Positions 1-64,000 of a stretch of 64,000 nucleotides of DNA are shown here, piece after piece (within the stretch, counting starts at the first letter, position 1; every line of letters begins with the position of its first letter). The stretch spans positions 186,001-250,000 of the forward strand of contig NZ_AP018712.1 in NCBI RefSeq assembly GCF_014701195.1, given 5' to 3'. The translations under genes were made by a program, and so were the position numbers. A model generated the notes under the pieces. It did not search any database, was not told the origin of the DNA, and saw nothing but the letters and a program-made list of their open reading frames with translations. The stretch comes from Tepiditoga spiralis. GTDB taxonomy: Bacteria; Thermotogota; Thermotogae; Petrotogales; Petrotogaceae.

Positions 1-3
1 CTT

Positions 4-134
4 GAAATTTTTAGGAAATTTGCATTTGAAAAAGAAGGTTGGAAAAACACGACGTTTTGGAAAGTTCTGGTTCACATGGACGTGAACTCTGAACGTGCCT
101 TCTTTTTCTTGCTAATTTGCGTTTAGAAAATTTC
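4..134. repeat. Imperfect inverted repeat with internal hairpin, no gene seen
   Basis: Positions 4-38 and 98-134 are imperfect reverse complements; both contain a shared GAAAAAGAAGG / CCTTCTTTTTC block and a GAAATTTT / AAAATTTC end. Between them GTTCAC (70-75) can pair with GTGAAC (82-87). No convincing reading frame with a ribosome binding site covers 1-230. It could be a structured RNA, the end of an element lying mostly outside the window, or a decayed repeat; the sequence alone does not decide. Confidence 0.4.
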
Positions 135-232
135 TTCTGAGAAAATATTTTTTACCATTCTTTATCTCTTTTATTTTTTCACTATTTTCTATCGTTACGT
201 TCACGCATTTTATGAGTAATTACATAATATTA

Positions 233-276
233 AACAATAAAACAAAACGGCCTAAAGGCCGTTTTGTTTTATTGTT
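233..276. terminator. Bidirectional terminator after the rpmH-cupin operon
   Basis: A perfect palindrome with two 20-base arms (233-252 and 257-276) and a TAAA loop. The GC core GGCC is flanked by A-rich and T-rich tracts, so it can act on either strand. It lies three bases beyond the cupin stop codon and so probably ends the minus-strand operon. Confidence 0.85.
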
Positions 277-278
277 AG

Positions 279-638
279 TTATTCTTCATCTGCTGAATTT
301 GGAATTACACATATAAATTCTAAATCATCTTCTCCAATATTTATAAGTTGATGTTCAACATTTCCAGGAACAAAAATATAATTACCAGCTTCAACTACTT
401 GATATTCTTCGCCATTAAAAACATTAGCTTTACCTTTTAAAATAAAAATTTCATGTTCCCAATGGTGAGAATGTTTTGGAGAATTACCATTAGGAGCAAC
501 CGTAAACAATCTCATTACAAAGTTTGGTGCACCCAATTTACTTCCTATTAAAACTCTTTTTTTTACATTTTTTACTGTATCATTGTTAATAAATAAAGGT
601 TCAATATCATACGCTTTTCCTACAGTTGCTTTTTTCAT
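279..638 (-). CDS. Small cupin-domain protein
   Basis: A 119-residue single-domain cupin. Cupin motif 1 is visible around residues 54-70 as H-S-H-H-x-E-H-E followed by an ILKG turn, and motif 2 appears near residues 87-101 as a NYIFVPGNVEHQ segment. These histidines and glutamates are the usual ligands for a divalent metal. There is no signal peptide, so the protein is probably cytoplasmic. The enzyme or sensory role of such stand-alone cupins cannot be told from sequence. The gene starts three bases after the jag stop behind a G-rich ribosome binding site and ends at a strong terminator, so it is the last gene of the rpmH operon. Cupin fold: confident; substrate: unknown. Confidence 0.85.
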   Translation of the reverse strand: MKKATVGKAYDIEPLFINNDTVKNVKKRVLIGSKLGAPNFVMRLFTVAPNGNSPKHSHHWEHEIFILKGKANVFNGEEYQVVEAGNYIFVPGNVEHQLINIGEDDLEFICVIPNSADEE

Positions 639-640
639 AA

Positions 641-1300
641 TTAAGCCCCCTTTGGAGTATACTCTTCTCTACATATTACTACTTTTCTATAAGGTTCAAA
701 TCCAACAGATTTAGTAATTAAATTAGGATAATGTCTTTTTACATATTCATGAACCATTTTTCTTTCAAAAGAAAACATTGGAGCAAGTTCTATTTCTTCT
801 TCACCAGATAAAAGTTTTTTTATTGAATTTTCTGTTATTTCTTCTATCTTCTTTCTTCTCTTTTTTCTATAATCTCCTATATCTAATTTAATATCTACCT
901 TAGTACTAGTCATTCTATTTACATATATCATTATTAAATGCTGTAATGCACCAAGGGTTCTTCCATGCTTACCGATTAAATTCCCAAGACCTTCGCCATT
1001 TAAAAATATAATAATAGTTTTACCATAAATTTTTATTGAAGAAGTTATACCTTCATCAAAACTTTTTGTTATTTCTTTTAAAAACTCACTTATTTGATTT
1101 AATAAATAAGTTTCATTTAAATATGCTTCTATTATTGCAGGTTTACTACCTATTCTTAAAAATCCTTTAACTTCTTTTTGTATTAAAGTATAAGAAATTT
1201 CTTCTTCTTTAACTTTAAAAATTTCTTTAGCTTCTTTTAGCGCCGTTTCAAGATTTTTAGATGTTATTTGCTTTGACTGTATCTTTATCACTCGTTTCAT
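641..1300 (-). CDS. jag: RNA-binding protein Jag/KhpB (SpoIIIJ-associated)
   Basis: A 219-residue protein with the three Jag parts in order: an N-terminal Jag_N domain (about residues 1-55), a KH domain with the GKHG loop at 110-113, and a C-terminal R3H domain (about 150-210) containing FERKMVHEYV. Jag/KhpB binds RNA and in other bacteria works with KhpA in controlling cell division and envelope synthesis. It is typically encoded next to yidC, as here. The gene is six bases downstream of yidC and belongs to the rpmH-rnpA-yidD-yidC operon. The family assignment is firm; the RNA targets here are not known. Confidence 0.95.
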   Translation of the reverse strand: MKRVIKIQSKQITSKNLETALKEAKEIFKVKEEEISYTLIQKEVKGFLRIGSKPAIIEAYLNETYLLNQISEFLKEITKSFDEGITSSIKIYGKTIIIFLNGEGLGNLIGKHGRTLGALQHLIMIYVNRMTSTKVDIKLDIGDYRKKRRKKIEEITENSIKKLLSGEEEIELAPMFSFERKMVHEYVKRHYPNLITKSVGFEPYRKVVICREEYTPKGA

Positions 1301-1306
1301 GCCCCC

Positions 1307-2671
1307 TTATGCCTTTCTTTTTATAGGTTTTGGTCCAAGTCCAAAAAGCTCTCTTAAAGTAATACCTTTAATTCCATATCTTTTATGAGTTATATAAGTA
1401 AGAACAACTTGTATTAAAGCTGTAGTTGTATAATAAATAAACAATCCTGTTGGAAATCCAATAAACATAAATTGGAATACAACACTCATTATTATTTGTT
1501 GCCAAGCCATTTTAGCATCATTAGCACTCCATAAACCAGTTACAATGTATGCAAGAGAAGTTACCAATACTAAAATTATATTTTGAGAAAATCCTCCTTG
1601 TGAAAGATCAGACCAAAATAAAAACTTAGGATTGTATGCAAAACTTTCCCCAAAATAATATATAACGCTGTACAACAAGAAAAATACTGGCATTTGTACT
1701 AATAAAGGTAAACAACCGCTTGCTGGATTATATCCTTTTTCTTTATATAAATTCATCATTGCTTCTTGTTGTTTTTGTGGATTTGAATATTTTTTCTTTA
1801 ACTTTTCTATTTCAGGTTGTAATTGTTTCATCATTATCATGGACTTCATTTGTTTATGATACAAAGGATAAAGAATAACTCTTATAATTAAAGTAAAGAT
1901 TATTATTGCCCATCCAAAGTTTCCTGTCCATTGTTTAAGCATGTATAAAAAGTCTACAAAAAAGTAATATATATTAGAAGACCAATTTAGTGCACCTACA
2001 TCTTGTAATAATGCTTTAATACTTTTATTGGTTTCATCATCGAAAACACTTTTAATAAAAGTAAGTTTCATTGGTCCCATATAAACCTTTGAAATAGAGT
2101 TACCAGAAACGTTATATAAAAGTCCATCTTCTATTTTTTTATTTGTACTAAATACCAAAACAGATTTCAAACTAACCTTTGCTGAATATGGTTTTGGTAA
2201 GTAAGATACGAGTTGATTTTTAGATGTTCTTATTTTATCAGCATATGAAATAGTTGGAATTTTTACTAAACCTTTAACATTATCAAATTCAATATCAAAG
2301 TGAAAGTATGTATCATTGTAAAATTTATATTTTTTATATCCACCGTTTTTAAAGAAAAAAGTAAATTCAACATATTTTTTATCTTCAGAAATATTGTATT
2401 CACTTCTTACAGGTAAAATTTCCATTTTTGTTTCTGGATTTATTAAGTCAAAACTATCATTTGCATATTCAAATAATTCAACAACCTTTTTTGTTCTTGA
2501 TTCCACAATTGAATAATTTTTTATGTGCCCAAATTCGTCCATATTAAAGTTATAAAGTTTTAACTCTACATTTGTAATTTTTGAAGCATTTTCAGTAATT
2601 TTTATTTCAGGTAAAGCATATACAAAAACAGATAGGATAATTAATCCTATTATTATGAGTTGTTTTTTCAA
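1307..2671 (-). CDS. yidC: Membrane protein insertase YidC
   Basis: A 454-residue YidC/Oxa1 family insertase. It starts with a hydrophobic segment (residues 1-20) and has a large extracytoplasmic domain (about 25-235), as in Gram-negative and Thermotoga proteins and unlike the short Firmicutes SpoIIIJ. The conserved C-terminal insertase core follows (about 245-440): membrane segments carrying the R-V-I-L-Y-P motif with the groove arginine, a charged cytoplasmic hairpin, and the [13 protein letters not shown] segment. It inserts membrane proteins with or without SecYEG. The first codons overlap the end of yidD by four bases, which indicates translational coupling. Confidence 0.97.
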
Positions 2672-2937
2672 TTTTTTGCACTCCCTTTATTCTTTTGAGT
2701 ATTATTTTTAATAAAAAATTCAAATTTTTCTGGTACAGGATCATTTCCTCCAGGATTAAACGGATGACAACGGAGTATTCGTCTGAAACCCAAATAAAGA
2801 CCTTTTAATGAACCAAAACGAGAAACCGCTTCATAAGTATAAGCGGAACATGTTGGTGAAAATCTACAAGATGGTGGCTTTAAAGGTGAAATAAACTTTC
2901 TATAAAAAGTTATTAATAAAAGAATTATTTTCTTCAT
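2668..2937 (-). CDS. yidD: Membrane protein insertion efficiency factor YidD
   Basis: An 89-residue protein with the YidD signature: a short amphipathic N-terminus ending in [15 protein letters not shown], then [12 protein letters not shown], a [20 protein letters not shown] block and a charged tail. The three conserved cysteines are present. YidD is a small membrane-associated protein that assists YidC-dependent insertion. The gene overlaps rnpA upstream and yidC downstream by four bases each, the usual bacterial arrangement. Confidence 0.96.
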
Positions 2938-3272
2938 TTTATTTTGCTCATTATATCAAAAAAGATTTCTTTGAACTCTTCAAATGTCATATCTTTAAAT
3001 TTTTTAGATAAACTCTTTCTTGGAATAAAAAGCATAATATTACTATTAAAAGTATCTTTATTTGTTCTATAAAGTTCTCTTACATAACGTTTTAATCTAT
3101 TTCTAACATATGCTTTTCCAAACTTTCTTTTAACAGATATGGCAATTTTAGGAGTAGAACTCTTTTTATACACAACAACAAAATATCTGCTAACAGCTCT
3201 TTCTCCATCATTAAATAATTCTTCAAAATCTTTTCTGAGTTTCAGACGCTCGCGTTTTTTAAAAGTTTGCAT
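2934..3272 (-). CDS. rnpA: Ribonuclease P protein component
   Basis: A 112-residue basic protein with the RnpA signature: an N-terminal LRKDFEELF segment, a central [10 protein letters not shown]-type strand, and the [13 protein letters not shown] helix that contacts the RNase P RNA. It helps the catalytic RNA remove 5' leaders from tRNA precursors. The ATG overlaps the TAA of rpmH by one base (TAATG), so the two are probably translationally coupled. Confidence 0.96.
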
Positions 3273-3406
3273 TAAACAGTTAAACTCTTTCTTCCCTTTG
3301 CTCTTCTTCTTCTAAGAACGTTTCTTCCTCCTGATGTAGCCTTTCTTGCTCTAAAACCATGTGTTCTTGCTCTCTTAATTCTTGATGGTTGATATGTTCT
3401 TTTCAT
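3272..3406 (-). CDS. rpmH: Large ribosomal subunit protein bL34
   Basis: A 44-codon gene that I translated by hand. It begins [18 protein letters not shown] and is rich in arginine throughout, ending [13 protein letters not shown], which matches bL34 from end to end. An AGGAGG ribosome binding site sits at about 3412-3417 with good spacing. It is the first gene of the rpmH-rnpA-yidD-yidC-jag operon and lies behind a consensus sigma-70 type promoter. Confidence 0.97.
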
Positions 3407-3447
3407 AATGCGACCTCCTATCCATATTTTTATCAAATCTATTCTTA

Positions 3448-3477
3448 ATTATACACATAAAGGTATTGATATGTCAA
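3448..3477 (-). promoter_or_regulatory. Sigma-70 type promoter of rpmH operon
   Basis: On the minus strand a perfect TTGACA (3472-3477) is followed after 18 bases by a perfect TATAAT (3448-3453). The predicted start is about 35 bases upstream of the rpmH ATG. No competing promoter of this quality is seen nearby. Confidence 0.8.
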
Positions 3478-3622
3478 TAAAAATACGTTACAAAATTGTT
3501 CAAAATAACAAAAATTAATCTTTTATATCCTTTTATACTTATCTTTTATACCTTAAATATCAATTGCAATTATACTTTAACATAAAATTTTTTTTTAAAA
3601 AGTACTGTTTAAAGTTAAAGAG

Positions 3623-3628
3623 TATAAT
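3623..3628 (+). promoter_or_regulatory. Probable -10 element for the DUF89/5'-nucleotidase operon
   Basis: A TATAAT at this position lies 45 bases before the ATG of the DUF89 gene, on the strand opposite the rpmH promoter. No good -35 hexamer is visible at the expected distance, so only the -10 box is called. Confidence 0.45.
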
Positions 3629-3673
3629 ATAAAAGAAATTCTTTATTATTTGATATTTTGATGAGGTGAATAT

Positions 3674-4558
3674 ATGAAAGCAGAATATGAATGTATTGGT
3701 TGTATTATAAAACATACACAATCTTTAATAGAAAAAGCTGACAAAACAAATAAAATTTCAAGCGAAAAAAAATTTGAAGATTATAAAAAAGTTATTTCTG
3801 ATTTAATTAAAAATCTTGAATATGGAAAAAGACCTATTGAACTTTCTGTTTCACAGTACGATTCTATATATGAATTATATGGGAAACAAGATTTTTTTAT
3901 AAATGAAAAAACTAATGCCAATCAAATTTTTTTAGAAATGTATGATGATTTATTTTATTTCATAATGAATTCAGAAAATCCATTGAAAACAGCCGCCAAA
4001 CTTTCCGCAATTTCAAACATTATAGATTATGGAGTTAAAAATTCCTTTGGGGAATTAGAATTCGAAATAGAAACTATGGCAAAAAAAAGAAAGTTTGCAA
4101 TAGATGATTTTAAAAGTTTCAATGAAAAATTAAAAACTGCAAAAAAAATACTCTTTATTCATGATAATGCAGGAGAAATAGTTTTAGATAAACTATTTAT
4201 TAAAACAATTAAAAAATTTTATCCAGACATAATTATATATTCTGCAGTTAGAAGCGCTCCAATAATAAATGATGCAACTTTAAAGGATACTGATGAAATT
4301 AATTTAAAAGAACTTTCTATACCAATTGAATCTGGAAGTGTTTATCCTGGAACAATATTTGAAAAAACAAATGAAACTTTTAAAAATATTTTTGAAAAAT
4401 CTGATATAATTATATCAAAGGGACAAGGGAATTTTGAAGGATTAAATAAGACTTGCGAAAAAATATATTTTATATTAACAGCAAAGTGTTCTGTTGTATC
4501 TCAAGAATTAAATGTAAAAGTTGGAGAATTTGTATTTAAAAGAGATGTAGTTATATAA
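3674..4558 (+). CDS. DUF89/ARMT1-like damage-control phosphatase family protein
   Basis: A 294-residue protein of the DUF89 family. Diagnostic features are the N-terminal Cys pair (C7, C10 in ECIGC), the [10 protein letters not shown] motif with D164, N165, E168 and D172, and the later segments [12 protein letters not shown] and [10 protein letters not shown]. Family members are metal-dependent phosphatases thought to remove damaged or overflow phosphate metabolites; the short Cys-bearing prokaryotic forms are the least well characterised, so the substrate is not assigned. The ribosome binding site is GAGGTGA. The gene lies 29 bases upstream of the 5'-nucleotidase gene and is probably co-transcribed with it. 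Confidence 0.85.
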
Positions 4559-4587
4559 ATTCAACCAAATCAAAGGAGGGGGTAGTA

Positions 4588-6144
4588 TTGAAAAAGCTAC
4601 TTAGTTTAATTACTGTTTTAATGATGATTAGTGCAATATTTGCTGCACCAGTTCATCTCGTTATTTTCCATATTAATGACACTCACGGACATGCATGGCC
4701 TTATTCTGAGTATCACAATCCTGATATAGGTGGTTTTGCAAGAATTGCAACTATAGTTAATGAACAAAGAGCAGAAATCGAAAAAGAAGGCGGACATGTA
4801 TTGTTCTTACACGCAGGAGATGCAAACACAGGTGTTCCTGAATCAGATCAGTTAAAAGCCGTACCTGATTTTGCAATGTTGCATTACATGGGTGTAGATG
4901 CTATGGCACTTGGAAACCATGAATTTGATAATGATTTACAAACACTTGAAATGCAACAAAGAGTTGCTCATTTTCCATTTTTGAGCTCTAACTTTGTTGA
5001 TAAAAATTTATTTCCAATATTTAAACCTTATTTAATTAAAAACTTTGGTGATTTAAAGGTTGGAATAATTGGTGTAACAACAGAACAAACAAACGTTTTA
5101 GAACCACTTCATCTTGGAACAAATAGATTTGAAAGTGCAGAAGAAGCTGTCAAAGATTATTTGCCCGAAGTAAAATCTAAATCAGATATAGTTATTGTAC
5201 TTGGTCATTTAGGATACGGTGTTAGACCTAATCTTCCTGTTGGTTATACAACTTCTGACGAACTTGCAAAAAAAGTTGAAGGAATAAGCGTTATAATAGA
5301 TGGTCATTCACACACAGTTATTGAACCACCAAAATATATAAATAATACAATAGTAGCACAAGCTGGTGAATGGGGTAAATACGTTGGAAGAATAGACCTT
5401 TGGATTGATAAAGGAAGAGTTACAAAATGGGAAGGCAAATTAATTCCTGTTAACTTAAAAAAATATAATGGTAAAGATGAAAATGGTAAAGCACTTTATA
5501 CAAACTTAAACCCTGTAGAAGAAGATCCATTCATAAAAATGATTGCTGATTCTTATTACAATATGGGATCAGAAAAATTAAATGAAGTTATTGGTGAAAC
5601 CAAGATAAATCTTGATGGTGAAAGACAAGATGTAAGAAGTAAAGAAACAAATTTAGCACATTTAATAACAGATGCAACACTTGAAAAAACAAATGCAGAC
5701 TTTGCATTTACAAATGGTGGAGGAATAAGAGCTTCTATAAAACCTGGTAAAATAACTTATAGAGATATATTAACAGTTCTTCCTTTTGGAAATACAGTTT
5801 ATGTAGTTAAATTAACAGGAAAAGATGTTATGGATGTTTTAAATTACGCAGTCACCATTCCTGCTGGTCAAGGAGCTCACATGCACGTTTCAGGAATAAC
5901 CTACGATGTTGTAAATGGAAAACCTACTAATGTTATGATAAAAGGTAAACCATTAGATATGAATAAAACATATAATGTAGTTACAAATAATTATGTTGCA
6001 GCTGGTGGAGACGGTTATAAAATGTTAAAAGGTAAAAATGGTTACGATACAGGATTTGTTCTTGCTGATGTTGTAAAAGATTATATAAAAGAACTTGGAA
6101 CAATCAAAAACTATGATAGTAAAAATAGAATCAATGTAAAATAA
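4588..6144 (+). CDS. Secreted 5'-nucleotidase / UshA-family metallophosphoesterase
   Basis: A 518-residue protein of the UshA/5'-nucleotidase family. It starts at a TTG behind a very strong AAAGGAGGGGG site, which is needed to include the signal peptide (about residues 1-19, ending near FAA). The N-terminal metallophosphoesterase domain shows D31-x-H33, GDANTG, GNHEFD, GHLGYG and DGHSH metal-binding motifs. The C-terminal 5_nucleotid_C domain carries NGGGIRASI, which binds the nucleoside. It should act outside the cytoplasmic membrane to hydrolyse nucleotides or UDP-sugars. A hairpin terminator follows immediately. Exact substrate is not predictable. Confidence 0.93.
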
Positions 6145-6145
6145 T

Positions 6146-6177
6146 AAAAAATGGCGAACTAAAGTTCGCCATTTTTT
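6146..6177. terminator. Bidirectional terminator between convergent genes
   Basis: Arms AAAAAATGGCGAACT and AGTTCGCCATTTTTT form a perfect 15-base stem. The T tract of the plus-strand terminator runs into the stop codon of the convergent gene ending at 6176. Confidence 0.88.
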
Positions 6178-7456
6178 ATTTTATTATAAAACTAATTTCT
6201 AATTTGTCGTTTTCTTTGTAATTAATATTTATTAATCCACCAAAATTTCCTTCAATTCCATATCCTGAAAATAATTTAGATAAATCAAAAAAAGCAAAAG
6301 CTAAATTAGCACTTCCTATTTTTTCTGACAACATGTTAAATAAAGTATTTTCAGATAATTTTTTATAACCTTTAATTAAATCTTTGTATTCTTTTGGAGT
6401 ACCTTGATAAATATATAATTCCTCATTATCTTTCCAGAGATTCAAATCAGTTGTTACTTTTTTCTTTTCACCTATATTTTCAGGATCATCAATCATAGTT
6501 TCTATTGACATAGTTATTTCATTGTCATTTACTTTTTTATACTTAATAGAATTATCTTCAAGTAAAGGTATAATATCTTTTATAGTGTTTTTAGTATTAA
6601 TCTTTATATATTCTTTTCCATTAAATTCCATACTATCAGAATTAAGTTCCACATTACCTCCAAGTTCTATTCCATTTGAAGAACTTAATAGTTTTTGTAC
6701 TAAATCAAAATCTCCAAAATTTTTTATAATACTTTTTAAAGAGCTTAAATCTGTAGGTATATATCCTGAAACTATCATATAAGTACCTGGAAATTTATAA
6801 TTATCTAAAGGCTTTATAAAATTAGTATTTGTAATTCCAGAAGAAACTGCACCATTAGATTTTCCTATTAAATATCCGTCTTTAACGTATGCATAACCAT
6901 TACCTTTCATTTTTGAAGAGTTAAGCACATAATAAAATCCATTTTCAATATTTTGTTGATTAATAGAAACACCTTTTTTAGCTTCTTTATAAAGATCTTT
7001 ATCCATAACAAAAACAACATAATTTTCTTTTTCTACAATATCAATGGAAACTCCACTTTCTTTAAGTGAACTTATTAAAATTTTATTTATATAATCTATA
7101 AATTTTTTTGAATCTTTAAATGGACCCATAACAACTCCAAAATGATAAGTTTCATTAGATGGTTCAACAATAAATCCTGCTAAATCTACATTTTGTAATA
7201 AATCATAAAAAGCTGATGATTCAACTTCAGAAGAAGTCATATACATTTCTGCATAACTCGAAAGCATAATTTCAAGATTTATTGGATCTAAAAAAATACT
7301 CTTTAATGATGGAATTGTTTTTAAACTTTCATAAGATTTTGTAAGATTTTTAACGTAAAAAAATGCTTTTGAATTAGATGGAACATACTGTAAAACATTT
7401 GAAAAAGATACTATTGAAAATAATGCTACTAAAAGTACTATCGTTATTTTTTTCAT
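6176..7456 (-). CDS. Secreted protein of unknown function
   Basis: A 426-residue protein with a clear N-terminal signal peptide (MKKITIVLLVALFSIVSFS) followed by NVLQYVPSNSKAFFYVKNL. The rest is a soluble alternating alpha/beta-like sequence without cysteines or recognisable catalytic motifs. The opening after the signal, a statement-like 'VPSNSKAFFYV' strand, resembles proteins annotated DUF3352, but I cannot confirm that family without a profile search. No lipobox is present. The ribosome binding site AGGAGG is well placed. It is a single gene between two terminators and probably resides in the periplasm or under the toga. Confidence 0.75.
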   Translation of the reverse strand: MKKITIVLLVALFSIVSFSNVLQYVPSNSKAFFYVKNLTKSYESLKTIPSLKSIFLDPINLEIMLSSYAEMYMTSSEVESSAFYDLLQNVDLAGFIVEPSNETYHFGVVMGPFKDSKKFIDYINKILISSLKESGVSIDIVEKENYVVFVMDKDLYKEAKKGVSINQQNIENGFYYVLNSSKMKGNGYAYVKDGYLIGKSNGAVSSGITNTNFIKPLDNYKFPGTYMIVSGYIPTDLSSLKSIIKNFGDFDLVQKLLSSSNGIELGGNVELNSDSMEFNGKEYIKINTKNTIKDIIPLLEDNSIKYKKVNDNEITMSIETMIDDPENIGEKKKVTTDLNLWKDNEELYIYQGTPKEYKDLIKGYKKLSENTLFNMLSEKIGSANLAFAFFDLSKLFSGYGIEGNFGGLININYKENDKLEISFIIK

Positions 7457-7512
7457 ATCTTACCTCCTATTATTTTGATTTCATTTATATTTTATCATAC
7501 TTATCTTAAAAA

Positions 7513-7546
7513 TAACAAAAATAAGCCCGAAGGCTTATTTTTGTTA
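7513..7546. terminator. Hairpin terminator of the STAS-chemoreceptor transcript
   Basis: Arms TAACAAAAATAAGCC and GGCTTATTTTTGTTA with a CGAA loop lie directly after the stop of the chemoreceptor gene on the minus strand. Confidence 0.8.
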
Positions 7547-7550
7547 TCAT

Positions 7551-9524
7551 TTATAATTTAAAAAACTTTATTTGAGAAATAAGAAGCTTTGACATTTCAA
7601 GCAGTTCTCCTGCATTTGCCGTTATGTTTTGTGTTCCTTCTGATACATTGTTTATTGCTTCGCTTGCATCTGATACTTGATCACTTATCTCTGATACTAT
7701 TCTTGCCACATTGTCCATTGCTGAACTCATCTCTTCAGCTGATGCACTTTGCTGTTCTGAACTTGCTGTTAGATTTTGTATTCCACTGTTCATTCCATCT
7801 ACTCTTTCTTTTATTACTTCGAACTTTTCTGTTAGTTCTTTCATTGATCCATTTATTTTTTTAGTTATATTTACTATCTTTTCTGTTGCTCCTGCTGTTG
7901 TTTCTGTTCCTGTTTTTATTTCTCCTAAAATTACTGCTATCTTTTCTGTTGCATTCTTTGATTCTTCGGCTAACTTTCTTATTTCTTCGGCTACTACTGC
8001 AAACCCTTTGCCTGCTTCTCCTGCTCTTGCTGCTTCTATTGCTGCATTTAATGCCAATAAGTTTGTTTGTTCTGTTATACTGTTTATTGTATCTACTATG
8101 TTCTCTACGTTTGCTGCATTTTCCGAGAGCTTATTTACTTCTTTGTTCGTTTGATCTGATTGCGTTAATGCTTCATTTATTATCCTTTGTACATCACTTA
8201 TTAATCCAGATCCTTCATTTGCTGCTATTGATGATTCTTCCGCTGCTTCACTCAACTCTTGTGCTGAACGCGATATTGCTTGTGCACTTGCTGCTACTTC
8301 TTGTACTCCTGAACTTACCTCTTCTACATTTGCTGCTACATTTTCTGCATTGTCTTTTACTGAACTCATTTGTGCTGTTAATTCTTCGGCTGTTGCACTC
8401 AATTCTTCTGATACACTTGATAATTCTGATGATGCCCTTTCTGTATTACTTCCTGATTTATCTATACTCATTATTATTTCTCTTAATTTTTCTGTCATCC
8501 TTTTTAGCGCTTTTGACATCTGTCCTATTTCATCTTTTGATTCATATTCAAACTTTTCATTTATTTCTCCATTTCCAAACTTTTCTATCTTTTCACTCAT
8601 TTCTTTTAGTGGTTTTGTTATCATCTTTGATAAGAAGTATAATACCATTACTAATACTATTATTGATAATGTTACTGCTATTGTAAAGTTTATTATTAAT
8701 CTTCTTACTGGAGTTGTCGCTACATCCTTATCATCTACTACTGTATAAAATATCCAATTTGTTCCATTCATCTTTTGATAATATGCTGTCTTTTTTACTT
8801 TATTGTATACATAACTTATAACCCCACTATTTGATGTTGCTTTTTTATATAGTTCATTCGAGGATATATCAACACCTATTTTTGTTGCATCTTTGTGTAA
8901 AAGCGTTATTCCTTTTTCATTTAAAACATATGAATATTGACTTTTATACATATGTGATTCATTTAATTTTGTTACAAGTTCATTCATAGTTAAATCAAGA
9001 CCAACTACTCCAACTACTTCTCCATTTTTTATTATTGCCTTTGCTACTGTTATTAACATTTCTCCAGAACTAGCATCTGCATATGGATCTGTTATTACTA
9101 TTTCTCCGTTCTTTTCTAATGCTGCTTTATACCATGGTCTCACTCTTGGATCATATGTTGCTGGTAATTCTTGATCTGGTTTAATCAACATTGTTCCATC
9201 TGGTAATCCCATATATACACTTTGTATTTCACTGTAATTATCTACAACATTTTGAAAGGTTTTTAACATCCATTTTCTTTCTCCATATTTATTTTCATAT
9301 GCTCCTAATACATTTGTATCTCCATTTAAAAAATTTGCTATATTCCCTACATTATTAAAAAATGCTTCAAAACTATTAACTATATTTGTATTTGATAACA
9401 TAATGTCATGTTTTGCTTTTTTAAAAGCAGTTTGATATGATGCCACATTATTGTACATTATTAATATAAAAAATACAGTTATAGTACCAACTATAAAACT
9501 TATCAACTTTCCTTTTAACTTCAT
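7551..9524 (-). CDS. Methyl-accepting chemotaxis protein (dCache sensor), copy A
   Basis: A 657-residue chemoreceptor. TM1 is at about 9-27; the extracytoplasmic dCache-type domain (about 30-275) contains [13 protein letters not shown] and [13 protein letters not shown], the pattern seen in amino-acid-binding dCache_1 sensors (an inference about ligand). TM2 (about 278-298) is followed by HAMP and a long coiled-coil signalling domain with the conserved tip [20 protein letters not shown]. It should signal through CheW/CheA, which are not in this window. It lies 12 bases after the STAS gene and is probably co-transcribed with it. It is an almost exact copy of the receptor at 10039-12009 except in the ligand-binding part. 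Confidence 0.96.
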
Positions 9525-9536
9525 AATATCTGCCTC

Positions 9537-9881
9537 CTATGATAACTGTTTTATTGCATCTTCAATGGTAGGATAAATAGAAACAATTCTATCTGTTCTT
9601 GTCATTTTAAATAAATTTTCAACTTCTTTTCTCATACCAGTTATTACAAGCTCTTTGTGATTTTTATGAATATCTTTAAACAATGCTATTATTGATCCCA
9701 AACCAGAACTATCTATATATGGAACATCTGTAGTATCAAAAATAATTATTTTTTCTTTTAATTCATTTATTTTTTCTCTTGCTTCTTCTTTAAAGTTTAA
9801 GCTATGATAAACATCAAGTTCTCCATGACCCTTAATTATTAAAAAATTTCCTTTTTCTTCAAATTCTAATTTAAAGTACAT
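9537..9881 (-). CDS. STAS-domain protein (anti-sigma factor antagonist type)
   Basis: A 114-residue single STAS domain. It has the expected N-terminal strand with a hydrophobic run, the central DTTDVPYIDSSGLGSI motif whose serine is the site phosphorylated in SpoIIAA-type proteins, and the LVITGMRKEVENLFKMTRTDRI C-terminal half. Such proteins bind anti-sigma kinases, but the same fold is used in other partner-switching and chemosensory contexts. It sits between two chemoreceptor genes and directly upstream of one, so a link with chemotaxis is possible. No partner kinase or sigma factor is seen nearby. Confidence 0.85.
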   Translation of the reverse strand: MYFKLEFEEKGNFLIIKGHGELDVYHSLNFKEEAREKINELKEKIIIFDTTDVPYIDSSGLGSIIALFKDIHKNHKELVITGMRKEVENLFKMTRTDRIVSIYPTIEDAIKQLS

Positions 9882-9996
9882 AAAATTCCCCCTTTCTACT
9901 TTTATAAAAAAATTTTATAATGTATATACAAATTATACCACATTATTCATATACATATAACTTTTTATTTAAAATTAATTCTTTTTATTATAAAAA

Positions 9997-10032
9997 TATA
10001 AGGCACATAAGAAAATTCTTATGTGCCTTATA
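9997..10032. terminator. Hairpin between chemoreceptor B and the STAS gene
   Basis: A near-perfect palindrome with 17-base arms (9997-10013 and 10016-10032) around a two-base loop directly follows the stop codon of the upstream receptor on the minus strand. T-rich sequence on the exit side supports termination, separating receptor B from the STAS-receptor A unit. Confidence 0.75.
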
Positions 10033-10038
10033 TTTAAT

Positions 10039-12009
10039 TTATAATTTAAAAAACTTTATTTGAGAAATAAGAAGCTTTGACATTTCAAGCAGTTCTCCTG
10101 CATTTGCCGTTATGTTTTGTGTTCCTTCTGATACATTGTTTATTGCTTCGCTTGCATCTGATACTTGATCACTTATCTCTGATACTATTCTTGCCACATT
10201 GTCCATTGCTGAACTCATCTCTTCAGCTGATGCACTTTGCTGTTCTGAGCTTGCTGTTAAGTTTTGTATTCCACTGTTCATTCCATCTACTCTTTCTTTT
10301 ATTACTTCGAACTTTTCTGTTAGTTCTTTCATTGATCCATTTATTTTTTTAGTTATATTTACTATCTTTTCTGTTGCTCCTGCTGTTGTTTCTGTTCCTG
10401 TTTTTATTTCTCCTAAAATTACTGCTATCTTTTCTGTTGCATTCTTTGATTCTTCGGCTAACTTTCTTATTTCTTCGGCTACTACTGCAAACCCTTTGCC
10501 TGCTTCTCCTGCTCTTGCTGCTTCTATTGCTGCATTTAATGCCAATAAGTTTGTTTGTTCTGTTATACTGTTTATTGTATCTACTATGTTCTCTACATTT
10601 GCTGCATTTTCCGAGAGCTTATTTACTTCTTTGTTCGTTTGATCTGATTGCGTTAATGCTTCATTTATTATCCTTTGTACATCACTTATTAATCCTGATC
10701 CTTCATTTGCTGCTATTGATGATTCTTCCGCTGCTTCACTCAACTCTTGTGCTGAACGCGATATTGCTTGTGCACTTGCTGCTACTTCTTGTACTCCTGA
10801 ACTTACCTCTTCTACATTTGCTGCTACATTTTCTGCATTGTCTTTTACTGAACTCATTTGTGCTGTTAATTCTTCGGCTGTTGCACTCAATTCTTCTGAT
10901 ACACTTGATAATTCTGATGATGCCCTTTCTGTATTACTTCCTGATTTATCTATACTCATTATTATTTCTCTTAATTTTTCTGTCATCCTTTTTAGCGCTT
11001 TTGACATCTGTCCTATTTCATCTTTTGATTCATATTCAAACTTTTCATTTATTTCTCCATTTCCAAACCTTTCTATCTTCTCACTCATTTCTTTTAATGG
11101 TTTTGTTATCATCTTTGATAAAAAGTATAATACCATTACTAATACTATTATTGATAATGTTACTGCTATTGTAAAGTTTATTATTAATCTTCTTACTGGA
11201 GTTGCCGCTACATCCTTATCATCTACTACTGTATAAAATATCCAATTTGTTCCATTCATCTTTTGATAATATGCTGTCTTTTTTACTTTATTGTATACAT
11301 AACTTATAACCCCACTATTTGATGTTGCTTTTTTATATAATTCAGTCGTAGACATGTCTTTACCTATCTTTGTTGCATCTTTGTGTAAAAGCGTTATTCC
11401 TTTTTCATTTAAAACATATGAATATTGGCTTTTATATATACGTGATTCATTTAATTTTGTTACAAGTTCATTCATATTCAAATCAAGTCCAATTACTCCA
11501 ACTACTTCTCCATTTTTTATTATTGCTTTTGTTACTGTTATTAACATTTCTCCAGAACTTGAATCTGCATATGGATCTGTTATTACTATTTCTCCGTTCT
11601 TTTCTAATGCATCTTTATACCATGGTCTCACTCTTGGATCATAATCACTACTTACTGGTGGTGGAGTTGTTATCATTGTTCCATCTGGTAATCCCATATA
11701 TACAAATTCTATTTCAGCATAATTATCTACAATATTTTGAAAGGTTTTTAACATCCATTTTCTTTCTTCATACTTATTTTCATATGCCCCTAGTACATTT
11801 GCATCTCCATTTAAAAAATTTGCTATATTTCCTACATTATTAAAAAATGCTTCAAAACTATTAACTATATTTGTATTTGATAACATAATGTCATGTTTTG
11901 CTTTTTTAAAAGCAGTTTGATATGATGCCACATTATTGTACATTATTAATATAAAAAATACAGTTATAGTACCAACTATAAAACTTATCAACTTTCCTTT
12001 TAACTTCAT
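10039..12009 (-). CDS. Methyl-accepting chemotaxis protein (dCache sensor), copy B
   Basis: A 656-residue chemoreceptor with the same architecture as the copy at 7551-9524: TM1, dCache-like sensor, TM2, HAMP, methyl-accepting coiled coil. From about residue 215 to the end the two proteins differ at only about two positions (T/A near 274 and K/R near 316). Differences concentrate in the sensor, for example the strand after PDGTM, which reads [14 protein letters not shown] here and carries a one-residue deletion relative to copy A. The RPWY and [13 protein letters not shown] ligand-pocket motifs remain. This pattern points to a tandem duplication with gene conversion or recent origin and change of ligand specificity. 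An AGGAGG site precedes the ATG, as in copy A. Confidence 0.96.
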
Positions 12010-12070
12010 AATATCTGCCTCCTATAATAACTATTTGTTTTTTTTAATAATTAGTATATCACATATTCTT

Positions 12071-13330
12071 TTATAAATCAATATTTACTTTAGGTTTATT
12101 AATTTTTTCAAATGGATTATTATCAAATTCTAAATATCCAATTTTAAAATTTCGTTCAAAGTTATCAATAACTTTAGGAAAGTAAATCATAGTATTCAAT
12201 ATATACTTTAAAGGTAATCCAAGTTTATTCAAAGTTATTATATCCCTATACCAATCTGGAACTTCTATTGGTGAATCTGATGAAAAAAATAAAGGAATAC
12301 TTTTATTGTATATATCAAAAAATCTATAAGTTAAATTTTCCCTTTTTCCCAATCTTTTATTCAATATTGATTTATCTGATTCAATAAATGCTGGTTGCAT
12401 ATCTAAAATTATATTTAATTTTTTAATTTTTTTTAATTGCTCATCGTGTAAAATAGAGGCATGTATTATTCTGTGTATATTTTTTGGTTTAACATCAGAA
12501 AAAACATTTAATATATTTTCAATAGCTTCATCTCCTATTGCATGTAAAGCTAAATGTAAATTATTATTTTCACAAAAAATTAAAACTTTTTTTAATTCTT
12601 CTAAATCCCATACAAACTCTCCTTTTGTATTAAAATCATTATATTCATTAATTAAATATGCCGTTCTTCCCCCTAATGAACCATCTGTATATACTTTTAC
12701 ACTTTTATACTTATTAAAGTACCCACTGTTGTAGTAATCTATTAATTCATTATAATTATTTACTGCAACTTTTTCAAAAATCTTTATTTTATCACCATCA
12801 ATCATATTCTTTATACCATGTAAATCATCAGAATGAATATAACCATATCCCTTTTTTAAAAGATACTCTTCAGCAACTTTTAAATCTTCATTTATATCAG
12901 TATAATATCCAAGTTTTTGATAAACAAGTTCTAAAGATTGTTCTGTTATTCTTCCTGTTTTATAATCAATATACTCTTCATAATTAGAAAAATCAATTAA
13001 TTCAAAAACCTTAGAATTAATTACTGCAACATGCCCACATCTTCTAATTAAAAATACTGGAACATTGCTTATTTCATCTAAATATTCCTTTGTTGGATTA
13101 GCAAATTCTTCTGACCAACCTCTTAATATTATTTTCTTTTCATCTTTTTTGTTTAAGATAATATTTTTTATTTCTTTTAATGATTTACCTTCTAAGTTTG
13201 GATTTCTTAATTTTTCCCCAAGTCCCAAAAGATGCATATGAGTATCTGTTATAAGAGGGGTAATATATTTATTAGAATTTACTTTAGTATTTATATAATG
13301 AAAAATTCCATCGTTTTTTAATTTATACAT
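12071..13330 (-). CDS. Amidohydrolase, YtcJ-like family
   Basis: A 419-residue metal-dependent hydrolase of the Amidohydro_3/YtcJ type. Visible motifs are TDTHMH (the first metal-binding His pair), YTDGSLGGRTAYL, LHLALHAIGDEAIENIL, IIHASIL, and FSSDSPIEVPDWYRDI with the metal/catalytic aspartate. It is shorter than typical YtcJ proteins (about 500-550 residues), mainly through a reduced N-terminal part before the HxH motif. Substrates in this family are diverse and largely unknown. It is a single gene, separated by a hairpin from the oxidoreductase operon upstream. Confidence 0.85.
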   Translation of the reverse strand: MYKLKNDGIFHYINTKVNSNKYITPLITDTHMHLLGLGEKLRNPNLEGKSLKEIKNIILNKKDEKKIILRGWSEEFANPTKEYLDEISNVPVFLIRRCGHVAVINSKVFELIDFSNYEEYIDYKTGRITEQSLELVYQKLGYYTDINEDLKVAEEYLLKKGYGYIHSDDLHGIKNMIDGDKIKIFEKVAVNNYNELIDYYNSGYFNKYKSVKVYTDGSLGGRTAYLINEYNDFNTKGEFVWDLEELKKVLIFCENNNLHLALHAIGDEAIENILNVFSDVKPKNIHRIIHASILHDEQLKKIKKLNIILDMQPAFIESDKSILNKRLGKRENLTYRFFDIYNKSIPLFFSSDSPIEVPDWYRDIITLNKLGLPLKYILNTMIYFPKVIDNFERNFKIGYLEFDNNPFEKINKPKVNIDL

Positions 13331-13346
13331 TATTCCACCACCAAAA

Positions 13347-13384
13347 AATATTCTCTGTAAATATTTTTATCTACAGAGAATATT
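13347..13384 (-). terminator. Terminator of the 2-oxoacid fermentation operon
   Basis: Arms AATATTCTCTGTA (13347-13359) and TACAGAGAATATT (13372-13384) pair perfectly. The hairpin lies between the end of the oxidoreductase gamma gene and the amidohydrolase start. Confidence 0.65.
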
Positions 13385-13401
13385 AATTATATTACTATTT
13401 T

Positions 13402-13944
13402 TTATTGTTTTGCTGCTTCCATACCAGCTTTTATAGCTTGCATATTTAAATCTATGAACTTTGCTTTCTTTCCTGTTAGTTTATGTTCAAGTGCATGTTT
13501 TATTGAATCAAGAGAAACTGCCTTTGTAGCTTCTAAATATGCACCAAACATAACCATATTTTGTACCTTTAAAAATCCTAATTTTTCTGCTATTTCATTT
13601 GCTGGAACTTTTATTACTTTAATATCTTTTCTTGTTGGTTCTCTATCTATAACTGAAGAATTTAAGATCAATATACCATCTTTTACTAAATCTTTTTCAA
13701 ACTTATACATTGAAGGTATATTAAATGCAATTACTTCATTTGGTGTATCAATAACAGGTGAAGCAATATATTCATCTGAAACAACTACTGTACAGTTTGC
13801 AGTTCCACCTCTCATTTCAGGACCATAAGATGGTAAAAAAGTTGAAAATTTATTATCCATCATTCCTGAAAAAGCTAAAAGTTGTCCGAAAAGCATAACT
13901 CCCTGTCCACCAAAACCAGCTGCTATTACGCCATGGTAACTCAT
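13402..13944 (-). CDS. 2-oxoacid:ferredoxin oxidoreductase, gamma subunit
   Basis: A 180-residue gamma-type subunit of the pyruvate/2-oxoacid:ferredoxin oxidoreductase superfamily. The N-terminal [15 protein letters not shown] nucleotide-binding-like loop and the [15 protein letters not shown] motif are diagnostic. In a four-subunit enzyme it joins the alpha, beta and delta chains to oxidise a 2-oxoacid to acyl-CoA, CO2 and reduced ferredoxin. Its ATG overlaps the beta gene stop by four bases. Operon context (butyrate kinases, aminotransferase) favours branched-chain 2-oxoacids (VOR type) over 2-oxoglutarate or pyruvate, but that is an inference. Confidence 0.93.
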
Positions 13945-14696
13945 TTAGCTTCACCTACCTTGTCTATAAAAGTTCCAAGAGGATATTCTTTTACTAAGTT
14001 TTCTTCAAGCCATTTATTTGCTTCAACAGGTGAAACGCCCCAGTTTGTAGGACATGTTGAAAGTATTTCAACCATACCGAAACCATCACCATTTAATTGT
14101 GCTTCAAATGCCTTTTTTATTGCAGCTTTTGTTTTTTTAACATCCATAGGTGTATTCACCTTTGTTCTTGCAAGATATGCTACACCATCTAATTCCTTTA
14201 TTACTTCAGACATATGAATTGGATGTCCTTCTACTTCTGCTCTTCTTCCATATGGAGAAGTTGTTGTTTTCATACCAAGTAATGTTGTTGGTGCCATTTG
14301 TCCACCAGTCATTCCATAAATGGCATTATTTACAAAGATTGTTGTTATCTTTTCGCCTCTATTTGCAGCATGAATTATTTCAGCTGTACCAATAGCAGCC
14401 AAATCTCCATCTCCTTGATATGTAAATACTACTTTATCAGGAGTTGCTCTTTTCATTCCTGTTGCAACTGCAGGTGCTCTACCATGTGCAGCAACAGTTC
14501 CATCTAATTCAAAAAATTCATATCCAAAAACTGAACATCCAACTGGTGAAACCATTAATGTTTTACCTTGTATTCCAAGTTCATCTATAACTTCTGCAAC
14601 GAGTCTATGAATTATACCATGATGACAGCCTGGACAATATGTAAACTCTTTACCATTAAGTGCTTTAGGCCCTTTAAATTTTTCTACGTAAGGCAT
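13941..14696 (-). CDS. 2-oxoacid:ferredoxin oxidoreductase, beta (thiamine diphosphate) subunit
   Basis: A 251-residue beta subunit that binds thiamine diphosphate. It shows the [16 protein letters not shown]-terminal motif with the CxxC-like cluster ligand region, the [17 protein letters not shown] segment (the GDG...N-type ThDP/Mg site, completed by [18 protein letters not shown]) and a C-terminal region matching KorB/VorB type beta chains. It lies 14 bases after the alpha gene and overlaps the gamma gene. The catalytic core of the enzyme is made by alpha plus beta. Confidence 0.95.
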
Positions 14697-14710
14697 TATT
14701 TTTACCTCCC

Positions 14711-15766
14711 TTAAACGAGTTCCTTGAGTTTGTTTAAAATTTCGGTTGGTGTTGGAACAACTCCACCCATTCTTCCATAAAATTCAACTGGTTTTTTACC
14801 ATTTACAGAAAGTTTTACATCTTCAACCATTTGTCCTGCACTCATTTCTACTGTAAAGAATAACTTTGCTTGATCAGTAAATTTTGAAAGTGCTTCATAT
14901 GGATATGGCCATAATGTTATTGGTCTAAATACTCCAGCTTTAATACCTTGTTCTCTTGCCATTTTTGCAACTGATTTTGCAATTCTACCTATTGTTCCAT
15001 AAGCTACAATTACAACATCTGCATCTTCAAGCATATATTCTTCATGCATTTGTTCATTTTCAATTATTTTTTTATAAGTTGCTTGATATCTTTCATTCAT
15101 TTCTTCAAGACCATATGGATCTATGTTAAAAGAAGTTACTTTATGAGCTTCTCTTCCTTCATTTCCTGTCATTGCCCAACTACTGTGATCTGGAAGTGTA
15201 TTTAAATCAACAAAATCAGGAAATTCTACTGGTTCCATCATTTGACCTAAAAGACCATCAGCTAAAAGCATTGATACAACTCTATACTTATCAGCAACGT
15301 CAAAAGCTTTTGAAGTTAATTCAACAGCTTCTTGTAAAGATTCTGGACCATAAACTACCATTCTATAGTCTCCGTGTCCTCCACCTTTTGTTGCTTGGAA
15401 GTAATCACATTGACCTGGTTGTATATCTCCAAGACCTGGTCCACCTCTAACAACATTTACAAAAACTGCTGGTAATTCAGCTCCAGCTATATATGAAACT
15501 CCTTCTTGCATCAAAGAAAAACCTGGTGATGATGTAGAAGTAAATACTCTTCTTCCTGTACATGCTGCACCATAAATCATATTTACTGCTGCTACTTCTG
15601 ATTCAGCTTGTAAAAAAGTTCCTTCTACTTCTGGTAATCTTCTTGCCATATATTCTGTTAATTCACTTTGTGGTGTTATTGGATAACCATAGTAAAGTCT
15701 ACAACCAGCTCTTATAGCAGCTTCACCAATTGCTTCTGTTCCTTTAACCATTACTTTTTCAGCCAT
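14711..15766 (-). CDS. vorB: 2-oxoacid:ferredoxin oxidoreductase, alpha subunit (VorB/KorA type)
   Basis: A 351-residue alpha subunit of the four-subunit 2-oxoacid:ferredoxin oxidoreductase. Key features are the start [20 protein letters not shown], the [14 protein letters not shown] motif, and [20 protein letters not shown], which are typical of the VorB/KorA family. The length agrees with that family, and there is no fused gamma domain. It is transcribed after the ferredoxin-like delta gene with 18 bases between them. The name vorB follows common bacterial annotation for this alpha chain; older literature calls it vorA. Confidence 0.94.
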
Positions 15767-15784
15767 ATTGTTCCAGCCTCCTTA

Positions 15785-16006
15785 TTATTTTGCTAAAGTT
15801 TTTACTGTAATACAAACATCAGGACACATACTGTAGCAGAAACCACATCCTATACATGCTTCTTGATTTTTAACTTCTGCTGGATGATAACTTTTTGAAT
15901 TATAACTTTCTGAAAATCCAAGAACTTGTTTTGGACATGCATTTATACAAAGTCCACAACCTTTACATCTTTCTTGATCAATTTCAACGAGGTTTTTAAA
16001 CTCCAT
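15785..16006 (-). CDS. 2-oxoacid:ferredoxin oxidoreductase, delta (2x[4Fe-4S] ferredoxin) subunit
   Basis: A 73-residue ferredoxin with two CxxCxxCxxxCP motifs (CKGCGLCINACP and CIGCGFCYSMCP). It provides the two [4Fe-4S] clusters that pass electrons from the thiamine intermediate to external ferredoxin. Its place directly upstream of the alpha gene is the usual position for the delta subunit in KOR/VOR operons. AGGAGG-type ribosome binding site present. Confidence 0.95.
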   Translation of the reverse strand: MEFKNLVEIDQERCKGCGLCINACPKQVLGFSESYNSKSYHPAEVKNQEACIGCGFCYSMCPDVCITVKTLAK

Positions 16007-16026
16007 TGACCTTACCTCCTTTTAAT

Positions 16027-16692
16027 TTAATCCCAGATTTTATTCATGAATCTGTTAATTAAAAATTTTGGGTATTTAGTATTTATTTTTTCTGATATTC
16101 TTTCATCTACTGATGTAAAAACTACTGGTATTCCTATTTCTTCTGATACTTCACTTAAAATCTTTTCACCTTCATCTACAATCTCTTGTGTTGTATCATT
16201 CATAACATTAGGATTTGCAACTATATAATTAACTTCAACTCTAGCCTTTGCAGATAACCTTTTTATGTGTCCAATTATTTTTTCTTTAGTATCTGTAAAA
16301 GGTCTTTTTGTATTCACTACAAAGTATGTTGCAACATCAGCTTTTTTTATAAAATTATTCAAAGATCCAAGAACAATTGCTCCATCATCATTTCCGCCAA
16401 CATCTAAAACAGTTTTAAATTCTGGATTATTTATATATCCACCAATTCTTGGAGAAATTATTGGAACGTCAGCATACATATATTTTACTGGTGGAGTAAT
16501 AACCTCTATTCCTTTACTCTCTAAATTATCTTTTTCATCACGAGTTCTAAAGTATGGACTTATAGTATCAACATCAGCTATTGCAACCTTTTCATTATGT
16601 TCTTTTAATTTTAAAGCTGTATTCAAAGCTATCTCTGTTTTACCAGAACCAAACATTCCAATAAAAACATGTACTTTATGTTTTTCAAACAT
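16027..16692 (-). CDS. P-loop NTPase of unknown function in the 2-oxoacid operon
   Basis: A 221-residue ATP/GTP-binding protein. A Walker A loop, FIGMFGSGKTEIALN, is at about residues 10-24; VAIADVDTISPYFRTRDE resembles the ParA/MinD/CobQ-type switch strand; and FKTVLDVGGNDDGAIVLG resembles a Walker B aspartate region. No membrane segment or DNA-binding motif is visible. It is tucked between butyrate kinase (10 bases upstream) and the ferredoxin subunit (20 bases downstream) in a tightly packed operon, so it probably serves the oxidoreductase or its metabolism, for example assembly or activation. That role is inferred only from position. Confidence 0.8.
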   Translation of the reverse strand: MFEKHKVHVFIGMFGSGKTEIALNTALKLKEHNEKVAIADVDTISPYFRTRDEKDNLESKGIEVITPPVKYMYADVPIISPRIGGYINNPEFKTVLDVGGNDDGAIVLGSLNNFIKKADVATYFVVNTKRPFTDTKEKIIGHIKRLSAKARVEVNYIVANPNVMNDTTQEIVDEGEKILSEVSEEIGIPVVFTSVDERISEKINTKYPKFLINRFMNKIWD

Positions 16693-16702
16693 TTTAACAC
16701 CT

Positions 16703-17770
<1,068 letters not shown>

Positions 17771-17782
17771 TTAACTTCCTCC

Positions 17783-18679
17783 TTACGCCATCAAAACAGA
17801 AATGGCTATTGAATTTAATTTTGCTTCATCAGAATCAGCTCTTGAAGTTAAAACAACTGGCTTTTTACCTCCAAGAATTGTACTTGCTACTTTAGAATTT
17901 CCTAAAAATACCATTGATTTATAGAAAATATTTCCAGCTTCTATTTGTGGCATTATTATTATGTCTGCATCTCCAGCAACATCACTAACTATCCCTTTGT
18001 GTTCTGCTGCTTCCTTTGAAATCGCGTTATCCATTGCAAATGGTCCATCTACAATACAACCTTTTATTTGATTTCTTCTGTTCATTTGAGTTATTATTGC
18101 AGCATCAGTTGTTGCTACCATTTTAGTATTTACTTGTTCAACTGCTCCAACTATTGCTACTTTTGGAGTTTCGATACCTATCTTATGTGCAACTGCTACA
18201 GCATTATTTACTTCATCTATTTTTTGTTGTAACGTTGGAGCTATTAGCATACCTGCATCACTAACAATCAATAATTTATGATAAGTTGGAATTTCAAAAA
18301 CACTAACAAGATTCATTGTATTTTTTGTTCTTAAACCATACTCTTCTTTTAAAAATACAGATAATAATTCTCCAGTAGTACACTTACCCTTCATAGGCAA
18401 ATCAGTTTCACCTTTAGATACAGATTCAACTGCATTTTTTATTGCTTCTTTTTTATTTTTATAATCTCTTATTTCAAAGTTTGAAAGATTTATATTTTCC
18501 TTTTTTGCTATTTTTTCTATTTCTTCTTTATCTCCAAATAATACCGCATTACATATTCCATTTTCAACTGCATTGTTTACTGCTTTTAAAACAACTTCAT
18601 CTTGAGCAACAGCTACAGCAATTTTCTTTTTTGGTTCTATCTTCTTTGCCATTTCAAATATATCTTGTAATTCCATCAT
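17783..18679 (-). CDS. ptb: Phosphate butyryltransferase
   Basis: A protein of 298 residues of the phosphate acetyl/butyryl transferase family. It has the bacterial Ptb length and the conserved IVGAVEQVNTKMVATTDAAI and CIVDGPFAMDNAIS segments. It converts acyl-CoA plus phosphate to acyl-phosphate plus CoA, linking the oxidoreductase to the kinases. The frame is open from an ATG at 18691, but that codon lies inside the GGAGG ribosome binding site. The ATG at 18679 has proper spacing and forms the classic ATGA overlap with the stop of the upstream kinase, so I use it. Confidence 0.94.
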   Translation of the reverse strand: MMELQDIFEMAKKIEPKKKIAVAVAQDEVVLKAVNNAVENGICNAVLFGDKEEIEKIAKKENINLSNFEIRDYKNKKEAIKNAVESVSKGETDLPMKGKCTTGELLSVFLKEEYGLRTKNTMNLVSVFEIPTYHKLLIVSDAGMLIAPTLQQKIDEVNNAVAVAHKIGIETPKVAIVGAVEQVNTKMVATTDAAIITQMNRRNQIKGCIVDGPFAMDNAISKEAAEHKGIVSDVAGDADIIIMPQIEAGNIFYKSMVFLGNSKVASTILGGKKPVVLTSRADSDEAKLNSIAISVLMA

Positions 18680-19740
18680 CTTTTCCTCCATTCTATTGGG
18701 GATTCAATGTTTTTTTCTGCTCTATAAGCACCTTCTGCTAAAGCTTCCATTTCAAATGAACCTGGATAAACCATTATTAAACCTATCTTTGAAATTCTTT
18801 CTTTTATCTTATTAATAAAAATTTCACTGTTAGCTAATCCACCTGTTATTATTATGGCATCAATTTTTCCTTTTAAAACAGTAGCCATTGCACCTATTTC
18901 CTTTGAAATCTGATAAGTCATACCTTCTATTACTTTTTTTGCATTTTCATCGTTTTCTGTAAGTTTTAAAGCTTCTCTTAAATCATTTGTCTTCAAATAT
19001 CCAACGAGTCCACCTTTCCCTACATATCTTTTTCTCATTTCTCTTTTTTCATATTTTCTTGAAAAAGCTACCTTAGCTATATCTCCAACTGGAAGCTCTC
19101 CACTTCTTTCTGGACTAAATGGACCTTCATCATTTGCATTATTTACATCTATCATTTTTCCCTTTTCTTGTGCACCAACTGAAATTCCTCCACCAAGATG
19201 TACTATTACAAAATTACAATCTTCATACTTTTTGTTTAATTCCTCTGATGCTCTTCTTGCAACCATTTTCATATTTAAAGCATGAAATAAACTCTTTCTT
19301 TCGAGTTGAGGAATACCAGATATTCTTGCTTCCGGTACAAATTCGTCAACAGAAACTGGATCAGTTATATAAACTGGTATACCATCAGCTACTTCATAGG
19401 CAATAACAGCAGCAAGATTTGATGCATGTTCAACTGGAGTTTCATTCTTTAAATAATTTACCATTTCTTCTGTAACTTTATAAGTTCCACTACTCAAAGG
19501 AGGAAGTATTCCACCTCTTGCTGCAATTGTATCAAAATCTTTTATTTTGTATCCATTTTCTTCTGCAAATTCAACAATTGCTTTTTTTCTCATATCAATT
19601 TGTTCCATTATATGATCATATTTTGAAATTTCCTCTGAACTATGTTCAAGAGTTTTTGTAATTTTTAATTCTTTATCTTCAAAGATTGCTACCTTTGTCG
19701 AAGTAGAACCGGGATTTATTACCAATATTTTCATCATCAT
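18676..19740 (-). CDS. buk: Butyrate kinase (copy 2)
   Basis: A 354-residue paralogue of the kinase at 16703-17770, with the same [44 protein letters not shown] and IIITGGLANSEIF motifs. The two are clearly different in sequence throughout, so this is an old duplication rather than a recent copy. It lies five bases after the aminotransferase gene and overlaps ptb. Two kinases around one transferase suggest handling of more than one acyl-phosphate, such as isobutyryl and isovaleryl. Confidence 0.95.
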   Translation of the reverse strand: MMMKILVINPGSTSTKVAIFEDKELKITKTLEHSSEEISKYDHIMEQIDMRKKAIVEFAEENGYKIKDFDTIAARGGILPPLSSGTYKVTEEMVNYLKNETPVEHASNLAAVIAYEVADGIPVYITDPVSVDEFVPEARISGIPQLERKSLFHALNMKMVARRASEELNKKYEDCNFVIVHLGGGISVGAQEKGKMIDVNNANDEGPFSPERSGELPVGDIAKVAFSRKYEKREMRKRYVGKGGLVGYLKTNDLREALKLTENDENAKKVIEGMTYQISKEIGAMATVLKGKIDAIIITGGLANSEIFINKIKERISKIGLIMVYPGSFEMEALAEGAYRAEKNIESPIEWRKR

Positions 19741-19745
19741 CCCTC

Positions 19746-20978
19746 CTATATTTCTAAGCCTTTTTCTTTAGCATATCTATCTATTGTTTTTCTAAGTCTA
19801 TCCATACCTTCTTTTATTTTTTCTTTTGTTGGCAAACAAAATGAAAGTCTCATTGTATTATTGTCTGGTTCATCAACATAAAATGCTGTACCTGGTATAT
19901 AGAGAATTTTTTCTTCTTTTGCTATTTCAAACATTTCAAGTGTATCAAAACCTTCTGGAAGAGTTATCCATGTAAACAATCCCCCTTCAGGATTTATCCA
20001 TTTTATTCCTTTTATATCTCCAAGTTTTTCTTCTACTAACTTCATCATTAAGTTTTTCTTTTCTCTATATATTTCAATTGTTGGTTGTATACCTTCTATT
20101 AAATCAAATCTTTCAAGGTATCTTGCACCTATTCTTTGAGTTAAAGCAGGAGTACACAAATCGGCAGCTTGTTTTGCCATTGAAATTCTTTTAACCATAT
20201 CTTTTGGTCCAACAACAAGACCTAATCTTAAACCAGGAGATAAAACTTTTGAAAATGTATTTAACAAAATAGTTCTTTCTGGTGCCATTGAATATATACT
20301 TGGTAATTTTTCACCCTCAAACCTTAATGCACCATAAGGATCATCTTCAACTATTATAAAATCATATTTATTTGCAAGTTCTACAACCTTTTTTCTTTTT
20401 TCAATTCCCATTGTTACTCCAGCAGGATTATGGAAATTACTTATTACATATAAAAATTTAAACTTCTCTATATTTCCTTCTTTATTTAATTTTTCAAGTT
20501 CTTTTTCTAAGTAATCTAAATCCATTCCATCTTCTAAAAGAGGAACATTTATAAACTTAGGATCTCTTTGTTGAAAGGCACTAGCTGCACCAAGATAAAT
20601 AGGTCTGCTAACCCCACAATAACTTTCTTCATCTAAAAAAGTTATTCCCAATAAATAAAGTGCTTGTTGTGATCCAACAGTTATCAATAAGTTGTCTACA
20701 TCTAAATTATCTATGTTTTCATGTTTTTTCAATAACTTTATGTACTGTTCTTTTAATATGTTATCTCCACCAGTTGAACCATACTGTAAAGTAACTCTGT
20801 GTTCATTTTCTATAACTTCTGAAGCTATCTTTGCTATTTCATGTCTAGGAAAGGTATCTGGATCAGGAACTCCACCACCAAATGAAATCATTTCAGGATC
20901 TTTTAAATCTAAAAGCTCTCTAATTAAACTAGATTTTATCCTTTTAGAAACCTTTGATAATTTTTTTTCAAGTTCCAT
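19746..20978 (-). CDS. PLP-dependent aminotransferase, class I/II (LysN/AAT-like)
   Basis: A 410-residue fold-type I aminotransferase. It starts with the ISFGGGVPDPDTFPRHEI segment and includes YGSTGG, SNFHNPAGVTM, EDDPYGALRF and the pyridoxal lysine motif LNTFSKVLSPGLRLG. It belongs to the LysN/2-aminoadipate and valine/aromatic-type aminotransferase group, which often has broad specificity. As first gene of an operon leading to a 2-oxoacid oxidoreductase, Ptb and Buk, it most likely deaminates branched-chain amino acids. GGAGG site seven bases upstream of the ATG. Confidence 0.93.
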   Translation of the reverse strand: MELEKKLSKVSKRIKSSLIRELLDLKDPEMISFGGGVPDPDTFPRHEIAKIASEVIENEHRVTLQYGSTGGDNILKEQYIKLLKKHENIDNLDVDNLLITVGSQQALYLLGITFLDEESYCGVSRPIYLGAASAFQQRDPKFINVPLLEDGMDLDYLEKELEKLNKEGNIEKFKFLYVISNFHNPAGVTMGIEKRKKVVELANKYDFIIVEDDPYGALRFEGEKLPSIYSMAPERTILLNTFSKVLSPGLRLGLVVGPKDMVKRISMAKQAADLCTPALTQRIGARYLERFDLIEGIQPTIEIYREKKNLMMKLVEEKLGDIKGIKWINPEGGLFTWITLPEGFDTLEMFEIAKEEKILYIPGTAFYVDEPDNNTMRLSFCLPTKEKIKEGMDRLRKTIDRYAKEKGLEI

Positions 20979-21105
20979 AATGTAACCTCCTTATATATTT
21001 TTTGTATATATCAATTATATTCTATACTTTTTATTTTTTTTTTCCAAAAGGTGTTTGAGAAGTATATACACAATTATGAATAATTAAGAGTAATTATAGT
21101 ATATA

Positions 21106-21133
21106 TGAAAAAAATTTCATGAAATTATTTTCA
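21106..21133. promoter_or_regulatory. 28-base palindrome, candidate operator
   Basis: The left half TGAAAAAAATTTCA and the right half TGAAATTATTTTCA are reverse complements with one mismatch. It lies between divergent start sites and has no T tract on either side, so a dimeric repressor or activator site is more likely than a terminator. The protein that would bind is unknown. Confidence 0.5.
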
Positions 21134-21241
21134 ATATCTAATATATTATACCAAATAATTATTAAAATTCAGATATTATTGAATATAGCTAAATAAAGAC
21201 GATTTTTTTTAAAATCCTTTGTTTTTTTTATAACATAAGAT

Positions 21242-21270
21242 TTTGCTAATAAAAAATAATATTATATAAT
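21242..21270 (+). promoter_or_regulatory. Possible glyA promoter
   Basis: TATAAT at 21265-21270 is preceded after 17 bases by TTTGCT (21242-21247), a weak -35 match. The predicted start is about 20 bases before the AAGGAGG site of glyA. Confidence 0.45.
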
Positions 21271-21298
21271 CAAAAAAAACAACAAGGAGGTTTAAAAC

Positions 21299-22558
21299 AT
21301 GTGGGAAGATATAAAAACAACAGACCCTGAAATTTATGACATAGTTAATCGTGAATTAGACAGACAAGAGTATGGTTTAGAATTAATAGCTTCTGAAAAT
21401 TTTGCTTCAAAAGCAGTTATTGAAGCTATGGGAAGTATGCTCACAAATAAATATGCTGAAGGATATCCAAAAAAAAGATACTATGGTGGATGTGAAATAG
21501 TTGATGAAGCTGAAACTCTTGCAAGAAATAGGGCAAAAGAACTATTTAATGCAAAATGGGTTAACGTACAACCTCATTCTGGATCACAAGCTAATATGGG
21601 AGCTTACTTTGCCTTAATAGAACCTGGTGATACAATAATGGGTATGTCATTATCTCATGGTGGACATTTAACTCATGGCGCTTCAGTTAATTTTTCTGGT
21701 CAAATATACAAAGTAGTATCATACGGTGTAAATCCTGATACAGAAGTAATAGATTACGATGAAGTTGAAAGAATTGCAAAGGAAAACAATCCAAAAGTAA
21801 TAGTTGCTGGTGGAAGTGCTTATGCAAGAATAATAGACTTTAAAAGATTTAGAGAAATTGCAGATTCAGTTGGAGCTTATTTAATGGTTGACATGGCTCA
21901 TTTTGCAGGCCTTGTTGCTGCAGGAATTTATCCTAATCCTCTTGAATACGCTGATGTTGTTACAACAACAACACATAAAACATTAAGAGGTCCAAGAGGC
22001 GGAATGATTTTAACAAATGATAAAGAACTTTATAAAAAAATAAATAAAGCAATATTCCCTGGTATTCAAGGCGGACCTTTAATGCATGTAATAGCAGCAA
22101 AAGCAGTTGCTTTTAAAGAAGCGCTTTCAGATGATTTTAAAACTTATCAAAAACAAGTTGTAAAAAATGCAAAAAAATTAGCAGAAGAATTAGAAAAAAA
22201 TGGTTTAAGAATAGTTTCTGGTGGAACAGATTCACATTTAATGCTCGTTGATTTGACAGATATTGATGTGACAGGTAAAGCATTAGAAAAAGCACTTGTT
22301 CAATGCCATATAACAGTAAATAAAAATACAATACCAAAAGAAACAAGATCTCCATTTGTAACTTCTGGTATAAGAGTTGGAACACCTGCATTAACAACAA
22401 GAGGAATGAAAGAAAACGAAATGGTTAAAGTTGCTGAATTAATTGCTAAAGTAGCTAAAAATGTAAAAGATGAAGAAGGAACCATAGATGAAACAATAAA
22501 AAATGAAGTAATAGCAGATGTAAAAGAACTTTGTAAACAGTTTCCTCTTTACTTATAA
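21299..22558 (+). CDS. glyA: Serine hydroxymethyltransferase
   Basis: A 419-residue PLP enzyme that interconverts serine and glycine and loads one-carbon units on tetrahydrofolate. The motifs [47 protein letters not shown] and [16 protein letters not shown] (PLP lysine K227) are all intact, and the length is typical. AAGGAGG precedes the ATG at good spacing. It is followed by a terminator and is a single-gene unit. gcvH of the glycine cleavage system is also in this window (61387). Confidence 0.97.
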
Positions 22559-22581
22559 TCTTTACTTATAAAATGTATTTC

Positions 22582-22609
22582 AAAAAAAGGGCCTAATAGC
22601 CCTTTTTTT
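22582..22609 (+). terminator. glyA terminator
   Basis: An AAAAAAAGGGC / GCCCTTTTTTT stem with a CTAATA loop starts 24 bases after the glyA stop and ends in a T tract. Confidence 0.88.
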
Positions 22610-22764
22610 ATGGTCTTAAAATAAATATTTATAATAAAAATATTTATAACAAATATATCAAACATCTTATACTCTTTTTCATTTTGTAATATTTGTGGTA
22701 AATTTCTTTTAAATAAAAGTGGTAATATTGTTGTGGCTAAATAAAAAAATGGGAGGTAGCATAA

Positions 22765-23982
22765 ATGAAAATACTTGTTATCAACGCTGGTAGTTCTTCT
22801 ATTAAGTATCAACTTTTAAACATGGACACAGAAGAAGTATTATCAATGGGACTTGTAGAAAGAATTGGAATAGAAGGATCAAGAATTGTTCATAGAGTAA
22901 ATGGAGAAAAACACATAATTGAAAAAGAAATTCAAGATCATGAAGTTGGATTAAAATATGTTTTATCACTATTCACTGATAGTAAATATGGAGTTTTAAA
23001 ATCTTTAGAAGAAATAGATGCTGTTGGACATAGAGTCGTTCATGGTGGAGAAAAATTTGCTTCATCAGTTAGAATAAATGACGATGTTTTAAATACAATG
23101 GAAATGTTATCTTTCCTTGCACCACTACACAATCCAGCAAATATAATGGGAATTAAAGCTGCAACAGAATTATTACCAAATGTTCCACACATTGGAGTTT
23201 TTGATACAGCATTCCATCAAAGTATGCCAGAAAAATCATACTTATATGCTATACCATACGAATACTATGAAAAATATAAAGTTAGAAGATATGGCTTCCA
23301 CGGAACAAGTCATAGATATGTTGCACAAAGAACTGCAGAAATTCTTGGAAAAGATGTAAAAGATTTAAAAATAATTTCATGCCATATAGGTAATGGAGCT
23401 TCAATTGCAGCAATAGATGGTGGAAAATCAGTTGATACTTCTATGGGATTCACACCACTTGAAGGACTTGCAATGGGAACAAGATCTGGTGATATTGATC
23501 CTGCAATAGTTGATTTTTTAATAAAAGAAGAAGGATTAACCTCAAAAGAAGTAATTACTATATTGAATAAAAAATCAGGTATGCTTGGTCTAACTAAAAA
23601 ATATTCTGATATGAGAGATATTGAAGACAATGCTATTGCTGGTGATAAAGTTTGTAGAACAGCATTTGACATTTATGAATACAAAATCGCAAAATACATT
23701 GGATCTTATGCTGCATCAATGAATGGAGTAGATGCAATAGTATTTACTGCTGGAGTTGGTGAAAATTCACCAATTATGAGAGAAGAAATTGCAGAAAATT
23801 ATTTAGGTTATCTTGGTATAAATATAAACAAAGAAAAGAACAATGTACGTGGAAAAGAAACTATTGTTTCAACAGAAGATTCTAAGATTAAATTAATGGT
23901 TGTTCCAACAAATGAAGAATTAATGATTGCAAGAGATACAAAAGAAATAGTAGAAAAGAATTTAGATGAATTAAAACTATAA
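22765..23982 (+). CDS. ackA: Acetate kinase
   Basis: A 405-residue acetate kinase with NAGSSSIKYQL (phosphate 1), VGHRVVHGGEKF, FDTAFHQSMPEKSYLYAIP, RRYGFHGTSHRYVA, SCHIGNGASIAAIDGG and FTAGVGENSP motifs at expected positions. It forms ATP and acetate from acetyl phosphate. No phosphate acetyltransferase gene is adjacent. GGGAGGT ribosome binding site and its own downstream terminator make it a single-gene unit. Confidence 0.97.
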   Translation: MKILVINAGSSSIKYQLLNMDTEEVLSMGLVERIGIEGSRIVHRVNGEKHIIEKEIQDHEVGLKYVLSLFTDSKYGVLKSLEEIDAVGHRVVHGGEKFASSVRINDDVLNTMEMLSFLAPLHNPANIMGIKAATELLPNVPHIGVFDTAFHQSMPEKSYLYAIPYEYYEKYKVRRYGFHGTSHRYVAQRTAEILGKDVKDLKIISCHIGNGASIAAIDGGKSVDTSMGFTPLEGLAMGTRSGDIDPAIVDFLIKEEGLTSKEVITILNKKSGMLGLTKKYSDMRDIEDNAIAGDKVCRTAFDIYEYKIAKYIGSYAASMNGVDAIVFTAGVGENSPIMREEIAENYLGYLGININKEKNNVRGKETIVSTEDSKIKLMVVPTNEELMIARDTKEIVEKNLDELKL

Positions 23983-23985
23983 TAG

Positions 23986-24016
23986 TAAAAAGCTGTTCAA
24001 ATGAACAGCTTTTTTT
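23986..24016. terminator. Terminator between ackA and the convergent NIF3-like gene
   Basis: Stem AAAAAGCTGTTCA / TGAACAGCTTTTT followed by a T tract, directly after the ackA stop and overlapping the last codons of the convergent gene. Confidence 0.85.
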
Positions 24017-24335
24017 ATATTTCATACAATGGAATTATGTTTATAACTGGTTCTTCATATGGATGAACCTGCTTTATTGCCTTTACTGTATCTTTTAAAA
24101 ACTCTCCTTTACAAATAGCCTCAACTTTTATTTCATCTGCAAAACAAAGTTTACCAATTTCACCTAAATAAGGGTTTGTTCCTTCAAGAGGCCTCCACAT
24201 ACTTTTTACCTTTGAATAAGAAATACAATTATCATAGTTCCCATACTTACAAGCACCTGTATTATTCATTGCAATTCTCAATTCATTTAAAAATTTTTCT
24301 GGAATAAAAACTTCAATTTTATAAATATTATCCAT
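24015..24335 (-). CDS. NIF3/YqfO dimerisation-domain (CutA-like) protein
   Basis: A 106-residue protein matching the stand-alone YqfO/NIF3 insert domain: IYKIEVFIPEKFLNELRIAM at the start, GACKYGNYDNCISYS in the middle and VKAIKQVHPYEEPVINIIPL at the end. The HPYEEP motif is diagnostic. This domain has a CutA-like fold; its biochemical role is unclear. The frame is open from a GTG at 24344, but that GTG is part of the GAGGTG ribosome binding site, so I place the start at the ATG at 24335. Confidence 0.85.
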   Translation of the reverse strand: MDNIYKIEVFIPEKFLNELRIAMNNTGACKYGNYDNCISYSKVKSMWRPLEGTNPYLGEIGKLCFADEIKVEAICKGEFLKDTVKAIKQVHPYEEPVINIIPLYEI

Positions 24336-24428
24336 AAAAAACACCTCAACTTTTTATTATTTATAATAATTTTTATCTAATATTTTTTAATTTTTAGTCG
24401 ATAAAATTATATCATAGGAGGTGACCTT

Positions 24429-24626
24429 ATGGATGTAGCAGCTTTAGCAAGTAACTTAAAAATGATGGATACTGGAATGAAAATAAGCACCTCTGTAACA
24501 AAAAAAGCTATGGATACAACAAATCTTGTTGGTGATATGATACTTGAAAATATTCAAAAATCAACAGTTGATGTATCTATGGCAAAAGATCCAAATCTCG
24601 GAAACTATATAGATCTCCGAGTATAA
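24429..24626 (+). CDS. YjfB-family putative motility protein
   Basis: A 65-residue protein beginning MDVAALASNLKMMDTG and ending in NLGNYIDLRV, which resembles the YjfB_motility family of small proteins reported with flagellar genes. No signal peptide, membrane segment or cysteine. AGGAGGTG precedes the ATG, and a strong terminator follows, so it is a monocistronic small gene. The functional link with motility is from family naming only; chemoreceptors earlier in the window fit with a motile cell. Confidence 0.75.
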   Translation: MDVAALASNLKMMDTGMKISTSVTKKAMDTTNLVGDMILENIQKSTVDVSMAKDPNLGNYIDLRV

Positions 24627-24655
24627 AAAAATGAGGCTTTAAGCCTCATTTTTTT
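24625..24655. terminator. Terminator after the YjfB-like gene
   Basis: AAAAAATGAGGCTT and AAGCCTCATTTTTT pair perfectly. It also overlaps the end of the convergent gene at 24654 and so can serve both strands. Confidence 0.85.
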
Positions 24656-24866
24656 ATATGTAAGATTTATATATTTTTTCCATTCTTTTTAAATAATTTT
24701 CCAAATCTTTTTCTGATTCAATAAATGGGTTTTCTTTTATTATTTTTTTTACACTAATCCCTCTTTTTTTCATAAAATAAACCTTTCTAACATTTTCATA
24801 AGTTCCATAGGCATTTAAAAAAAGAATAAAACTCATTTCAGCAATAGCATTACGTTTACTTTTCAT
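24654..24866 (-). CDS. Small protein of unknown function
   Basis: A 70-residue, strongly basic, probably cytoplasmic protein starting MKSKRNAIAEMSFILFLNAYG and ending in KRMEKIYKSYI. No motif is recognisable. Coding status is supported by a GGGGGG-type ribosome binding site at good spacing (about 24873-24879), an ATG start and a terminator on the exit side. It is predicted mostly helical. Confidence 0.6.
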   Translation of the reverse strand: MKSKRNAIAEMSFILFLNAYGTYENVRKVYFMKKRGISVKKIIKENPFIESEKDLENYLKRMEKIYKSYI

Positions 24867-24940
24867 ACTATCCCCCCTTTTTGTTCTTTTTTAAGAACTA
24901 AAAGTACCAAAAAAAGATTTTACATAAAAATTATATCATA

Positions 24941-24990
24941 AAAAAAATAAAAATGCAACAAATTAAAATTTGTTGCATTTTTATTTTTTT
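24941..24990 (-). terminator. Terminator of plsC
   Basis: A perfect palindrome of about 25-base arms around 24965, with the core GCAACAAATT / AATTTGTTGC and long A and T tracts, lies directly after the acyltransferase stop codon on the minus strand. Confidence 0.85.
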
Positions 24991-24996
24991 ATACTT

Positions 24997-25692
24997 TTAT
25001 AAATTTTCTTTTATTATTTCTCTAACCTTTTCTGCAAGTTCTGGTGTTTTCTTTTTATCTTCAGATGAAACTTCTATTGGTTTTCCAACAACAACCTTTA
25101 CATTTGCTTTTCTAACTTCAACTTTATTTTTAGGCATAATATCTATACTTCCAGATATAGTAACTGGAACAATTGGAACTCCAGAATTAGTTGCAAGTTT
25201 AAAACTTCCTGGTTTAAACTCTCCAATTTTACCATCATGACTTCTCGTTCCTTCTGGAAAGACCATCAATGAATGTCCATTCTTTAAAATTTTTATTCCA
25301 TCATTTATAGACTTCACCGCATTTCTAACATTCGATCTATCCATAAAAACACAATGAATGTATCTCATCCAAGTACTCAAAATAGGAATCTTTTCCATTT
25401 CTTTTTTTGCAATAAAACCCAAAGGTTTATTCAAATACCCCAAAAAAATAGGAATATCAAAATTACTCTGATGATTAGAAACAAACAACACAGGACCATC
25501 TGGAATATTTTCAAGCCCCTTAACTTCAATCTTACTTCCAGTTAATTTAAAAGCAGTTTTTGCAAACATAGTAACTTGTTTTGTTATAAACTTTTGTTTT
25601 GTTTCTCCTCTTAAAAACTTAGATATCAATATGAGTATAAGAGAATAAATAAGATACAAAACAATTCCTAAAGCCGTAAAAAAAGTTCTCAT
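24997..25692 (-). CDS. plsC: 1-acyl-sn-glycerol-3-phosphate acyltransferase
   Basis: A 231-residue PlsC-type acyltransferase with an N-terminal membrane segment (about residues 4-24), the catalytic NHQSNFDIP motif (HX4D) near residue 70, the MDRSNVRNAV region, and the substrate-binding FPEGTRS motif. The VPVTISGS segment completes the fourth block. It acylates lysophosphatidate to phosphatidate at the inner face of the membrane. GGAGG site upstream of the ATG; single-gene unit. Confidence 0.95.
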   Translation of the reverse strand: MRTFFTALGIVLYLIYSLILILISKFLRGETKQKFITKQVTMFAKTAFKLTGSKIEVKGLENIPDGPVLFVSNHQSNFDIPIFLGYLNKPLGFIAKKEMEKIPILSTWMRYIHCVFMDRSNVRNAVKSINDGIKILKNGHSLMVFPEGTRSHDGKIGEFKPGSFKLATNSGVPIVPVTISGSIDIMPKNKVEVRKANVKVVVGKPIEVSSEDKKKTPELAEKVREIIKENL

Positions 25693-25807
25693 CTAAATTC
25701 CTCCATTTTAAAATTAAAATTTTTTCAATACATTATACTATAAAATTGTTAAAATATTTCTGTTATAATTTAATAGGAATTAATTTTATTAATCTTGGAG
25801 GAAGTAT

Positions 25808-26647
25808 ATGGCATTAATTTGGATTTCAATAAGAATTATACTACTTGGATATGAAAGAATTGCTGGAAAAAAAATTGCAACCAATGAGCACGCGCTAATA
25901 TCTTCTTGGGGGTTTTTTACTTTTTCTCTTTTAGTTATGTTTCCATTTTTTAAAGATTTAAACTTAAATATTTTTACAATTTCATTAATTAGTGGTAGTA
26001 TCTATACAATTTCATTTTTTCTTTATGTATATGCTCTATCTATCGAAGATGCTTCAATTATAGCTCCACTTTATAATATGAATGTTGTATTTTTAATTTT
26101 AACTACTTTTTTATTTTTATCTGAATCAATAACTCTTTCAAAAATTTTAGGAAGCTTATTAATGATTTATGGAGTATCTTTCTTAAAAAAAGACATAAAT
26201 ATAATTGAATCTTATAAAAACCTATTTAAAAGCAAAGGTGCTATTGCAATGATTGTATCTTCATTTTTAATGGCAATAGGAAGAACACTTGATGGATTTT
26301 TTGCAAAAAACATGAACACTACTGGATATTCTGTTGGAATATATACAGTTGTAAGTTTAGAATTATTTGTTTTTAGTTTAATTAAATTTAAAAGTTTAAA
26401 ACCTCACATAAATTTAATTAAAAACAAATATAAAGATTTAATTTCAGGAGGAATTAGCAATTCTTATTCTTATATAGCACTTTTAAATGCTTTCAAATAT
26501 ATTGACGTAAGTATAGCAGAACCTGTTTCAATGCTTTCCACATTGGTAACTGCTATAATTGCAAAAGTTGTATTTAAAGAAAAAATCTCTGTAAGACTAG
26601 CAGGAATTTTAATTCTAATACTTGGAGCATTTGTTATATATAAATAA
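25808..26647 (+). CDS. DMT-superfamily (EamA-like) membrane transporter
   Basis: A 279-residue protein made almost entirely of hydrophobic segments, about ten predicted helices in two halves, which matches the EamA/DMT layout. LSIEDASIIAPLYNMNVVFLIL in the first half and YIDVSIAEPVSMLSTLVTAII in the second are the repeated A/P-rich helices of EamA domains. Such proteins export or import small metabolites; the substrate is not predictable. GGAGG site and ATG at 25808. Confidence 0.85.
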   Translation: MALIWISIRIILLGYERIAGKKIATNEHALISSWGFFTFSLLVMFPFFKDLNLNIFTISLISGSIYTISFFLYVYALSIEDASIIAPLYNMNVVFLILTTFLFLSESITLSKILGSLLMIYGVSFLKKDINIIESYKNLFKSKGAIAMIVSSFLMAIGRTLDGFFAKNMNTTGYSVGIYTVVSLELFVFSLIKFKSLKPHINLIKNKYKDLISGGISNSYSYIALLNAFKYIDVSIAEPVSMLSTLVTAIIAKVVFKEKISVRLAGILILILGAFVIYK

Positions 26648-26651
26648 AAAG

Positions 26652-26667
26652 GGCGGCATAAGCCGCC
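26652..26667. terminator. Short GC-rich hairpin after the DMT transporter gene
   Basis: GGCGGC / GCCGCC with an ATAA loop starts five bases after the stop codon. On the plus strand it is followed by A residues rather than T, so it is a better terminator for the minus strand; its role is uncertain. Confidence 0.5.
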
Positions 26668-26743
26668 AAAAAAAGGATGAGGTTTTTGTTTAATTGATTA
26701 TATTATATCCTCTAAAACTTAAAATAAACTTAAGGAGCAAAGC

Positions 26744-27520
26744 ATGGATGATTTTATAAAAGAATATAAAAGAAGAAAAGATTTGTATGGTCTAAAAGAT
26801 CATGAAATAGCAAAAAAATTGAGTACAGGAATAAAAAACATACACAGATTTGAAAAAGGAAACTACAATCCATCATATAAATTTTTATCAACATTAACTA
26901 AAATTATGGGGGGAAACTTAAAAATTTTATTTGACGACAAAAATACAATTTCATTTTCCAATGAAGTAGTAAATTGGTTTGAAAGCATTTCAAAAAAAAC
27001 AAATGAATCCTATGATGAAATAGCAAAAAATATGTTAAAAGGATTATTTTTCATTCAAAGGGGAAAAAGTTTAAAAGAGGCTTTAAAAGAAAATTATGAA
27101 GTATATAAAAATGTCTTTGAAAGTTTAGAAGATACTCTATTAGTAGATACTCATATAAAAAGAGAAGACGTAAAAGATTATTTATATCTTTTAAAAAACT
27201 GCACTATAGACTCAATAATTAAAGAAAAATTTGAATTTAAGCTAAAAAATCATTTTGATTCTTATACCTTTGAAAAATCAAAATCAACACTAACTTCAAA
27301 TAAAATAACTTTTTCATGCACAATAAACCTATTAAATAAAGAAGAAATAGTTGGACACATAAAAACATCTTATAAAATACTCTTGAATTTAAACTCAAAA
27401 AAAATCAAAGACATCTTAAAAAATAAAATGCTAAAAGACTCTTATAAAAATAAAATCATCACAAAAGAAATACTTCCAGAAATCAAAAAAAGTATAAATG
27501 TCTTGTTAGAAAATTTCTAA
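26744..27520 (+). CDS. XRE-type helix-turn-helix protein with unknown C-terminal region
   Basis: A 258-residue protein. Residues 5-65 look like a Cro/C1 helix-turn-helix: MDDFIKEYKRRKDLYGLKD, then HEIAKKLSTGIKNIHRFEKG and SYKFLSTLTKIMGGNLKILF. The remaining 190 residues are a lysine-rich helical region with no recognised motif. It is probably a transcription regulator, possibly of the adjacent secreted-protein pair, but the genes are convergent, which weakens that link. AAGGAGC ribosome binding site. Its last codons lie within a large perfect palindrome. Confidence 0.7.
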   Translation: MDDFIKEYKRRKDLYGLKDHEIAKKLSTGIKNIHRFEKGNYNPSYKFLSTLTKIMGGNLKILFDDKNTISFSNEVVNWFESISKKTNESYDEIAKNMLKGLFFIQRGKSLKEALKENYEVYKNVFESLEDTLLVDTHIKREDVKDYLYLLKNCTIDSIIKEKFEFKLKNHFDSYTFEKSKSTLTSNKITFSCTINLLNKEEIVGHIKTSYKILLNLNSKKIKDILKNKMLKDSYKNKIITKEILPEIKKSINVLLENF

Positions 27521-27530
27521 CAAGACATTT
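27497..27530. terminator. Perfect palindrome overlapping the stop codon of the XRE-type gene
   Basis: Two 17-base arms (27497-27513, 27514-27530) with no spacer: AAATGTCTTGTTAGAAA and its exact reverse complement. The stop codon TAA at 27518-27520 lies within the right arm. It probably terminates both this gene and the convergent gene ending at 27538. Confidence 0.7.
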
Positions 27531-27537
27531 ATTATGT

Positions 27538-28608
27538 TTAATAATCAACTTTTACTTCAGGAAGTAATCTCAACCACTCTTGACTTAGTTTCCCATATAG
27601 TTTTAATTCATTCCATTCTTTTTCTCCTAAATATTTCTTCAACATTTTTTGAAAATCAATAAACCATTCTTTTGTATCATCAGCTACACAATAATCTATT
27701 AAATTCGTAACCTTATTAAATTGCAAAGCAACTTCTTTTTCTTTTTCTTTTTTTTCTTTATCTTTAAAAAATATAATATTATTATCATAATATTTTAAAT
27801 ACAATTCATATTCATAATTTATTATTGGAACAACTAGTCTATCAAAAACTTCATATCTTGCTATACTGTCTAACTTTTTAAAATACAAACTACTCAAATC
27901 AATATATTTTAATGTTTTCTGTATTTTTTCTTTATTTTTAGAATAATCTGAAGATAAAAATTCTTTATATTTTTCTAATTCTTCTTTCATAAAAAAATAA
28001 AATTTTTTTATCTTTTTATATTCTTTTATCATCAAAAACCATGTATCTGAATATGGATTTTCAAAAAAATTATCTATTATTTTATGTTCTGTTACTTTAA
28101 TATACTTATGTTGATTGAGTTTATATAAACTATTATTTAGTTTAAAAAAATTACCAATAACACTTCCATCTTTTTTTAAAACAGATGGTATCCATGTTGA
28201 TATATTATTTAATGTTTTTTTCCAAGGTAAATCCCATCCAAATATTCCTTCATAAAGTGCTGCCCAAGTATAATTCAAGAGTATATATGTATTAAAATCT
28301 TCTTCAGTTACTTCATAATCTTCTTCCATCATTTTTGAATACAATTTTTTTAAAGCATCCTTTGTTATTATTATAATTTCATCTATAGAATTCGATTCTT
28401 TTATATCAGAATAATATTGATAAAATATTTCTGTATCAACATCAGAGTGTTTATTTTCATCATAATACCATGGAACTTCACTACCGCCATTATTATCAAA
28501 AGTATCATATATCTCTTTTTGTATATCTTCCATATTTTTCCATGGATCATTTGAAAATATCAGTATAGAAATCATTAAACTCACTAGTATTAAAAAAAAC
28601 TTCTTCAT
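27538..28608 (-). CDS. Secreted protein of unknown function
   Basis: A 356-residue protein with a signal peptide (MKKFFLILVSLMISILIFS) and a long, mostly helical, acidic/aromatic mature part with many Tyr and Trp residues. No motif recognised. The frame is open from a GTG at 28617, but that codon is within the GAGGTG ribosome binding site, so I use the ATG at 28608. It follows the repeat-containing secreted protein by 14 bases and is likely co-expressed with it. Role unknown; a secreted pair could be surface or effector proteins. Confidence 0.7.
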   Translation of the reverse strand: MKKFFLILVSLMISILIFSNDPWKNMEDIQKEIYDTFDNNGGSEVPWYYDENKHSDVDTEIFYQYYSDIKESNSIDEIIIITKDALKKLYSKMMEEDYEVTEEDFNTYILLNYTWAALYEGIFGWDLPWKKTLNNISTWIPSVLKKDGSVIGNFFKLNNSLYKLNQHKYIKVTEHKIIDNFFENPYSDTWFLMIKEYKKIKKFYFFMKEELEKYKEFLSSDYSKNKEKIQKTLKYIDLSSLYFKKLDSIARYEVFDRLVVPIINYEYELYLKYYDNNIIFFKDKEKKEKEKEVALQFNKVTNLIDYCVADDTKEWFIDFQKMLKKYLGEKEWNELKLYGKLSQEWLRLLPEVKVDY

Positions 28609-28622
28609 AATTATCACCTCAA

Positions 28623-30089
28623 CTAATAGTCAAATATTGTCTTTTTATCTTTATAATGTTCCTCTAAATCAAATATTGTTTTTTTATCTTTGTAATGATC
28701 TTCTAAATCAAATATCGTCTTTTTATCTTTGTAATGATCTTCTAAATCAAATATCGTCTTTTTATTTTTATAATGATCTTCTAAATCAAATATTGTTCGT
28801 CTTCTTTGAACACTCAAAGGTAAATTCCCAATTATATCTTCCATAAAAAAATAATTTTTTTTATCCAATCTTTTATAAGTTTCTATTGCTTTATTAATAA
28901 TTAAGTCACCTGCAATTGCAACAGCAATAACTGTAAATCCTGTTGGAGTAGCCCCCAATATTACTGCACAATACGAAAATAATCCTGAAAAAGATGATTT
29001 TAATATATTTTCACCATTTTCTTTTAGAAATTCTTCTGAATTTATGCTCTTATCTATAAAAAAATCATAAACTGTATTAACTTCATTGAAAACAAATGTA
29101 GCAATACCATAATTCAAAGCTGCTCCAGTTGCTGCTGTTAATGCATATTTTTTACCAATTTTTTGCATTATGGCCTCAGAAGTATATAGAGAAATTCCTG
29201 TTTTTGAACTATCTTTAATTACATTTTTTAAAGCCTCATCAATTTCTTCTTCATTCTTATAAACTTTATAAGAATGAAATAATCCCGAAATTATTCCAGA
29301 AAGCAAAGCTCCCTTAGCTGCAGTTTTTATATTAAGATACTTATTAATTTTATTTGAACTATTCATCATTTTTTTTAAATTAGTATAAACTTTTATATTT
29401 TTTTCTTGAAATTCCTTAGAAAAAATATCTTCTAAAGAACTTCCTAAGTTTACTTTTTTTATAAATTTAGTTATTAAAATACTCTGTTCTTTTTCTGATA
29501 AATTTTTTGGTATATCCTTTAAATACTTTCTAAAATCTGTAGTAAGATTTGAATTTTTACCAAATAAAGTTTCAAAATTTTTTAAAATATCCTTCTTTAA
29601 ATTATTTATATCAGATAATGGTTCTATTATCTTATCTTCATAATCTTTTAAAATGTGATGATCATATATTAATCCAGCTAAAGATTTTGCAAGTTTTTTA
29701 TCTGTAACTCCTGTTTTTTCCATAACTATATTTGTCATTTTATCTGTTATTTTTTTCCATTCTAATACGATTTTCTCTTTAGAAACTCCATTTTTAATTA
29801 ATTCTTTTAAATATTCATTTTTATTAAAGGGTATGCTTCCAGAAAAACCCCAATGTCCAAAGTTTCTATGCCCAAATTTTCCAAATTTTGTACTTATATC
29901 TTTAAACGGATTACTATTTATATTATCTATTAAATTACTTATTTCTGTAAATGTTAATCTAATATTTTTATTTTTTCCAGTATAAAAGCCAAAATCTTCT
30001 AATCCTGCTTTAGCATGTTCTGAAGCACTTGGTAATGAAAAAAAAGAAAGACTTAATATAAGAAATATCATTACAAATATTTTTTTCAT
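28623..30089 (-). CDS. Secreted protein with C-terminal 13-residue tandem repeats
   Basis: A 488-residue protein with a signal peptide ending near FFSLPSASE. The N-terminal third has a histidine/glycine-rich segment (FGHRNFGHWGFSGSIPF) and a LIYDHHILKDYED segment that could bind metal. The middle contains Gly/Ala-rich hydrophobic stretches (about residues 250-275, 310-335 and 365-400). The C-terminus is four copies plus a partial copy of the 13-residue unit KTIFDLEDHYKDK, ending in KTIFDY. The frame is open from a GTG at 30095, but the ATG at 30089 has proper spacing from GGAAG. Function unknown; Gly/Ala-rich membrane segments plus a repeat tail recall surface or toxin-like effectors, which is speculation. 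Confidence 0.7.
   Translation of the reverse strand: MKKIFVMIFLILSLSFFSLPSASEHAKAGLEDFGFYTGKNKNIRLTFTEISNLIDNINSNPFKDISTKFGKFGHRNFGHWGFSGSIPFNKNEYLKELIKNGVSKEKIVLEWKKITDKMTNIVMEKTGVTDKKLAKSLAGLIYDHHILKDYEDKIIEPLSDINNLKKDILKNFETLFGKNSNLTTDFRKYLKDIPKNLSEKEQSILITKFIKKVNLGSSLEDIFSKEFQEKNIKVYTNLKKMMNSSNKINKYLNIKTAAKGALLSGIISGLFHSYKVYKNEEEIDEALKNVIKDSSKTGISLYTSEAIMQKIGKKYALTAATGAALNYGIATFVFNEVNTVYDFFIDKSINSEEFLKENGENILKSSFSGLFSYCAVILGATPTGFTVIAVAIAGDLIINKAIETYKRLDKKNYFFMEDIIGNLPLSVQRRRTIFDLEDHYKNKKTIFDLEDHYKDKKTIFDLEDHYKDKKTIFDLEEHYKDKKTIFDY
28630..28800 (-). repeat. 39-base tandem repeats encoding the C-terminal repeat tail
   Basis: Four tandem 39-base units begin at 28630, 28669, 28708 and 28747, with a partial fifth at 28786. 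Units differ at only a few bases, some of them silent. Each encodes one 13-residue repeat in the same frame. Confidence 0.9.
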
Positions 30090-30338
30090 ACCCACACTTC
30101 CTTTTTATATACTATTTATTAATTAAAAAATTTGAATTTACAATATAATAATACCATATTTTTAATAAAAATAAAATACTTTTTTAAGTTATTTTAATAT
30201 TTTCGTAAATATTTTTTTTTTATAAAAACAAAACAATAAATTTGATTAACTAATTTTATTACTTTATGAAATAATAATTTGTCATGGTAAAAAGGCATTA
30301 AAAAAATGTTGATACCTTAAATTACCTATTCAGTATGA

Positions 30339-30344
30339 TATAAT
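30339..30344 (+). promoter_or_regulatory. Probable -10 element for the AAA/PD-(D/E)XK gene
   Basis: TATAAT lies 18 bases before the ATG at 30362. The -35 region is a poor match. The preceding stretch 30100-30335 is AT-rich with no other feature seen. Confidence 0.4.
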
Positions 30345-30361
30345 AAAATGAGGTGATTAAA

Positions 30362-32158
30362 ATGAAAAAAAGACTTCCAATAGGAAGAAGTGACTTTAAA
30401 TCTTTAATTGAAGATAACATGTATTTTGTAGATAAAAGTTTGTTAATCAAAGAAGTTATTGAAAGTGGCGATGTTTTATTAATAACAAGGCCAAGAAGGT
30501 TTGGGAAAACTCTCAGTCAATCTATGATGAAGTACTTTTTTGATATTACTCAAAACAACGAACACCTCTTTAAAGATTTAAAAATACATAAAGAAAAGAA
30601 CATAATAGAAAAACATTTAAATAAACATCCTGTTATATACATCACCTTTAAAGATTTAAAGTCTAATAACTTAAAAAAGATGCATGCTTTATTAACTATG
30701 GAACTTTCAACTTTATACATTGATCACGAATATGTTTTTGAAGTATTAAATGAAAGGGAAAAAGATGTATACAATAAAATAATGGATAGAGAAGCTTTAG
30801 ATGCAGATTATGAAAATTCTATAAGAAACTTATCAAAGTATATGGAAAGATACTATGGTAAAAAGGTAATAATATTAATAGATGAATACGATACTCCCAT
30901 TCAACAAGCTTACTTACATGGTTACTATGATGAAATAATATCTTTAATTGGTAACTTATTTGGCATGGCATTAAAAGATAATGTATACCTTGAAAAAGCA
31001 GTTCTTACTGGTATAACAAGAGTATCAAAAGAAAGCATCTTTACTGGTGTGAATAATTTAGAAGTTTCTACTGTATTGAATGAACTATTCAATGATAAGT
31101 ATGGTTTAACTAAAGAAGAAGTTGAAGAAACACTTAAGTATTATGAACTTGAATATGAAGAAAAAGAAGTTATAGATTGGTACAATGGTTATAACTTTGG
31201 TGGTGTTGAAATTTACAATCCTTTTTCTATAGTAACTCTTGCAAAGAATAGAGGGAAAATAAGGCCATACTGGATGAATACTAGTGGGAATTATTTAATA
31301 AGAAAGTTAATAAAAGAAGGAACTGTTAATATAAAAGATAGTGTAGAAAAATTAATAAACGGAGAAGAAGTAGAGTGCGAAATAATAGAAACAATGGTTT
31401 ATGGTGATTTAAACTTAAATAGTGAAAGTGCAATTTGGACATTATTTTTATTTAGTGGTTACTTAAAGTGGACGAGTAAAAAAAGACAAAACAATATAAC
31501 AACATACAAGGTAAAGATACCAAATGAAGAAGTAAAAGATTTTTTTGTACAAACAGTTAGAAATATGTTGAGAGAATCAAATATAAGTATCGATAATATG
31601 CTTTTGAATTTAAAAGTAGGAAGAATAAAGACATTTACAGACCAATTTAAAGATTTAACGATGAATACATTGAGTTATTTTGATGTTAGCGGAAAGGAAC
31701 CAGAAAGGTTCTATCATGGATTGATACTTGGAATGAGTGTTGGATTAAAAGAAAAATACATAATAAAGAGTAATAGAGAAACAGGACTTGGAAGAGCTGA
31801 TGTTATATTAATTCCAAAAGATAAAACAGATAAAGGAATAATAATAGAGTTCAAAAAGTACAATAAAGACGAAGATAAAAGTTTAAAAGACAGTGCTAAA
31901 AATGGATTAAAACAAATAAATGAAAAGAGGTATGAAGAAGAGATAAAAAATTATGGAATAAATGACATAATAAAAGTTTCAATAGCTTTTGATAAAAAAG
32001 AGGTTGAAATTGTTAGTAATTTGGATAAAGATATTGAATTAACGCCTGAAGAAAAAATAGCAAAAAGCATGCTGGAAAAAGGATTAGATGTAAATATGAT
32101 TTCAGAATTAACAGGCATTTCAATAGAAAACCTTAAAAGTATACATAATAAATTATAA
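30362..32158 (+). CDS. AAA-ATPase-like protein with PD-(D/E)XK nuclease-like domain (DUF1703 type), copy 1
   Basis: A 598-residue protein of the AAA-ATPase_like/PDDEXK_9 group. The N-terminal LPIGRSDFKSLIEDNMYFVDKS and ITRPRRFGKTLSQSMMKYFF (GKT Walker A) are diagnostic, with VIILIDEYDTPI as Walker B. The C-terminal domain has GLGRADVILIP and GIIIEFKKY, a PD-(D/E)XK-type active site pattern (D, E-x-K). The last 35 residues (EEKIAKSMLEKGLDVNMI and on) form a small helical tail seen in Rpn-like nucleases. Families like this are abundant in Thermotogota and anaerobes; function is unknown and defence or mobile-element roles are only suggested. The frame opens at a GTG inside the GAGGTG site, so the start is set at 30362. 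Confidence 0.85.
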   Translation: MKKRLPIGRSDFKSLIEDNMYFVDKSLLIKEVIESGDVLLITRPRRFGKTLSQSMMKYFFDITQNNEHLFKDLKIHKEKNIIEKHLNKHPVIYITFKDLKSNNLKKMHALLTMELSTLYIDHEYVFEVLNEREKDVYNKIMDREALDADYENSIRNLSKYMERYYGKKVIILIDEYDTPIQQAYLHGYYDEIISLIGNLFGMALKDNVYLEKAVLTGITRVSKESIFTGVNNLEVSTVLNELFNDKYGLTKEEVEETLKYYELEYEEKEVIDWYNGYNFGGVEIYNPFSIVTLAKNRGKIRPYWMNTSGNYLIRKLIKEGTVNIKDSVEKLINGEEVECEIIETMVYGDLNLNSESAIWTLFLFSGYLKWTSKKRQNNITTYKVKIPNEEVKDFFVQTVRNMLRESNISIDNMLLNLKVGRIKTFTDQFKDLTMNTLSYFDVSGKEPERFYHGLILGMSVGLKEKYIIKSNRETGLGRADVILIPKDKTDKGIIIEFKKYNKDEDKSLKDSAKNGLKQINEKRYEEEIKNYGINDIIKVSIAFDKKEVEIVSNLDKDIELTPEEKIAKSMLEKGLDVNMISELTGISIENLKSIHNKL

Positions 32159-32187
32159 TTTAAAAGTTAGTATATAAATAAAAAAAT

Positions 32188-32234
32188 AAAATCCTCTTCT
32201 TGGAATAGATAGACAAAATCAAGAAGAGGATTTT
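32188..32234. terminator. Hairpin terminator between convergent genes
   Basis: AAAATCCTCTTCTTG (32188-32202) pairs with CAAGAAGAGGATTTT (32220-32234) around a 17-base loop. It sits between the ATPase gene and the convergent oxidoreductase gene. Confidence 0.75.
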
Positions 32235-32284
32235 ACATAAAAAATTACGTGCTACCAACTATTCTTTTTTATTTATAAATTATT

Positions 32285-33625
32285 TTATATTTTCTTTTTT
32301 GCTAAATTTGCAGCAACTAAATTTATATCCCAAACTGGTGAAAATGGTGGTGCATAGGCTAAATCCATATTTCTTAAATCGTCTACTGTTCCATTTTTAT
32401 ACAAAAGCGGTGTTATTGCATTCAATCTTGCAAAAACTTCTCCACCAACATACTGTGCACCCAATATTCTTCCTGTACTTTTTTCTACTGTCATAGTCAT
32501 ATGAATTTTTTTAGATCCAGAGTAATAATGTGCTTTACTTCCAGATTTTACATAAACTTTAATTGCATCAAATCCACTTTCTAATGCTTCTGAAAGTGAA
32601 AATCCAGTCTTAGCAAATTCAACATCTTCATACTTAGTTATCAAAGAACCAACTACACCTTCAAAACTTTCTTTCACATCACAAATATTTTTACCTGCAA
32701 CTCTTCCTTGTTTATTTGCTGTTGTTCCAAGTGGAATATACACATCTTTTTTAGTAATATAATTTTTAACACTTGCACAGTCCCCAGCTGAATAAACATC
32801 TTTTATATTTGTCTGAGATTTTTCATTCACTACAATTGCACCATTTTTCAGCATTTCAAGATCTGTTCCTTTTAAAAATCCCGTATTTGGTCTAACTCCT
32901 ATTGCAACAACAACTATATCTGCATCATAGTTTTTATTTTTTGTAATTACTTTTATTCCATTATCAAAAGTTATATCTTCTACCATTGTATTGAATTCAA
33001 CCTTTAAACTTTTTGTTGTCATATCTTTAAATGCATTTAAAAGTTCATCTTCCATACCTCTTAAAAGTTTATCAGTTCCTTCTATTACAGTCACATCTAT
33101 ACCATGTTTTTTTAAAGCTTCTGCACTTTCAATTCCTATGTATCCTCCACCTATTACTATACCTTTTTTAGGATTATTCTCATTTATAAAGTCAAGCATA
33201 GTTCTTGCATCAGTTGGATTTCTTAATTTAAAAACACCATTTCCAGTATAAGTAAATTTTGGCATTATCGGACTTGCTCCAGTTGAAATTACTAAATTTT
33301 TATATTCAACTTCAAATTCATCATTTTCATTTTTTACATAAACTTTTTTATTATCAAAATTAACCTTATAAACTTCATGATTTATAAATACATCAGCACC
33401 TTTTTTTTCTTTAAAAATTTCTGGTGTAAAACCTATAACTGATTCAGGACTTTTTACTTCACCAGATACCGAATACGGTAATCCACAGCCACCATATGAA
33501 ATATAAGGTTCTTTTTGAAAGATACAAACTGACATATCAGACTTAATTCTTTTTATTGTAGCTGCTGCACTGGTACCAGCTGCAACTCCACCTATTACTA
33601 CGACATCATATTTTAAATTAGACAT
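32285..33625 (-). CDS. FAD-dependent NADH oxidase / CoA-disulfide reductase family protein
   Basis: A 446-residue pyridine-nucleotide disulfide oxidoreductase. The N-terminal FAD motif VVVIGGVAAGTSAA, the single redox cysteine C47 in ISYGGCGLPYSVSG, the NAD-binding GIVIGGGYIGIESAEAL and the second FAD motif TNIKDVYSAGDCA are all present. A single active-site Cys places it with CoA-disulfide reductases and NADH oxidases rather than glutathione reductases; there is no C-terminal rhodanese domain. It probably serves oxygen or disulfide-stress defence in this anaerobe. The ribosome binding site is not well spaced (AAGGG about 15 bases upstream). Confidence 0.92.
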   Translation of the reverse strand: MSNLKYDVVVIGGVAAGTSAAATIKRIKSDMSVCIFQKEPYISYGGCGLPYSVSGEVKSPESVIGFTPEIFKEKKGADVFINHEVYKVNFDNKKVYVKNENDEFEVEYKNLVISTGASPIMPKFTYTGNGVFKLRNPTDARTMLDFINENNPKKGIVIGGGYIGIESAEALKKHGIDVTVIEGTDKLLRGMEDELLNAFKDMTTKSLKVEFNTMVEDITFDNGIKVITKNKNYDADIVVVAIGVRPNTGFLKGTDLEMLKNGAIVVNEKSQTNIKDVYSAGDCASVKNYITKKDVYIPLGTTANKQGRVAGKNICDVKESFEGVVGSLITKYEDVEFAKTGFSLSEALESGFDAIKVYVKSGSKAHYYSGSKKIHMTMTVEKSTGRILGAQYVGGEVFARLNAITPLLYKNGTVDDLRNMDLAYAPPFSPVWDINLVAANLAKKKI

Positions 33626-33849
33626 TTGATTTAGCTACCCTTATGAGTAACCTTTTTCACCTCTCTTTTTATAATTTATAATTTTTCACCTTTTCACAAA
33701 TCGAATTCATTATATTATACATCAAGAAAAGTGAATTTCAAACTAAAAATTTCTGTATAAAGATAATTATTAATACCCTTATTAAACTCCTTCTTTCTCA
33801 TTTGTATGGTATAATTGTATTAACAATATAATAATTGGAGATGGTTTTT

Positions 33850-35382
33850 ATGAAAAAACTACCAATAGGAATCGATGACTTTAAAAAGATTATTACTGAA
33901 AATTATTTATACATAGATAAAACAAAGTACATATACGATCTCGTTGATTTAGGGGTTCCTACCTTTTTATCAAGGCCAAGAAGATTTGGTAAGAGTTTGA
34001 CTTTATCTACCTTGTATTATCTATTTAAAGGTGAAAAAGAGTTATTCAAAGATACCTTCATTTATGATAAATGGGAATTTAAAGAGTATCCTATTATTAG
34101 GATTAACTTATTAGATGCCGTTTATGATGATATTGATAGATTTAAAAAGAGTTTAACTAATATCATAAGAGAAAATGCCATTAATTATGGTATTGATCTT
34201 GTTGAAGATGACTATAAGTTTGCTTTTAGTGAATTGGTATTAAAACTTTCAAAAAGAGATAAGGTTGTTGTTTTAATCGATGAATATGAAAGACCTGTTC
34301 TTCACAATATAAACAATAAAAGAGTTGCTGAAAAGATGAGAGATATTCTTCAAGACTTTTATGTAATTGTAAAGTCTAAAGGTCAATTCATAAAGTTTGT
34401 ATTCATGACAGGAATTACTAAGTTTACAAAGATGGGTGTATTTTCTTCTTTAAATAATTTAAGAGATATAAGTATCTCTAAACAATACTCTCAAATGTTT
34501 GGATATACTCAACAAGAATTAGAAATTCATTTTAATAACTACATTGAAATGACAAAAGATGTATTAAATCTTTCAAGAGTTGACCTTTTGAAAAAAATAA
34601 AAAAATATTACAATGGTTTTTCTTTCGATGGTGAACAGTTCGTATACAATCCTTATTCTGTTTTAAACTTTTTTTCTGAAAAAAAGTTCAGCAATTACTG
34701 GTTTGAAAGTGGATCACCAACATTTTTATATGAATATATAAAAGGAAAAGATATTACTTATGATGAATTAACGAAGGTTACTGTAAGTGAACTTGACTTT
34801 TCTACAAGAGAGATTGAAAATGCTCGTCCTAGAATTTTTTTTATTCAATCTGGTTATTTAACCTTTAAAGGTATTGATAAATATAATAAATATATAATCG
34901 ACTATCCAAACTTAGAGGTAAAAAATAGTTTTTCAAAACTTTTACTTGAAGCTAATTATGATATAAGAGAAGATATATTAAACAATAGTGAAGCCATTTT
35001 TAAAAATGCTTTTTTTGAAAACAACATAGATAACGTAATAGATGAAATAAAAAGAATAATAGCAAGTGTACCTTATAATTTGCACAAAAAAGAAGAGAGT
35101 TATTATCATTCATTGATATACACCATATTGGCAGCAAGCGGTTTAAACGTTAGAGCCGAAGAGCTTTCTTTTAATGGTAGAAGTGATTTAATTGTTGAGT
35201 TTGATAACTTTCTTTATGTCATTGAATTAAAAAAAGATAAGTCTCCTGATTTTGCCCTTGAACAAATTAAAGAAAAAGGTTATTACAAACCTTACGTTGA
35301 TAAGTATGATATTTATTTAATTGGCATAAACATCAACTCTGATAAAAAAAATATTGAATCATTTAAAGTTGAAAAGATTTAA
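33850..35382 (+). CDS. AAA-ATPase-like protein with PD-(D/E)XK nuclease-like domain (DUF1703 type), copy 2
   Basis: A 510-residue relative of the protein at 30362-32158. It begins KKLPIGIDDFKKIITENYLYIDKTK, has FLSRPRRFGKSLTLSTLYYLF as Walker A and VVVLIDEYERPVL as Walker B, then a C-terminal PD-(D/E)XK-like part with NGRSDLIVEF and LYVIELKKDKSPDFALEQI. Overall it is clearly diverged from copy 1 and lacks the C-terminal helical tail. Longer starts are possible at 33835 or 33841, but both overlap the GGAG ribosome binding site; 33850 is preferred. Function unknown. Confidence 0.85.
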   Translation: MKKLPIGIDDFKKIITENYLYIDKTKYIYDLVDLGVPTFLSRPRRFGKSLTLSTLYYLFKGEKELFKDTFIYDKWEFKEYPIIRINLLDAVYDDIDRFKKSLTNIIRENAINYGIDLVEDDYKFAFSELVLKLSKRDKVVVLIDEYERPVLHNINNKRVAEKMRDILQDFYVIVKSKGQFIKFVFMTGITKFTKMGVFSSLNNLRDISISKQYSQMFGYTQQELEIHFNNYIEMTKDVLNLSRVDLLKKIKKYYNGFSFDGEQFVYNPYSVLNFFSEKKFSNYWFESGSPTFLYEYIKGKDITYDELTKVTVSELDFSTREIENARPRIFFIQSGYLTFKGIDKYNKYIIDYPNLEVKNSFSKLLLEANYDIREDILNNSEAIFKNAFFENNIDNVIDEIKRIIASVPYNLHKKEESYYHSLIYTILAASGLNVRAEELSFNGRSDLIVEFDNFLYVIELKKDKSPDFALEQIKEKGYYKPYVDKYDIYLIGININSDKKNIESFKVEKI

Positions 35383-35389
35383 CTACTAT

Positions 35390-35424
35390 AAAAAATAGGA
35401 TAGTTTTAAACTATCCTATTTTTT
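35390..35424. terminator. Terminator between the ATPase gene and the convergent ABC exporter
   Basis: AAAAAATAGGATAGTTT and AAACTATCCTATTTTTT form a 17-base perfect stem with a T tract. Confidence 0.88.
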
Positions 35425-35469
35425 AATTTTTTAAATTATTTTTTACTAAATATATAATTATTTTAAAAT

Positions 35470-37173
35470 TTAATGCAGTAATTGACTTTCTATGTTTCTA
35501 CTGTACTCCTTACAATTTTCTAATAAATCTTTATGACTTCCTTTAGAAAGCACTTTCCCATCATTAATTATTATTATATTTTCTGCTTTTTTAATTGTTG
35601 AAAGTCTATGTGAAATAATAATAATTGTAGGAATTATTTTTGAAATAGAATCAAAGATTTTTTCCTCTGTTTTTGAATCAATAGCATTGGTTGATTCATC
35701 TAAAATGAGTAAATCGGGTTTTCTTATTATAGCTCTTGCTATTGTTATTCTTTGTTTTTGACCATCAGATAAATTTGATCCATTTTCACCAAGAACTGTT
35801 TTCATTCCATCTTCAAGCTCTGGTAAAAAATCATTTATACACGAATATTCAATAGCTTTTTTTATATCTTTTTCACTAAAAGTATCTCCAAAAAAAATAT
35901 TTTCTTTTAATGTATCATTTAAAATGAATTCATTTTGAGAAACGTATAATATTTTCTTATGCAAAGAATTAATATCATATTCTTTTATATTTTTATTATT
36001 TATGAAGATGTTTCCAGAAAAATCTTTATAGAACAATGGCAGAAGATTCAGCAAGGTACTCTTACCACTTCCACTTTCACCAACAATACTGTATTTGTTA
36101 TTAGAAACAATATTTAAATTAATATTTTTTATTATTTCTTTATCTTCATAAGAAAAGGATATATTTTTTAATTCAATATTTTTTATTGATTCCAATAAGT
36201 CATTTCCATTATGTTCATCTTCTGGTAAGTTGTATATTTCTTCAATTCTTTTTAAAGTTTCTTTGCTTTTCTTTACTGAAATAACTATATTGCTTAACAT
36301 TTGTATTGGATGGTTAAGCCATCCAATATACGAATAAAAAGCTATTAGAGTACCTAATGAAATTTCTTTTCTTTGAACTAAAAGTCCACCAATACCTAAT
36401 ATTAAAATTGGTATTAAATTATATATAAAACTAATAAATTCATCTTGAGCTCTTGTATAAAAAATTAATTTATTTTTTGCATTTTTATCTTTAATACTAT
36501 CATCTTCAAATTGATTCAAAAAATGATCTTTTTTAGAAAAACCTATTATAGTTTTAAAACCACTAAGTTTTTCTCTAAAACTTTCTATCAAAACAGAATT
36601 TGTCTTTCTTTCGTTTATTGAAGAATTTTTTATCTTTTTATCAAAAAGTTTCGATGTAATATAAAAAAGAGGTAATGTTGAATAAGCAATAATTGCAAGT
36701 TTGTAACTAAAACTAAATAACAAAAATGCTGCTGATATAAGTTGTAAAATATTTGCAAATATTACTAAGTAAACAATAGATATTGTCTGAGATAACTCAT
36801 CAGTATCTTGCAAAACTCGAGATAAAATATCTCCACTAGTATATTTTTTTAAATCTTTTAGAGATAATTTAAATATTTTTTTAAATAATGAAACCTTTTC
36901 TTTTGATGAAATATTATTAATTGTTTTGTATAAAAGATTATTTGAGAAAAAATTTATTAATCTTTCTACAACAACTATACCCAACAATAAAAATACATAT
37001 GATAATATTATTTTAATATCTTTATTAAGTATATTATCAATAAATTGTTTTATTACAATGGGTCTTATTAATGGAAATAACACAGCTATTACAGTAGGTA
37101 TAAGTAAAAAAAATTGTATTTTTATATATTTTTTTGAATATTTAAAAATATTTGCAAATGATTTATTTTTCAA
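35470..37173 (-). CDS. ABC exporter, fused permease and ATPase
   Basis: A 567-residue half-transporter with six predicted membrane helices (about residues 15-300) and a C-terminal nucleotide-binding domain: Walker A GESGSGKST near residue 365, signature LSDGQKQRI, Walker B LLILDESTNAID and H-loop IIISHRLST. It lacks an N-terminal C39 peptidase domain, so it does not belong to the leader-cleaving bacteriocin exporters. It starts with TTG behind GGGGGA. Its promoter region is shared with, and divergent from, the decayed regulator copy at 37365, mirroring the arrangement at the other end of the RiPP operon, which suggests peptide or drug export. Confidence 0.9.
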   Translation of the reverse strand: MKNKSFANIFKYSKKYIKIQFFLLIPTVIAVLFPLIRPIVIKQFIDNILNKDIKIILSYVFLLLGIVVVERLINFFSNNLLYKTINNISSKEKVSLFKKIFKLSLKDLKKYTSGDILSRVLQDTDELSQTISIVYLVIFANILQLISAAFLLFSFSYKLAIIAYSTLPLFYITSKLFDKKIKNSSINERKTNSVLIESFREKLSGFKTIIGFSKKDHFLNQFEDDSIKDKNAKNKLIFYTRAQDEFISFIYNLIPILILGIGGLLVQRKEISLGTLIAFYSYIGWLNHPIQMLSNIVISVKKSKETLKRIEEIYNLPEDEHNGNDLLESIKNIELKNISFSYEDKEIIKNINLNIVSNNKYSIVGESGSGKSTLLNLLPLFYKDFSGNIFINNKNIKEYDINSLHKKILYVSQNEFILNDTLKENIFFGDTFSEKDIKKAIEYSCINDFLPELEDGMKTVLGENGSNLSDGQKQRITIARAIIRKPDLLILDESTNAIDSKTEEKIFDSISKIIPTIIIISHRLSTIKKAENIIIINDGKVLSKGSHKDLLENCKEYSRNIESQLLH

Positions 37174-37234
37174 AATTAATCCCCCTATAACTTTAATATA
37201 TTTTTTAGCACAATTATATTATAACTCATTCCAT

Positions 37235-37264
37235 TTGACTTTACTTTTTTATGCATGCTATAAT
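37235..37264 (+). promoter_or_regulatory. Promoter of the decayed regulator copy
   Basis: TTGACT (37235-37240), an 18-base spacer, and TATAAT (37259-37264) with an extended TGC just before it. The same promoter arrangement occurs at 43701-43730 before the intact gene. Confidence 0.7.
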
Positions 37265-37538
37265 AGCTTATATAAGATGGTTTCAAACGACAATTTTTCT
37301 TAAAAATTGTAACATTGCATTTTTTTGTTTATAACGTCCCATTTGAAGTAGGAGGAAACAACTTATGAATGAATTTTGTCTCAAGATTTTTAATATAGCT
37401 TCTCAATATGGTTCCTATAGAAAACCTTTTTTAAATAGGGTTATTTTTTATAATAAAATAAACAATGGTTGGAATAGTTTATTTAAATCTTTTTTATTTA
37501 GTTAAAATAATAATTTTGAAAGTTTACTTTTAGAAAGA
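37259..37538 (+). repeat. Direct repeat of promoter, leader and gene start (left copy)
   Basis: This block matches 43725-44004 with few differences and a constant offset of 6466 bases. It covers the -10 box, a 5' leader with an ACAATTTTT/AAAAATTGT hairpin (37290-37310), the identical AGTAGGAGG ribosome binding region and the first codons of the regulator gene. The leader is as conserved as the coding part. Confidence 0.85.
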
Positions 37539-37778
37539 AATATATTTTTTGAAAATTATTTAAATTTAGAAAGTAAAGAAAGATACGTAATAGACACTTT
37601 TATAAGAAATTATTCAAGATATGATTTTGATTTTTCTATTTAATTAAAAATTTTTGATAAATTAAAAGATTTTACAAATAAGTATAAATTAAAAAAAACA
37701 CCAACGATATTATCTTTTTGGTGTTTTTCAAAATCTTCTGAAAGGGTTATTTTATTAAATATTTTAAAAAAATTATAA
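37365..37778 (+). pseudogene. Decayed, internally deleted copy of the 525-residue putative regulator
   Basis: The 414-base frame begins MNEFCLKIFNIASQYGSY and ends SSERVILLNILKKL, matching the start and end of the gene at 43831-45408. About 390 internal codons are missing; the junction near 37530-37538 falls at an AGAAA microhomology found on both sides in the intact gene. Two in-frame stops interrupt it: TAA at 37503-37505 (where the intact gene has TGG) and TAA at 37641-37643. The rest of the frame is preserved and similarity is high, so the decay is recent. Promoter and ribosome binding site are intact, so it may still be transcribed. Confidence 0.85.
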
Positions 37779-37804
37779 ACACTTTGACTTGCATTATAAG
37801 TTTT

Positions 37805-38827
37805 TTATATCATACTAAAATCTCTTCTCATTATTTTTTTAAAATAAACGTATCCCAAACCTATTGCAGGCGTATACTTTTTTACATTTAAGAGATTTTC
37901 AAGTGTAATATATTCTGAAAAATTCATTTCTTTATATATTTCTTTTAATATATTATTTATACCATACCCTGTAGCAAATAAAGTTATATTATTATCCAGA
38001 TTATTTTTTTTCATAATTTTATTTATTTTAAATTTTATTGTATTTTTTATTTCTTCGTATATATATTTAATTATTATATTTATTTCTTCTTTGCTTAAAA
38101 AATTTTTATCTGAAGCAATCAATTGACATATTTTATTTTCAATCTCTAATTTATTAATAAATTTAATATTAGAAGAATAATTTAAATGTTTATTGTATGG
38201 TATCATATCAAGATAATAAAAAATATCTCCAGTTTTTAGAATAGGTTCAGCTATTATTGGAACATCAAAATTTTTGTATGGAACAGTTTTTATTACACTT
38301 TGTAATATCGTTCTTACCATACCTAAATAATTAACTTCACCATCTATTAATCTCATTATATTATTCTTATTATTTTCTTTTTCTAAAATAGGAATTATAT
38401 CTGTGGAAGTAGATCCCATATCAATTATTATACCTTTTCTATCTTTACATAATTCTCTTGTTATAGCCCAATTATAACATTCAGTATATCGTTCAAAATC
38501 TAAAATTTCTATATTAATTAATCTATCTGGAGTAAACATAAAAATTTCTCCTTTAAATACTTCTTTTAAAATTGAAGCTATTTTTTTCACACCTTCTTTA
38601 TTATTTTCATAAATTAAAGAAGCTGTTTGTGTAAATAGTATTTTATCAATTGAATTTTTTGAAGTTATTTTAAATATCTCTTTTTTCAAAAACAACTCAA
38701 ATACATTTAAATTATTGTTTAAAATATTTAATTCGTCATATTCTTTAATTTCTATTTTGTTAGATTGAAAACTAAATATACAATATTTCAAATTTGCTCC
38801 ACCAATATCTAAAGTTAATATTTCCAT
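37805..38827 (-). CDS. COG1548 family protein (MfnF / hydantoinase-like)
   Basis: A 340-residue ASKHA-fold protein. The N-terminal LDIGGANLKY (residues 6-15), the DMGSTSTDIIPI motif (136-147) and the EVNYLGMVRTILQSVIKTVPY segment are characteristic of COG1548, which includes the archaeal methanofuran enzyme MfnF and proteins annotated as H4MPT-linked C1 transfer or hydantoinase-like. That pathway is not expected in this organism. Here the gene is the last of the radical-SAM peptide operon, 20 bases after the ABC permease gene. I infer that it may help modify the peptide or a related small molecule. AAGGAGA site upstream. Confidence 0.75.
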   Translation of the reverse strand: MEILTLDIGGANLKYCIFSFQSNKIEIKEYDELNILNNNLNVFELFLKKEIFKITSKNSIDKILFTQTASLIYENNKEGVKKIASILKEVFKGEIFMFTPDRLINIEILDFERYTECYNWAITRELCKDRKGIIIDMGSTSTDIIPILEKENNKNNIMRLIDGEVNYLGMVRTILQSVIKTVPYKNFDVPIIAEPILKTGDIFYYLDMIPYNKHLNYSSNIKFINKLEIENKICQLIASDKNFLSKEEINIIIKYIYEEIKNTIKFKINKIMKKNNLDNNITLFATGYGINNILKEIYKEMNFSEYITLENLLNVKKYTPAIGLGYVYFKKIMRRDFSMI

Positions 38828-38847
38828 TTTAATTTTCTCCTTTTTTA

Positions 38848-39612
38848 TTATTCAATATACCAGTTTATAAATTTATATAAATAAACAAAAGATATTAAAA
38901 CAAATAAACTTAAAACAAATAAATTAATGAAAAATGCTCCATTAAAAATGTTATTAAAAATACTTTCAAATAAATTAACTGCATATGTTGTTGGAAATAA
39001 ATAACTTATCCATAAAAAAATTTTTGGAAATTTTTCTGTTGGAATTATTGTTGGCGTAAAAAATACCATAAAAAATACTACTGCATTTCCAATTATATTT
39101 GAATGTATTGGAGTTTTACTTTTCAATCCTATAAACACACCCAAACCAACAAAAGACAACGAAGAGATTATAAAGGCTATTATAACTGTAAATAATACTT
39201 TTTGAATTTCTATATTTATTCCAAGTATTAATTTAGTAAAAATTAAAGTTGCTATTGATGCTGGCAAATAACTTATTGCTGATGAAAAAATCAAAGCTAA
39301 AATAAAATTTATTTTTTTTATTGGTAATCCTATAAAATAATTTATACTTTCGTCATATTTCATTTGAGCAAGTCTTGAACACAACATGAGCATCAATGGC
39401 ATTACCATACTTATTACAACATTTCCAGATATCAAATGTATTGCTTGAATTTTATTATAATTATTCCAAAATACTTTTATAAAAAGAATTAAACCAATAG
39501 GAGCTACCATTCCAAATATCATTTGAAAAATCCATATTACTCTAACTTCTGAAAAAATAATAATAAATAAATAATAAAACTCTTTTAAATTTTCAAATAT
39601 CTTTTTTATCAT
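38848..39612 (-). CDS. ABC-2 type permease of the RiPP cluster
   Basis: A 254-residue membrane protein with six predicted helices (for example VIWIFQMIFGMVAPIGLILF and LFVLSLFVLISFVYLYKF), fitting an ABC-2 permease. Its ATG overlaps the stop of the ATPase gene upstream (ATGA), indicating one transporter. It probably exports the modified peptide or confers self-protection. No similarity to the other two permeases at 45639 and 46349 beyond fold is obvious by eye. Confidence 0.85.
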   Translation of the reverse strand: MIKKIFENLKEFYYLFIIIFSEVRVIWIFQMIFGMVAPIGLILFIKVFWNNYNKIQAIHLISGNVVISMVMPLMLMLCSRLAQMKYDESINYFIGLPIKKINFILALIFSSAISYLPASIATLIFTKLILGINIEIQKVLFTVIIAFIISSLSFVGLGVFIGLKSKTPIHSNIIGNAVVFFMVFFTPTIIPTEKFPKIFLWISYLFPTTYAVNLFESIFNNIFNGAFFINLFVLSLFVLISFVYLYKFINWYIE

Positions 39613-40565
39613 TTTTTTAAATCCTCTTTTATAAAGTTTTTCCTATAATTTTTTAAAAAAAATAAATATGAATCTTCTAAATTTGTATTCAATACTTTTA
39701 TATCTTTTAATTTTTCTTTTCCTATTTCTTTGTTCAAATAATCCATTGACTCAAATATTTTTTTCTCTTCAATATAAATACTTGTGTAGCCAAATTCATT
39801 TATAGAAAAATTTTTAAAATAATTTTCTATTTTCGGAATTTTATCTTTGTGTATAAAAAATTTTATTTTATAATCTCCTCCCATAAGTGCTATATAATTT
39901 TTTGGAGTATCTAATTTTAATAAACTACCATCATATATTATGGCAACTCTATCTGCTATTTTTTCTATTTCAAATATATTATGTGAAACAAGTATTATGG
40001 TATATCCATATTTCAACTTTAATCTATGAACAAAATCAATTAATAAAGCCTTTTTTTCTGGATCTAAATTATTTGTTGGTTCATCTAAAACTAATATTTT
40101 AGAATCAGAAACAAGTGAAACAGCTAAATTTACTATTTGTTTTTGTCCACCAGACATATTTTCTATTTCTTTGTTAAAAACTGTATTCAAATCTAATTCT
40201 TTTTTCAATAATTCAATTTTTTCTTTTATTCTATTTTTAGTCATTTTATTCAATTTTCCAGTATAGTATAATGCTTCTCTTGTTTTTAAACCTCTCAACA
40301 CAAAATTTGATTGAGATTGATAACATAGATTTTTTCTTATTAAGTTAGGATTTAAAGAAATATCTTCTTTATTAAAATATATTTTCCCAGAAGTTGGTTT
40401 TAAAAAACCAACTATTTGTTTAATCAAAGTAGTTTTTCCAGCTCCATTTGGTCCTAAAATACCTAAAATTTCCCCTTTTTTTATATCTAAAGAAATATTT
40501 TTATTTGCTGCTATTCCATTTTTATAAATTTTTGTTATGTTTTTCGCTTCTATAATTTTATCCAT
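39609..40565 (-). CDS. ABC transporter ATP-binding protein of the RiPP cluster
   Basis: A 318-residue ATPase with Walker A GPNGAGKTTLIKQ, Q-loop, signature MSGGQKQIVNLA, Walker B ILVLDEPTNNLD and the H-loop histidine in LVSHNIFEIEKIADR. About 100 extra C-terminal residues follow the ATPase core, as in many drug and bacteriocin exporters of the CcmA type. The start overlaps the CPBP protease gene by eight bases, and the stop overlaps its permease partner. Confidence 0.93.
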   Translation of the reverse strand: MDKIIEAKNITKIYKNGIAANKNISLDIKKGEILGILGPNGAGKTTLIKQIVGFLKPTSGKIYFNKEDISLNPNLIRKNLCYQSQSNFVLRGLKTREALYYTGKLNKMTKNRIKEKIELLKKELDLNTVFNKEIENMSGGQKQIVNLAVSLVSDSKILVLDEPTNNLDPEKKALLIDFVHRLKLKYGYTIILVSHNIFEIEKIADRVAIIYDGSLLKLDTPKNYIALMGGDYKIKFFIHKDKIPKIENYFKNFSINEFGYTSIYIEEKKIFESMDYLNKEIGKEKLKDIKVLNTNLEDSYLFFLKNYRKNFIKEDLKK

Positions 40566-41097
40566 TTTCCCACTCTTTTTTCTTATTATTCTTATAATTT
40601 TTTATAAAATAAATATAATTTGCCATATTTATAACTGAATGTATCAATATAGTAGGAATAATACTATTAAAAATTAAAAAATATATTCCCAAAATCATTG
40701 CTATCAAAAATAAAAAAATATATTGATAAAAGTTATAAAATTTATGTTGAAACATAAATATTATAGAAGAAATAATTACAGCTATGTATGAATTAAATAT
40801 TTTTATTAAAATTGATATTAAAATTCCACGATATAATATTTCTTCTAATATTGGAATAAAAATAATTCCTTTAAATAAATAAAGATAAATAGATTTTTTT
40901 GATATATTTTTAAATAAATATTTATAATTATTATTTTTCAATTCAAGTAAATAATTAATTATAAAAAAAATCAATGAATTTATAAAAAATAAAAAAAAAT
41001 CTTTTTTTGAATAATTAAAATTATTTATATTTAATAAATCTACTCTTGTTACCATAAGATAAATAAAAATAAAAATAACACTAATTTCTTGTTTCAC
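40558..41097 (-). CDS. CPBP family intramembrane glutamic protease
   Basis: A 179-residue membrane protein with several hydrophobic helices and the CPBP (Abi/CAAX) motifs: EEILYRGILISIL (catalytic Glu-Glu and Arg), FMFQHKFYNF (conserved His) and HSVINMANY (second His). Such proteases occur in bacteriocin clusters, where they serve in immunity or in cutting the leader. Either fits here; no peptidase domain is fused to the exporters. The frame opens at a GTG within the GTAAGGTGAT region; the GTG at 41097, six bases after AAGGTG, is preferred. It lies downstream of the precursor gene and its hairpin. Confidence 0.85.
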   Translation of the reverse strand: MKQEISVIFIFIYLMVTRVDLLNINNFNYSKKDFFLFFINSLIFFIINYLLELKNNNYKYLFKNISKKSIYLYLFKGIIFIPILEEILYRGILISILIKIFNSYIAVIISSIIFMFQHKFYNFYQYIFLFLIAMILGIYFLIFNSIIPTILIHSVINMANYIYFIKNYKNNKKKEWENG

Positions 41098-41118
41098 TAA
41101 AATCACCTTACCTATAAA

Positions 41119-41144
41119 ATGTTCCTCATTAAAATGAGGAACAT
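41119..41144 (-). terminator. Probable leaky terminator after the precursor peptide gene
   Basis: Arms ATGTTCCTCATT (41119-41130) and AATGAGGAACAT (41133-41144) pair perfectly around two bases. On the minus strand the stem is followed by a short TTTTA tract. It sits eight bases after the precursor stop and inside the operon, where partial termination would give more precursor mRNA than downstream transporter mRNA. Confidence 0.7.
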
Positions 41145-41151
41145 GAAAAAA

Positions 41152-41253
41152 TTAATATCCTTGACCACATCCACATTCAGAAGATGCTTTAGCTAAAAAT
41201 ACAGGTTTTTCATAAACTTTTTCTACTTTTTTTACTTCTGGTTTTTCGTACAT
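41152..41253 (-). CDS. Candidate RiPP precursor peptide, 33 residues
   Basis: This short gene was found by translating the gap between the protease and the first radical SAM gene. It encodes 33 residues: a charged leader starting MYEKPEVKKVEKVYEKP and a C-terminal core AKASSECGCGQGY with two cysteines spaced Cys-Gly-Cys. It has a strong GGAGGTGAG ribosome binding site and lies 16 bases after the radical SAM gene that precedes it. The hairpin downstream is typical of highly expressed precursor genes. The absence of a signal peptide fits ABC export. The leader repeats the YEKP element twice, which may be the recognition part. Assignment as substrate is inferred from context. Confidence 0.8.
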   Translation of the reverse strand: MYEKPEVKKVEKVYEKPVFLAKASSECGCGQGY

Positions 41254-41269
41254 TTTCTCACCTCCTTTT

Positions 41270-42289
41270 TTATAAATTCCAGCAATATGGGTCAGGATAA
41301 TCATATGAATTATAATAACCATAGGTCATTCCTTTACATCCCCCCATACAAATATTAAGATGTTCACAATTATTACATTTTTTATTCAAATTTTGAATAC
41401 TTCTAAATTCTCTAAGATTTTTAGAGTATAACCAAATATCTATAAAATTTTTTTCTCTAATATTTCCTGAAACTAAGCTTCTATCTCCTATAAATTGGCA
41501 TGGATGTACATTCCCATCAGCTTCAATTACACACGAACTAATTCCAGCGGGGCAAAAAAGATCTTTTCTTTCTTTTTTTAATAAAAAACAAAATCCATCA
41601 TCTTCAGAAATATATATTTTCTTTTCATATTTTTTAGACAAATTTAAAATTTTATAAGAAAATTCTTTTGATTTTTTTAAATCAAGCATATTTAACTTAC
41701 TTTCTAAGCCACGACCAGTTGGGATATATTTTACAGCTAAAAAAGATTTAGCCCCATTTTTTATAGATAAGTTAATAACATCTTCAATTTCATTATAATT
41801 ATTATTCGTAACTGTCATACCTGTAGTAACTTTAATTCCATTATTTGAAAGAAATTTTATAGCATTTAATGCTTTATTAAAACTACCATTTACTCGTCTA
41901 AAGCTATCATGTTTTTCTTTATTTGAAGAATCCAAACTAATTTGTACTCCAGATATTTTATACTCTGATAATTTTTTTGCAATTTTTTCATTTATTAATA
42001 ATCCATTGGTTGCAATTTTTACCAATATTTTTTTTTGATTTAAATAATCTATTAATTCAAAAATAGATTTCCTTAAAAATGGTTCACCGCCTGTCAAAAC
42101 TACACTAAATACATTTATTTCGCTAAGATGATCTATTAATCTAAAAATTTCATCATCAGTTAATTCATTTTTTAAAGATTTATTTGATGAATTAGCACAA
42201 TGTAAACAATTTAAATTGCAATTTCTTGTTAATTCTATAAAAACATTATCTGGTACATTTTTAAAATTAGGTAATCTTAAATAATTCAA
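41270..42289 (-). CDS. Radical SAM/SPASM peptide-modifying enzyme
   Basis: A 339-residue radical SAM protein. The CNLNCLHC motif (C24, C28, C31) binds the SAM cluster, and GGEPFLRKS follows. The C-terminal SPASM part is complete in cysteines: CPAGISSCVIEADGNVHPC, then KKCNNCEHLNICMGGCKG and PYCWN, enough for two auxiliary clusters. SPASM enzymes install thioether or carbon-carbon links in peptides. It lies directly upstream of the precursor gene, and its ATG overlaps the end of the second radical SAM gene by four bases. The reaction type (sactipeptide or ranthipeptide-like thioether, or other) cannot be predicted from this alone. Confidence 0.9.
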   Translation of the reverse strand: MNYLRLPNFKNVPDNVFIELTRNCNLNCLHCANSSNKSLKNELTDDEIFRLIDHLSEINVFSVVLTGGEPFLRKSIFELIDYLNQKKILVKIATNGLLINEKIAKKLSEYKISGVQISLDSSNKEKHDSFRRVNGSFNKALNAIKFLSNNGIKVTTGMTVTNNNYNEIEDVINLSIKNGAKSFLAVKYIPTGRGLESKLNMLDLKKSKEFSYKILNLSKKYEKKIYISEDDGFCFLLKKERKDLFCPAGISSCVIEADGNVHPCQFIGDRSLVSGNIREKNFIDIWLYSKNLREFRSIQNLNKKCNNCEHLNICMGGCKGMTYGYYNSYDYPDPYCWNL

Positions 42290-43233
42290 AATTTTTTCAC
42301 CTCAAAGTTTTTTAAAAAAGGATCTTTTTTCAATACATTATATTTTTCAAATGCTGCGCTTAAACATCCCATTCTTTTACCTCTTAAATTCAAAAAAACT
42401 TTACTATTCCAAATATCAAATACATTGTTTTCTATTAAAGAACCCACTTTTAAAGGTATTGAAGGACAAAGTAATACATCTCCTTTTGGATTTATTGCAA
42501 AAAAAGAGTTAGATGCTGGACAAGGTCTATTTTTTCCTTCATTAATAAATAAAAATAATGGATCTTCTATATAGAGTTCAATACTTTTTTCATATTTTAT
42601 TTTATATTCATAAAGTTTTTTTAAAATTTCATAATATTCATATTTATCAAGAGCATACTTATAACTATTTTTGTTATACTTTACATATCTAAAAGTTGTC
42701 CAGTTTTTCGCACCCAAATTAATTGATAATTTTATAATTTCTTCTAAGCTCATATAATTATTTTTATTAATTGTAGTAGCAATAGAAGTTGTAATATTAG
42801 TTTTAGAAATTTTTTCTATTACAGAGCAAACTTTCTCAAAATTAGAATTTTTTCCTCTAAGACTTTCATGTTCAAATTTATTCTTTCCATCAAGACTAAT
42901 CCTTATAGAATCAACTTTGTATTCTTGTAATTTTTCTATGATCTTATCATCTAATAAAAGTCCATTTGTATTTATGTGGACAAAAATATTATTTTTTTTT
43001 GCAATTTCTATTAATGAAAATAAATTTGTATTTAAAAAAGGCTCGCCACCAGTAAAGATTATTTTAAAAATCCCTGCATCAATTATTTTATTCATTATTA
43101 ATTTTAATTTATCAAAAGATAATGGATTTTTTAAATTTTGACTTGAACTATTAGAATAACAATGATTACATTTTAAATTACAACTATAAGTTAATCCCCA
43201 ATTAATTTCTGTAGGAGCAAAATTATTAATCAT
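42286..43233 (-). CDS. Second radical SAM enzyme with reduced SPASM/Twitch region
   Basis: A 315-residue radical SAM protein with C18-x3-C22-x2-C25 (SCNLKCNHCYS) and GGEPFLNTN. Unlike its neighbour, its C-terminal extension keeps only a few cysteines (RPCPASNSFF, VLLCPSIPL and GCLSA), so it can bind at most one auxiliary cluster. The two enzymes are similar across the SAM barrel and may have arisen by duplication, then taken different roles such as successive modifications. It abuts the PqqD-like gene with no gap. Confidence 0.88.
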   Translation of the reverse strand: MINNFAPTEINWGLTYSCNLKCNHCYSNSSSQNLKNPLSFDKLKLIMNKIIDAGIFKIIFTGGEPFLNTNLFSLIEIAKKNNIFVHINTNGLLLDDKIIEKLQEYKVDSIRISLDGKNKFEHESLRGKNSNFEKVCSVIEKISKTNITTSIATTINKNNYMSLEEIIKLSINLGAKNWTTFRYVKYNKNSYKYALDKYEYYEILKKLYEYKIKYEKSIELYIEDPLFLFINEGKNRPCPASNSFFAINPKGDVLLCPSIPLKVGSLIENNVFDIWNSKVFLNLRGKRMGCLSAAFEKYNVLKKDPFLKNFEVKKF

Positions 43234-43500
43234 TTAAATTTTTTCCTCAATAATTTTTTCATTTAATAAATTCATTAAAAATTCTATTACATCAGATTTA
43301 ATAATATTTTTATCAATTTTATATTCTTGATTTATTATATTAATAATTTCGTTAACTGTATAATCACCATTACAAAGTTCCCAGATAAAAGCGCCAACAT
43401 TATTAAGAGTATATAATTCATTTTCTTTCATAAATAAAATACTATCAACTTCTTTTCTCCATTTTATGTCTTTATTTCTAACAAATTTTTGATTTAACAT
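43234..43500 (-). CDS. PqqD-like RiPP recognition element
   Basis: An 88-residue protein of the PqqD fold. Diagnostic segments are KWRKEVDSILFMKENELYTLNNVGAF, the IWELCNGDYTVNEII helix pair and a final helix rich in leucine. PqqD-type domains bind the leader of a precursor peptide and present it to radical SAM enzymes. It precedes the two enzymes in the same operon, which agrees with that job. GGGGG ribosome binding site; ATG at 43500. Confidence 0.85.
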   Translation of the reverse strand: MLNQKFVRNKDIKWRKEVDSILFMKENELYTLNNVGAFIWELCNGDYTVNEIINIINQEYKIDKNIIKSDVIEFLMNLLNEKIIEEKI

Positions 43501-43531
43501 AAAATTCCCCCTTTCTTCATGACCAAATACT

Positions 43532-43654
43532 TTATTTTCCTAAATCAACAATTTTATTAATACTATCTGTTTGATTAGTTGATGGTAAAGGATCTGAAAA
43601 TGCCATTCCTCCAAATGCAATAATTGCTATAACTATGAATATAATCTTTTTCAT
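43532..43654 (-). CDS. Secreted 40-residue peptide, candidate pheromone or second precursor
   Basis: This small gene was found by translating upstream of the PqqD-like gene. It encodes 40 residues: a Sec-type signal MKKIIFIVIAIIAFGGMAFS followed by a mature part beginning DPLPSTNQTD and ending in VDLGK. It has no cysteine. The ribosome binding site GGAGGTG lies eight bases upstream of the ATG. It is the first gene of the RiPP operon and divergent from a large helical-repeat protein, the layout of peptide pheromone/receptor pairs (RRNPP systems). That role is inferred; it could instead be a small secreted helper. Confidence 0.65.
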   Translation of the reverse strand: MKKIIFIVIAIIAFGGMAFSDPLPSTNQTDSINKIVDLGK

Positions 43655-43683
43655 TTTTAACACCTCCTCTTTAGCTTATTTAA

Positions 43684-43689
43684 ATTATA
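43684..43689 (-). promoter_or_regulatory. Probable -10 element of the RiPP operon
   Basis: On the minus strand GGTATAAT lies about 30 bases before the ATG of the 40-residue peptide gene. The -35 region is a weak match. The divergent regulator promoter begins only about 12 bases away, so both could be controlled by one bound protein. Confidence 0.5.
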
Positions 43690-43700
43690 CCTCAATTTAT

Positions 43701-43730
43701 TTGATTTCACTTTATTGCGTGTGCTATAAT
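43701..43730 (+). promoter_or_regulatory. Promoter of the 525-residue putative regulator
   Basis: TTGATT (43701-43706), an 18-base spacer and TATAAT (43725-43730) preceded by TGC. It matches the promoter of the decayed copy at 37235-37264 in spacing and extended -10. Confidence 0.7.
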
Positions 43731-44004
43731 GGTTTATATAAGATGATTTTAGACGACAATTTTTCTTAAAAATTGTAACATTGCATTTTTTTGTTTATAA
43801 CGTCCCATTTGAAGTAGGAGGAAACAACTTATGAATGAATTTTGTCTCAAGATTTTTAATATAGCTTCTCAATATGGTTCTTATGGAAGACCTTTTTTAA
43901 ATAGGTTTATTTTTTATAATAAAATAAATAACGGTTGGGATAGTTTATTTAAATCTTTTTTATTTAGTTGGGATAATAATTTTGAAAGTTCCCTTTTAGA
44001 AATT
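43725..44004 (+). repeat. Direct repeat of promoter, leader and gene start (right copy)
   Basis: Right-hand match of the block at 37259-37538. The leader hairpin ACAATTTTT/AAAAATTGT is at 43756-43776. Downstream, 45166-45406 also matches the end of the decayed copy at 37536-37776. The two copies face the same way and bracket the RiPP operon. Confidence 0.85.
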
Positions 44005-45408
44005 AATAATGGTATTAAAAATTGCAAATCTAACACTCTTTATTATTTATTGCTGTCTAAAAAAATATCCTGTTTAATTCGTTTAAATAAATTTAATGAA
44101 TCTAAAAAATTGTATATGATTTTAAAAAAGAACTTAAGAAATATTCCTGAATTTTCTAGGAATATTGTTTTTTCTACATTATTAAACTGTGAATCTATTT
44201 TAAATATAAATAAAAACACAAGACTTTGGTCCAAAAAATATGAAGAAGATTTTTCTACAAAATTATTTGTAACTATTGGTAATGCTAGAAAAAATATTAT
44301 AAATAATAATTTTAATGAAGGATGGAAAAATTTTCAAACTGCTTATGAGTTGGCAAAAAAAATACGACATCCTGTTGGTTTAATAACTGTTTTAAATGAT
44401 TATAGTTGGTTTTTAAAAGATTTTGATGAAAGAAAAGCAAAAGAACTTTCAATTGAATTGATGTATTACTATTCATATTTTTTTGAAGATTTAACTACAT
44501 GGTTTGGAGTTTACGACACTTTTTTTGAAGTTCATAAAAATGATTTTTATTTTTTATTTTGGAATTTTAATGAATTAAGCTTTATATTCAATTTATTATC
44601 TAAAGAAGATAAAGAAAAATATAAATACTTTAAACTGTATGAAGGCAAATTTAAAATAAAATTATCTAAATATAATAATACAAAATTTTTAAAAGATTAT
44701 TTAAGTCAATATTTTTCTAATTTTTTTAAAGCATCAAAATTAACAAATATTTCTTATAAAAGATTAAAAGATTTGTTTAATAATAAAACAAAAAAAATTA
44801 AAGGCAATACTATTCAAAAATTTATATTAGGATTTAAAATAACTCCAAATACAAATGCACCTTTTCCAATTTTAAATGAATACTTGAAACTATTAATAGA
44901 TAAAAAATTTATTGAATCTTTAAATACTTTTTCTAAGTTAAACCATACTAATAAAAAAATGGTGTTTATTACAACTTATGTATCTATTTTAGATAAAAAG
45001 AATTCTAATTTAAAAAAGTTATACAATAATTTGAATACTATAAATACATTAAATCTTGATTATGATTTAAAACTATTTGTTATTAACATGATTAATCCAA
45101 ACAATATTTTAAAAGGAAGAATAGACTTAGTCTATCATTTTTTTAAAAAATTCACTATAAAAAAAAGAAAGTTATTTTTTGAAAATTATTTAAATTTAGA
45201 AAGTAAAGAAAAATACGTAATAGACACTTTTATAAGAAATTATTCAAGATATGATTTTAATTTTTCTATTAAGTTAAAAATTTTTGATGAATTAAAAGAA
45301 TTTACAAATAAGTATAAATTAAAAAAAACACCAACGATATTATCTTTTTGGTGTTTTTCAAAATCTTCTGAAAGGAGAGTTTTATTAAACATTTTAAAAA
45401 AATTATAA
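43831..45408 (+). CDS. Large helical-repeat protein with internal HTH-like segment, putative peptide-responsive regulator
   Basis: A 525-residue, lysine- and asparagine-rich, all-helical protein with no signal peptide. Residues 145-195 (IGNARKNIINNNFNEGWKNF and on) look like tetratricopeptide helices. Residues 298-336 (FFKASKLTNISYKRLKDLF, then KIKGNTIQKFILGF) resemble a Cro/C1-type helix-turn-helix placed in the middle of the protein rather than at its start. Combined TPR and HTH parts are the hallmark of peptide receptors such as Rgg or PlcR, though the order is different. It is divergent from the 40-residue secreted peptide gene. A truncated copy lies at 37365. I do not recognise a named family; regulator role is inference. 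Confidence 0.65.
   Translation: MNEFCLKIFNIASQYGSYGRPFLNRFIFYNKINNGWDSLFKSFLFSWDNNFESSLLEINNGIKNCKSNTLYYLLLSKKISCLIRLNKFNESKKLYMILKKNLRNIPEFSRNIVFSTLLNCESILNINKNTRLWSKKYEEDFSTKLFVTIGNARKNIINNNFNEGWKNFQTAYELAKKIRHPVGLITVLNDYSWFLKDFDERKAKELSIELMYYYSYFFEDLTTWFGVYDTFFEVHKNDFYFLFWNFNELSFIFNLLSKEDKEKYKYFKLYEGKFKIKLSKYNNTKFLKDYLSQYFSNFFKASKLTNISYKRLKDLFNNKTKKIKGNTIQKFILGFKITPNTNAPFPILNEYLKLLIDKKFIESLNTFSKLNHTNKKMVFITTYVSILDKKNSNLKKLYNNLNTINTLNLDYDLKLFVINMINPNNILKGRIDLVYHFFKKFTIKKRKLFFENYLNLESKEKYVIDTFIRNYSRYDFNFSIKLKIFDELKEFTNKYKLKKTPTILSFWCFSKSSERRVLLNILKKL
45324..45358 (+). other. Terminator-like palindrome inside the 3' end of the regulator gene
   Basis: AAAAACACCAA (45324-45334) pairs with TTGGTGTTTTT (45348-45358) about 50 bases before the stop codon. 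The same hairpin is kept in the decayed copy at about 37694-37728. Confidence 0.5.
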
Positions 45409-45638
45409 GTATTTTATTAAAAATATATTATTTAATTCGAATATTAAGATGAATCTAAAATTTTATTATTTATCTACTTTTAATCATTTTTCTATCTTAC
45501 ATGAGAATAACTTTATCAAAATCAAATAATTGTAGTGAAAGTTTATTATTTATAATAATTATATATTACTTAATGATATTAAAAATTCTTCATTATTTAG
45601 TTCAATATATTTTATTAAAGAATTCATTACTAATTATT
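45409..45638. other. Intergenic, no gene supported
   Basis: 230 AT-rich bases between the convergent regulator and ABC permease genes. A 22-codon frame on the minus strand starting at 45627 has no ribosome binding site and is not called. No clear terminator palindrome beyond the one inside the regulator gene. Confidence 0.5.
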
Positions 45639-46319
45639 TTAAAAATCTAATACTTTTTTATTTTTTATCTGATGAATCCCCAATACAATCAAAGAAAAAA
45701 ACACAAATAGTATTATAATCATGTAAATAATAGCATTGATGCCACCCAAATCTGGTCTCACTATTATATAAGGTAAAATTAATATTATTAGTGTAAATAT
45801 CGCTTCTATATTTACAGCTTTAACGTCTGATTTAAAAAGTAATCGTGAAATAATACCTCCATTTGATCCTATAATTGCTGAACATAATGGTATTATTATT
45901 AACGTTTCTAATGGAATACTTATATCGACAAAAACATACTTTAATAATGTGCTCATTTCAATTGTAGAAATAATTGAATATATCATCCCCAATAAAAGTG
46001 GTAAAATTATTTTTCCTATATAAAAATTCAATGGTTTTATTCCAGAGGATAATAAAAATTCTAATGTTTCATCCATTCTTTCAAAGCTTATGGAGTTACC
46101 AGAAAAACTACCAGCTACACCCAAAGGCATTAGTCCTGAAAATAAAATTACACTAGTTCTAAAAAAATATCCCACTAATGAAAAAGGAGTTTTAGGCATA
46201 AATAAAAGTGCTGGAAAAATAAAAATACTTGCTATAGACCAATAAATTTCTCTTTTTTGATACTTTAAATACTTTAAATCCTTATAAAAAATTGCCAATA
46301 TTGTATCTATTTTACTCAC
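45639..46319 (-). CDS. ABC-2 type permease, last gene of NatAB-like transporter
   Basis: A 226-residue membrane protein with about six helices, beginning with a cytoplasmic IDTILAIFYKDLKYLKYQKRE segment typical of ABC-2 permeases. It starts at GTG within GAGGTGAG; no better-placed start is seen, so the exact N-terminus is uncertain. It is the third gene of an operon with a second permease and an ATPase, which together would form a heteromeric exporter. Position next to the peptide system suggests immunity or export, as inference. Confidence 0.8.
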   Translation of the reverse strand: MSKIDTILAIFYKDLKYLKYQKREIYWSIASIFIFPALLFMPKTPFSLVGYFFRTSVILFSGLMPLGVAGSFSGNSISFERMDETLEFLLSSGIKPLNFYIGKIILPLLLGMIYSIISTIEMSTLLKYVFVDISIPLETLIIIPLCSAIIGSNGGIISRLLFKSDVKAVNIEAIFTLIILILPYIIVRPDLGGINAIIYMIIILFVFFSLIVLGIHQIKNKKVLDF

Positions 46320-46348
46320 CTCATATTTCTTAGTTTTATTTCTTTGTC

Positions 46349-46996
46349 TTAAAATATTTTATATTTATTAAATCTTTGTATTGTAAAAATCATTATAATA
46401 CAAATCATTATTATCATATACATTATTAAGAGTAAAGTCTTTATCAAACTTATTGGATAAAAAATAATGAATCCAAATATAAATACTGTAGCACTAATAA
46501 AATAACTCATATAATAACTTTTGTCCATTTTTAAAGTTAATAAAAAGGTCATTGTAGCATTCAATACTCCAAACAATATTGGAATAGCGAAAAATAAAAT
46601 AAGATTAATTTCAATTTTTGGGAAATAATTAAAAAGATTAATTATATATATACAGCAAATATTATATATTGTAATGATTAATGAAACTATTATTGGTAAG
46701 ATTATTTTTCCTACAAATATATTTTTTCTTTTTAATCCTATACTCAAAAGTGTTTCTAATGTTTTTTTGTTTTTTTCTTCTTGAACTGAATTATATGTAA
46801 TAAAAACTGAGTATATTCCTATTATAAATAAAATAAACATTAAAAATATTAAAAAATTTTTAGGCCTATTTTCTAATAATAAAATCAAATACATTATTGG
46901 TAAATATATTAATTTTAACACCATAGAACGTTTTTTATTTACTGAAATAAATTCTTGAAATTCTTTATAAAAAATTGTTATTATTTCATTCAACAA
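46349..46996 (-). CDS. ABC-2 type permease of NatAB-like transporter
   Basis: A permease of about 215 residues. The frame is open further upstream to 47098, but that part overlaps 113 bases of the ATPase gene and its sequence is not permease-like. AGGAGG at 47003-47008 sits six bases before a TTG at 46996, giving a start MLNEIITIFYKEFQEFI, which is the usual opening of ABC-2 permeases and lines up with its partner at 45639. About six membrane helices follow. Translation is coupled to the ATPase stop at 46986. Confidence 0.8.
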   Translation of the reverse strand: MLNEIITIFYKEFQEFISVNKKRSMVLKLIYLPIMYLILLLENRPKNFLIFLMFILFIIGIYSVFITYNSVQEEKNKKTLETLLSIGLKRKNIFVGKIILPIIVSLIITIYNICCIYIINLFNYFPKIEINLILFFAIPILFGVLNATMTFLLTLKMDKSYYMSYFISATVFIFGFIIFYPISLIKTLLLIMYMIIMICIIMIFTIQRFNKYKIF

Positions 46997-47705
46997 AATC
47001 TTCCTCCTCATCATAATTGGTGGTAAGAGAAAGATAAAATTCTTTAAAGTCTTTAAACTCTTTATTTTTTTCACCTTGATATACAAATTCACCTTCATTC
47101 AATATTTTTATTTCTGTACACAAGTCGTGTATCAAGCTCAGGTCATGTGAAGTAATAATTATTGTCGTACCATTTTCATTTAATTCTTTTAATATATTGA
47201 CTATAATATTTATACTCTCTGGGTCTATTCCATTTAATGCTTCATCTATCAATAACAATTTTGGAGAACCTATTAATGCAGATGCTAATCCTAATCTTTT
47301 TTTCATTCCATTTGAAAAATCATATGCTTTATCATGAATCCTTTTTGATAGTTTCAATTTTTTTAAAAGTATTTTTATTTTTTTATCATATTCATCTTTA
47401 CTCAATCCTATAATTTTTGCTCTAAATACTAAATTTTCATATGCTGTTAATCTTTCATAAATTGATGCTCCTGAAGGAATATAAGCTACTTGTTTTTTAT
47501 AATCAGTTATCATATCTTGATTAATTATAATCTTTCCTTCACTTGGTAATATTAAGTTAGATATCAATCTATATATGGTCGTTTTTCCAGCTCCATTGTG
47601 TCCAATTAAACCTGTTATTTCATTACTTGGAAACTCTACTGTTAAATCATTTAATACTTCAACTTTATTTTTGTAATTGAATGAAACTTTTTCAAATTTT
47701 ATCAT
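46986..47705 (-). CDS. ABC transporter ATP-binding protein, NatA-like
   Basis: A 239-residue ATPase with Walker A GHNGAGKTTIYRL, signature FSNGMKKRLGLA, Walker B LLLIDEALNGID and switch histidine in IIITSHDLSLIHD. It is the first gene of a three-gene operon with two ABC-2 permeases. AAAGGAGA precedes the ATG. The substrate is unknown; two distinct permeases suggest a heteromeric exporter of the type found near bacteriocin loci. Confidence 0.92.
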   Translation of the reverse strand: MIKFEKVSFNYKNKVEVLNDLTVEFPSNEITGLIGHNGAGKTTIYRLISNLILPSEGKIIINQDMITDYKKQVAYIPSGASIYERLTAYENLVFRAKIIGLSKDEYDKKIKILLKKLKLSKRIHDKAYDFSNGMKKRLGLASALIGSPKLLLIDEALNGIDPESINIIVNILKELNENGTTIIITSHDLSLIHDLCTEIKILNEGEFVYQGEKNKEFKDFKEFYLSLTTNYDEEEDFVE

Positions 47706-48128
47706 TTCTTCTCCTTTATTTTTTTATATTTTTTTACTTTATCAATCTTAATAATCTTTTATTTTTATAAAATATATTGTGAAAATATTCTTAAACAAAA
47801 ACAATAATTTACATATGTATTTAATAATTTTATTTTTTGTAAACTAACGTAAATATTATATCACTTTTTATATTAACTAAAAATTTTTATTTTTTTACAA
47901 ATCTATTTAAATCATTATTTACTTTTCTAAAGTTCTTTTATTCACACATATTACTTTTAGAAATCTTGATTTTTTTTATTTTTTGTGTTAAAATTAAATT
48001 AAGATACTTTATGTTAATTTAATATCAAAAATAAATTCAAATAATCAACTTAAATTTTATAATTTTTTTTTTGAAATATGATATAATCATGTTTTTATGA
48101 TACAATTATATTTTTGGGAGCTGATATA
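47706..48128. other. 423-base AT-rich divergent region without a gene
   Basis: This stretch separates the ABC operon (minus) from the histidine kinase (plus). It is very AT-rich with long A and T runs. A TATAAT at 48082-48087 could be a -10 box for the kinase, though its -35 is poor. No open frame with a ribosome binding site was found. Confidence 0.5.
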
Positions 48129-50042
48129 GTGAAACCTTTAAAAACTATTATTTCAAATGTTTATTTTAAAATAATATATATCTTTTCTATTTTCTTATTC
48201 TTCTTTTTTATAATAATAACTATTTTGTTTTCTTATGAATATGAATTAAAAATTAAAAATACTGAACTTGCATTAAACTATACATTTGAAAGTGTTAATA
48301 ATGAAATAAAAAATTATGAAACAGCTGTTTATAATATTCTTCAAAATTTTTTAACATCAAAAAATACTTTAAAACCACAAACAGAAAAAATTTATTTAAA
48401 TAAATTAAAAAATATCAAAACTACCTTAAAAGTAATTAATTTAAACTACTATTTTATAAATGAAAAAGGAATAGTATATGATACAGATTATTCAACGGAT
48501 TTAAATTTAGATCTCTCGATATTTAAAAATTTTTGGAAAGAAATTTCTTCTATAAAAGTAGGCGAAACTCTGATTAAATCAATCACTTTTGAAACCTTGA
48601 CTGGTAAAACACGATTATACGGATATACCAAACTTTCAAATGGGAGTATTTTTGAAATTGGAATTTTATTTGAAAATTTTAATACTTATTTCAATAAAAA
48701 GTTATTTAATAACCCTTATTTAAAAAATGAACATTTTAAAGTTAAAACATATATTGGATCAATAAGTTTATTTGAAAAAAAATATCCTAAAGAAAAATAT
48801 CTTTATTTAAAAAATTCTTTAAAATCAACAGTAATATTAAATACTAAATTATTCGAAAAAACTTATTATATAGGAAAATCTTTTGGTACTTCAAACTATT
48901 TTATAGAATTTACACTTGTATTTAAAAGATTAAAATATATTTTTTATTTAATTATTTTTGCCACTTTAATATTTTTAATATTCACTATTTTAATGTACAA
49001 CTATATTAAAAATAAAATAAAAATTAATATTACAAAACCAACAAAACAGTTATCAAATAATATGAAAAATTTTGTTCTTACAAATACAATTGGAGAAGAT
49101 ATAAAGACAAATATTTCAGAAATTTTTAATATTTATATAAATTATAAAAAAATGGCAACTGAAATAATTGAAAATAAAGAAGAAATGTTGGCAACAAACG
49201 AAGAGTTAGAAGCTTCTTATCAAAAACTATATGAAAAAAATAATGAATTAGAAAATTCTTATAAAAAATTAGAAGAACTAAATAAAACTTTAGATTTAAA
49301 AGTAGCAGAAAAAACAAAAGAAATACTTAATTCCAAAGAAAAAATTATGCAAGCAGAAAAATTATCTTCTTTAAGTTTCTTAATAATGGAAATTGCTCAT
49401 CAATTAAATACGCCTATTGGAGTAAGTATAACAGGAACTTCATTTATGTTAGAACAATTAGAAGAAAAAATAAAAAAATGTGATAGTTCCTTAAAGAAAG
49501 ATCTTTTGGACTGGAATAACACTATAAATATCGTTTTAAAAAACTTATTAAAAAGCGCCAATATTTTAAATACATTTAAGAATATTTCTACAACAAAAAG
49601 TGACGAACTTTTAAGTATTTTTGATATAAAAACATTAATTATTAATACTTTAAATTTTTTTGATTTAAAAGATATTAAAGTTATGACAGAAATACCTAAA
49701 ATGAACATTAAAGGGTATCCAGGAGTTTTAAAACAAATATTTACAATTTTAATTACAAATACACTTGAATATGCTTTTCCCAATAATACTTTTGACAAAA
49801 AAATTATAAAAGTTAATGTAAAGAAAAAAGATGATAAATTATTAATAGAATACAGTGATAATGGAATTGGAATAAATGAAGATACTTTAAAAAAAATATT
49901 TGAACCCTATTATACAACTTCAAAAAATAAAGATGGTCTTGGATTATATATAGTATATAATTTAGTAAAAAATACTTTAAATGGCGAAATAATATGTGAA
50001 AGCCATATTAATCAAGGAACCTTATTTAAAATAAAATTTTAA
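48129..50042 (+). CDS. Orphan membrane sensor histidine kinase
   Basis: A 637-residue kinase starting at GTG 48129, eight bases after GGGAG; a longer frame from TTG 48114 overlaps that site. TM1 is at about residues 12-35, an extracytoplasmic sensor with no recognised motif spans about 36-270, and TM2 is near 272-295. A long coiled coil (about 345-400) leads to the dimerisation helix with H424 in IMEIAHQLNTPIG. The ATPase has the N-box FTILITNTLEYAFPN, DNGIGI, and GLGLYIVYNLV. No receiver domain or response regulator is adjacent. Confidence 0.92.
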   Translation: MKPLKTIISNVYFKIIYIFSIFLFFFFIIITILFSYEYELKIKNTELALNYTFESVNNEIKNYETAVYNILQNFLTSKNTLKPQTEKIYLNKLKNIKTTLKVINLNYYFINEKGIVYDTDYSTDLNLDLSIFKNFWKEISSIKVGETLIKSITFETLTGKTRLYGYTKLSNGSIFEIGILFENFNTYFNKKLFNNPYLKNEHFKVKTYIGSISLFEKKYPKEKYLYLKNSLKSTVILNTKLFEKTYYIGKSFGTSNYFIEFTLVFKRLKYIFYLIIFATLIFLIFTILMYNYIKNKIKINITKPTKQLSNNMKNFVLTNTIGEDIKTNISEIFNIYINYKKMATEIIENKEEMLATNEELEASYQKLYEKNNELENSYKKLEELNKTLDLKVAEKTKEILNSKEKIMQAEKLSSLSFLIMEIAHQLNTPIGVSITGTSFMLEQLEEKIKKCDSSLKKDLLDWNNTINIVLKNLLKSANILNTFKNISTTKSDELLSIFDIKTLIINTLNFFDLKDIKVMTEIPKMNIKGYPGVLKQIFTILITNTLEYAFPNNTFDKKIIKVNVKKKDDKLLIEYSDNGIGINEDTLKKIFEPYYTTSKNKDGLGLYIVYNLVKNTLNGEIICESHINQGTLFKIKF

Positions 50043-50052
50043 GTATATTTGT

Positions 50053-50089
50053 AAATAAATACCCCTTTAAAAGGGGTATTTATTTTTTA
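50053..50089. terminator. Terminator between the kinase and the convergent lipoprotein gene
   Basis: AAATAAATACCCCTTT and AAAGGGGTATTTATTTTT form a strong stem with a T tract just after the kinase stop. Confidence 0.85.
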
Positions 50090-50104
50090 TAATTTTAAAT
50101 TTTT

Positions 50105-51796
50105 TTATTGAATAAAATTTAATTGTTCTTGAGTTAAATAACCTGCTGATGTATCGTAATAATCTGTCCATTCATCAACAATGTTAATATCTTCAAATCC
50201 ATAATTTATAAAATCATTTCTTACTTTTATATTGTTCAAAACATTAGTCAAAAATTTTGAAGTTTTATTATCATCAATAATGCTTCCATTTGAATCTTTA
50301 ATAACAAATCTTTGTTCGCTCTTATTTATATACATCTTATTATTACTATTTATAAAAATTGTATTTTTAGAGAGTCTAACACCAAAATAATTTTGAAAAT
50401 TTTTCTTACTTGAATTTCTAGCTACAATCAAAAATCCTTTTGATTTTAAAATACCTGAAAGTGAAATTTCTATTGGTGTATAAAGAGTTCCGTCAGTACG
50501 TTTTCTATCTAATACAAGTTTACATCCATTAAGATTTATGCTTTCAGAAGTATTATTATAAAATTCAATATATTCATAATTATAATCATAAGCATCTACT
50601 ACTTCTGTAAGATATAATTTTTTGTTGGTAAATGGTTGAAGCGTAGTAAATGAAATAATTGATGATTCTTTTTCATTATTTCCATAATATACAGAAACTT
50701 TAATATAATAAGTTGTATTTGAATTCAAATTATTTAGAGTATAAGAAGTAGCATTTTCCCCTAATTCAACGGTTTTTATAAAATTCACATTGTCTGTTGA
50801 AAGATAGATTCTATAACCTAATTCTGATTGGCTATTATCACTCCACATTAATTTTGCACTATTGGTATTAATAGAACTTACTGTTAAATTATTTGGAGCA
50901 TTTATTCCTTCCGATGAAGAATTTTGGTTGAACCATCTTATTACATTACTAGCAAAAGTTCTGTTATCATATTCAAAATATCCACTGTATTTATCTGTTG
51001 TACCATCTCCTCGCGTTCCATCATTAAACATAGAACTATCTCCACATGAAACAAACTTACCTTTCCCATATGTTCCAGCAATGATATAAGGACCAGCTGA
51101 AGTTGTTGAAGTATAGACAACCCCATTTATAGTATTTGAAATCATATAATGAGTACTTCCATTCCAAACAGCAACTTGAGAAACATTTGTTGTTATTGAA
51201 TGTGTTCTAATATCTGTAACTGGTGCTTGATAAACATTGTTTTCCTCATATCTAAATCCAAGTCTTCCTACAAAATCATCTGTGTAACTGTTTTTGCTAT
51301 CTATTGTATGTGTTCCTTTTTTAAATCCATTGAATATTTCGACTGCATCCCAGCCATCTGCATTTCTATCAGCGCCTTCATGATCACTAATAAAGAAGAC
51401 ATTTCCACCATCATTAATATACTGTATTATTGCATCTTGTTCTGCTTTTGTGAAAGGAATATTTGGTTCAGGAATTATGTAAGCAAAATAATTTTTTAAT
51501 ACATCATAAGTGATTTTGGCATCATCATCTATTTGACCAGAACCACTTTCATCGTTTCCCCATTCTTCAACGGTGTATCCAAGTAATTTTATATCATCTG
51601 CAAGTGTTGAATAACCACCTCTTATGGTCCAATCTGCATTTCCTGCTGTTTGTGAATGAGCATTGTCAAATAATACTTTTTGAGAAATACTTCGAGTCAT
51701 TAAAAATTCTTTAGAACTCTTTACTTCATTAAATTTTGTACACGATGCAAACAAAAACACTAAAAAAAGTACAACAACAGTGAAAAATTTTTTCAT
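50105..51796 (-). CDS. Lipoprotein with GATase-like, Fn3 and lamin-tail-like domains
   Basis: A 563-residue surface protein. A signal peptide ends in a lipobox (FLFASC), so Cys19 is probably lipid-modified. Residues about 40-290 start with LFDNAHSQTAGNADWTIRGG and include NGGNVFFISDHEGADRN-like sequence, resembling the DUF4350/ThuA-type fold without certainty. Residues about 300-390 (PNNLTVSSINTNSAKLMWSD and on) form a fibronectin type III domain, and 393-530 (LYLTEVVDAYDYNYEYIEFY and on) look like a lamin-tail domain. Such combinations occur in secreted nucleases and adhesins. The open frame starts at a TTG at 51802, but the ATG at 51796 follows GGGGG at better spacing. Confidence 0.75.
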   Translation of the reverse strand: MKKFFTVVVLFLVFLFASCTKFNEVKSSKEFLMTRSISQKVLFDNAHSQTAGNADWTIRGGYSTLADDIKLLGYTVEEWGNDESGSGQIDDDAKITYDVLKNYFAYIIPEPNIPFTKAEQDAIIQYINDGGNVFFISDHEGADRNADGWDAVEIFNGFKKGTHTIDSKNSYTDDFVGRLGFRYEENNVYQAPVTDIRTHSITTNVSQVAVWNGSTHYMISNTINGVVYTSTTSAGPYIIAGTYGKGKFVSCGDSSMFNDGTRGDGTTDKYSGYFEYDNRTFASNVIRWFNQNSSSEGINAPNNLTVSSINTNSAKLMWSDNSQSELGYRIYLSTDNVNFIKTVELGENATSYTLNNLNSNTTYYIKVSVYYGNNEKESSIISFTTLQPFTNKKLYLTEVVDAYDYNYEYIEFYNNTSESINLNGCKLVLDRKRTDGTLYTPIEISLSGILKSKGFLIVARNSSKKNFQNYFGVRLSKNTIFINSNNKMYINKSEQRFVIKDSNGSIIDDNKTSKFLTNVLNNIKVRNDFINYGFEDINIVDEWTDYYDTSAGYLTQEQLNFIQ

Positions 51797-51971
51797 AACC
51801 AAACCCCCTGCAATATTTTAGATTTTTCAGTTAACATATCAAGCATAAATGTATTAACTGAAATTTTGCTTACTTAAGATTTAATTATAACATTTTTTTA
51901 ACTTTATTTTCAACTTAAGCTGGTTAAAGTTATTTAACAAATTTTTCAAGTAGAAAAAATAATATGAAATT

Positions 51972-52571
51972 TTATCTTGTTTTTGCAAAGGTCAATCCAA
52001 TGGTATTTGTGTTTAATAATTCTATTGCTGTATTCATACTTGCACCACTTGTATAAACATCATCTATTATTATAATATTTTTGGGTACTTTTTTTATTAT
52101 TTCAAAGTTTACAGAATTTAATCTTTCATTTTGTGTCATTTCTGCATGTCTTTTTTTGCTTTTATTTATTAATAATTCTTTTAATTCAAAATCAAAATAT
52201 TTTGCAAAGTGTTTTGCTATTTCTTTAGCTGGTATAAAACCTTTTTCATAATAACTTTTTTTATTTGAAGGAATAAATGTAACTGTATAAACTTCTTCTG
52301 GAATTTTTAAATCTATAAATAATTTACAAAGCATCTCACCCATTATTTTTGAAAATGATGGGTGAGATGCATATTTATACATTTTTATCATTTTTGATGA
52401 TTTATAATAGTGTGTACAATGATATATATTATTACTAGAACGCACTGGTTCATACATATCATTTATACACTTTGTGCATATTCTTTTTGTTGTAGGTTTT
52501 CCACACAAAAAACATTTACTTTCAAATATTGTTGAAAAAATTTTTTTATAAATTGGTAACCATCTCTGCAT
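51972..52571 (-). CDS. comF: ComF family phosphoribosyltransferase-like protein
   Basis: A 199-residue ComF-type protein: an N-terminal zinc-binding CFLCGKPTTKRICTKC, and a C-terminal phosphoribosyltransferase domain with IIIIDDVYTSGASMNTAIELL as the PRPP motif. ComF acts in DNA uptake in naturally competent bacteria. It overlaps the HEAT-repeat gene by 26 bases; no clear ribosome binding site precedes its ATG, so translation is probably coupled. It is the last gene of a ten-gene co-directional run that includes a pseudopilin-like gene, which fits a competence theme. Confidence 0.9.
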   Translation of the reverse strand: MQRWLPIYKKIFSTIFESKCFLCGKPTTKRICTKCINDMYEPVRSSNNIYHCTHYYKSSKMIKMYKYASHPSFSKIMGEMLCKLFIDLKIPEEVYTVTFIPSNKKSYYEKGFIPAKEIAKHFAKYFDFELKELLINKSKKRHAEMTQNERLNSVNFEIIKKVPKNIIIIDDVYTSGASMNTAIELLNTNTIGLTFAKTR

Positions 52572-53814
52572 TTAATTTTAAAAGTGCATTTAAAGCGGCT
52601 AATTTTAAGTCTCCACGCTCATTTGGATCCTTTAATATGTTGTAAGGAATTTCCCAATATTGTTTTGCTTTAAAGTATTTTAATGTGTTTAATGCATTTT
52701 TTCTTACAGTTGTTGGATATTTTTTATCTCCAGATATTTGAGCAATTTCTGGTACAAAATTTTCCAATTTTAATTTTTTTATTATTCTTATCCCTGTATT
52801 TATTCTTTTTGAAGATAAGGATTCTAAAAATGATGGAACATGATCCATTAGTTTATAGTCTTGAAAGTATGCCAAATAAGTTGCACTTCCAAGAACATAA
52901 TCATCATCTATTTTTTTCAATAAATCTCTTGAAAAGTCTACATAAGACATATCATCTTTTTCTGAAGCTAACTTTAGTCCAAAACTTATTAATTTTGGGT
53001 CTTTTTCGTTTATAAAAGTTTCTATTATCCAAGATGGTAAATTTTCACTTCCACAAACTTTTTTTATAGTTTTTACAAGCTCTATTAATATTTCATTGTC
53101 TTTTTCTTCATTTATTTTATTTTCCACAAAACTTTTTATTATATCACATGGTATTGTTGCCATAAACTTTATTATCATTATTTGTGTTTGTTTTTCACAC
53201 TCTGGATAAACTTCTTTTATTAAATTAAAGAATGTAATTGAATCGTTTGATTCAAAATATCTTGCCATTGCCATTTTTTTTACTGCTAATTGTACATCTT
53301 TTGACTTTATAGTTTCCGATATATTTTCAAGTGCATATATGAGTTGCTGTATTTTTATGTATGGATCATCTTTTAAAAGAGTTAATATTTTTTCACTTTC
53401 TTCTGGGTAAAATTCTAAAAAACTTACTAATAATTGATACCTAACCGTTGGATCAGGATCTGTTGTATGACTAAAAATATAATCAATAGGTTCATAACCA
53501 GAAGTTATATACATTTTTATTGCTTCTCTTCTCAATGATGGGGCTAAATCTTTAGTTGCTGCTTTTAATTGATTTTCTTCTAATAAATTCATTTTTTCAA
53601 GATATTTTAATGATGCTAATCTAACTCCCGCATCTGAATCATTAAGATAATCTTTTATTATTGGTGTATCTATTTTTAACTTAGTTAATTCTTGTATAGC
53701 TCTTGACTTAAAAGCTGGATAAGGTGAATCTAACATATCAAAAAAAACCTTTGCATTTTCTGACTTTATTTTTTCTTGAAGTAATTTATATGTTTCTATT
53801 ATTTCACTGGCCAT
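52546..53814 (-). CDS. HEAT-repeat protein
   Basis: A 422-residue protein made of helical pairs, with clear HEAT-type units such as SPYPAFKSRAIQELTKLK, NDSDAGVRLASLKYLEKM and TDPDPTVRYQLLVSFLEF, extending to the C-terminus. No membrane segment, signal peptide or catalytic motif. Such proteins are usually scaffolds for protein interactions. The gene overlaps the pseudopilin-like gene by 11 bases upstream and comF by 26 bases downstream, so all three are probably translated together. Partner unknown. Confidence 0.8.
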   Translation of the reverse strand: MASEIIETYKLLQEKIKSENAKVFFDMLDSPYPAFKSRAIQELTKLKIDTPIIKDYLNDSDAGVRLASLKYLEKMNLLEENQLKAATKDLAPSLRREAIKMYITSGYEPIDYIFSHTTDPDPTVRYQLLVSFLEFYPEESEKILTLLKDDPYIKIQQLIYALENISETIKSKDVQLAVKKMAMARYFESNDSITFFNLIKEVYPECEKQTQIMIIKFMATIPCDIIKSFVENKINEEKDNEILIELVKTIKKVCGSENLPSWIIETFINEKDPKLISFGLKLASEKDDMSYVDFSRDLLKKIDDDYVLGSATYLAYFQDYKLMDHVPSFLESLSSKRINTGIRIIKKLKLENFVPEIAQISGDKKYPTTVRKNALNTLKYFKAKQYWEIPYNILKDPNERGDLKLAALNALLKLNAEMVTNL

Positions 53815-54235
53815 TTTTTTCCTCCTGAATAGCTATTTTTAATATATCTTTTCCAAATCCTATACTTAAAAAATTTTTTTCATAATTAAATTTTGTAATG
53901 TTATCTCCTATATATGTAATCCCAACAGTTCCATAATTATTTTTATACCTATATAATTTTTTTGAATATTTATTGTATTTTAATCCTGTTTTTTCTCCAT
54001 TATTATTAGAAATAATCATATATTCATTATAATAATAAAGATTTTTAATTTCATTTTTTGTTATCCTAATTGTTTCCATTATAGAATTTTCTTTTATATT
54101 TAAATCCACTATATCATTCATGACTTTTTTTAAAATAAAGACAGTCCTTGCGAAAGTTGCAAGGACCGCTAAAGTCATTATTGAAATTATTAATAATTCA
54201 AAAACAGTTTCAATCAAAATAAATCCATTTTTCAT
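53804..54235 (-). CDS. Pseudopilin-like protein with prepilin cleavage motif
   Basis: A 143-residue protein whose start MKNGFILIETVFELLIISIM fits a type IV prepilin: a short charged leader ending in Gly4, then Phe5, Glu9 at position +5 of the mature protein and a hydrophobic helix. The rest resembles small minor pilins. It is probably processed by a prepilin peptidase and may act in a type II or competence pseudopilus. Location between an uncharacterised secreted protein and HEAT-repeat and comF genes supports a competence or secretion link. Confidence 0.8.
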   Translation of the reverse strand: MKNGFILIETVFELLIISIMTLAVLATFARTVFILKKVMNDIVDLNIKENSIMETIRITKNEIKNLYYYNEYMIISNNNGEKTGLKYNKYSKKLYRYKNNYGTVGITYIGDNITKFNYEKNFLSIGFGKDILKIAIQEEKNGQ

Positions 54236-54237
54236 TA

Positions 54238-54768
54238 TTATCTTACCGGAGTTGATATATATATTGAAAAATCTTTTCTGTCTTTTGTAAATCTAAATTC
54301 TATCTTTATATCATCAATAAAATTTTGTGGCTTTGGTATTGTTACTCCAGCTTTTAATATTAAATAGTCTGCTAAATCCAAACTTACATTTTCTTGTAAT
54401 GGATATCCAAAATAGAGTTTACCAAAAAATAATGACTCCTCATACTTAAATCCTGCATAAATAAAAGGTAAACTTCTTTCTTTTGTTCCAGTTGGATTAT
54501 CATTGAACCATATAATGCCACCTTCAACATTTATATTATTATTTATTTTAGATATTAAAACTGATATATCCGTTATTGTAGTTAATTTTACTTGCGTTGT
54601 AAAATCTGGATACATGTCAAAAGCAAAGTCAAATGTTTTTGAATTAAATCCAAAATTCAAAGCAACATTTGATTTTTTATCTGTCAATACAGAAATTCCA
54701 GTATTAATATTTATACTAAAGGAAATTATTCCAATTAAAAGTAAAAAAATAATAATTATTTTTTTCAT
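54238..54768 (-). CDS. Secreted protein of unknown function, possible beta-barrel
   Basis: A 176-residue protein with a signal peptide (MKKIIIIFLLLIGIISFS). The mature part alternates short hydrophobic and polar stretches (NFGFNSKTFDFAFDMYPD and the like) ending in SIYISTPVR, a beta-strand-rich look that fits an outer-membrane-type barrel or periplasmic beta protein. No cysteines or named motif. It starts five bases after rpoZ and ends two bases before the pseudopilin gene, so it shares their transcript. Confidence 0.65.
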   Translation of the reverse strand: MKKIIIIFLLLIGIISFSININTGISVLTDKKSNVALNFGFNSKTFDFAFDMYPDFTTQVKLTTITDISVLISKINNNINVEGGIIWFNDNPTGTKERSLPFIYAGFKYEESLFFGKLYFGYPLQENVSLDLADYLILKAGVTIPKPQNFIDDIKIEFRFTKDRKDFSIYISTPVR

Positions 54769-54772
54769 ATTA

Positions 54773-55000
54773 TCACTTTAAGTCTGTTCTCACTGAATCA
54801 AGGTTTTCTTGATTTTTTACAAAAGTAGTACCTTCTTCCATTTCTTTCATAGCCTTTGTTACATAATCTCTTGACTTTTTAGTTTGTTCTAATTCTTCTG
54901 TATTTTTTAAAACTTCGGCTCTTTTAGCAGCTATTATTGGTACTACATATTTTAAACCAATTTTACCCATTATTTTATCGTAATTAAATCCTAATTTCAT
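54773..55000 (-). CDS. rpoZ: RNA polymerase omega subunit
   Basis: A 75-residue protein starting MKLGFNYDKIMGKIGLKY, then VVPIIAAKRAEVL and SRDYVTKAMKEMEEG, matching omega. It binds the beta' subunit and stabilises RNA polymerase. The frame is open to 55048, but that part overlaps gmk; the ATG at 55000 has a GAGAGGTGAG ribosome binding site and starts four bases after the gmk stop, so it is used. gmk-rpoZ is the standard order. Confidence 0.93.
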   Translation of the reverse strand: MKLGFNYDKIMGKIGLKYVVPIIAAKRAEVLKNTEELEQTKKSRDYVTKAMKEMEEGTTFVKNQENLDSVRTDLK

Positions 55001-55004
55001 TAGC

Positions 55005-55631
55005 TCACCTCTCATTAAACGTTTGTTTAAAAAATTTATACTTTCCAAGATGCTGTCCTATTCTATTTATATTCAATTGTTCTGCTATTATTATAGAAAT
55101 CAATTGATTTATTGATTCATTTAAATTTTGATTAACTATTAAATAATCAAAATCATAAATTTTTGAAAGTTCCCAGTGAGCATCTTCTAATCTTTTAGTC
55201 AAATCTTTATGATTTTCTGTTCCTCTTCCTTCTAATCTTCTTCTTAGCTCTTCATAAGATGGTGGAGCAATAAATATTAAAACAGTATCATCAGCCATTA
55301 CTTTTTTTATATTTAAAGCACCTTGAACATCAACATCTAAAACTATATTGTATCCTTCAGCCAATTTATTTTTTATTTCTTCTTTACCAGTTCCATAATA
55401 ATATCCATGAACTTCTGCACACTCTAAAAATTCATTATTTTTTTCCATTTTTTTAAACTGTTCTTCTGATATAAAATTATAGTCTATTCCATCTTTTTCT
55501 CCAGGTCTCATAGCTCTTGTTGTATATGAAACCGAAAAAGTAAATCCATCCACTACATTTAGAGCCTTTTTTATCATTGAAGATTTTCCAGCTCCCGATG
55601 GACCGCTTACAACGTAGAGAATTCCTTTCAT
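55005..55631 (-). CDS. gmk: Guanylate kinase
   Basis: A 208-residue guanylate kinase with the P-loop [16 protein letters not shown] at the start, [22 protein letters not shown] and [15 protein letters not shown] in the GMP-binding region, and [14 protein letters not shown]. It phosphorylates GMP to GDP. Its ATG overlaps the stop of remA by four bases, and it precedes rpoZ. Confidence 0.97.
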
Positions 55632-55921
55632 CCGTTAAACGCCTCTTTACGTATTCTTTCTAAAGCTTTTTCTATATCATAAAAATTTTGAGTAAATCTA
55701 TTTGTTATTGTTTCAGGTTGAATTGCACTTGCTATTACATGACCAGAATCAGTTATAACAAAAGCTCTTGTTTTTCTTCCATGATTAACTTCAAGAAGTT
55801 TCCCTTGTGATTCTGCTACATCTCTCAATCTTTTTAATGGTTGTGACCCTGGATTAACTATGGCAATTACTCTATCTCCTACAACTACATTACCAAATCC
55901 TATATTTATTAAACCGTACAT
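55628..55921 (-). CDS. remA: RemA/DUF370 family regulatory protein
   Basis: A 97-residue protein with the DUF370 pattern: [20 protein letters not shown], then [20 protein letters not shown] and [20 protein letters not shown]. In Bacillus subtilis RemA is a DNA-binding activator of matrix genes and, as here, lies between yicC and gmk. The B. subtilis role may not apply in this organism. Confidence 0.93.
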
Positions 55922-55959
55922 AAAAACACCTCCAGTTTTTTATTTATTAATATATTTTA

Positions 55960-56838
55960 TTAATGTATATTTTGAACTTGTTCCCTAATTTTATTTATTA
56001 AAACTCTTCCTTCAACTGAATAGTTTGTTATATCTGTCATTTTAGATTTCGAAGCTATTGTATTAAACTCTCTATGCATTTCTTGTGAAAGAAAATCAAG
56101 ATTCTGACCTTTTACTTCATCTTTAGAATTTATAATTGTTCTTACCTTTTTTATATGACTTTTTAATCTATCTATTTCTTCTGAAATATCAGCTCTTTCT
56201 GCTGTTAATACAACTTCAAGCTCTAATCTTTCTTCATTTATTTTTTCTTTTGAAGTTAAAACTTGTTCTATATTATTCATTAATCTTTCTCTATAGATAT
56301 CTTTTATTTTACCTGCATCTATTTCAAGTTTGCTTACTAAATCTTCAACTTGATTCATATATTCAGTAATTACTGTTTTTAAGTTTTCACCTTCTGAATA
56401 TTGAAATTCCTTTACTTTTTCAACTGTTTCTCCTAATACTTCTTTTAATCCTCCCCAAACCTCTTCAAGAGATTTTTCGTTTATTTTTACTTTTATTACA
56501 TCTCTAAATTTTGTTAAAATATCAAGGTTTGGTTTGTCTGGTAAATTTAATTCTTCTGCAACTTTATTTAAAGCTTCATTATAAGATTTAGCTAATCCCA
56601 TATCTATTTCTACAAAATCTGATGGATTCAAAAATCTTATATCAACAAAAACATTTATATTTCCTCTTTTAAATTGTTTTTTTAAATAATTTTGAACATT
56701 CAATTCAAGTGGTGAAAATATTCCTGCAAGTGATGTTTTTAAATTTAAATACTTTCCATTCAAAGATTTTATTTCAACAGTATAGTTATAGTTGCCTATA
56801 ATCTTTTCTATTCTTCCATAACCAGTCATACTTCTCAT
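55960..56838 (-). CDS. yicC: YicC family endoribonuclease-like protein
   Basis: A 292-residue protein with the family start MRSMTGYGRIE, GNYNYTVEIKSLNGKYLNL, a central YREKLM/YRERLMNNIE helix and the C-terminal GQNLDFLSQEMHREFNTIASK motif. E. coli YicC is an endoribonuclease. The frame is open to 56853 but the ATG at 56838 follows a GGAGGG site, while the upstream codons lie within it. It opens the yicC-remA-gmk-rpoZ block, 36 bases after nifS. Confidence 0.93.
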   Translation of the reverse strand: MRSMTGYGRIEKIIGNYNYTVEIKSLNGKYLNLKTSLAGIFSPLELNVQNYLKKQFKRGNINVFVDIRFLNPSDFVEIDMGLAKSYNEALNKVAEELNLPDKPNLDILTKFRDVIKVKINEKSLEEVWGGLKEVLGETVEKVKEFQYSEGENLKTVITEYMNQVEDLVSKLEIDAGKIKDIYRERLMNNIEQVLTSKEKINEERLELEVVLTAERADISEEIDRLKSHIKKVRTIINSKDEVKGQNLDFLSQEMHREFNTIASKSKMTDITNYSVEGRVLINKIREQVQNIH

Positions 56839-56874
56839 ATTTTTTCCCTCCAAGTTTATTATACACTAAAATTT

Positions 56875-58005
56875 TTAAAATTTCAAAAAATTTAATACAT
56901 TTTTTAGTTTCTTTAAGAAATACTGTGCCTCTTCCATTGTATTCGTGTGAGATAGGCTAATTCGCAACATTGCTTTTGAATCTGTTTCAGAATATCCCAA
57001 TTCTTTTAATACTCTACTTCCAGAAACGCCTTTGCTAGAACATGCCGCTGATGTAGAAATGTATATTCCTTCATCTGATAAAGCATTTACTATTACATCT
57101 CCTCTTGTTTTAGGAAAAAAGGCAGCTAATGTATTTGGAACAGAGTTATCAATTGGAGTTATTATCTTTGCTCCCATACTTTCCATTTCACTCTTTATAT
57201 AATTTCTTATTTCTTCTATTTTTTTCATTTTAATTAAGTTTTCAAATGCTTTTTTCAAAGCCAATGCAGTTCCTACTATTCCAGGAACATTTTGTGTTCC
57301 GCCTCTCATTCCTCTTTCCTGACTTCCGCCAGTAATAATTGGAAAAATTCTTGTTCTTTCTTTTTTATATAAAATACCTACTCCTTTTGGACCATGAAAC
57401 TTATGAGCAGAAAATGATGCTAAATCACAATTTAAATCTTTTAATTTAAAGTCCATTTTCCCAACTATTTGAACACAATCAACATGAAAATAAGCTTTTG
57501 GTGATTTTTCTTTTATCAAATTAGAGATTTCTTTTATTGGTTGAATAGTTCCAGTTTCATTATTAGCAGCCATTATACTAACAAGAATTGTATCTTCTCT
57601 TAAAGATTTTTTTATTTCTTCTAAAGAAATAACTCCATCTTTGTTTGCATTTACATAAGTAATTTCAAATCCTTCTTTTTCAAGCGTTTTTAATGTGTTT
57701 ATTGTTGCACTATGCTCAATTTTAGAAGTTATTATATGTTTTCCATATTTTTCATTTGCTTTTGCAACTCCACGCAATGCCCAATTGATTGATTCAGTTG
57801 CACACGAAGTAAAATAAATTTCAAATGGTAAAACGCCAAAAAGTTTTGCTATACTATTTCTTGATTCTTCAACTGCATCTTCTGATTCAATTCCAAATTC
57901 ATGTATTGAATTTGGATTTGCATATCTTTCAGTCATATATTTATAAATCAAATCTGCAACTTCTTTATCAACTTGAGTCGTTGCATTATTATCAAAATAA
58001 ATCAT
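56875..58005 (-). CDS. Cysteine desulfurase (NifS/IscS type)
   Basis: A 376-residue PLP enzyme that removes sulfur from cysteine for Fe-S cluster and thio-modification. It starts MIYFDNNATTQVDKEV, has CATESINWALRG, NNETGTIQPI, ASFSAHKFHGPKGVG (PLP lysine K202) and the mobile-loop STSAACSSKGVSGS with the catalytic cysteine at about C322. The frame is open to 58032, but the ATG at 58005 follows AGAAAGGAGAG. The neighbouring large nuclease-like protein has cysteines for an Fe-S cluster. Confidence 0.95.
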   Translation of the reverse strand: MIYFDNNATTQVDKEVADLIYKYMTERYANPNSIHEFGIESEDAVEESRNSIAKLFGVLPFEIYFTSCATESINWALRGVAKANEKYGKHIITSKIEHSATINTLKTLEKEGFEITYVNANKDGVISLEEIKKSLREDTILVSIMAANNETGTIQPIKEISNLIKEKSPKAYFHVDCVQIVGKMDFKLKDLNCDLASFSAHKFHGPKGVGILYKKERTRIFPIITGGSQERGMRGGTQNVPGIVGTALALKKAFENLIKMKKIEEIRNYIKSEMESMGAKIITPIDNSVPNTLAAFFPKTRGDVIVNALSDEGIYISTSAACSSKGVSGSRVLKELGYSETDSKAMLRISLSHTNTMEEAQYFLKKLKNVLNFLKF

Positions 58006-58019
58006 TTTTCTCTCCTTTC

Positions 58020-61000
58020 TTATTTTTTCCATCCTTTTTTTACTTTGAAATTTTTTAAATATTCTAACATACTACACAACTTTAAATATTGACAGTATTC
58101 GCATTCATAGTATTTTTCTCCAGTTTTTCTATTTCCATATTTCTCTGAAGTTTCTTCTAAAAACCTTTTTATTTCTCTATCTTTTATTGAAATAGGGTCA
58201 AAGTTTGATTCTTCAATATTTGATAATATTTTCTCAAACCAATTTTCATACTCTTTTAAATCTAAGGCAAGAAATTGTTTGCTATTACCTTTTTTCTTTA
58301 TTATAAACATATCTTTTTGTATTTTTATAAACTTATCTCCCATTTTTCCAGATCCATCTAATGGTTGAAACTTTAAATAAACATCTTTATTCTTTAAATC
58401 AAACTCTTTTGAATTTTCTAAAACCTTATAGTATAAAAATAATTGTTCACTTTGAAATGATGCTTTATTTTTATAATCAATAATAGAATAAGCTTCTGGT
58501 TTTAAATTATCTTCAAATTGATCCATTAAATATATATAATTTCCATTAGTTTTATCAATTCTATCAATTCTAGCCTCAGCCTTTAACTTATATTTTCCAA
58601 TTTTTATATTAGTTTCTTCAAAGTATTCTGTTTTTAAAACATCAGAATAGTTTAACTTTAATTTTTTACCCATGTTTATATAATCTTTTAAAATTTCACC
58701 TATTGATTCATACAATTCCTCAGATATCTTTTCTATTTCAACTTCTTTTATTGCAGAATATTTTTCAAGTCCTTCAGTAATCATTTCTTTCCAAATTTCT
58801 TCAATAATATTTGAAAGTTCATTAATTAATTTTTCTCTATTCAAATATAAATTATCCATATGATCATAATATGGATATTCTCCAAATAAAGTTTTCATAG
58901 CAGCATGTTTTATCAATCCTTCAGAAAAGATATTAAAATCTTTATCTCCTCTTATTTTAGCTATGTAAGATAAATAATATCTAAATGGACAGTCAACATA
59001 AGTTGAAACTTTGTTATGACTTATAGTTCCAATTTTAGTTTTTTCATTTATTTTCCATTTATTATTTTTTATGTTTTCTTTTAAATTTTTTACTTCTTTG
59101 GTTAAATTAAAATCTTTATTTTGAAGTATATAATACATATCCTTTTCTAATTCAGAAAAAATTTCATCCGCATCTTTTGGAATAACTTCTTTTTTTTCTC
59201 CATACATTTTTACTTCTTTTATATCAAAATATTTGAAAAATTCTTTTTCATATGGTGAAGATAAAATAGGTTCTCCATCAAGAGTAGAAATAGGTGTAGA
59301 AAAAATTATATTTTCTGAAAAAATCATTGATATAAACAAACTTCTTCTATGCATTTTTTCTGATATTTTCAAACTTTCATTAGCTATATTCATTGAAGTT
59401 AAAAAGGGATTAATACTCACTTTAGGGTAATTATTTTCAGTAAAATCAATAAAATATTTGTATTTTTTATTAACAAATCTTGAATCGCTCAAATTCATTA
59501 TTTCAATTGTATTTGAATACTTTTCTGAACTTCTAAATTTTTCTATTTCACATAAATCATTTATTATTCTATAAAATTTAGAAATATTTATTTTTTTATC
59601 CCCAATAATTTTTTCAAGAGTTCTTTCAGTTTTTATCAACATTTTAGAAAACTCTTTTAAAGCTATTATTTCAGAATTTATAACTTCAAAATTTTCATAT
59701 TTTTTCAAAGTTTTTATTTCTAAAATTTCCTCTTCTTCCCATTTTTTTAAAAACTCTCTATAAGTTGATACATTAAAGTTTTTTGAAGATTCTTCTATTT
59801 CTTTAAGTAGTTTGAAAAGATCTTCGGACACTCTCAACAATTCATTTAATGTTTCCAATTCTCTTTTAACTCTTTCTGATTCTTCTGTGTTTTTTATCGA
59901 ATATTTAAGTTTATTTATTTCATCTTCAAAAGCTGAATTCCATTCGTCTTTTCTTTTTTTTAAAGATGATTTAGAACTATAAAAAAGATTTAATTTTTTT
60001 AAATATTTTTCAAATTCATCAATATTTATATTGATTTTACCACAATATCCACTTTCAATCATTGCAAGCATATCTTCTATTTCATATCCTCTAACCACAG
60101 TTTTCAATGGTTGTAATAAAATAGAAACTATTCTACTTTGAGATAAAGGATTATCATCTTTAAATCTATGAGGAACATTTATTTCATCAAAATAATCACT
60201 AAACATCTTGGCTGTCATTGCATCAGAAACAACTACCCCTATTTCTTCTGGTTGAATTCCAACTAAAATTTTTTTCTTTATATCTTTAGATATTTTTTCA
60301 ACTTCTAAAACAATGTCAGAAGTTCTATAAATTGAAATATTCTTTTCTTTAAATACATCTTTTAATAAAATTTGCTTTCTTTTAGAAACTTTAATTTTAT
60401 CATCCATAAATTTATAAAAACCTTTTAAAGATTCAAAACTTCTATCTTTAAGCATTTCCCAAGCATATATATGTGAATTTTCAAAAGAATCAACTAATTT
60501 TTCTAATACTTTTGAAGTTACAGGAGATATATCAAAAAAACCAGATATTACTATATTTTTCCCTAATTTATCTTTAAAGTTAGTATAAAACCATTTATAA
60601 ATACTAATAGAATCATAATTTTGCCCTATATTAATTTCATCATTAAATTTTTTATTTAAAATATTTTCTAATGATTCTTCTAATTTCTTATATAGTTTAT
60701 AAAAATTAGTATTAGTTTCCATATTTTCTAAGTTTAAATAAACATTAGAGTAAGTTAAAGCTTTTTTATCTTCAATCTTATTTATTTCCCATTTTTTTTC
60801 AAAGATATCTAATATATACTCTGTTGATTTTGTAGATTTAGAAAGTACATTTACATACTTTGAAAATTCCACATCATTTTTTTCTCTTTCTATTAAATCT
60901 TCTATTTCTTTTTCAATGTATATCTTTAAAAAATCTCTATCAATTATAATTGAAGTTGGATTATAAACTTTAAAAATTTCCGTTATGTATTGATTTATAA

Positions 61001-61190
61001 CTCTAAATCCATCTCTATTTATTGTTTTATTAAGTTTTTTTGCAACTCTATCTGCAACTTGTTTAACATAAAAACCAGAAGGTCCTATAAAAAGAAAATT
61101 TAAAGGATCTTTTTCATATAATTTTTTAACTTTTTCTGCAACTTCATCAAAATGAGTATTTTTTAATTCAAAAAAATCAAAATTTATCAT
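58020..61190 (-). CDS. AddB-like helicase-nuclease subunit
   Basis: A protein of about 1056 residues resembling AddB of the AddAB helicase-nuclease. The N-terminus has a degenerate Walker A (FIGPSGFYVKQVADR). The C-terminal PD-(D/E)XK nuclease contains VSTYVDCPFRYYLSYI, AEARIDRIDKTNG and YSIIDYKNKASFQSEQLFLYY, followed by YECEYCQYLKLCSML. The four cysteines (DCPF plus C-x2-C-x5-C) match the Fe-S nuclease of AddB. No addA gene is adjacent: the upstream neighbour is the divergent gcvH. The frame opens at GTG 61205 within the AGGTGAG site; ATG 61190 is preferred but not certain. It begins the ten-gene run to comF. Confidence 0.82.
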   Translation of the reverse strand: MINFDFFELKNTHFDEVAEKVKKLYEKDPLNFLFIGPSGFYVKQVADRVAKKLNKTINRDGFRVINQYITEIFKVYNPTSIIIDRDFLKIYIEKEIEDLIEREKNDVEFSKYVNVLSKSTKSTEYILDIFEKKWEINKIEDKKALTYSNVYLNLENMETNTNFYKLYKKLEESLENILNKKFNDEINIGQNYDSISIYKWFYTNFKDKLGKNIVISGFFDISPVTSKVLEKLVDSFENSHIYAWEMLKDRSFESLKGFYKFMDDKIKVSKRKQILLKDVFKEKNISIYRTSDIVLEVEKISKDIKKKILVGIQPEEIGVVVSDAMTAKMFSDYFDEINVPHRFKDDNPLSQSRIVSILLQPLKTVVRGYEIEDMLAMIESGYCGKININIDEFEKYLKKLNLFYSSKSSLKKRKDEWNSAFEDEINKLKYSIKNTEESERVKRELETLNELLRVSEDLFKLLKEIEESSKNFNVSTYREFLKKWEEEEILEIKTLKKYENFEVINSEIIALKEFSKMLIKTERTLEKIIGDKKINISKFYRIINDLCEIEKFRSSEKYSNTIEIMNLSDSRFVNKKYKYFIDFTENNYPKVSINPFLTSMNIANESLKISEKMHRRSLFISMIFSENIIFSTPISTLDGEPILSSPYEKEFFKYFDIKEVKMYGEKKEVIPKDADEIFSELEKDMYYILQNKDFNLTKEVKNLKENIKNNKWKINEKTKIGTISHNKVSTYVDCPFRYYLSYIAKIRGDKDFNIFSEGLIKHAAMKTLFGEYPYYDHMDNLYLNREKLINELSNIIEEIWKEMITEGLEKYSAIKEVEIEKISEELYESIGEILKDYINMGKKLKLNYSDVLKTEYFEETNIKIGKYKLKAEARIDRIDKTNGNYIYLMDQFEDNLKPEAYSIIDYKNKASFQSEQLFLYYKVLENSKEFDLKNKDVYLKFQPLDGSGKMGDKFIKIQKDMFIIKKKGNSKQFLALDLKEYENWFEKILSNIEESNFDPISIKDREIKRFLEETSEKYGNRKTGEKYYECEYCQYLKLCSMLEYLKNFKVKKGWKK

Positions 61191-61336
61191 AGCTAACTTA
61201 CTCACCTTCTTTTTAAATGCTAATATATTTTACCATATTTATTTGAATTTAAGCAGAATTTATTAGTTAATCCTTAAAAATTAAACATTAAAAAGAAAAT
61301 TTAACTTAAATGATATGAATTTTTTTTCATTTTATA

Positions 61337-61345
61337 TGTTATAAT
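61337..61345 (+). promoter_or_regulatory. Extended -10 element of gcvH
   Basis: TGTTATAAT (TGn plus TATAAT) lies about 40 bases before the gcvH ATG, with no strong -35 hexamer, as expected for extended -10 promoters. No glycine riboswitch is recognised in the leader. Confidence 0.5.
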
Positions 61346-61386
61346 ATCGTGGAAGTTTCATAAATTATAAAAAAGGGGGCTTATTC

Positions 61387-61734
61387 ATGAAAAAGTATAC
61401 AAAGACACATGAATTCGTTTCTGTTGATGGAAATGTGGCAACTGTAGGAATTTCAAATCATGCAGCAGAAGAACTTGGAGATATAACTTACGTTGACTTA
61501 CCAGAAGTTGGAACAGAATTATCAAAAGGAGATACATTATGTTCTGTTGAATCAGTTAAATCAGCAGCTGATGTTTACGCTCCTATAAGTGGAAAAATCG
61601 TTGAAATTAATGAAGAATTAGATGCTACTCCTGAAATTATCAATGAAGATGCAGAAGGAAAAGGTTGGATTGTAAAAATCGAACTTTCTAATACTTCTGA
61701 ACTAGATGAATTATCTGATACCGATGCAGAATAA
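61387..61734 (+). CDS. gcvH: Glycine cleavage system H protein
   Basis: A 115-residue lipoyl carrier. DITYVDLPEVGTELSKGD, the lipoylation motif SVESVKSAADVYAP with lysine K58, and the SGKIVEINEELDATPEIINE segment are diagnostic. In the glycine cleavage system it carries the aminomethyl group between P, T and L proteins, none of which is encoded here. Stand-alone gcvH occurs in lipoate relay as well. A short acidic tail extends the usual end slightly. GGGGGC site and terminator make it monocistronic. Confidence 0.95.
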   Translation: MKKYTKTHEFVSVDGNVATVGISNHAAEELGDITYVDLPEVGTELSKGDTLCSVESVKSAADVYAPISGKIVEINEELDATPEIINEDAEGKGWIVKIELSNTSELDELSDTDAE

Positions 61735-61736
61735 AT

Positions 61737-61767
61737 AAAAAAAGAGTGTTTAAAACACTCTTTTTTT
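61737..61767. terminator. gcvH terminator
   Basis: AAAAAAAGAGTGTTT and AAACACTCTTTTTTT form a perfect 15-base stem with a T tract right after the gcvH stop, also serving the convergent gene. Confidence 0.88.
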
Positions 61768-62128
61768 ATTCTTCTATAATTTGATTTTCTTCATTCTTAA
61801 ATTCATCATCTTTTAATTCTTCATTTAATTCTTCATTCTTTTCTTCTTCAGTTTTTTCTGGTCTCACCCATATATTTGTTTTTCTTTTATCATCATATAT
61901 AAATTGAATATCTTCTGGAATTTTTATAGTATCTGCGTATTTTGTAATCACTTCAACTATTAAATCTTTAGGCAAAGAGGTTATAAACCATATATCAGAT
62001 AAATATACTCTATTATTTTTTCTAACTGCAGATTTAAAAACAGCACTTTCTATTGCTTTCAAAAATATAGTGAGAGGTTCTTCTTTTTCAAAACCTTTTC
62101 CAGTGTTTTCTCCAAAAACTTGAGACAT
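61766..62128 (-). CDS. Small conserved-looking protein downstream of pheT
   Basis: A 120-residue protein with a mixed alpha/beta middle (EPLTIFLKAIESAVFKSAVR, VYLSDIWFITSLPKDLIVE) and a very acidic low-complexity tail of Glu, Asp and Asn after residue 85. No family recognised. The gene starts 11 bases after pheT and has a GAGGTGAAG ribosome binding site, so it is co-transcribed with the synthetase gene and might act in translation, which is only an inference. Confidence 0.65.
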   Translation of the reverse strand: MSQVFGENTGKGFEKEEPLTIFLKAIESAVFKSAVRKNNRVYLSDIWFITSLPKDLIVEVITKYADTIKIPEDIQFIYDDKRKTNIWVRPEKTEEEKNEELNEELKDDEFKNEENQIIEE

Positions 62129-62139
62129 ACTTCACCTCC

Positions 62140-64000
62140 TCATCTTTCTCTAAGTGAAACTTCAATATTGTTTAGTTTTTTCAACATTTTATTTTCAACT
62201 CTATTTACATCTTCATCAGTTAAAGTCCTATCTGATGCTCTATAAGTAATAGTTATAGTAATACTTATTTTATCTTCATCCATATTTTTTCCTTTGTATA
62301 TATCAAATATACTTATTTTTTCTATTATCTTTCCTGATTTATTTATAATTTCCTCAATTTCACTGAATGCAACTTTTATTGGAACTATAAAAGAATATTC
62401 TCTCTTTATTGCTGGATATTCATAATTTTTATTTTCTTTTGTTAAAGGTACCTTTAATTCAAATAACTTTGATAAATCTAATTCACCAATATAAACTGGT
62501 GCTTTTATTCCATAAAACTTTTTAGCATAGTCTTTATCCACTAATCCTATAAAACCTACTTTTTCTTTATCAACAAAAATTTCTGCAGTTTGAGAATAAG
62601 ACATACCTTCTATTTCTACTCTTTTATACTCTGGAATTATATTTAATTCTTTAAATAATGTATCAACAGCTCCCTTTAAAGTATAATAAGAAACTTCTCT
62701 CTTATCCGTAAAATCATCTGGGTTTTCTCTTCCAGTTGCACCAATAGATAAGTGTAAGGTTTCTTTTATCTTACTTTCTAAGCTTTCATCTTTTGAATAA
62801 ACATTTGCAATTTCAAAAAACTTTACATCTCTATTCTGATTTCTAAAGTTGTATGAAATACTTTCAAGAACTCCATAAGAAACTAAAGGTCTCATATATT
62901 CATATTCGGCTGAAAGTGGATTTAATAATTTTATTTCTGATTTTTCCATCCACATTTTTTCAATATTCATAAAAGAGTACGTCATTATTTCATTGTATCC
63001 AGTGCTTCTCACGATATTAGAAACTTCATCTTTAAAAGATACAACTGCACCCTTTGTACCTGCTTTCATTACTGTTTCTGGAAAAGATGATTCAATATTA
63101 TGATAACCATAAATTCTTCCCACTTCTTCAACAATATCTATTTCTATTGAAAGATCATGTCTATTTGTTGGTACAGTAACAACCCATCCAAATTCTGTTG
63201 TTTGATATTTAAATTCAAATGAATCGTATATCTTTTCCACTTCTTCTTTTGATATTTCAACACCAAGCCTATCTTTTATATATTCATATCTAGCCTTTAT
63301 AGTTTTTGGTTCTATAATATTTGGATAAACATCTACCATTTTGCCATCTGATTTTCCATTTGCAAGTTCAGATATGAGTTTTACCAACCTTCCCATAACA
63401 AACTCTGCATCATTTGGATCTACACCTCTTTCAAATCTAAAAGATGCATCTGTTTGAAGTTTATGATATTTTGATGTTTTTCTTGTATTTACAGGATCAA
63501 AATGAGCTACTTCTAATAAAATTCTTTTTGTGTTTTCATTTATTCCACTGAGTTCTCCACCCATAACTCCACCAAGTGCTAATATTTTTTCACCATCTGT
63601 TATTAAAGTTTCTGTTCCGTTTAATTCATATTTTTTTTCATCTAAAAGTAAAACCTTCGTCCCTTTTTCGCCTTTTTTTACAACTATTTGATTTCCAATT
63701 AAATCCATATCAAACGCATGTACTGGATGACCTGTTTCAAGCATAACATAATTTGTTATATCTACTATATTATTTATACTTCTTATACCAGCAGATGCCA
63801 ATCTTCTAACTAACCATATTGGAGAAGGTCCAATCTTTATATCTGTCATTATAGCTGCTGTATATCTATTACAGTCTGTTGTTTCCAACTTTATAGGAAA
63901 TACATCTGTTTTTTCAAGTTTTGTATATTCTGGTAATTTAAAATCTGTACCAGCATTTATTGTTTCTAACTCTTTTGCCACACCAACATATGAAAGTAAA
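62140..64000 (-). CDS. pheT: Phenylalanine-tRNA ligase beta subunit, cut at window edge
   Basis: The frame runs through the right edge of the window, so the N-terminus is missing; the visible part is about 620 codons. It includes the B3/4-like region with RSINNIVDITNYVMLETGHPVHAFD, the B5 domain (KARYEYIKDRLGVEISKEEVEKI region), the catalytic-like core near MTYSFMNIEKM, and the C-terminal anticodon-binding FDX-ACB domain ending SFIVPIKVAFSEIEEI and on. It pairs with PheS (outside the window) to charge tRNA-Phe. The apparent GTG at 63981 is internal, because LLSYVGVAKEL continues upstream as in full-length proteins. Confidence 0.95.
   Translation of the reverse strand, partial: LLSYVGVAKELETINAGTDFKLPEYTKLEKTDVFPIKLETTDCNRYTAAIMTDIKIGPSPIWLVRRLASAGIRSINNIVDITNYVMLETGHPVHAFDMDLIGNQIVVKKGEKGTKVLLLDEKKYELNGTETLITDGEKILALGGVMGGELSGINENTKRILLEVAHFDPVNTRKTSKYHKLQTDASFRFERGVDPNDAEFVMGRLVKLISELANGKSDGKMVDVYPNIIEPKTIKARYEYIKDRLGVEISKEEVEKIYDSFEFKYQTTEFGWVVTVPTNRHDLSIEIDIVEEVGRIYGYHNIESSFPETVMKAGTKGAVVSFKDEVSNIVRSTGYNEIMTYSFMNIEKMWMEKSEIKLLNPLSAEYEYMRPLVSYGVLESISYNFRNQNRDVKFFEIANVYSKDESLESKIKETLHLSIGATGRENPDDFTDKREVSYYTLKGAVDTLFKELNIIPEYKRVEIEGMSYSQTAEIFVDKEKVGFIGLVDKDYAKKFYGIKAPVYIGELDLSKLFELKVPLTKENKNYEYPAIKREYSFIVPIKVAFSEIEEIINKSGKIIEKISIFDIYKGKNMDEDKISITITITYRASDRTLTDEDVNRVENKMLKKLNNIEVSLRER

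Follow-up and report, generated by a model that had tools for sequence, protein, structure and literature searches.

A probable radical-SAM RiPP operon with a candidate peptide pheromone and its putative receptor in Tepiditoga spiralis

Gene content of the locus

The window, a 64,000-nucleotide stretch of the Tepiditoga spiralis genome, carries nine co-directional genes on its minus strand, running from 43654 to 37805. The first gene (43532–43654) encodes a 40-residue secreted peptide (MKKIIFIVIAIIAFGGMAFS followed by DPLPSTNQTDSINKIVDLGK), a candidate pheromone, and is followed by genes for an 88-residue PqqD-like protein (43234–43500; Pfam PqqD, 2e-16), a 315-residue radical SAM enzyme (enzyme 1, 42286–43233; Radical_SAM, 4.6e-27), a 339-residue radical SAM/SPASM enzyme (enzyme 2, 41270–42289; Radical_SAM, 6.8e-31; SPASM, 7.4e-12) and a putative RiPP precursor of 33 residues, MYEKPEVKKVEKVYEKPVFLAKASSECGCGQGY (41152–41253). 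The remaining four encode a CPBP (Rce1-like) intramembrane protease (40558–41106; Pfam Rce1-like, 9.3e-16), in whose sequence EExxxR and HxxxN motifs were read, an ABC-2 type ATPase (39609–40565; Pfam ABC_tran, 1.1e-32), an ABC-2 permease (38848–39612; Pfam ABC2_membrane, 3.4e-13) and a 340-residue COG1548/MfnF-like protein of the hydantoinase/oxoprolinase kind (37805–38827; TIGR03123, 3.1e-39). When the operon proteins were compared with Pfam and NCBIfam models, none reached an NCBIfam equivalog cut-off.

Because genes overlap or abut (43234/43233, 42286–42289, 40558–40565 and 39609–39612), the nine are likely to form a single transcription unit. An 11-bp hairpin in the gap between the precursor and CPBP genes (41119–41144, minus strand; −14.4 kcal/mol, z=−2.7) has no strong T run and is a possible transcript-end or attenuation element. 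Every ORF named in a preceding sequence-only reading of the window was recovered at the same position, and the minus-strand operon that it had proposed was borne out. Three further features, described below, lie outside the span covered by that reading (37805–43654).

On the plus strand, a gene for a 525-residue TPR protein with an embedded Cro/C1 HTH (43831–45408) diverges from the operon; its product is a candidate pheromone receptor and regulator. The divergent promoter region contains a conserved element, TGTAACAT-N15-ATAACGTCCCAT (43774–43808, plus strand), which recurs upstream of orthologous regulators in five related genomes, with no occurrence of a reversed-pattern control. The promoter region and regulator occur a second time, in decayed form, at 37204–37785 (plus strand), recognizable from blocks 91% and 94% identical to the intact copy; this relic retains only residues 1–59 and 445–525 of the regulator and includes a copy of the element (37308–37342). 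Divergent from this relic, on the shared promoter-region copy, is an ABC exporter whose domain architecture, as read from its sequence, combines membrane and ATPase parts in one chain (35470–37173, minus strand) and which is likely to be co-regulated. A third copy of the element (G000:C1:2120294), in a 127-column alignment, looks like the relict of a regulator promoter region with no regulator, and is therefore not counted as proof of a regulon.

The secreted peptide and its divergent regulator

The gene for the 40-residue peptide has a Shine-Dalgarno sequence (AGAGGAGGTG) and a GC3 bias (P=0.009), and a signal peptide is predicted in its product. The regulator belongs to a TPR/embedded-HTH family present in 58 of 103 Thermotogota genomes, whose members carry HTH_26/HTH_3/TPR_12. 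A small signal-peptide ORF lies divergent from 32 of 51 family members, compared with 5 of 308 controls, and none was detected beside the other 19. Fisher's test puts p at about 3e-27 for this difference, the members not being independent. Such peptide/regulator pairs occur in five families of the phylum and hold whatever lies downstream, be it MFS, ABC, secreted-protein or RiPP genes. Since the peptide accompanies the regulator irrespective of these genes, it does not appear to be a RiPP part, and the pairing makes it probable that the 40-residue peptide is no RiPP substrate; it would instead belong with the TPR-HTH regulator as a candidate pheromone. The closest orthologues of the regulator, Marinitoga-like and about 43% identical, have no adjoining RiPP genes, which indicates that the regulator is not bound to one kind of target.

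The C-termini of the peptides are kept within clades, and in one genome with three pairs the C-terminal decapeptide NPQIQIEFSE is identical, whereas the signal peptides and the receptors (about 60% identical) diverge. The mature parts vary widely between clades, and this variation, the regulators that lack a neighbouring peptide and the place of the peptide gene at the head of the RiPP operon would also fit a different role, in which the RiPP operon is genuine but the peptide is exported as a further substrate, acts as a lytic or immunity peptide or serves as a periplasmic accessory, the signal sensed by the TPR-HTH protein being a different one. We consider this unlikely, as the peptide tracks the regulator across differing downstream genes and its C-terminus is conserved inside clades.

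RRNPP receptors (Rgg/PlcR/Rap) have an N-terminal HTH or other output domain followed by a C-terminal TPR array. The T. spiralis regulator departs from this architecture, its HTH lying at about residues 285–335, between the TPR and a C-terminal helical domain, although a gene for a putative secreted pheromone precursor does adjoin it. Its AlphaFold model (pLDDT 90) has no detectable whole-chain fold match to RRNPP proteins: Foldseek returned no whole-chain match in the PDB at E<=0.001, the overlap with RapF and PlcR (E>0.001) being confined to part of the TPR, and comparison by fold with viral models gave no match at E<=0.001. Nor was the regulator matched on plasmids.

The putative precursor and the radical SAM enzymes

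The 33-codon ORF is beyond chance: it has a perfect 10-nt Shine-Dalgarno sequence (AAAGGAGGTGA), only 4 of 20,000 shuffles of the gap yielded an ORF 30 aa or longer with a Shine-Dalgarno of 8 nt or more, and only 2 of its 30 G/C fall at third codon positions (P = 6.5e-4). Its product comprises a leader with YEKP motifs and the core SSECGCGQGY, and is likely to be a radical SAM substrate. It is present in 1 of 103 Thermotogota genomes, with no homologue in the other 102. Numerous sister RiPP operons occur across the phylum, and in one of them, found in the same genome and in genome G040, a Cys precursor (...EITVCMSKTGC...) is co-conserved ahead of PqqD and two radical SAM genes.

The two radical SAM enzymes are 37% identical. 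Enzyme 1 has the CxxxCxxC motif and seven Cys in total, but its truncated C-terminal auxiliary domain lacks the CxxC...CxGGC end of SPASM, whereas enzyme 2 (12 Cys) has both CxxxCxxC and a full SPASM domain. Their nearest relatives are SkfB, SuiB and MftC. Among proteins of solved structure, SkfB (6efn, E=2.9e-26) is closest to enzyme 2; MftC is the best match of enzyme 2 among plasmid proteins, and the MftC model scores 189.5 bits against a cut-off of 265. In NCBIfam, both enzymes match AhbD and NirJ2 best, though far under cut-off. The PqqD-like protein, best matched by lasso_PqqD_Bac (2.4e-12, under cut-off), gives the operon a stand-alone RiPP recognition element. Among the Thermotogota genomes compared, none of the relatives has retained both radical SAM genes, and the matches to enzyme 2 are paralogues of roughly 30–36% identity. 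When GTDB contigs were scanned with a single protein, one archaeal match, in Methanomicrobiales (L002, 26%), and no orthologue turned up; the archaeal locus has PqqD and small ORFs of the YQPPxV type. A Treponema plasmid radical SAM protein was likewise set aside, its gene context being unrelated.

The COG1548 protein scores 135 of 244 bits against TIGR03123 and 100 of 520 against the MfnF model, below cut-off, and matches PDB 3c0b (E=1.6e-17). It is the single copy among the 103 Thermotogota genomes, the other 102 having none. A role in methanofuran synthesis was ruled out because the genome has no MfnB (PF04476). A plasmid homologue examined in Azospirillum is located in an H4MPT cluster.

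For MfnF, a Glu-Tyr/tyramine substrate is presumed (PMC8141765), and this, together with the lack of MfnB, the Gly-Tyr end of the precursor and the fact that MftC is one of the families closest to enzyme 2, would suit a product resembling mycofactocin (MftA-F), which shares with this operon a PqqD-like partner, a related radical SAM enzyme and a Tyr-terminated precursor. Oxidative decarboxylation by enzyme 2 of the Tyr at the end of ...GQGY would then leave a tyramine-like terminus on which the MfnF-like protein would act, and the product would be a small redox factor derived from the peptide instead of an exported bacteriocin. We regard this as distinctly improbable: the MftC score (189 of 265 bits) is under cut-off, MftD/E/F-like genes are lacking within the operon, the CPBP and ABC-2 genes suit an exported peptide, and the Cys-Gly-Cys-Gly core would be left unexplained. 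Still more doubtful is that the 33-mer is a spurious or regulatory ORF and that the true substrate of the two radical SAM enzymes is a small molecule or a protein, as it is in the pathways to heme or the tungsten cofactor. AhbD and NirJ2 do lead the NCBIfam matches and the 33-mer is not conserved, but the PqqD-like partner, the Shine-Dalgarno and codon bias of the ORF, the ABC-2/CPBP neighbours and the conserved Cys precursor of the sister operon all argue against this reading.

Relation to known systems

Gene content, gene order, the relatives SkfB/SuiB/MftC and the sister operons of the phylum make a radical-SAM RiPP operon, as first proposed from the sequence, a well-supported reading. Its closest analogue is best read as Bacillus skf. 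In the B. subtilis skf operon (sporulation killing factor; SkfA-B-C-E-F), a CPBP protease is followed by an ABC ATPase and permease. The same three genes adjoin the maturase genes here in identical order, with CPBP at an SkfC-like position, and both operons have a short Cys precursor, putative in T. spiralis, and a radical SAM/SPASM maturase. Unlike skf, the T. spiralis operon has two radical SAM enzymes, a separate PqqD-like protein and a COG1548 gene, its precursor lies downstream of the enzymes, its core CGCGQGY differs from SkfA, and no thioredoxin-like gene is present.

Within Thermotogota, numerous regulator/peptide pairs precede radical-SAM RiPP operons. The order regulator, peptide, Cys precursor, radical SAM and ABC recurs at L085, at L088 (with a broken regulator) and at a T. 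maritima-like locus (L076/L078); L099 has the same order but carries at least four Cys-rich precursors, and L086 and L087 also repeat it, with no signal peptide among the matches listed. The T. maritima-like locus we take, almost certainly, to be the TM1316 locus of Thermotoga maritima, reportedly described by Frock et al. in 2013 as TM1315–TM1319 with peptide TM1316. It shares with the present locus the phylum, a divergent TPR-HTH regulator, a small secreted peptide, a short Cys peptide, radical SAM and ABC transporters, but it has a single radical SAM enzyme (463 aa) of another subfamily, an unrelated precursor and ABC exporters, and no PqqD, CPBP or COG1548 was seen there.

Control of the operon looks like a counterpart of the SHP/Rgg control of streptococcal RaS-RiPPs (streptide, tryglysin; PMC13361665), in which a short secreted peptide is likewise divergent from a TPR-HTH regulator and adjoins a radical-SAM RiPP operon, although the phylum is different and the receptor has its HTH between the TPR and a C-terminal helical domain.

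Proposed mechanism

Taken together, a RaS-RiPP operon under peptide-pheromone control is, in our judgement, the probable explanation of the locus. The PqqD-like protein would hold the YEKP-containing leader of the 33-mer, and the two radical SAM enzymes, a tandem duplication, would act on the SSECGCGQGY core. The simplest modification would be the formation of Cys thioethers, an alternative being chemistry at the C-terminal Tyr. The CPBP protease may trim the leader, confer self-protection or both, the ABC-2 pair may serve product export or immunity, as in skf, and the COG1548 protein could supply an ATP-dependent tailoring step. The 40-residue pre-peptide would be exported via its own signal peptide, and its C-terminal part would re-enter the cell and bind the divergent regulator at its TPR domain. 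The HTH embedded in the regulator would then activate or derepress the divergent promoter, producing a cell-density switch that resembles streptococcal SHP/Rgg.

Implications for Thermotogota

The RiPP gene set stands next to genes for a secreted peptide and a regulator, and this pair recurs throughout the phylum, which suggests that such modified peptides are switched on by an as yet undescribed form of cell-to-cell peptide signalling. More tentatively, and at somewhat less than even confidence, Thermotogota may possess a phylum-wide, undescribed form of intracellular-type peptide quorum sensing, in which secreted pre-peptides of about 35–70 aa and divergent non-RRNPP TPR/embedded-HTH receptors repeatedly control radical-SAM RiPP operons, including that of TM1316. 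On this view the controlled RiPP pathway of T. spiralis would also have recruited an MfnF-like enzyme, a tailoring step not known from other RiPPs.

Peptide quorum sensing is sparsely documented in thermophiles: when 106 thermophilic bacteria were surveyed by homology, no complete peptide system came to light, and T. maritima was the only one named, on the basis of earlier work (PMC6022435). A receptor/pre-peptide family recognized by gene pairing would account for homology searches having missed it, and the pairing offers a specific, testable hypothesis for the induction of TM1316, since stationary phase, according to the title of the paper by Frock et al., triggers transcription at the T. 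maritima locus with this peptide (PMC3811502). If true, the streptococcal logic of pheromone-controlled RaS-RiPPs would extend to an unrelated phylum, and many unstudied thermophile RiPP operons, including one that has an MfnF-like enzyme, would be indicated.

The regulator and its paired peptide

Divergent from the operon lies a gene (43831-45408, plus strand) for a 525-aa TPR protein with an embedded Cro/C1 HTH, whose family is present in 58 of the 103 Thermotogota genomes, a single genome holding as many as 13 matches. Family members match both TPR and Cro/C1 HTH models, and the predicted structure of the regulator (pLDDT 90) is almost wholly helical with the HTH mid-chain. No solved structure matched the whole chain of this model, RapF and PlcR being partial TPR matches only; the regulator falls outside the RRNPP (Rgg/PlcR/Rap-type) peptide receptors both by architecture and by detectable whole-chain similarity.

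On the opposite strand, 177 nt from the regulator, starts the gene for a 40-aa secreted peptide (43532-43654), a candidate pheromone. A divergent small ORF with a Shine-Dalgarno sequence and a signal peptide accompanies 32 of the 51 distinct family members having sufficient upstream DNA, nearly always 150-390 nt from the regulator, while only 5 of 308 other ORFs (≥200 aa, same loci) satisfy identical criteria (Fisher p about 3e-27, which overstates independence because family members are related). Such pairs come from roughly a dozen genera in five families. In genome G043, three paralogous pairs share the identical C-terminal decapeptide NPQIQIEFSE, and their signal peptides and putative receptors (about 60-67% identity) have diverged; the DNA encoding this end is also nearly identical, so gene conversion is possible.

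A decayed copy of the regulator (residues 1-59 and 445-525) and its promoter region, at 37204-37785, precede an ABC exporter (35470-37173). The two promoter regions are identical along the final 80 nt or so upstream of the start codon, and both carry the element TGTAACAT-N15-ATAACGTCCCAT. Five related genomes each have one element of this kind before their orthologous regulator, and its reversed control pattern had zero occurrences in the same search; a third copy in the source genome, close to its second RiPP operon, seems to be a relict. Given the shared promoter region and element, the exporter is probably under the regulator's control and may export the pheromone or the product. Elsewhere in the window, a 490-aa secreted protein (28623-30095, minus strand) has several near-perfect 13-aa repeats, typified by KKTIFDLEDHYKD, at its end, and two near-identical tandem methyl-accepting chemotaxis genes (7551-9524 and 10039-12009, minus strand) differ mainly in the sensor part.

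Genes beside the pairs

On the peptide side, 17 of 37 cases have a radical SAM gene no more than 4 kb away, always co-oriented with the peptide; the figure for the opposite side is 4 of 27. The peptide-side count includes the window and three loci retrieved for a known radical SAM match, and without these four becomes 13 of 33 by hand. Among clear cases with a signal peptide, L085 encodes MLKGYYFINSKIEPVVECSFCQSAIVVCGVIW, a radical SAM enzyme and an ABC exporter, and L088 has a similar gene set with a broken regulator. L099 (9946-14052, from G043), a candidate rich thioether RiPP locus, continues from its pair into at least four paralogous Cys-rich precursors (MKWIERNDEYSEEFWCPCKGP...; types MKWIERNDE... 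and MSWIEEPKK...), a radical SAM enzyme and an ABC-2 transporter. L076 and L078, also with a signal peptide, encode the 31-aa MQKMPKPVVPNDYLNPGKGCGGAGLVCGWCG, a radical SAM enzyme and two ABC exporters. The source of L076 (G090) is presumably T. maritima MSB8, in which case the 31-mer would be TM1316, a peptide reportedly triggered in stationary phase in that species. L086 and L087 each combine a regulator, a candidate precursor and a radical SAM gene, but neither showed a signal peptide when these loci were first compared; under the laxer Shine-Dalgarno rule used for the 32/51 count, one appears in L086 (at 365 nt) and none in L087.

The operon and its putative precursor

Every gene named in the sequence-only reading was found on the minus strand from 43654 to 37805, neighbours abutting or overlapping: the 40-aa secreted peptide, a PqqD-like protein, two radical SAM enzymes, a 33-aa Cys-Gly-Cys-Gly peptide (41152-41253), a CPBP protease, an ABC-2 ATPase, an ABC-2 permease and a COG1548 protein. 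A Shine-Dalgarno sequence perfect over 10 nt precedes the 33-codon ORF, which also shows strong codon-position bias and is followed by a hairpin of -14.4 kcal/mol; ORFs comparable in length (≥30 aa) and Shine-Dalgarno match (≥8 nt) arose in 4 of 20,000 shuffles of the intergenic gap. YEKP occurs twice in its leader; leaders of lasso-type PqqD systems carry a YxxP motif, and lasso-type PqqD chaperones are nearest to the PqqD-like protein.

Enzyme 2 (41270-42289, 339 aa) has a complete SPASM domain and 12 Cys. Its best solved relative was SkfB (E = 2.9e-26), followed by 5v1q, annotated merely 'Radical SAM', which we take to be the streptide enzyme SuiB; among plasmid proteins, its best matches were mostly mycofactocin MftC. 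Enzyme 1 (42286-43233, 315 aa) shares 37% identity with it and lacks the final SPASM cysteines, which suggests tandem duplication followed by divergence. The protease carries the motifs EEILYR and HSVIN, and the order CPBP protease, ABC ATPase, ABC permease is common to this operon and skf, the Bacillus sporulation killing factor operon.

Each operon enzyme clearly matches its family in NCBIfam/Pfam models yet scores below the equivalog cut-off, so none belongs to a named NCBIfam pathway. The operon is of a broad known RiPP kind with an unusual enzyme set, and all its RiPP chemistry is predicted. The 33-mer and the COG1548 protein each occur in 1 of the 103 genomes; this absence from relatives and an operon GC content of 21%, versus 28% in the window's first 35 kb, point to acquisition, from a donor that was not found.

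The COG1548 protein scored 135 of 244 bits against TIGR03123 and 100 of 520 bits against MfnF, and a role in methanofuran synthesis is very unlikely because MfnB is absent from the genome. The presumed reaction of MfnF links a furan diphosphate with either Glu-Tyr or Glu-tyramine (PMC8141765). Tyr is the last residue of the 33-mer, and that the COG1548 protein might tailor it is a tempting but unsupported guess.

Related operons

The second RiPP operon of the source genome (L030:4500-10920; G000:C1 about 2,113,000-2,119,420; precursor MKKDKKMQQPEYTIVEITVCMSKTGCSSVVD) is apparently damaged, and its PqqD is truncated to 45 aa, apparently by a frameshift, compared with 81 aa in the intact counterpart in genome G040 (L024:2739-8254; precursor MKRNKKMKKPKFTVVEITVCMSKTGCVVIPT). 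The precursor is conserved within this sister family and in each operon is followed by PqqD, a pair of radical SAM genes and an ABC transporter, so this gene combination is a recurring plan in these genomes. Besides the precursor, PqqD and the two radical SAM enzymes, L030 encodes an ABC ATPase, two permeases, and nitroreductase-like and signal-peptidase-like proteins.

Another operon with two radical SAM genes, shared by two related genomes (L025:651-4304 and L026:7147-10386), also encodes a peptide of 30 aa, MNKKIKIIFKKVDKKEYSS[NS]GAIVSKSHGH, together with an MFS-like transporter. On a Methanomicrobiales contig (L002:5477-11763), several genes for PqqD-like proteins accompany one for a radical SAM/SPASM enzyme, along with an ABC exporter and small ORFs that follow the pattern DVLPEYQPPQV.KI..LN.GSG; this is a candidate RiPP locus of an archaeon.

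A candidate signalling module

No prior description of the pairing was found in the literature searched, where most subscription journals were absent. Other regulator/peptide pairs adjoin genes for MFS transporters, ABC transporters or secreted proteins, which marks it as a general regulatory module. As observed directly in the genes, their pairing, its statistics and the domain content, the secreted peptide and the TPR/embedded-HTH regulator recur together across the phylum and are repeatedly linked to radical-SAM RiPP operons. The peptide would be secreted, re-imported and bound by the regulator, placing target genes under density control, and the pairing would thereby have a candidate signalling role like that of SHP/Rgg in the control of radical-SAM RiPPs (PMC13361665).
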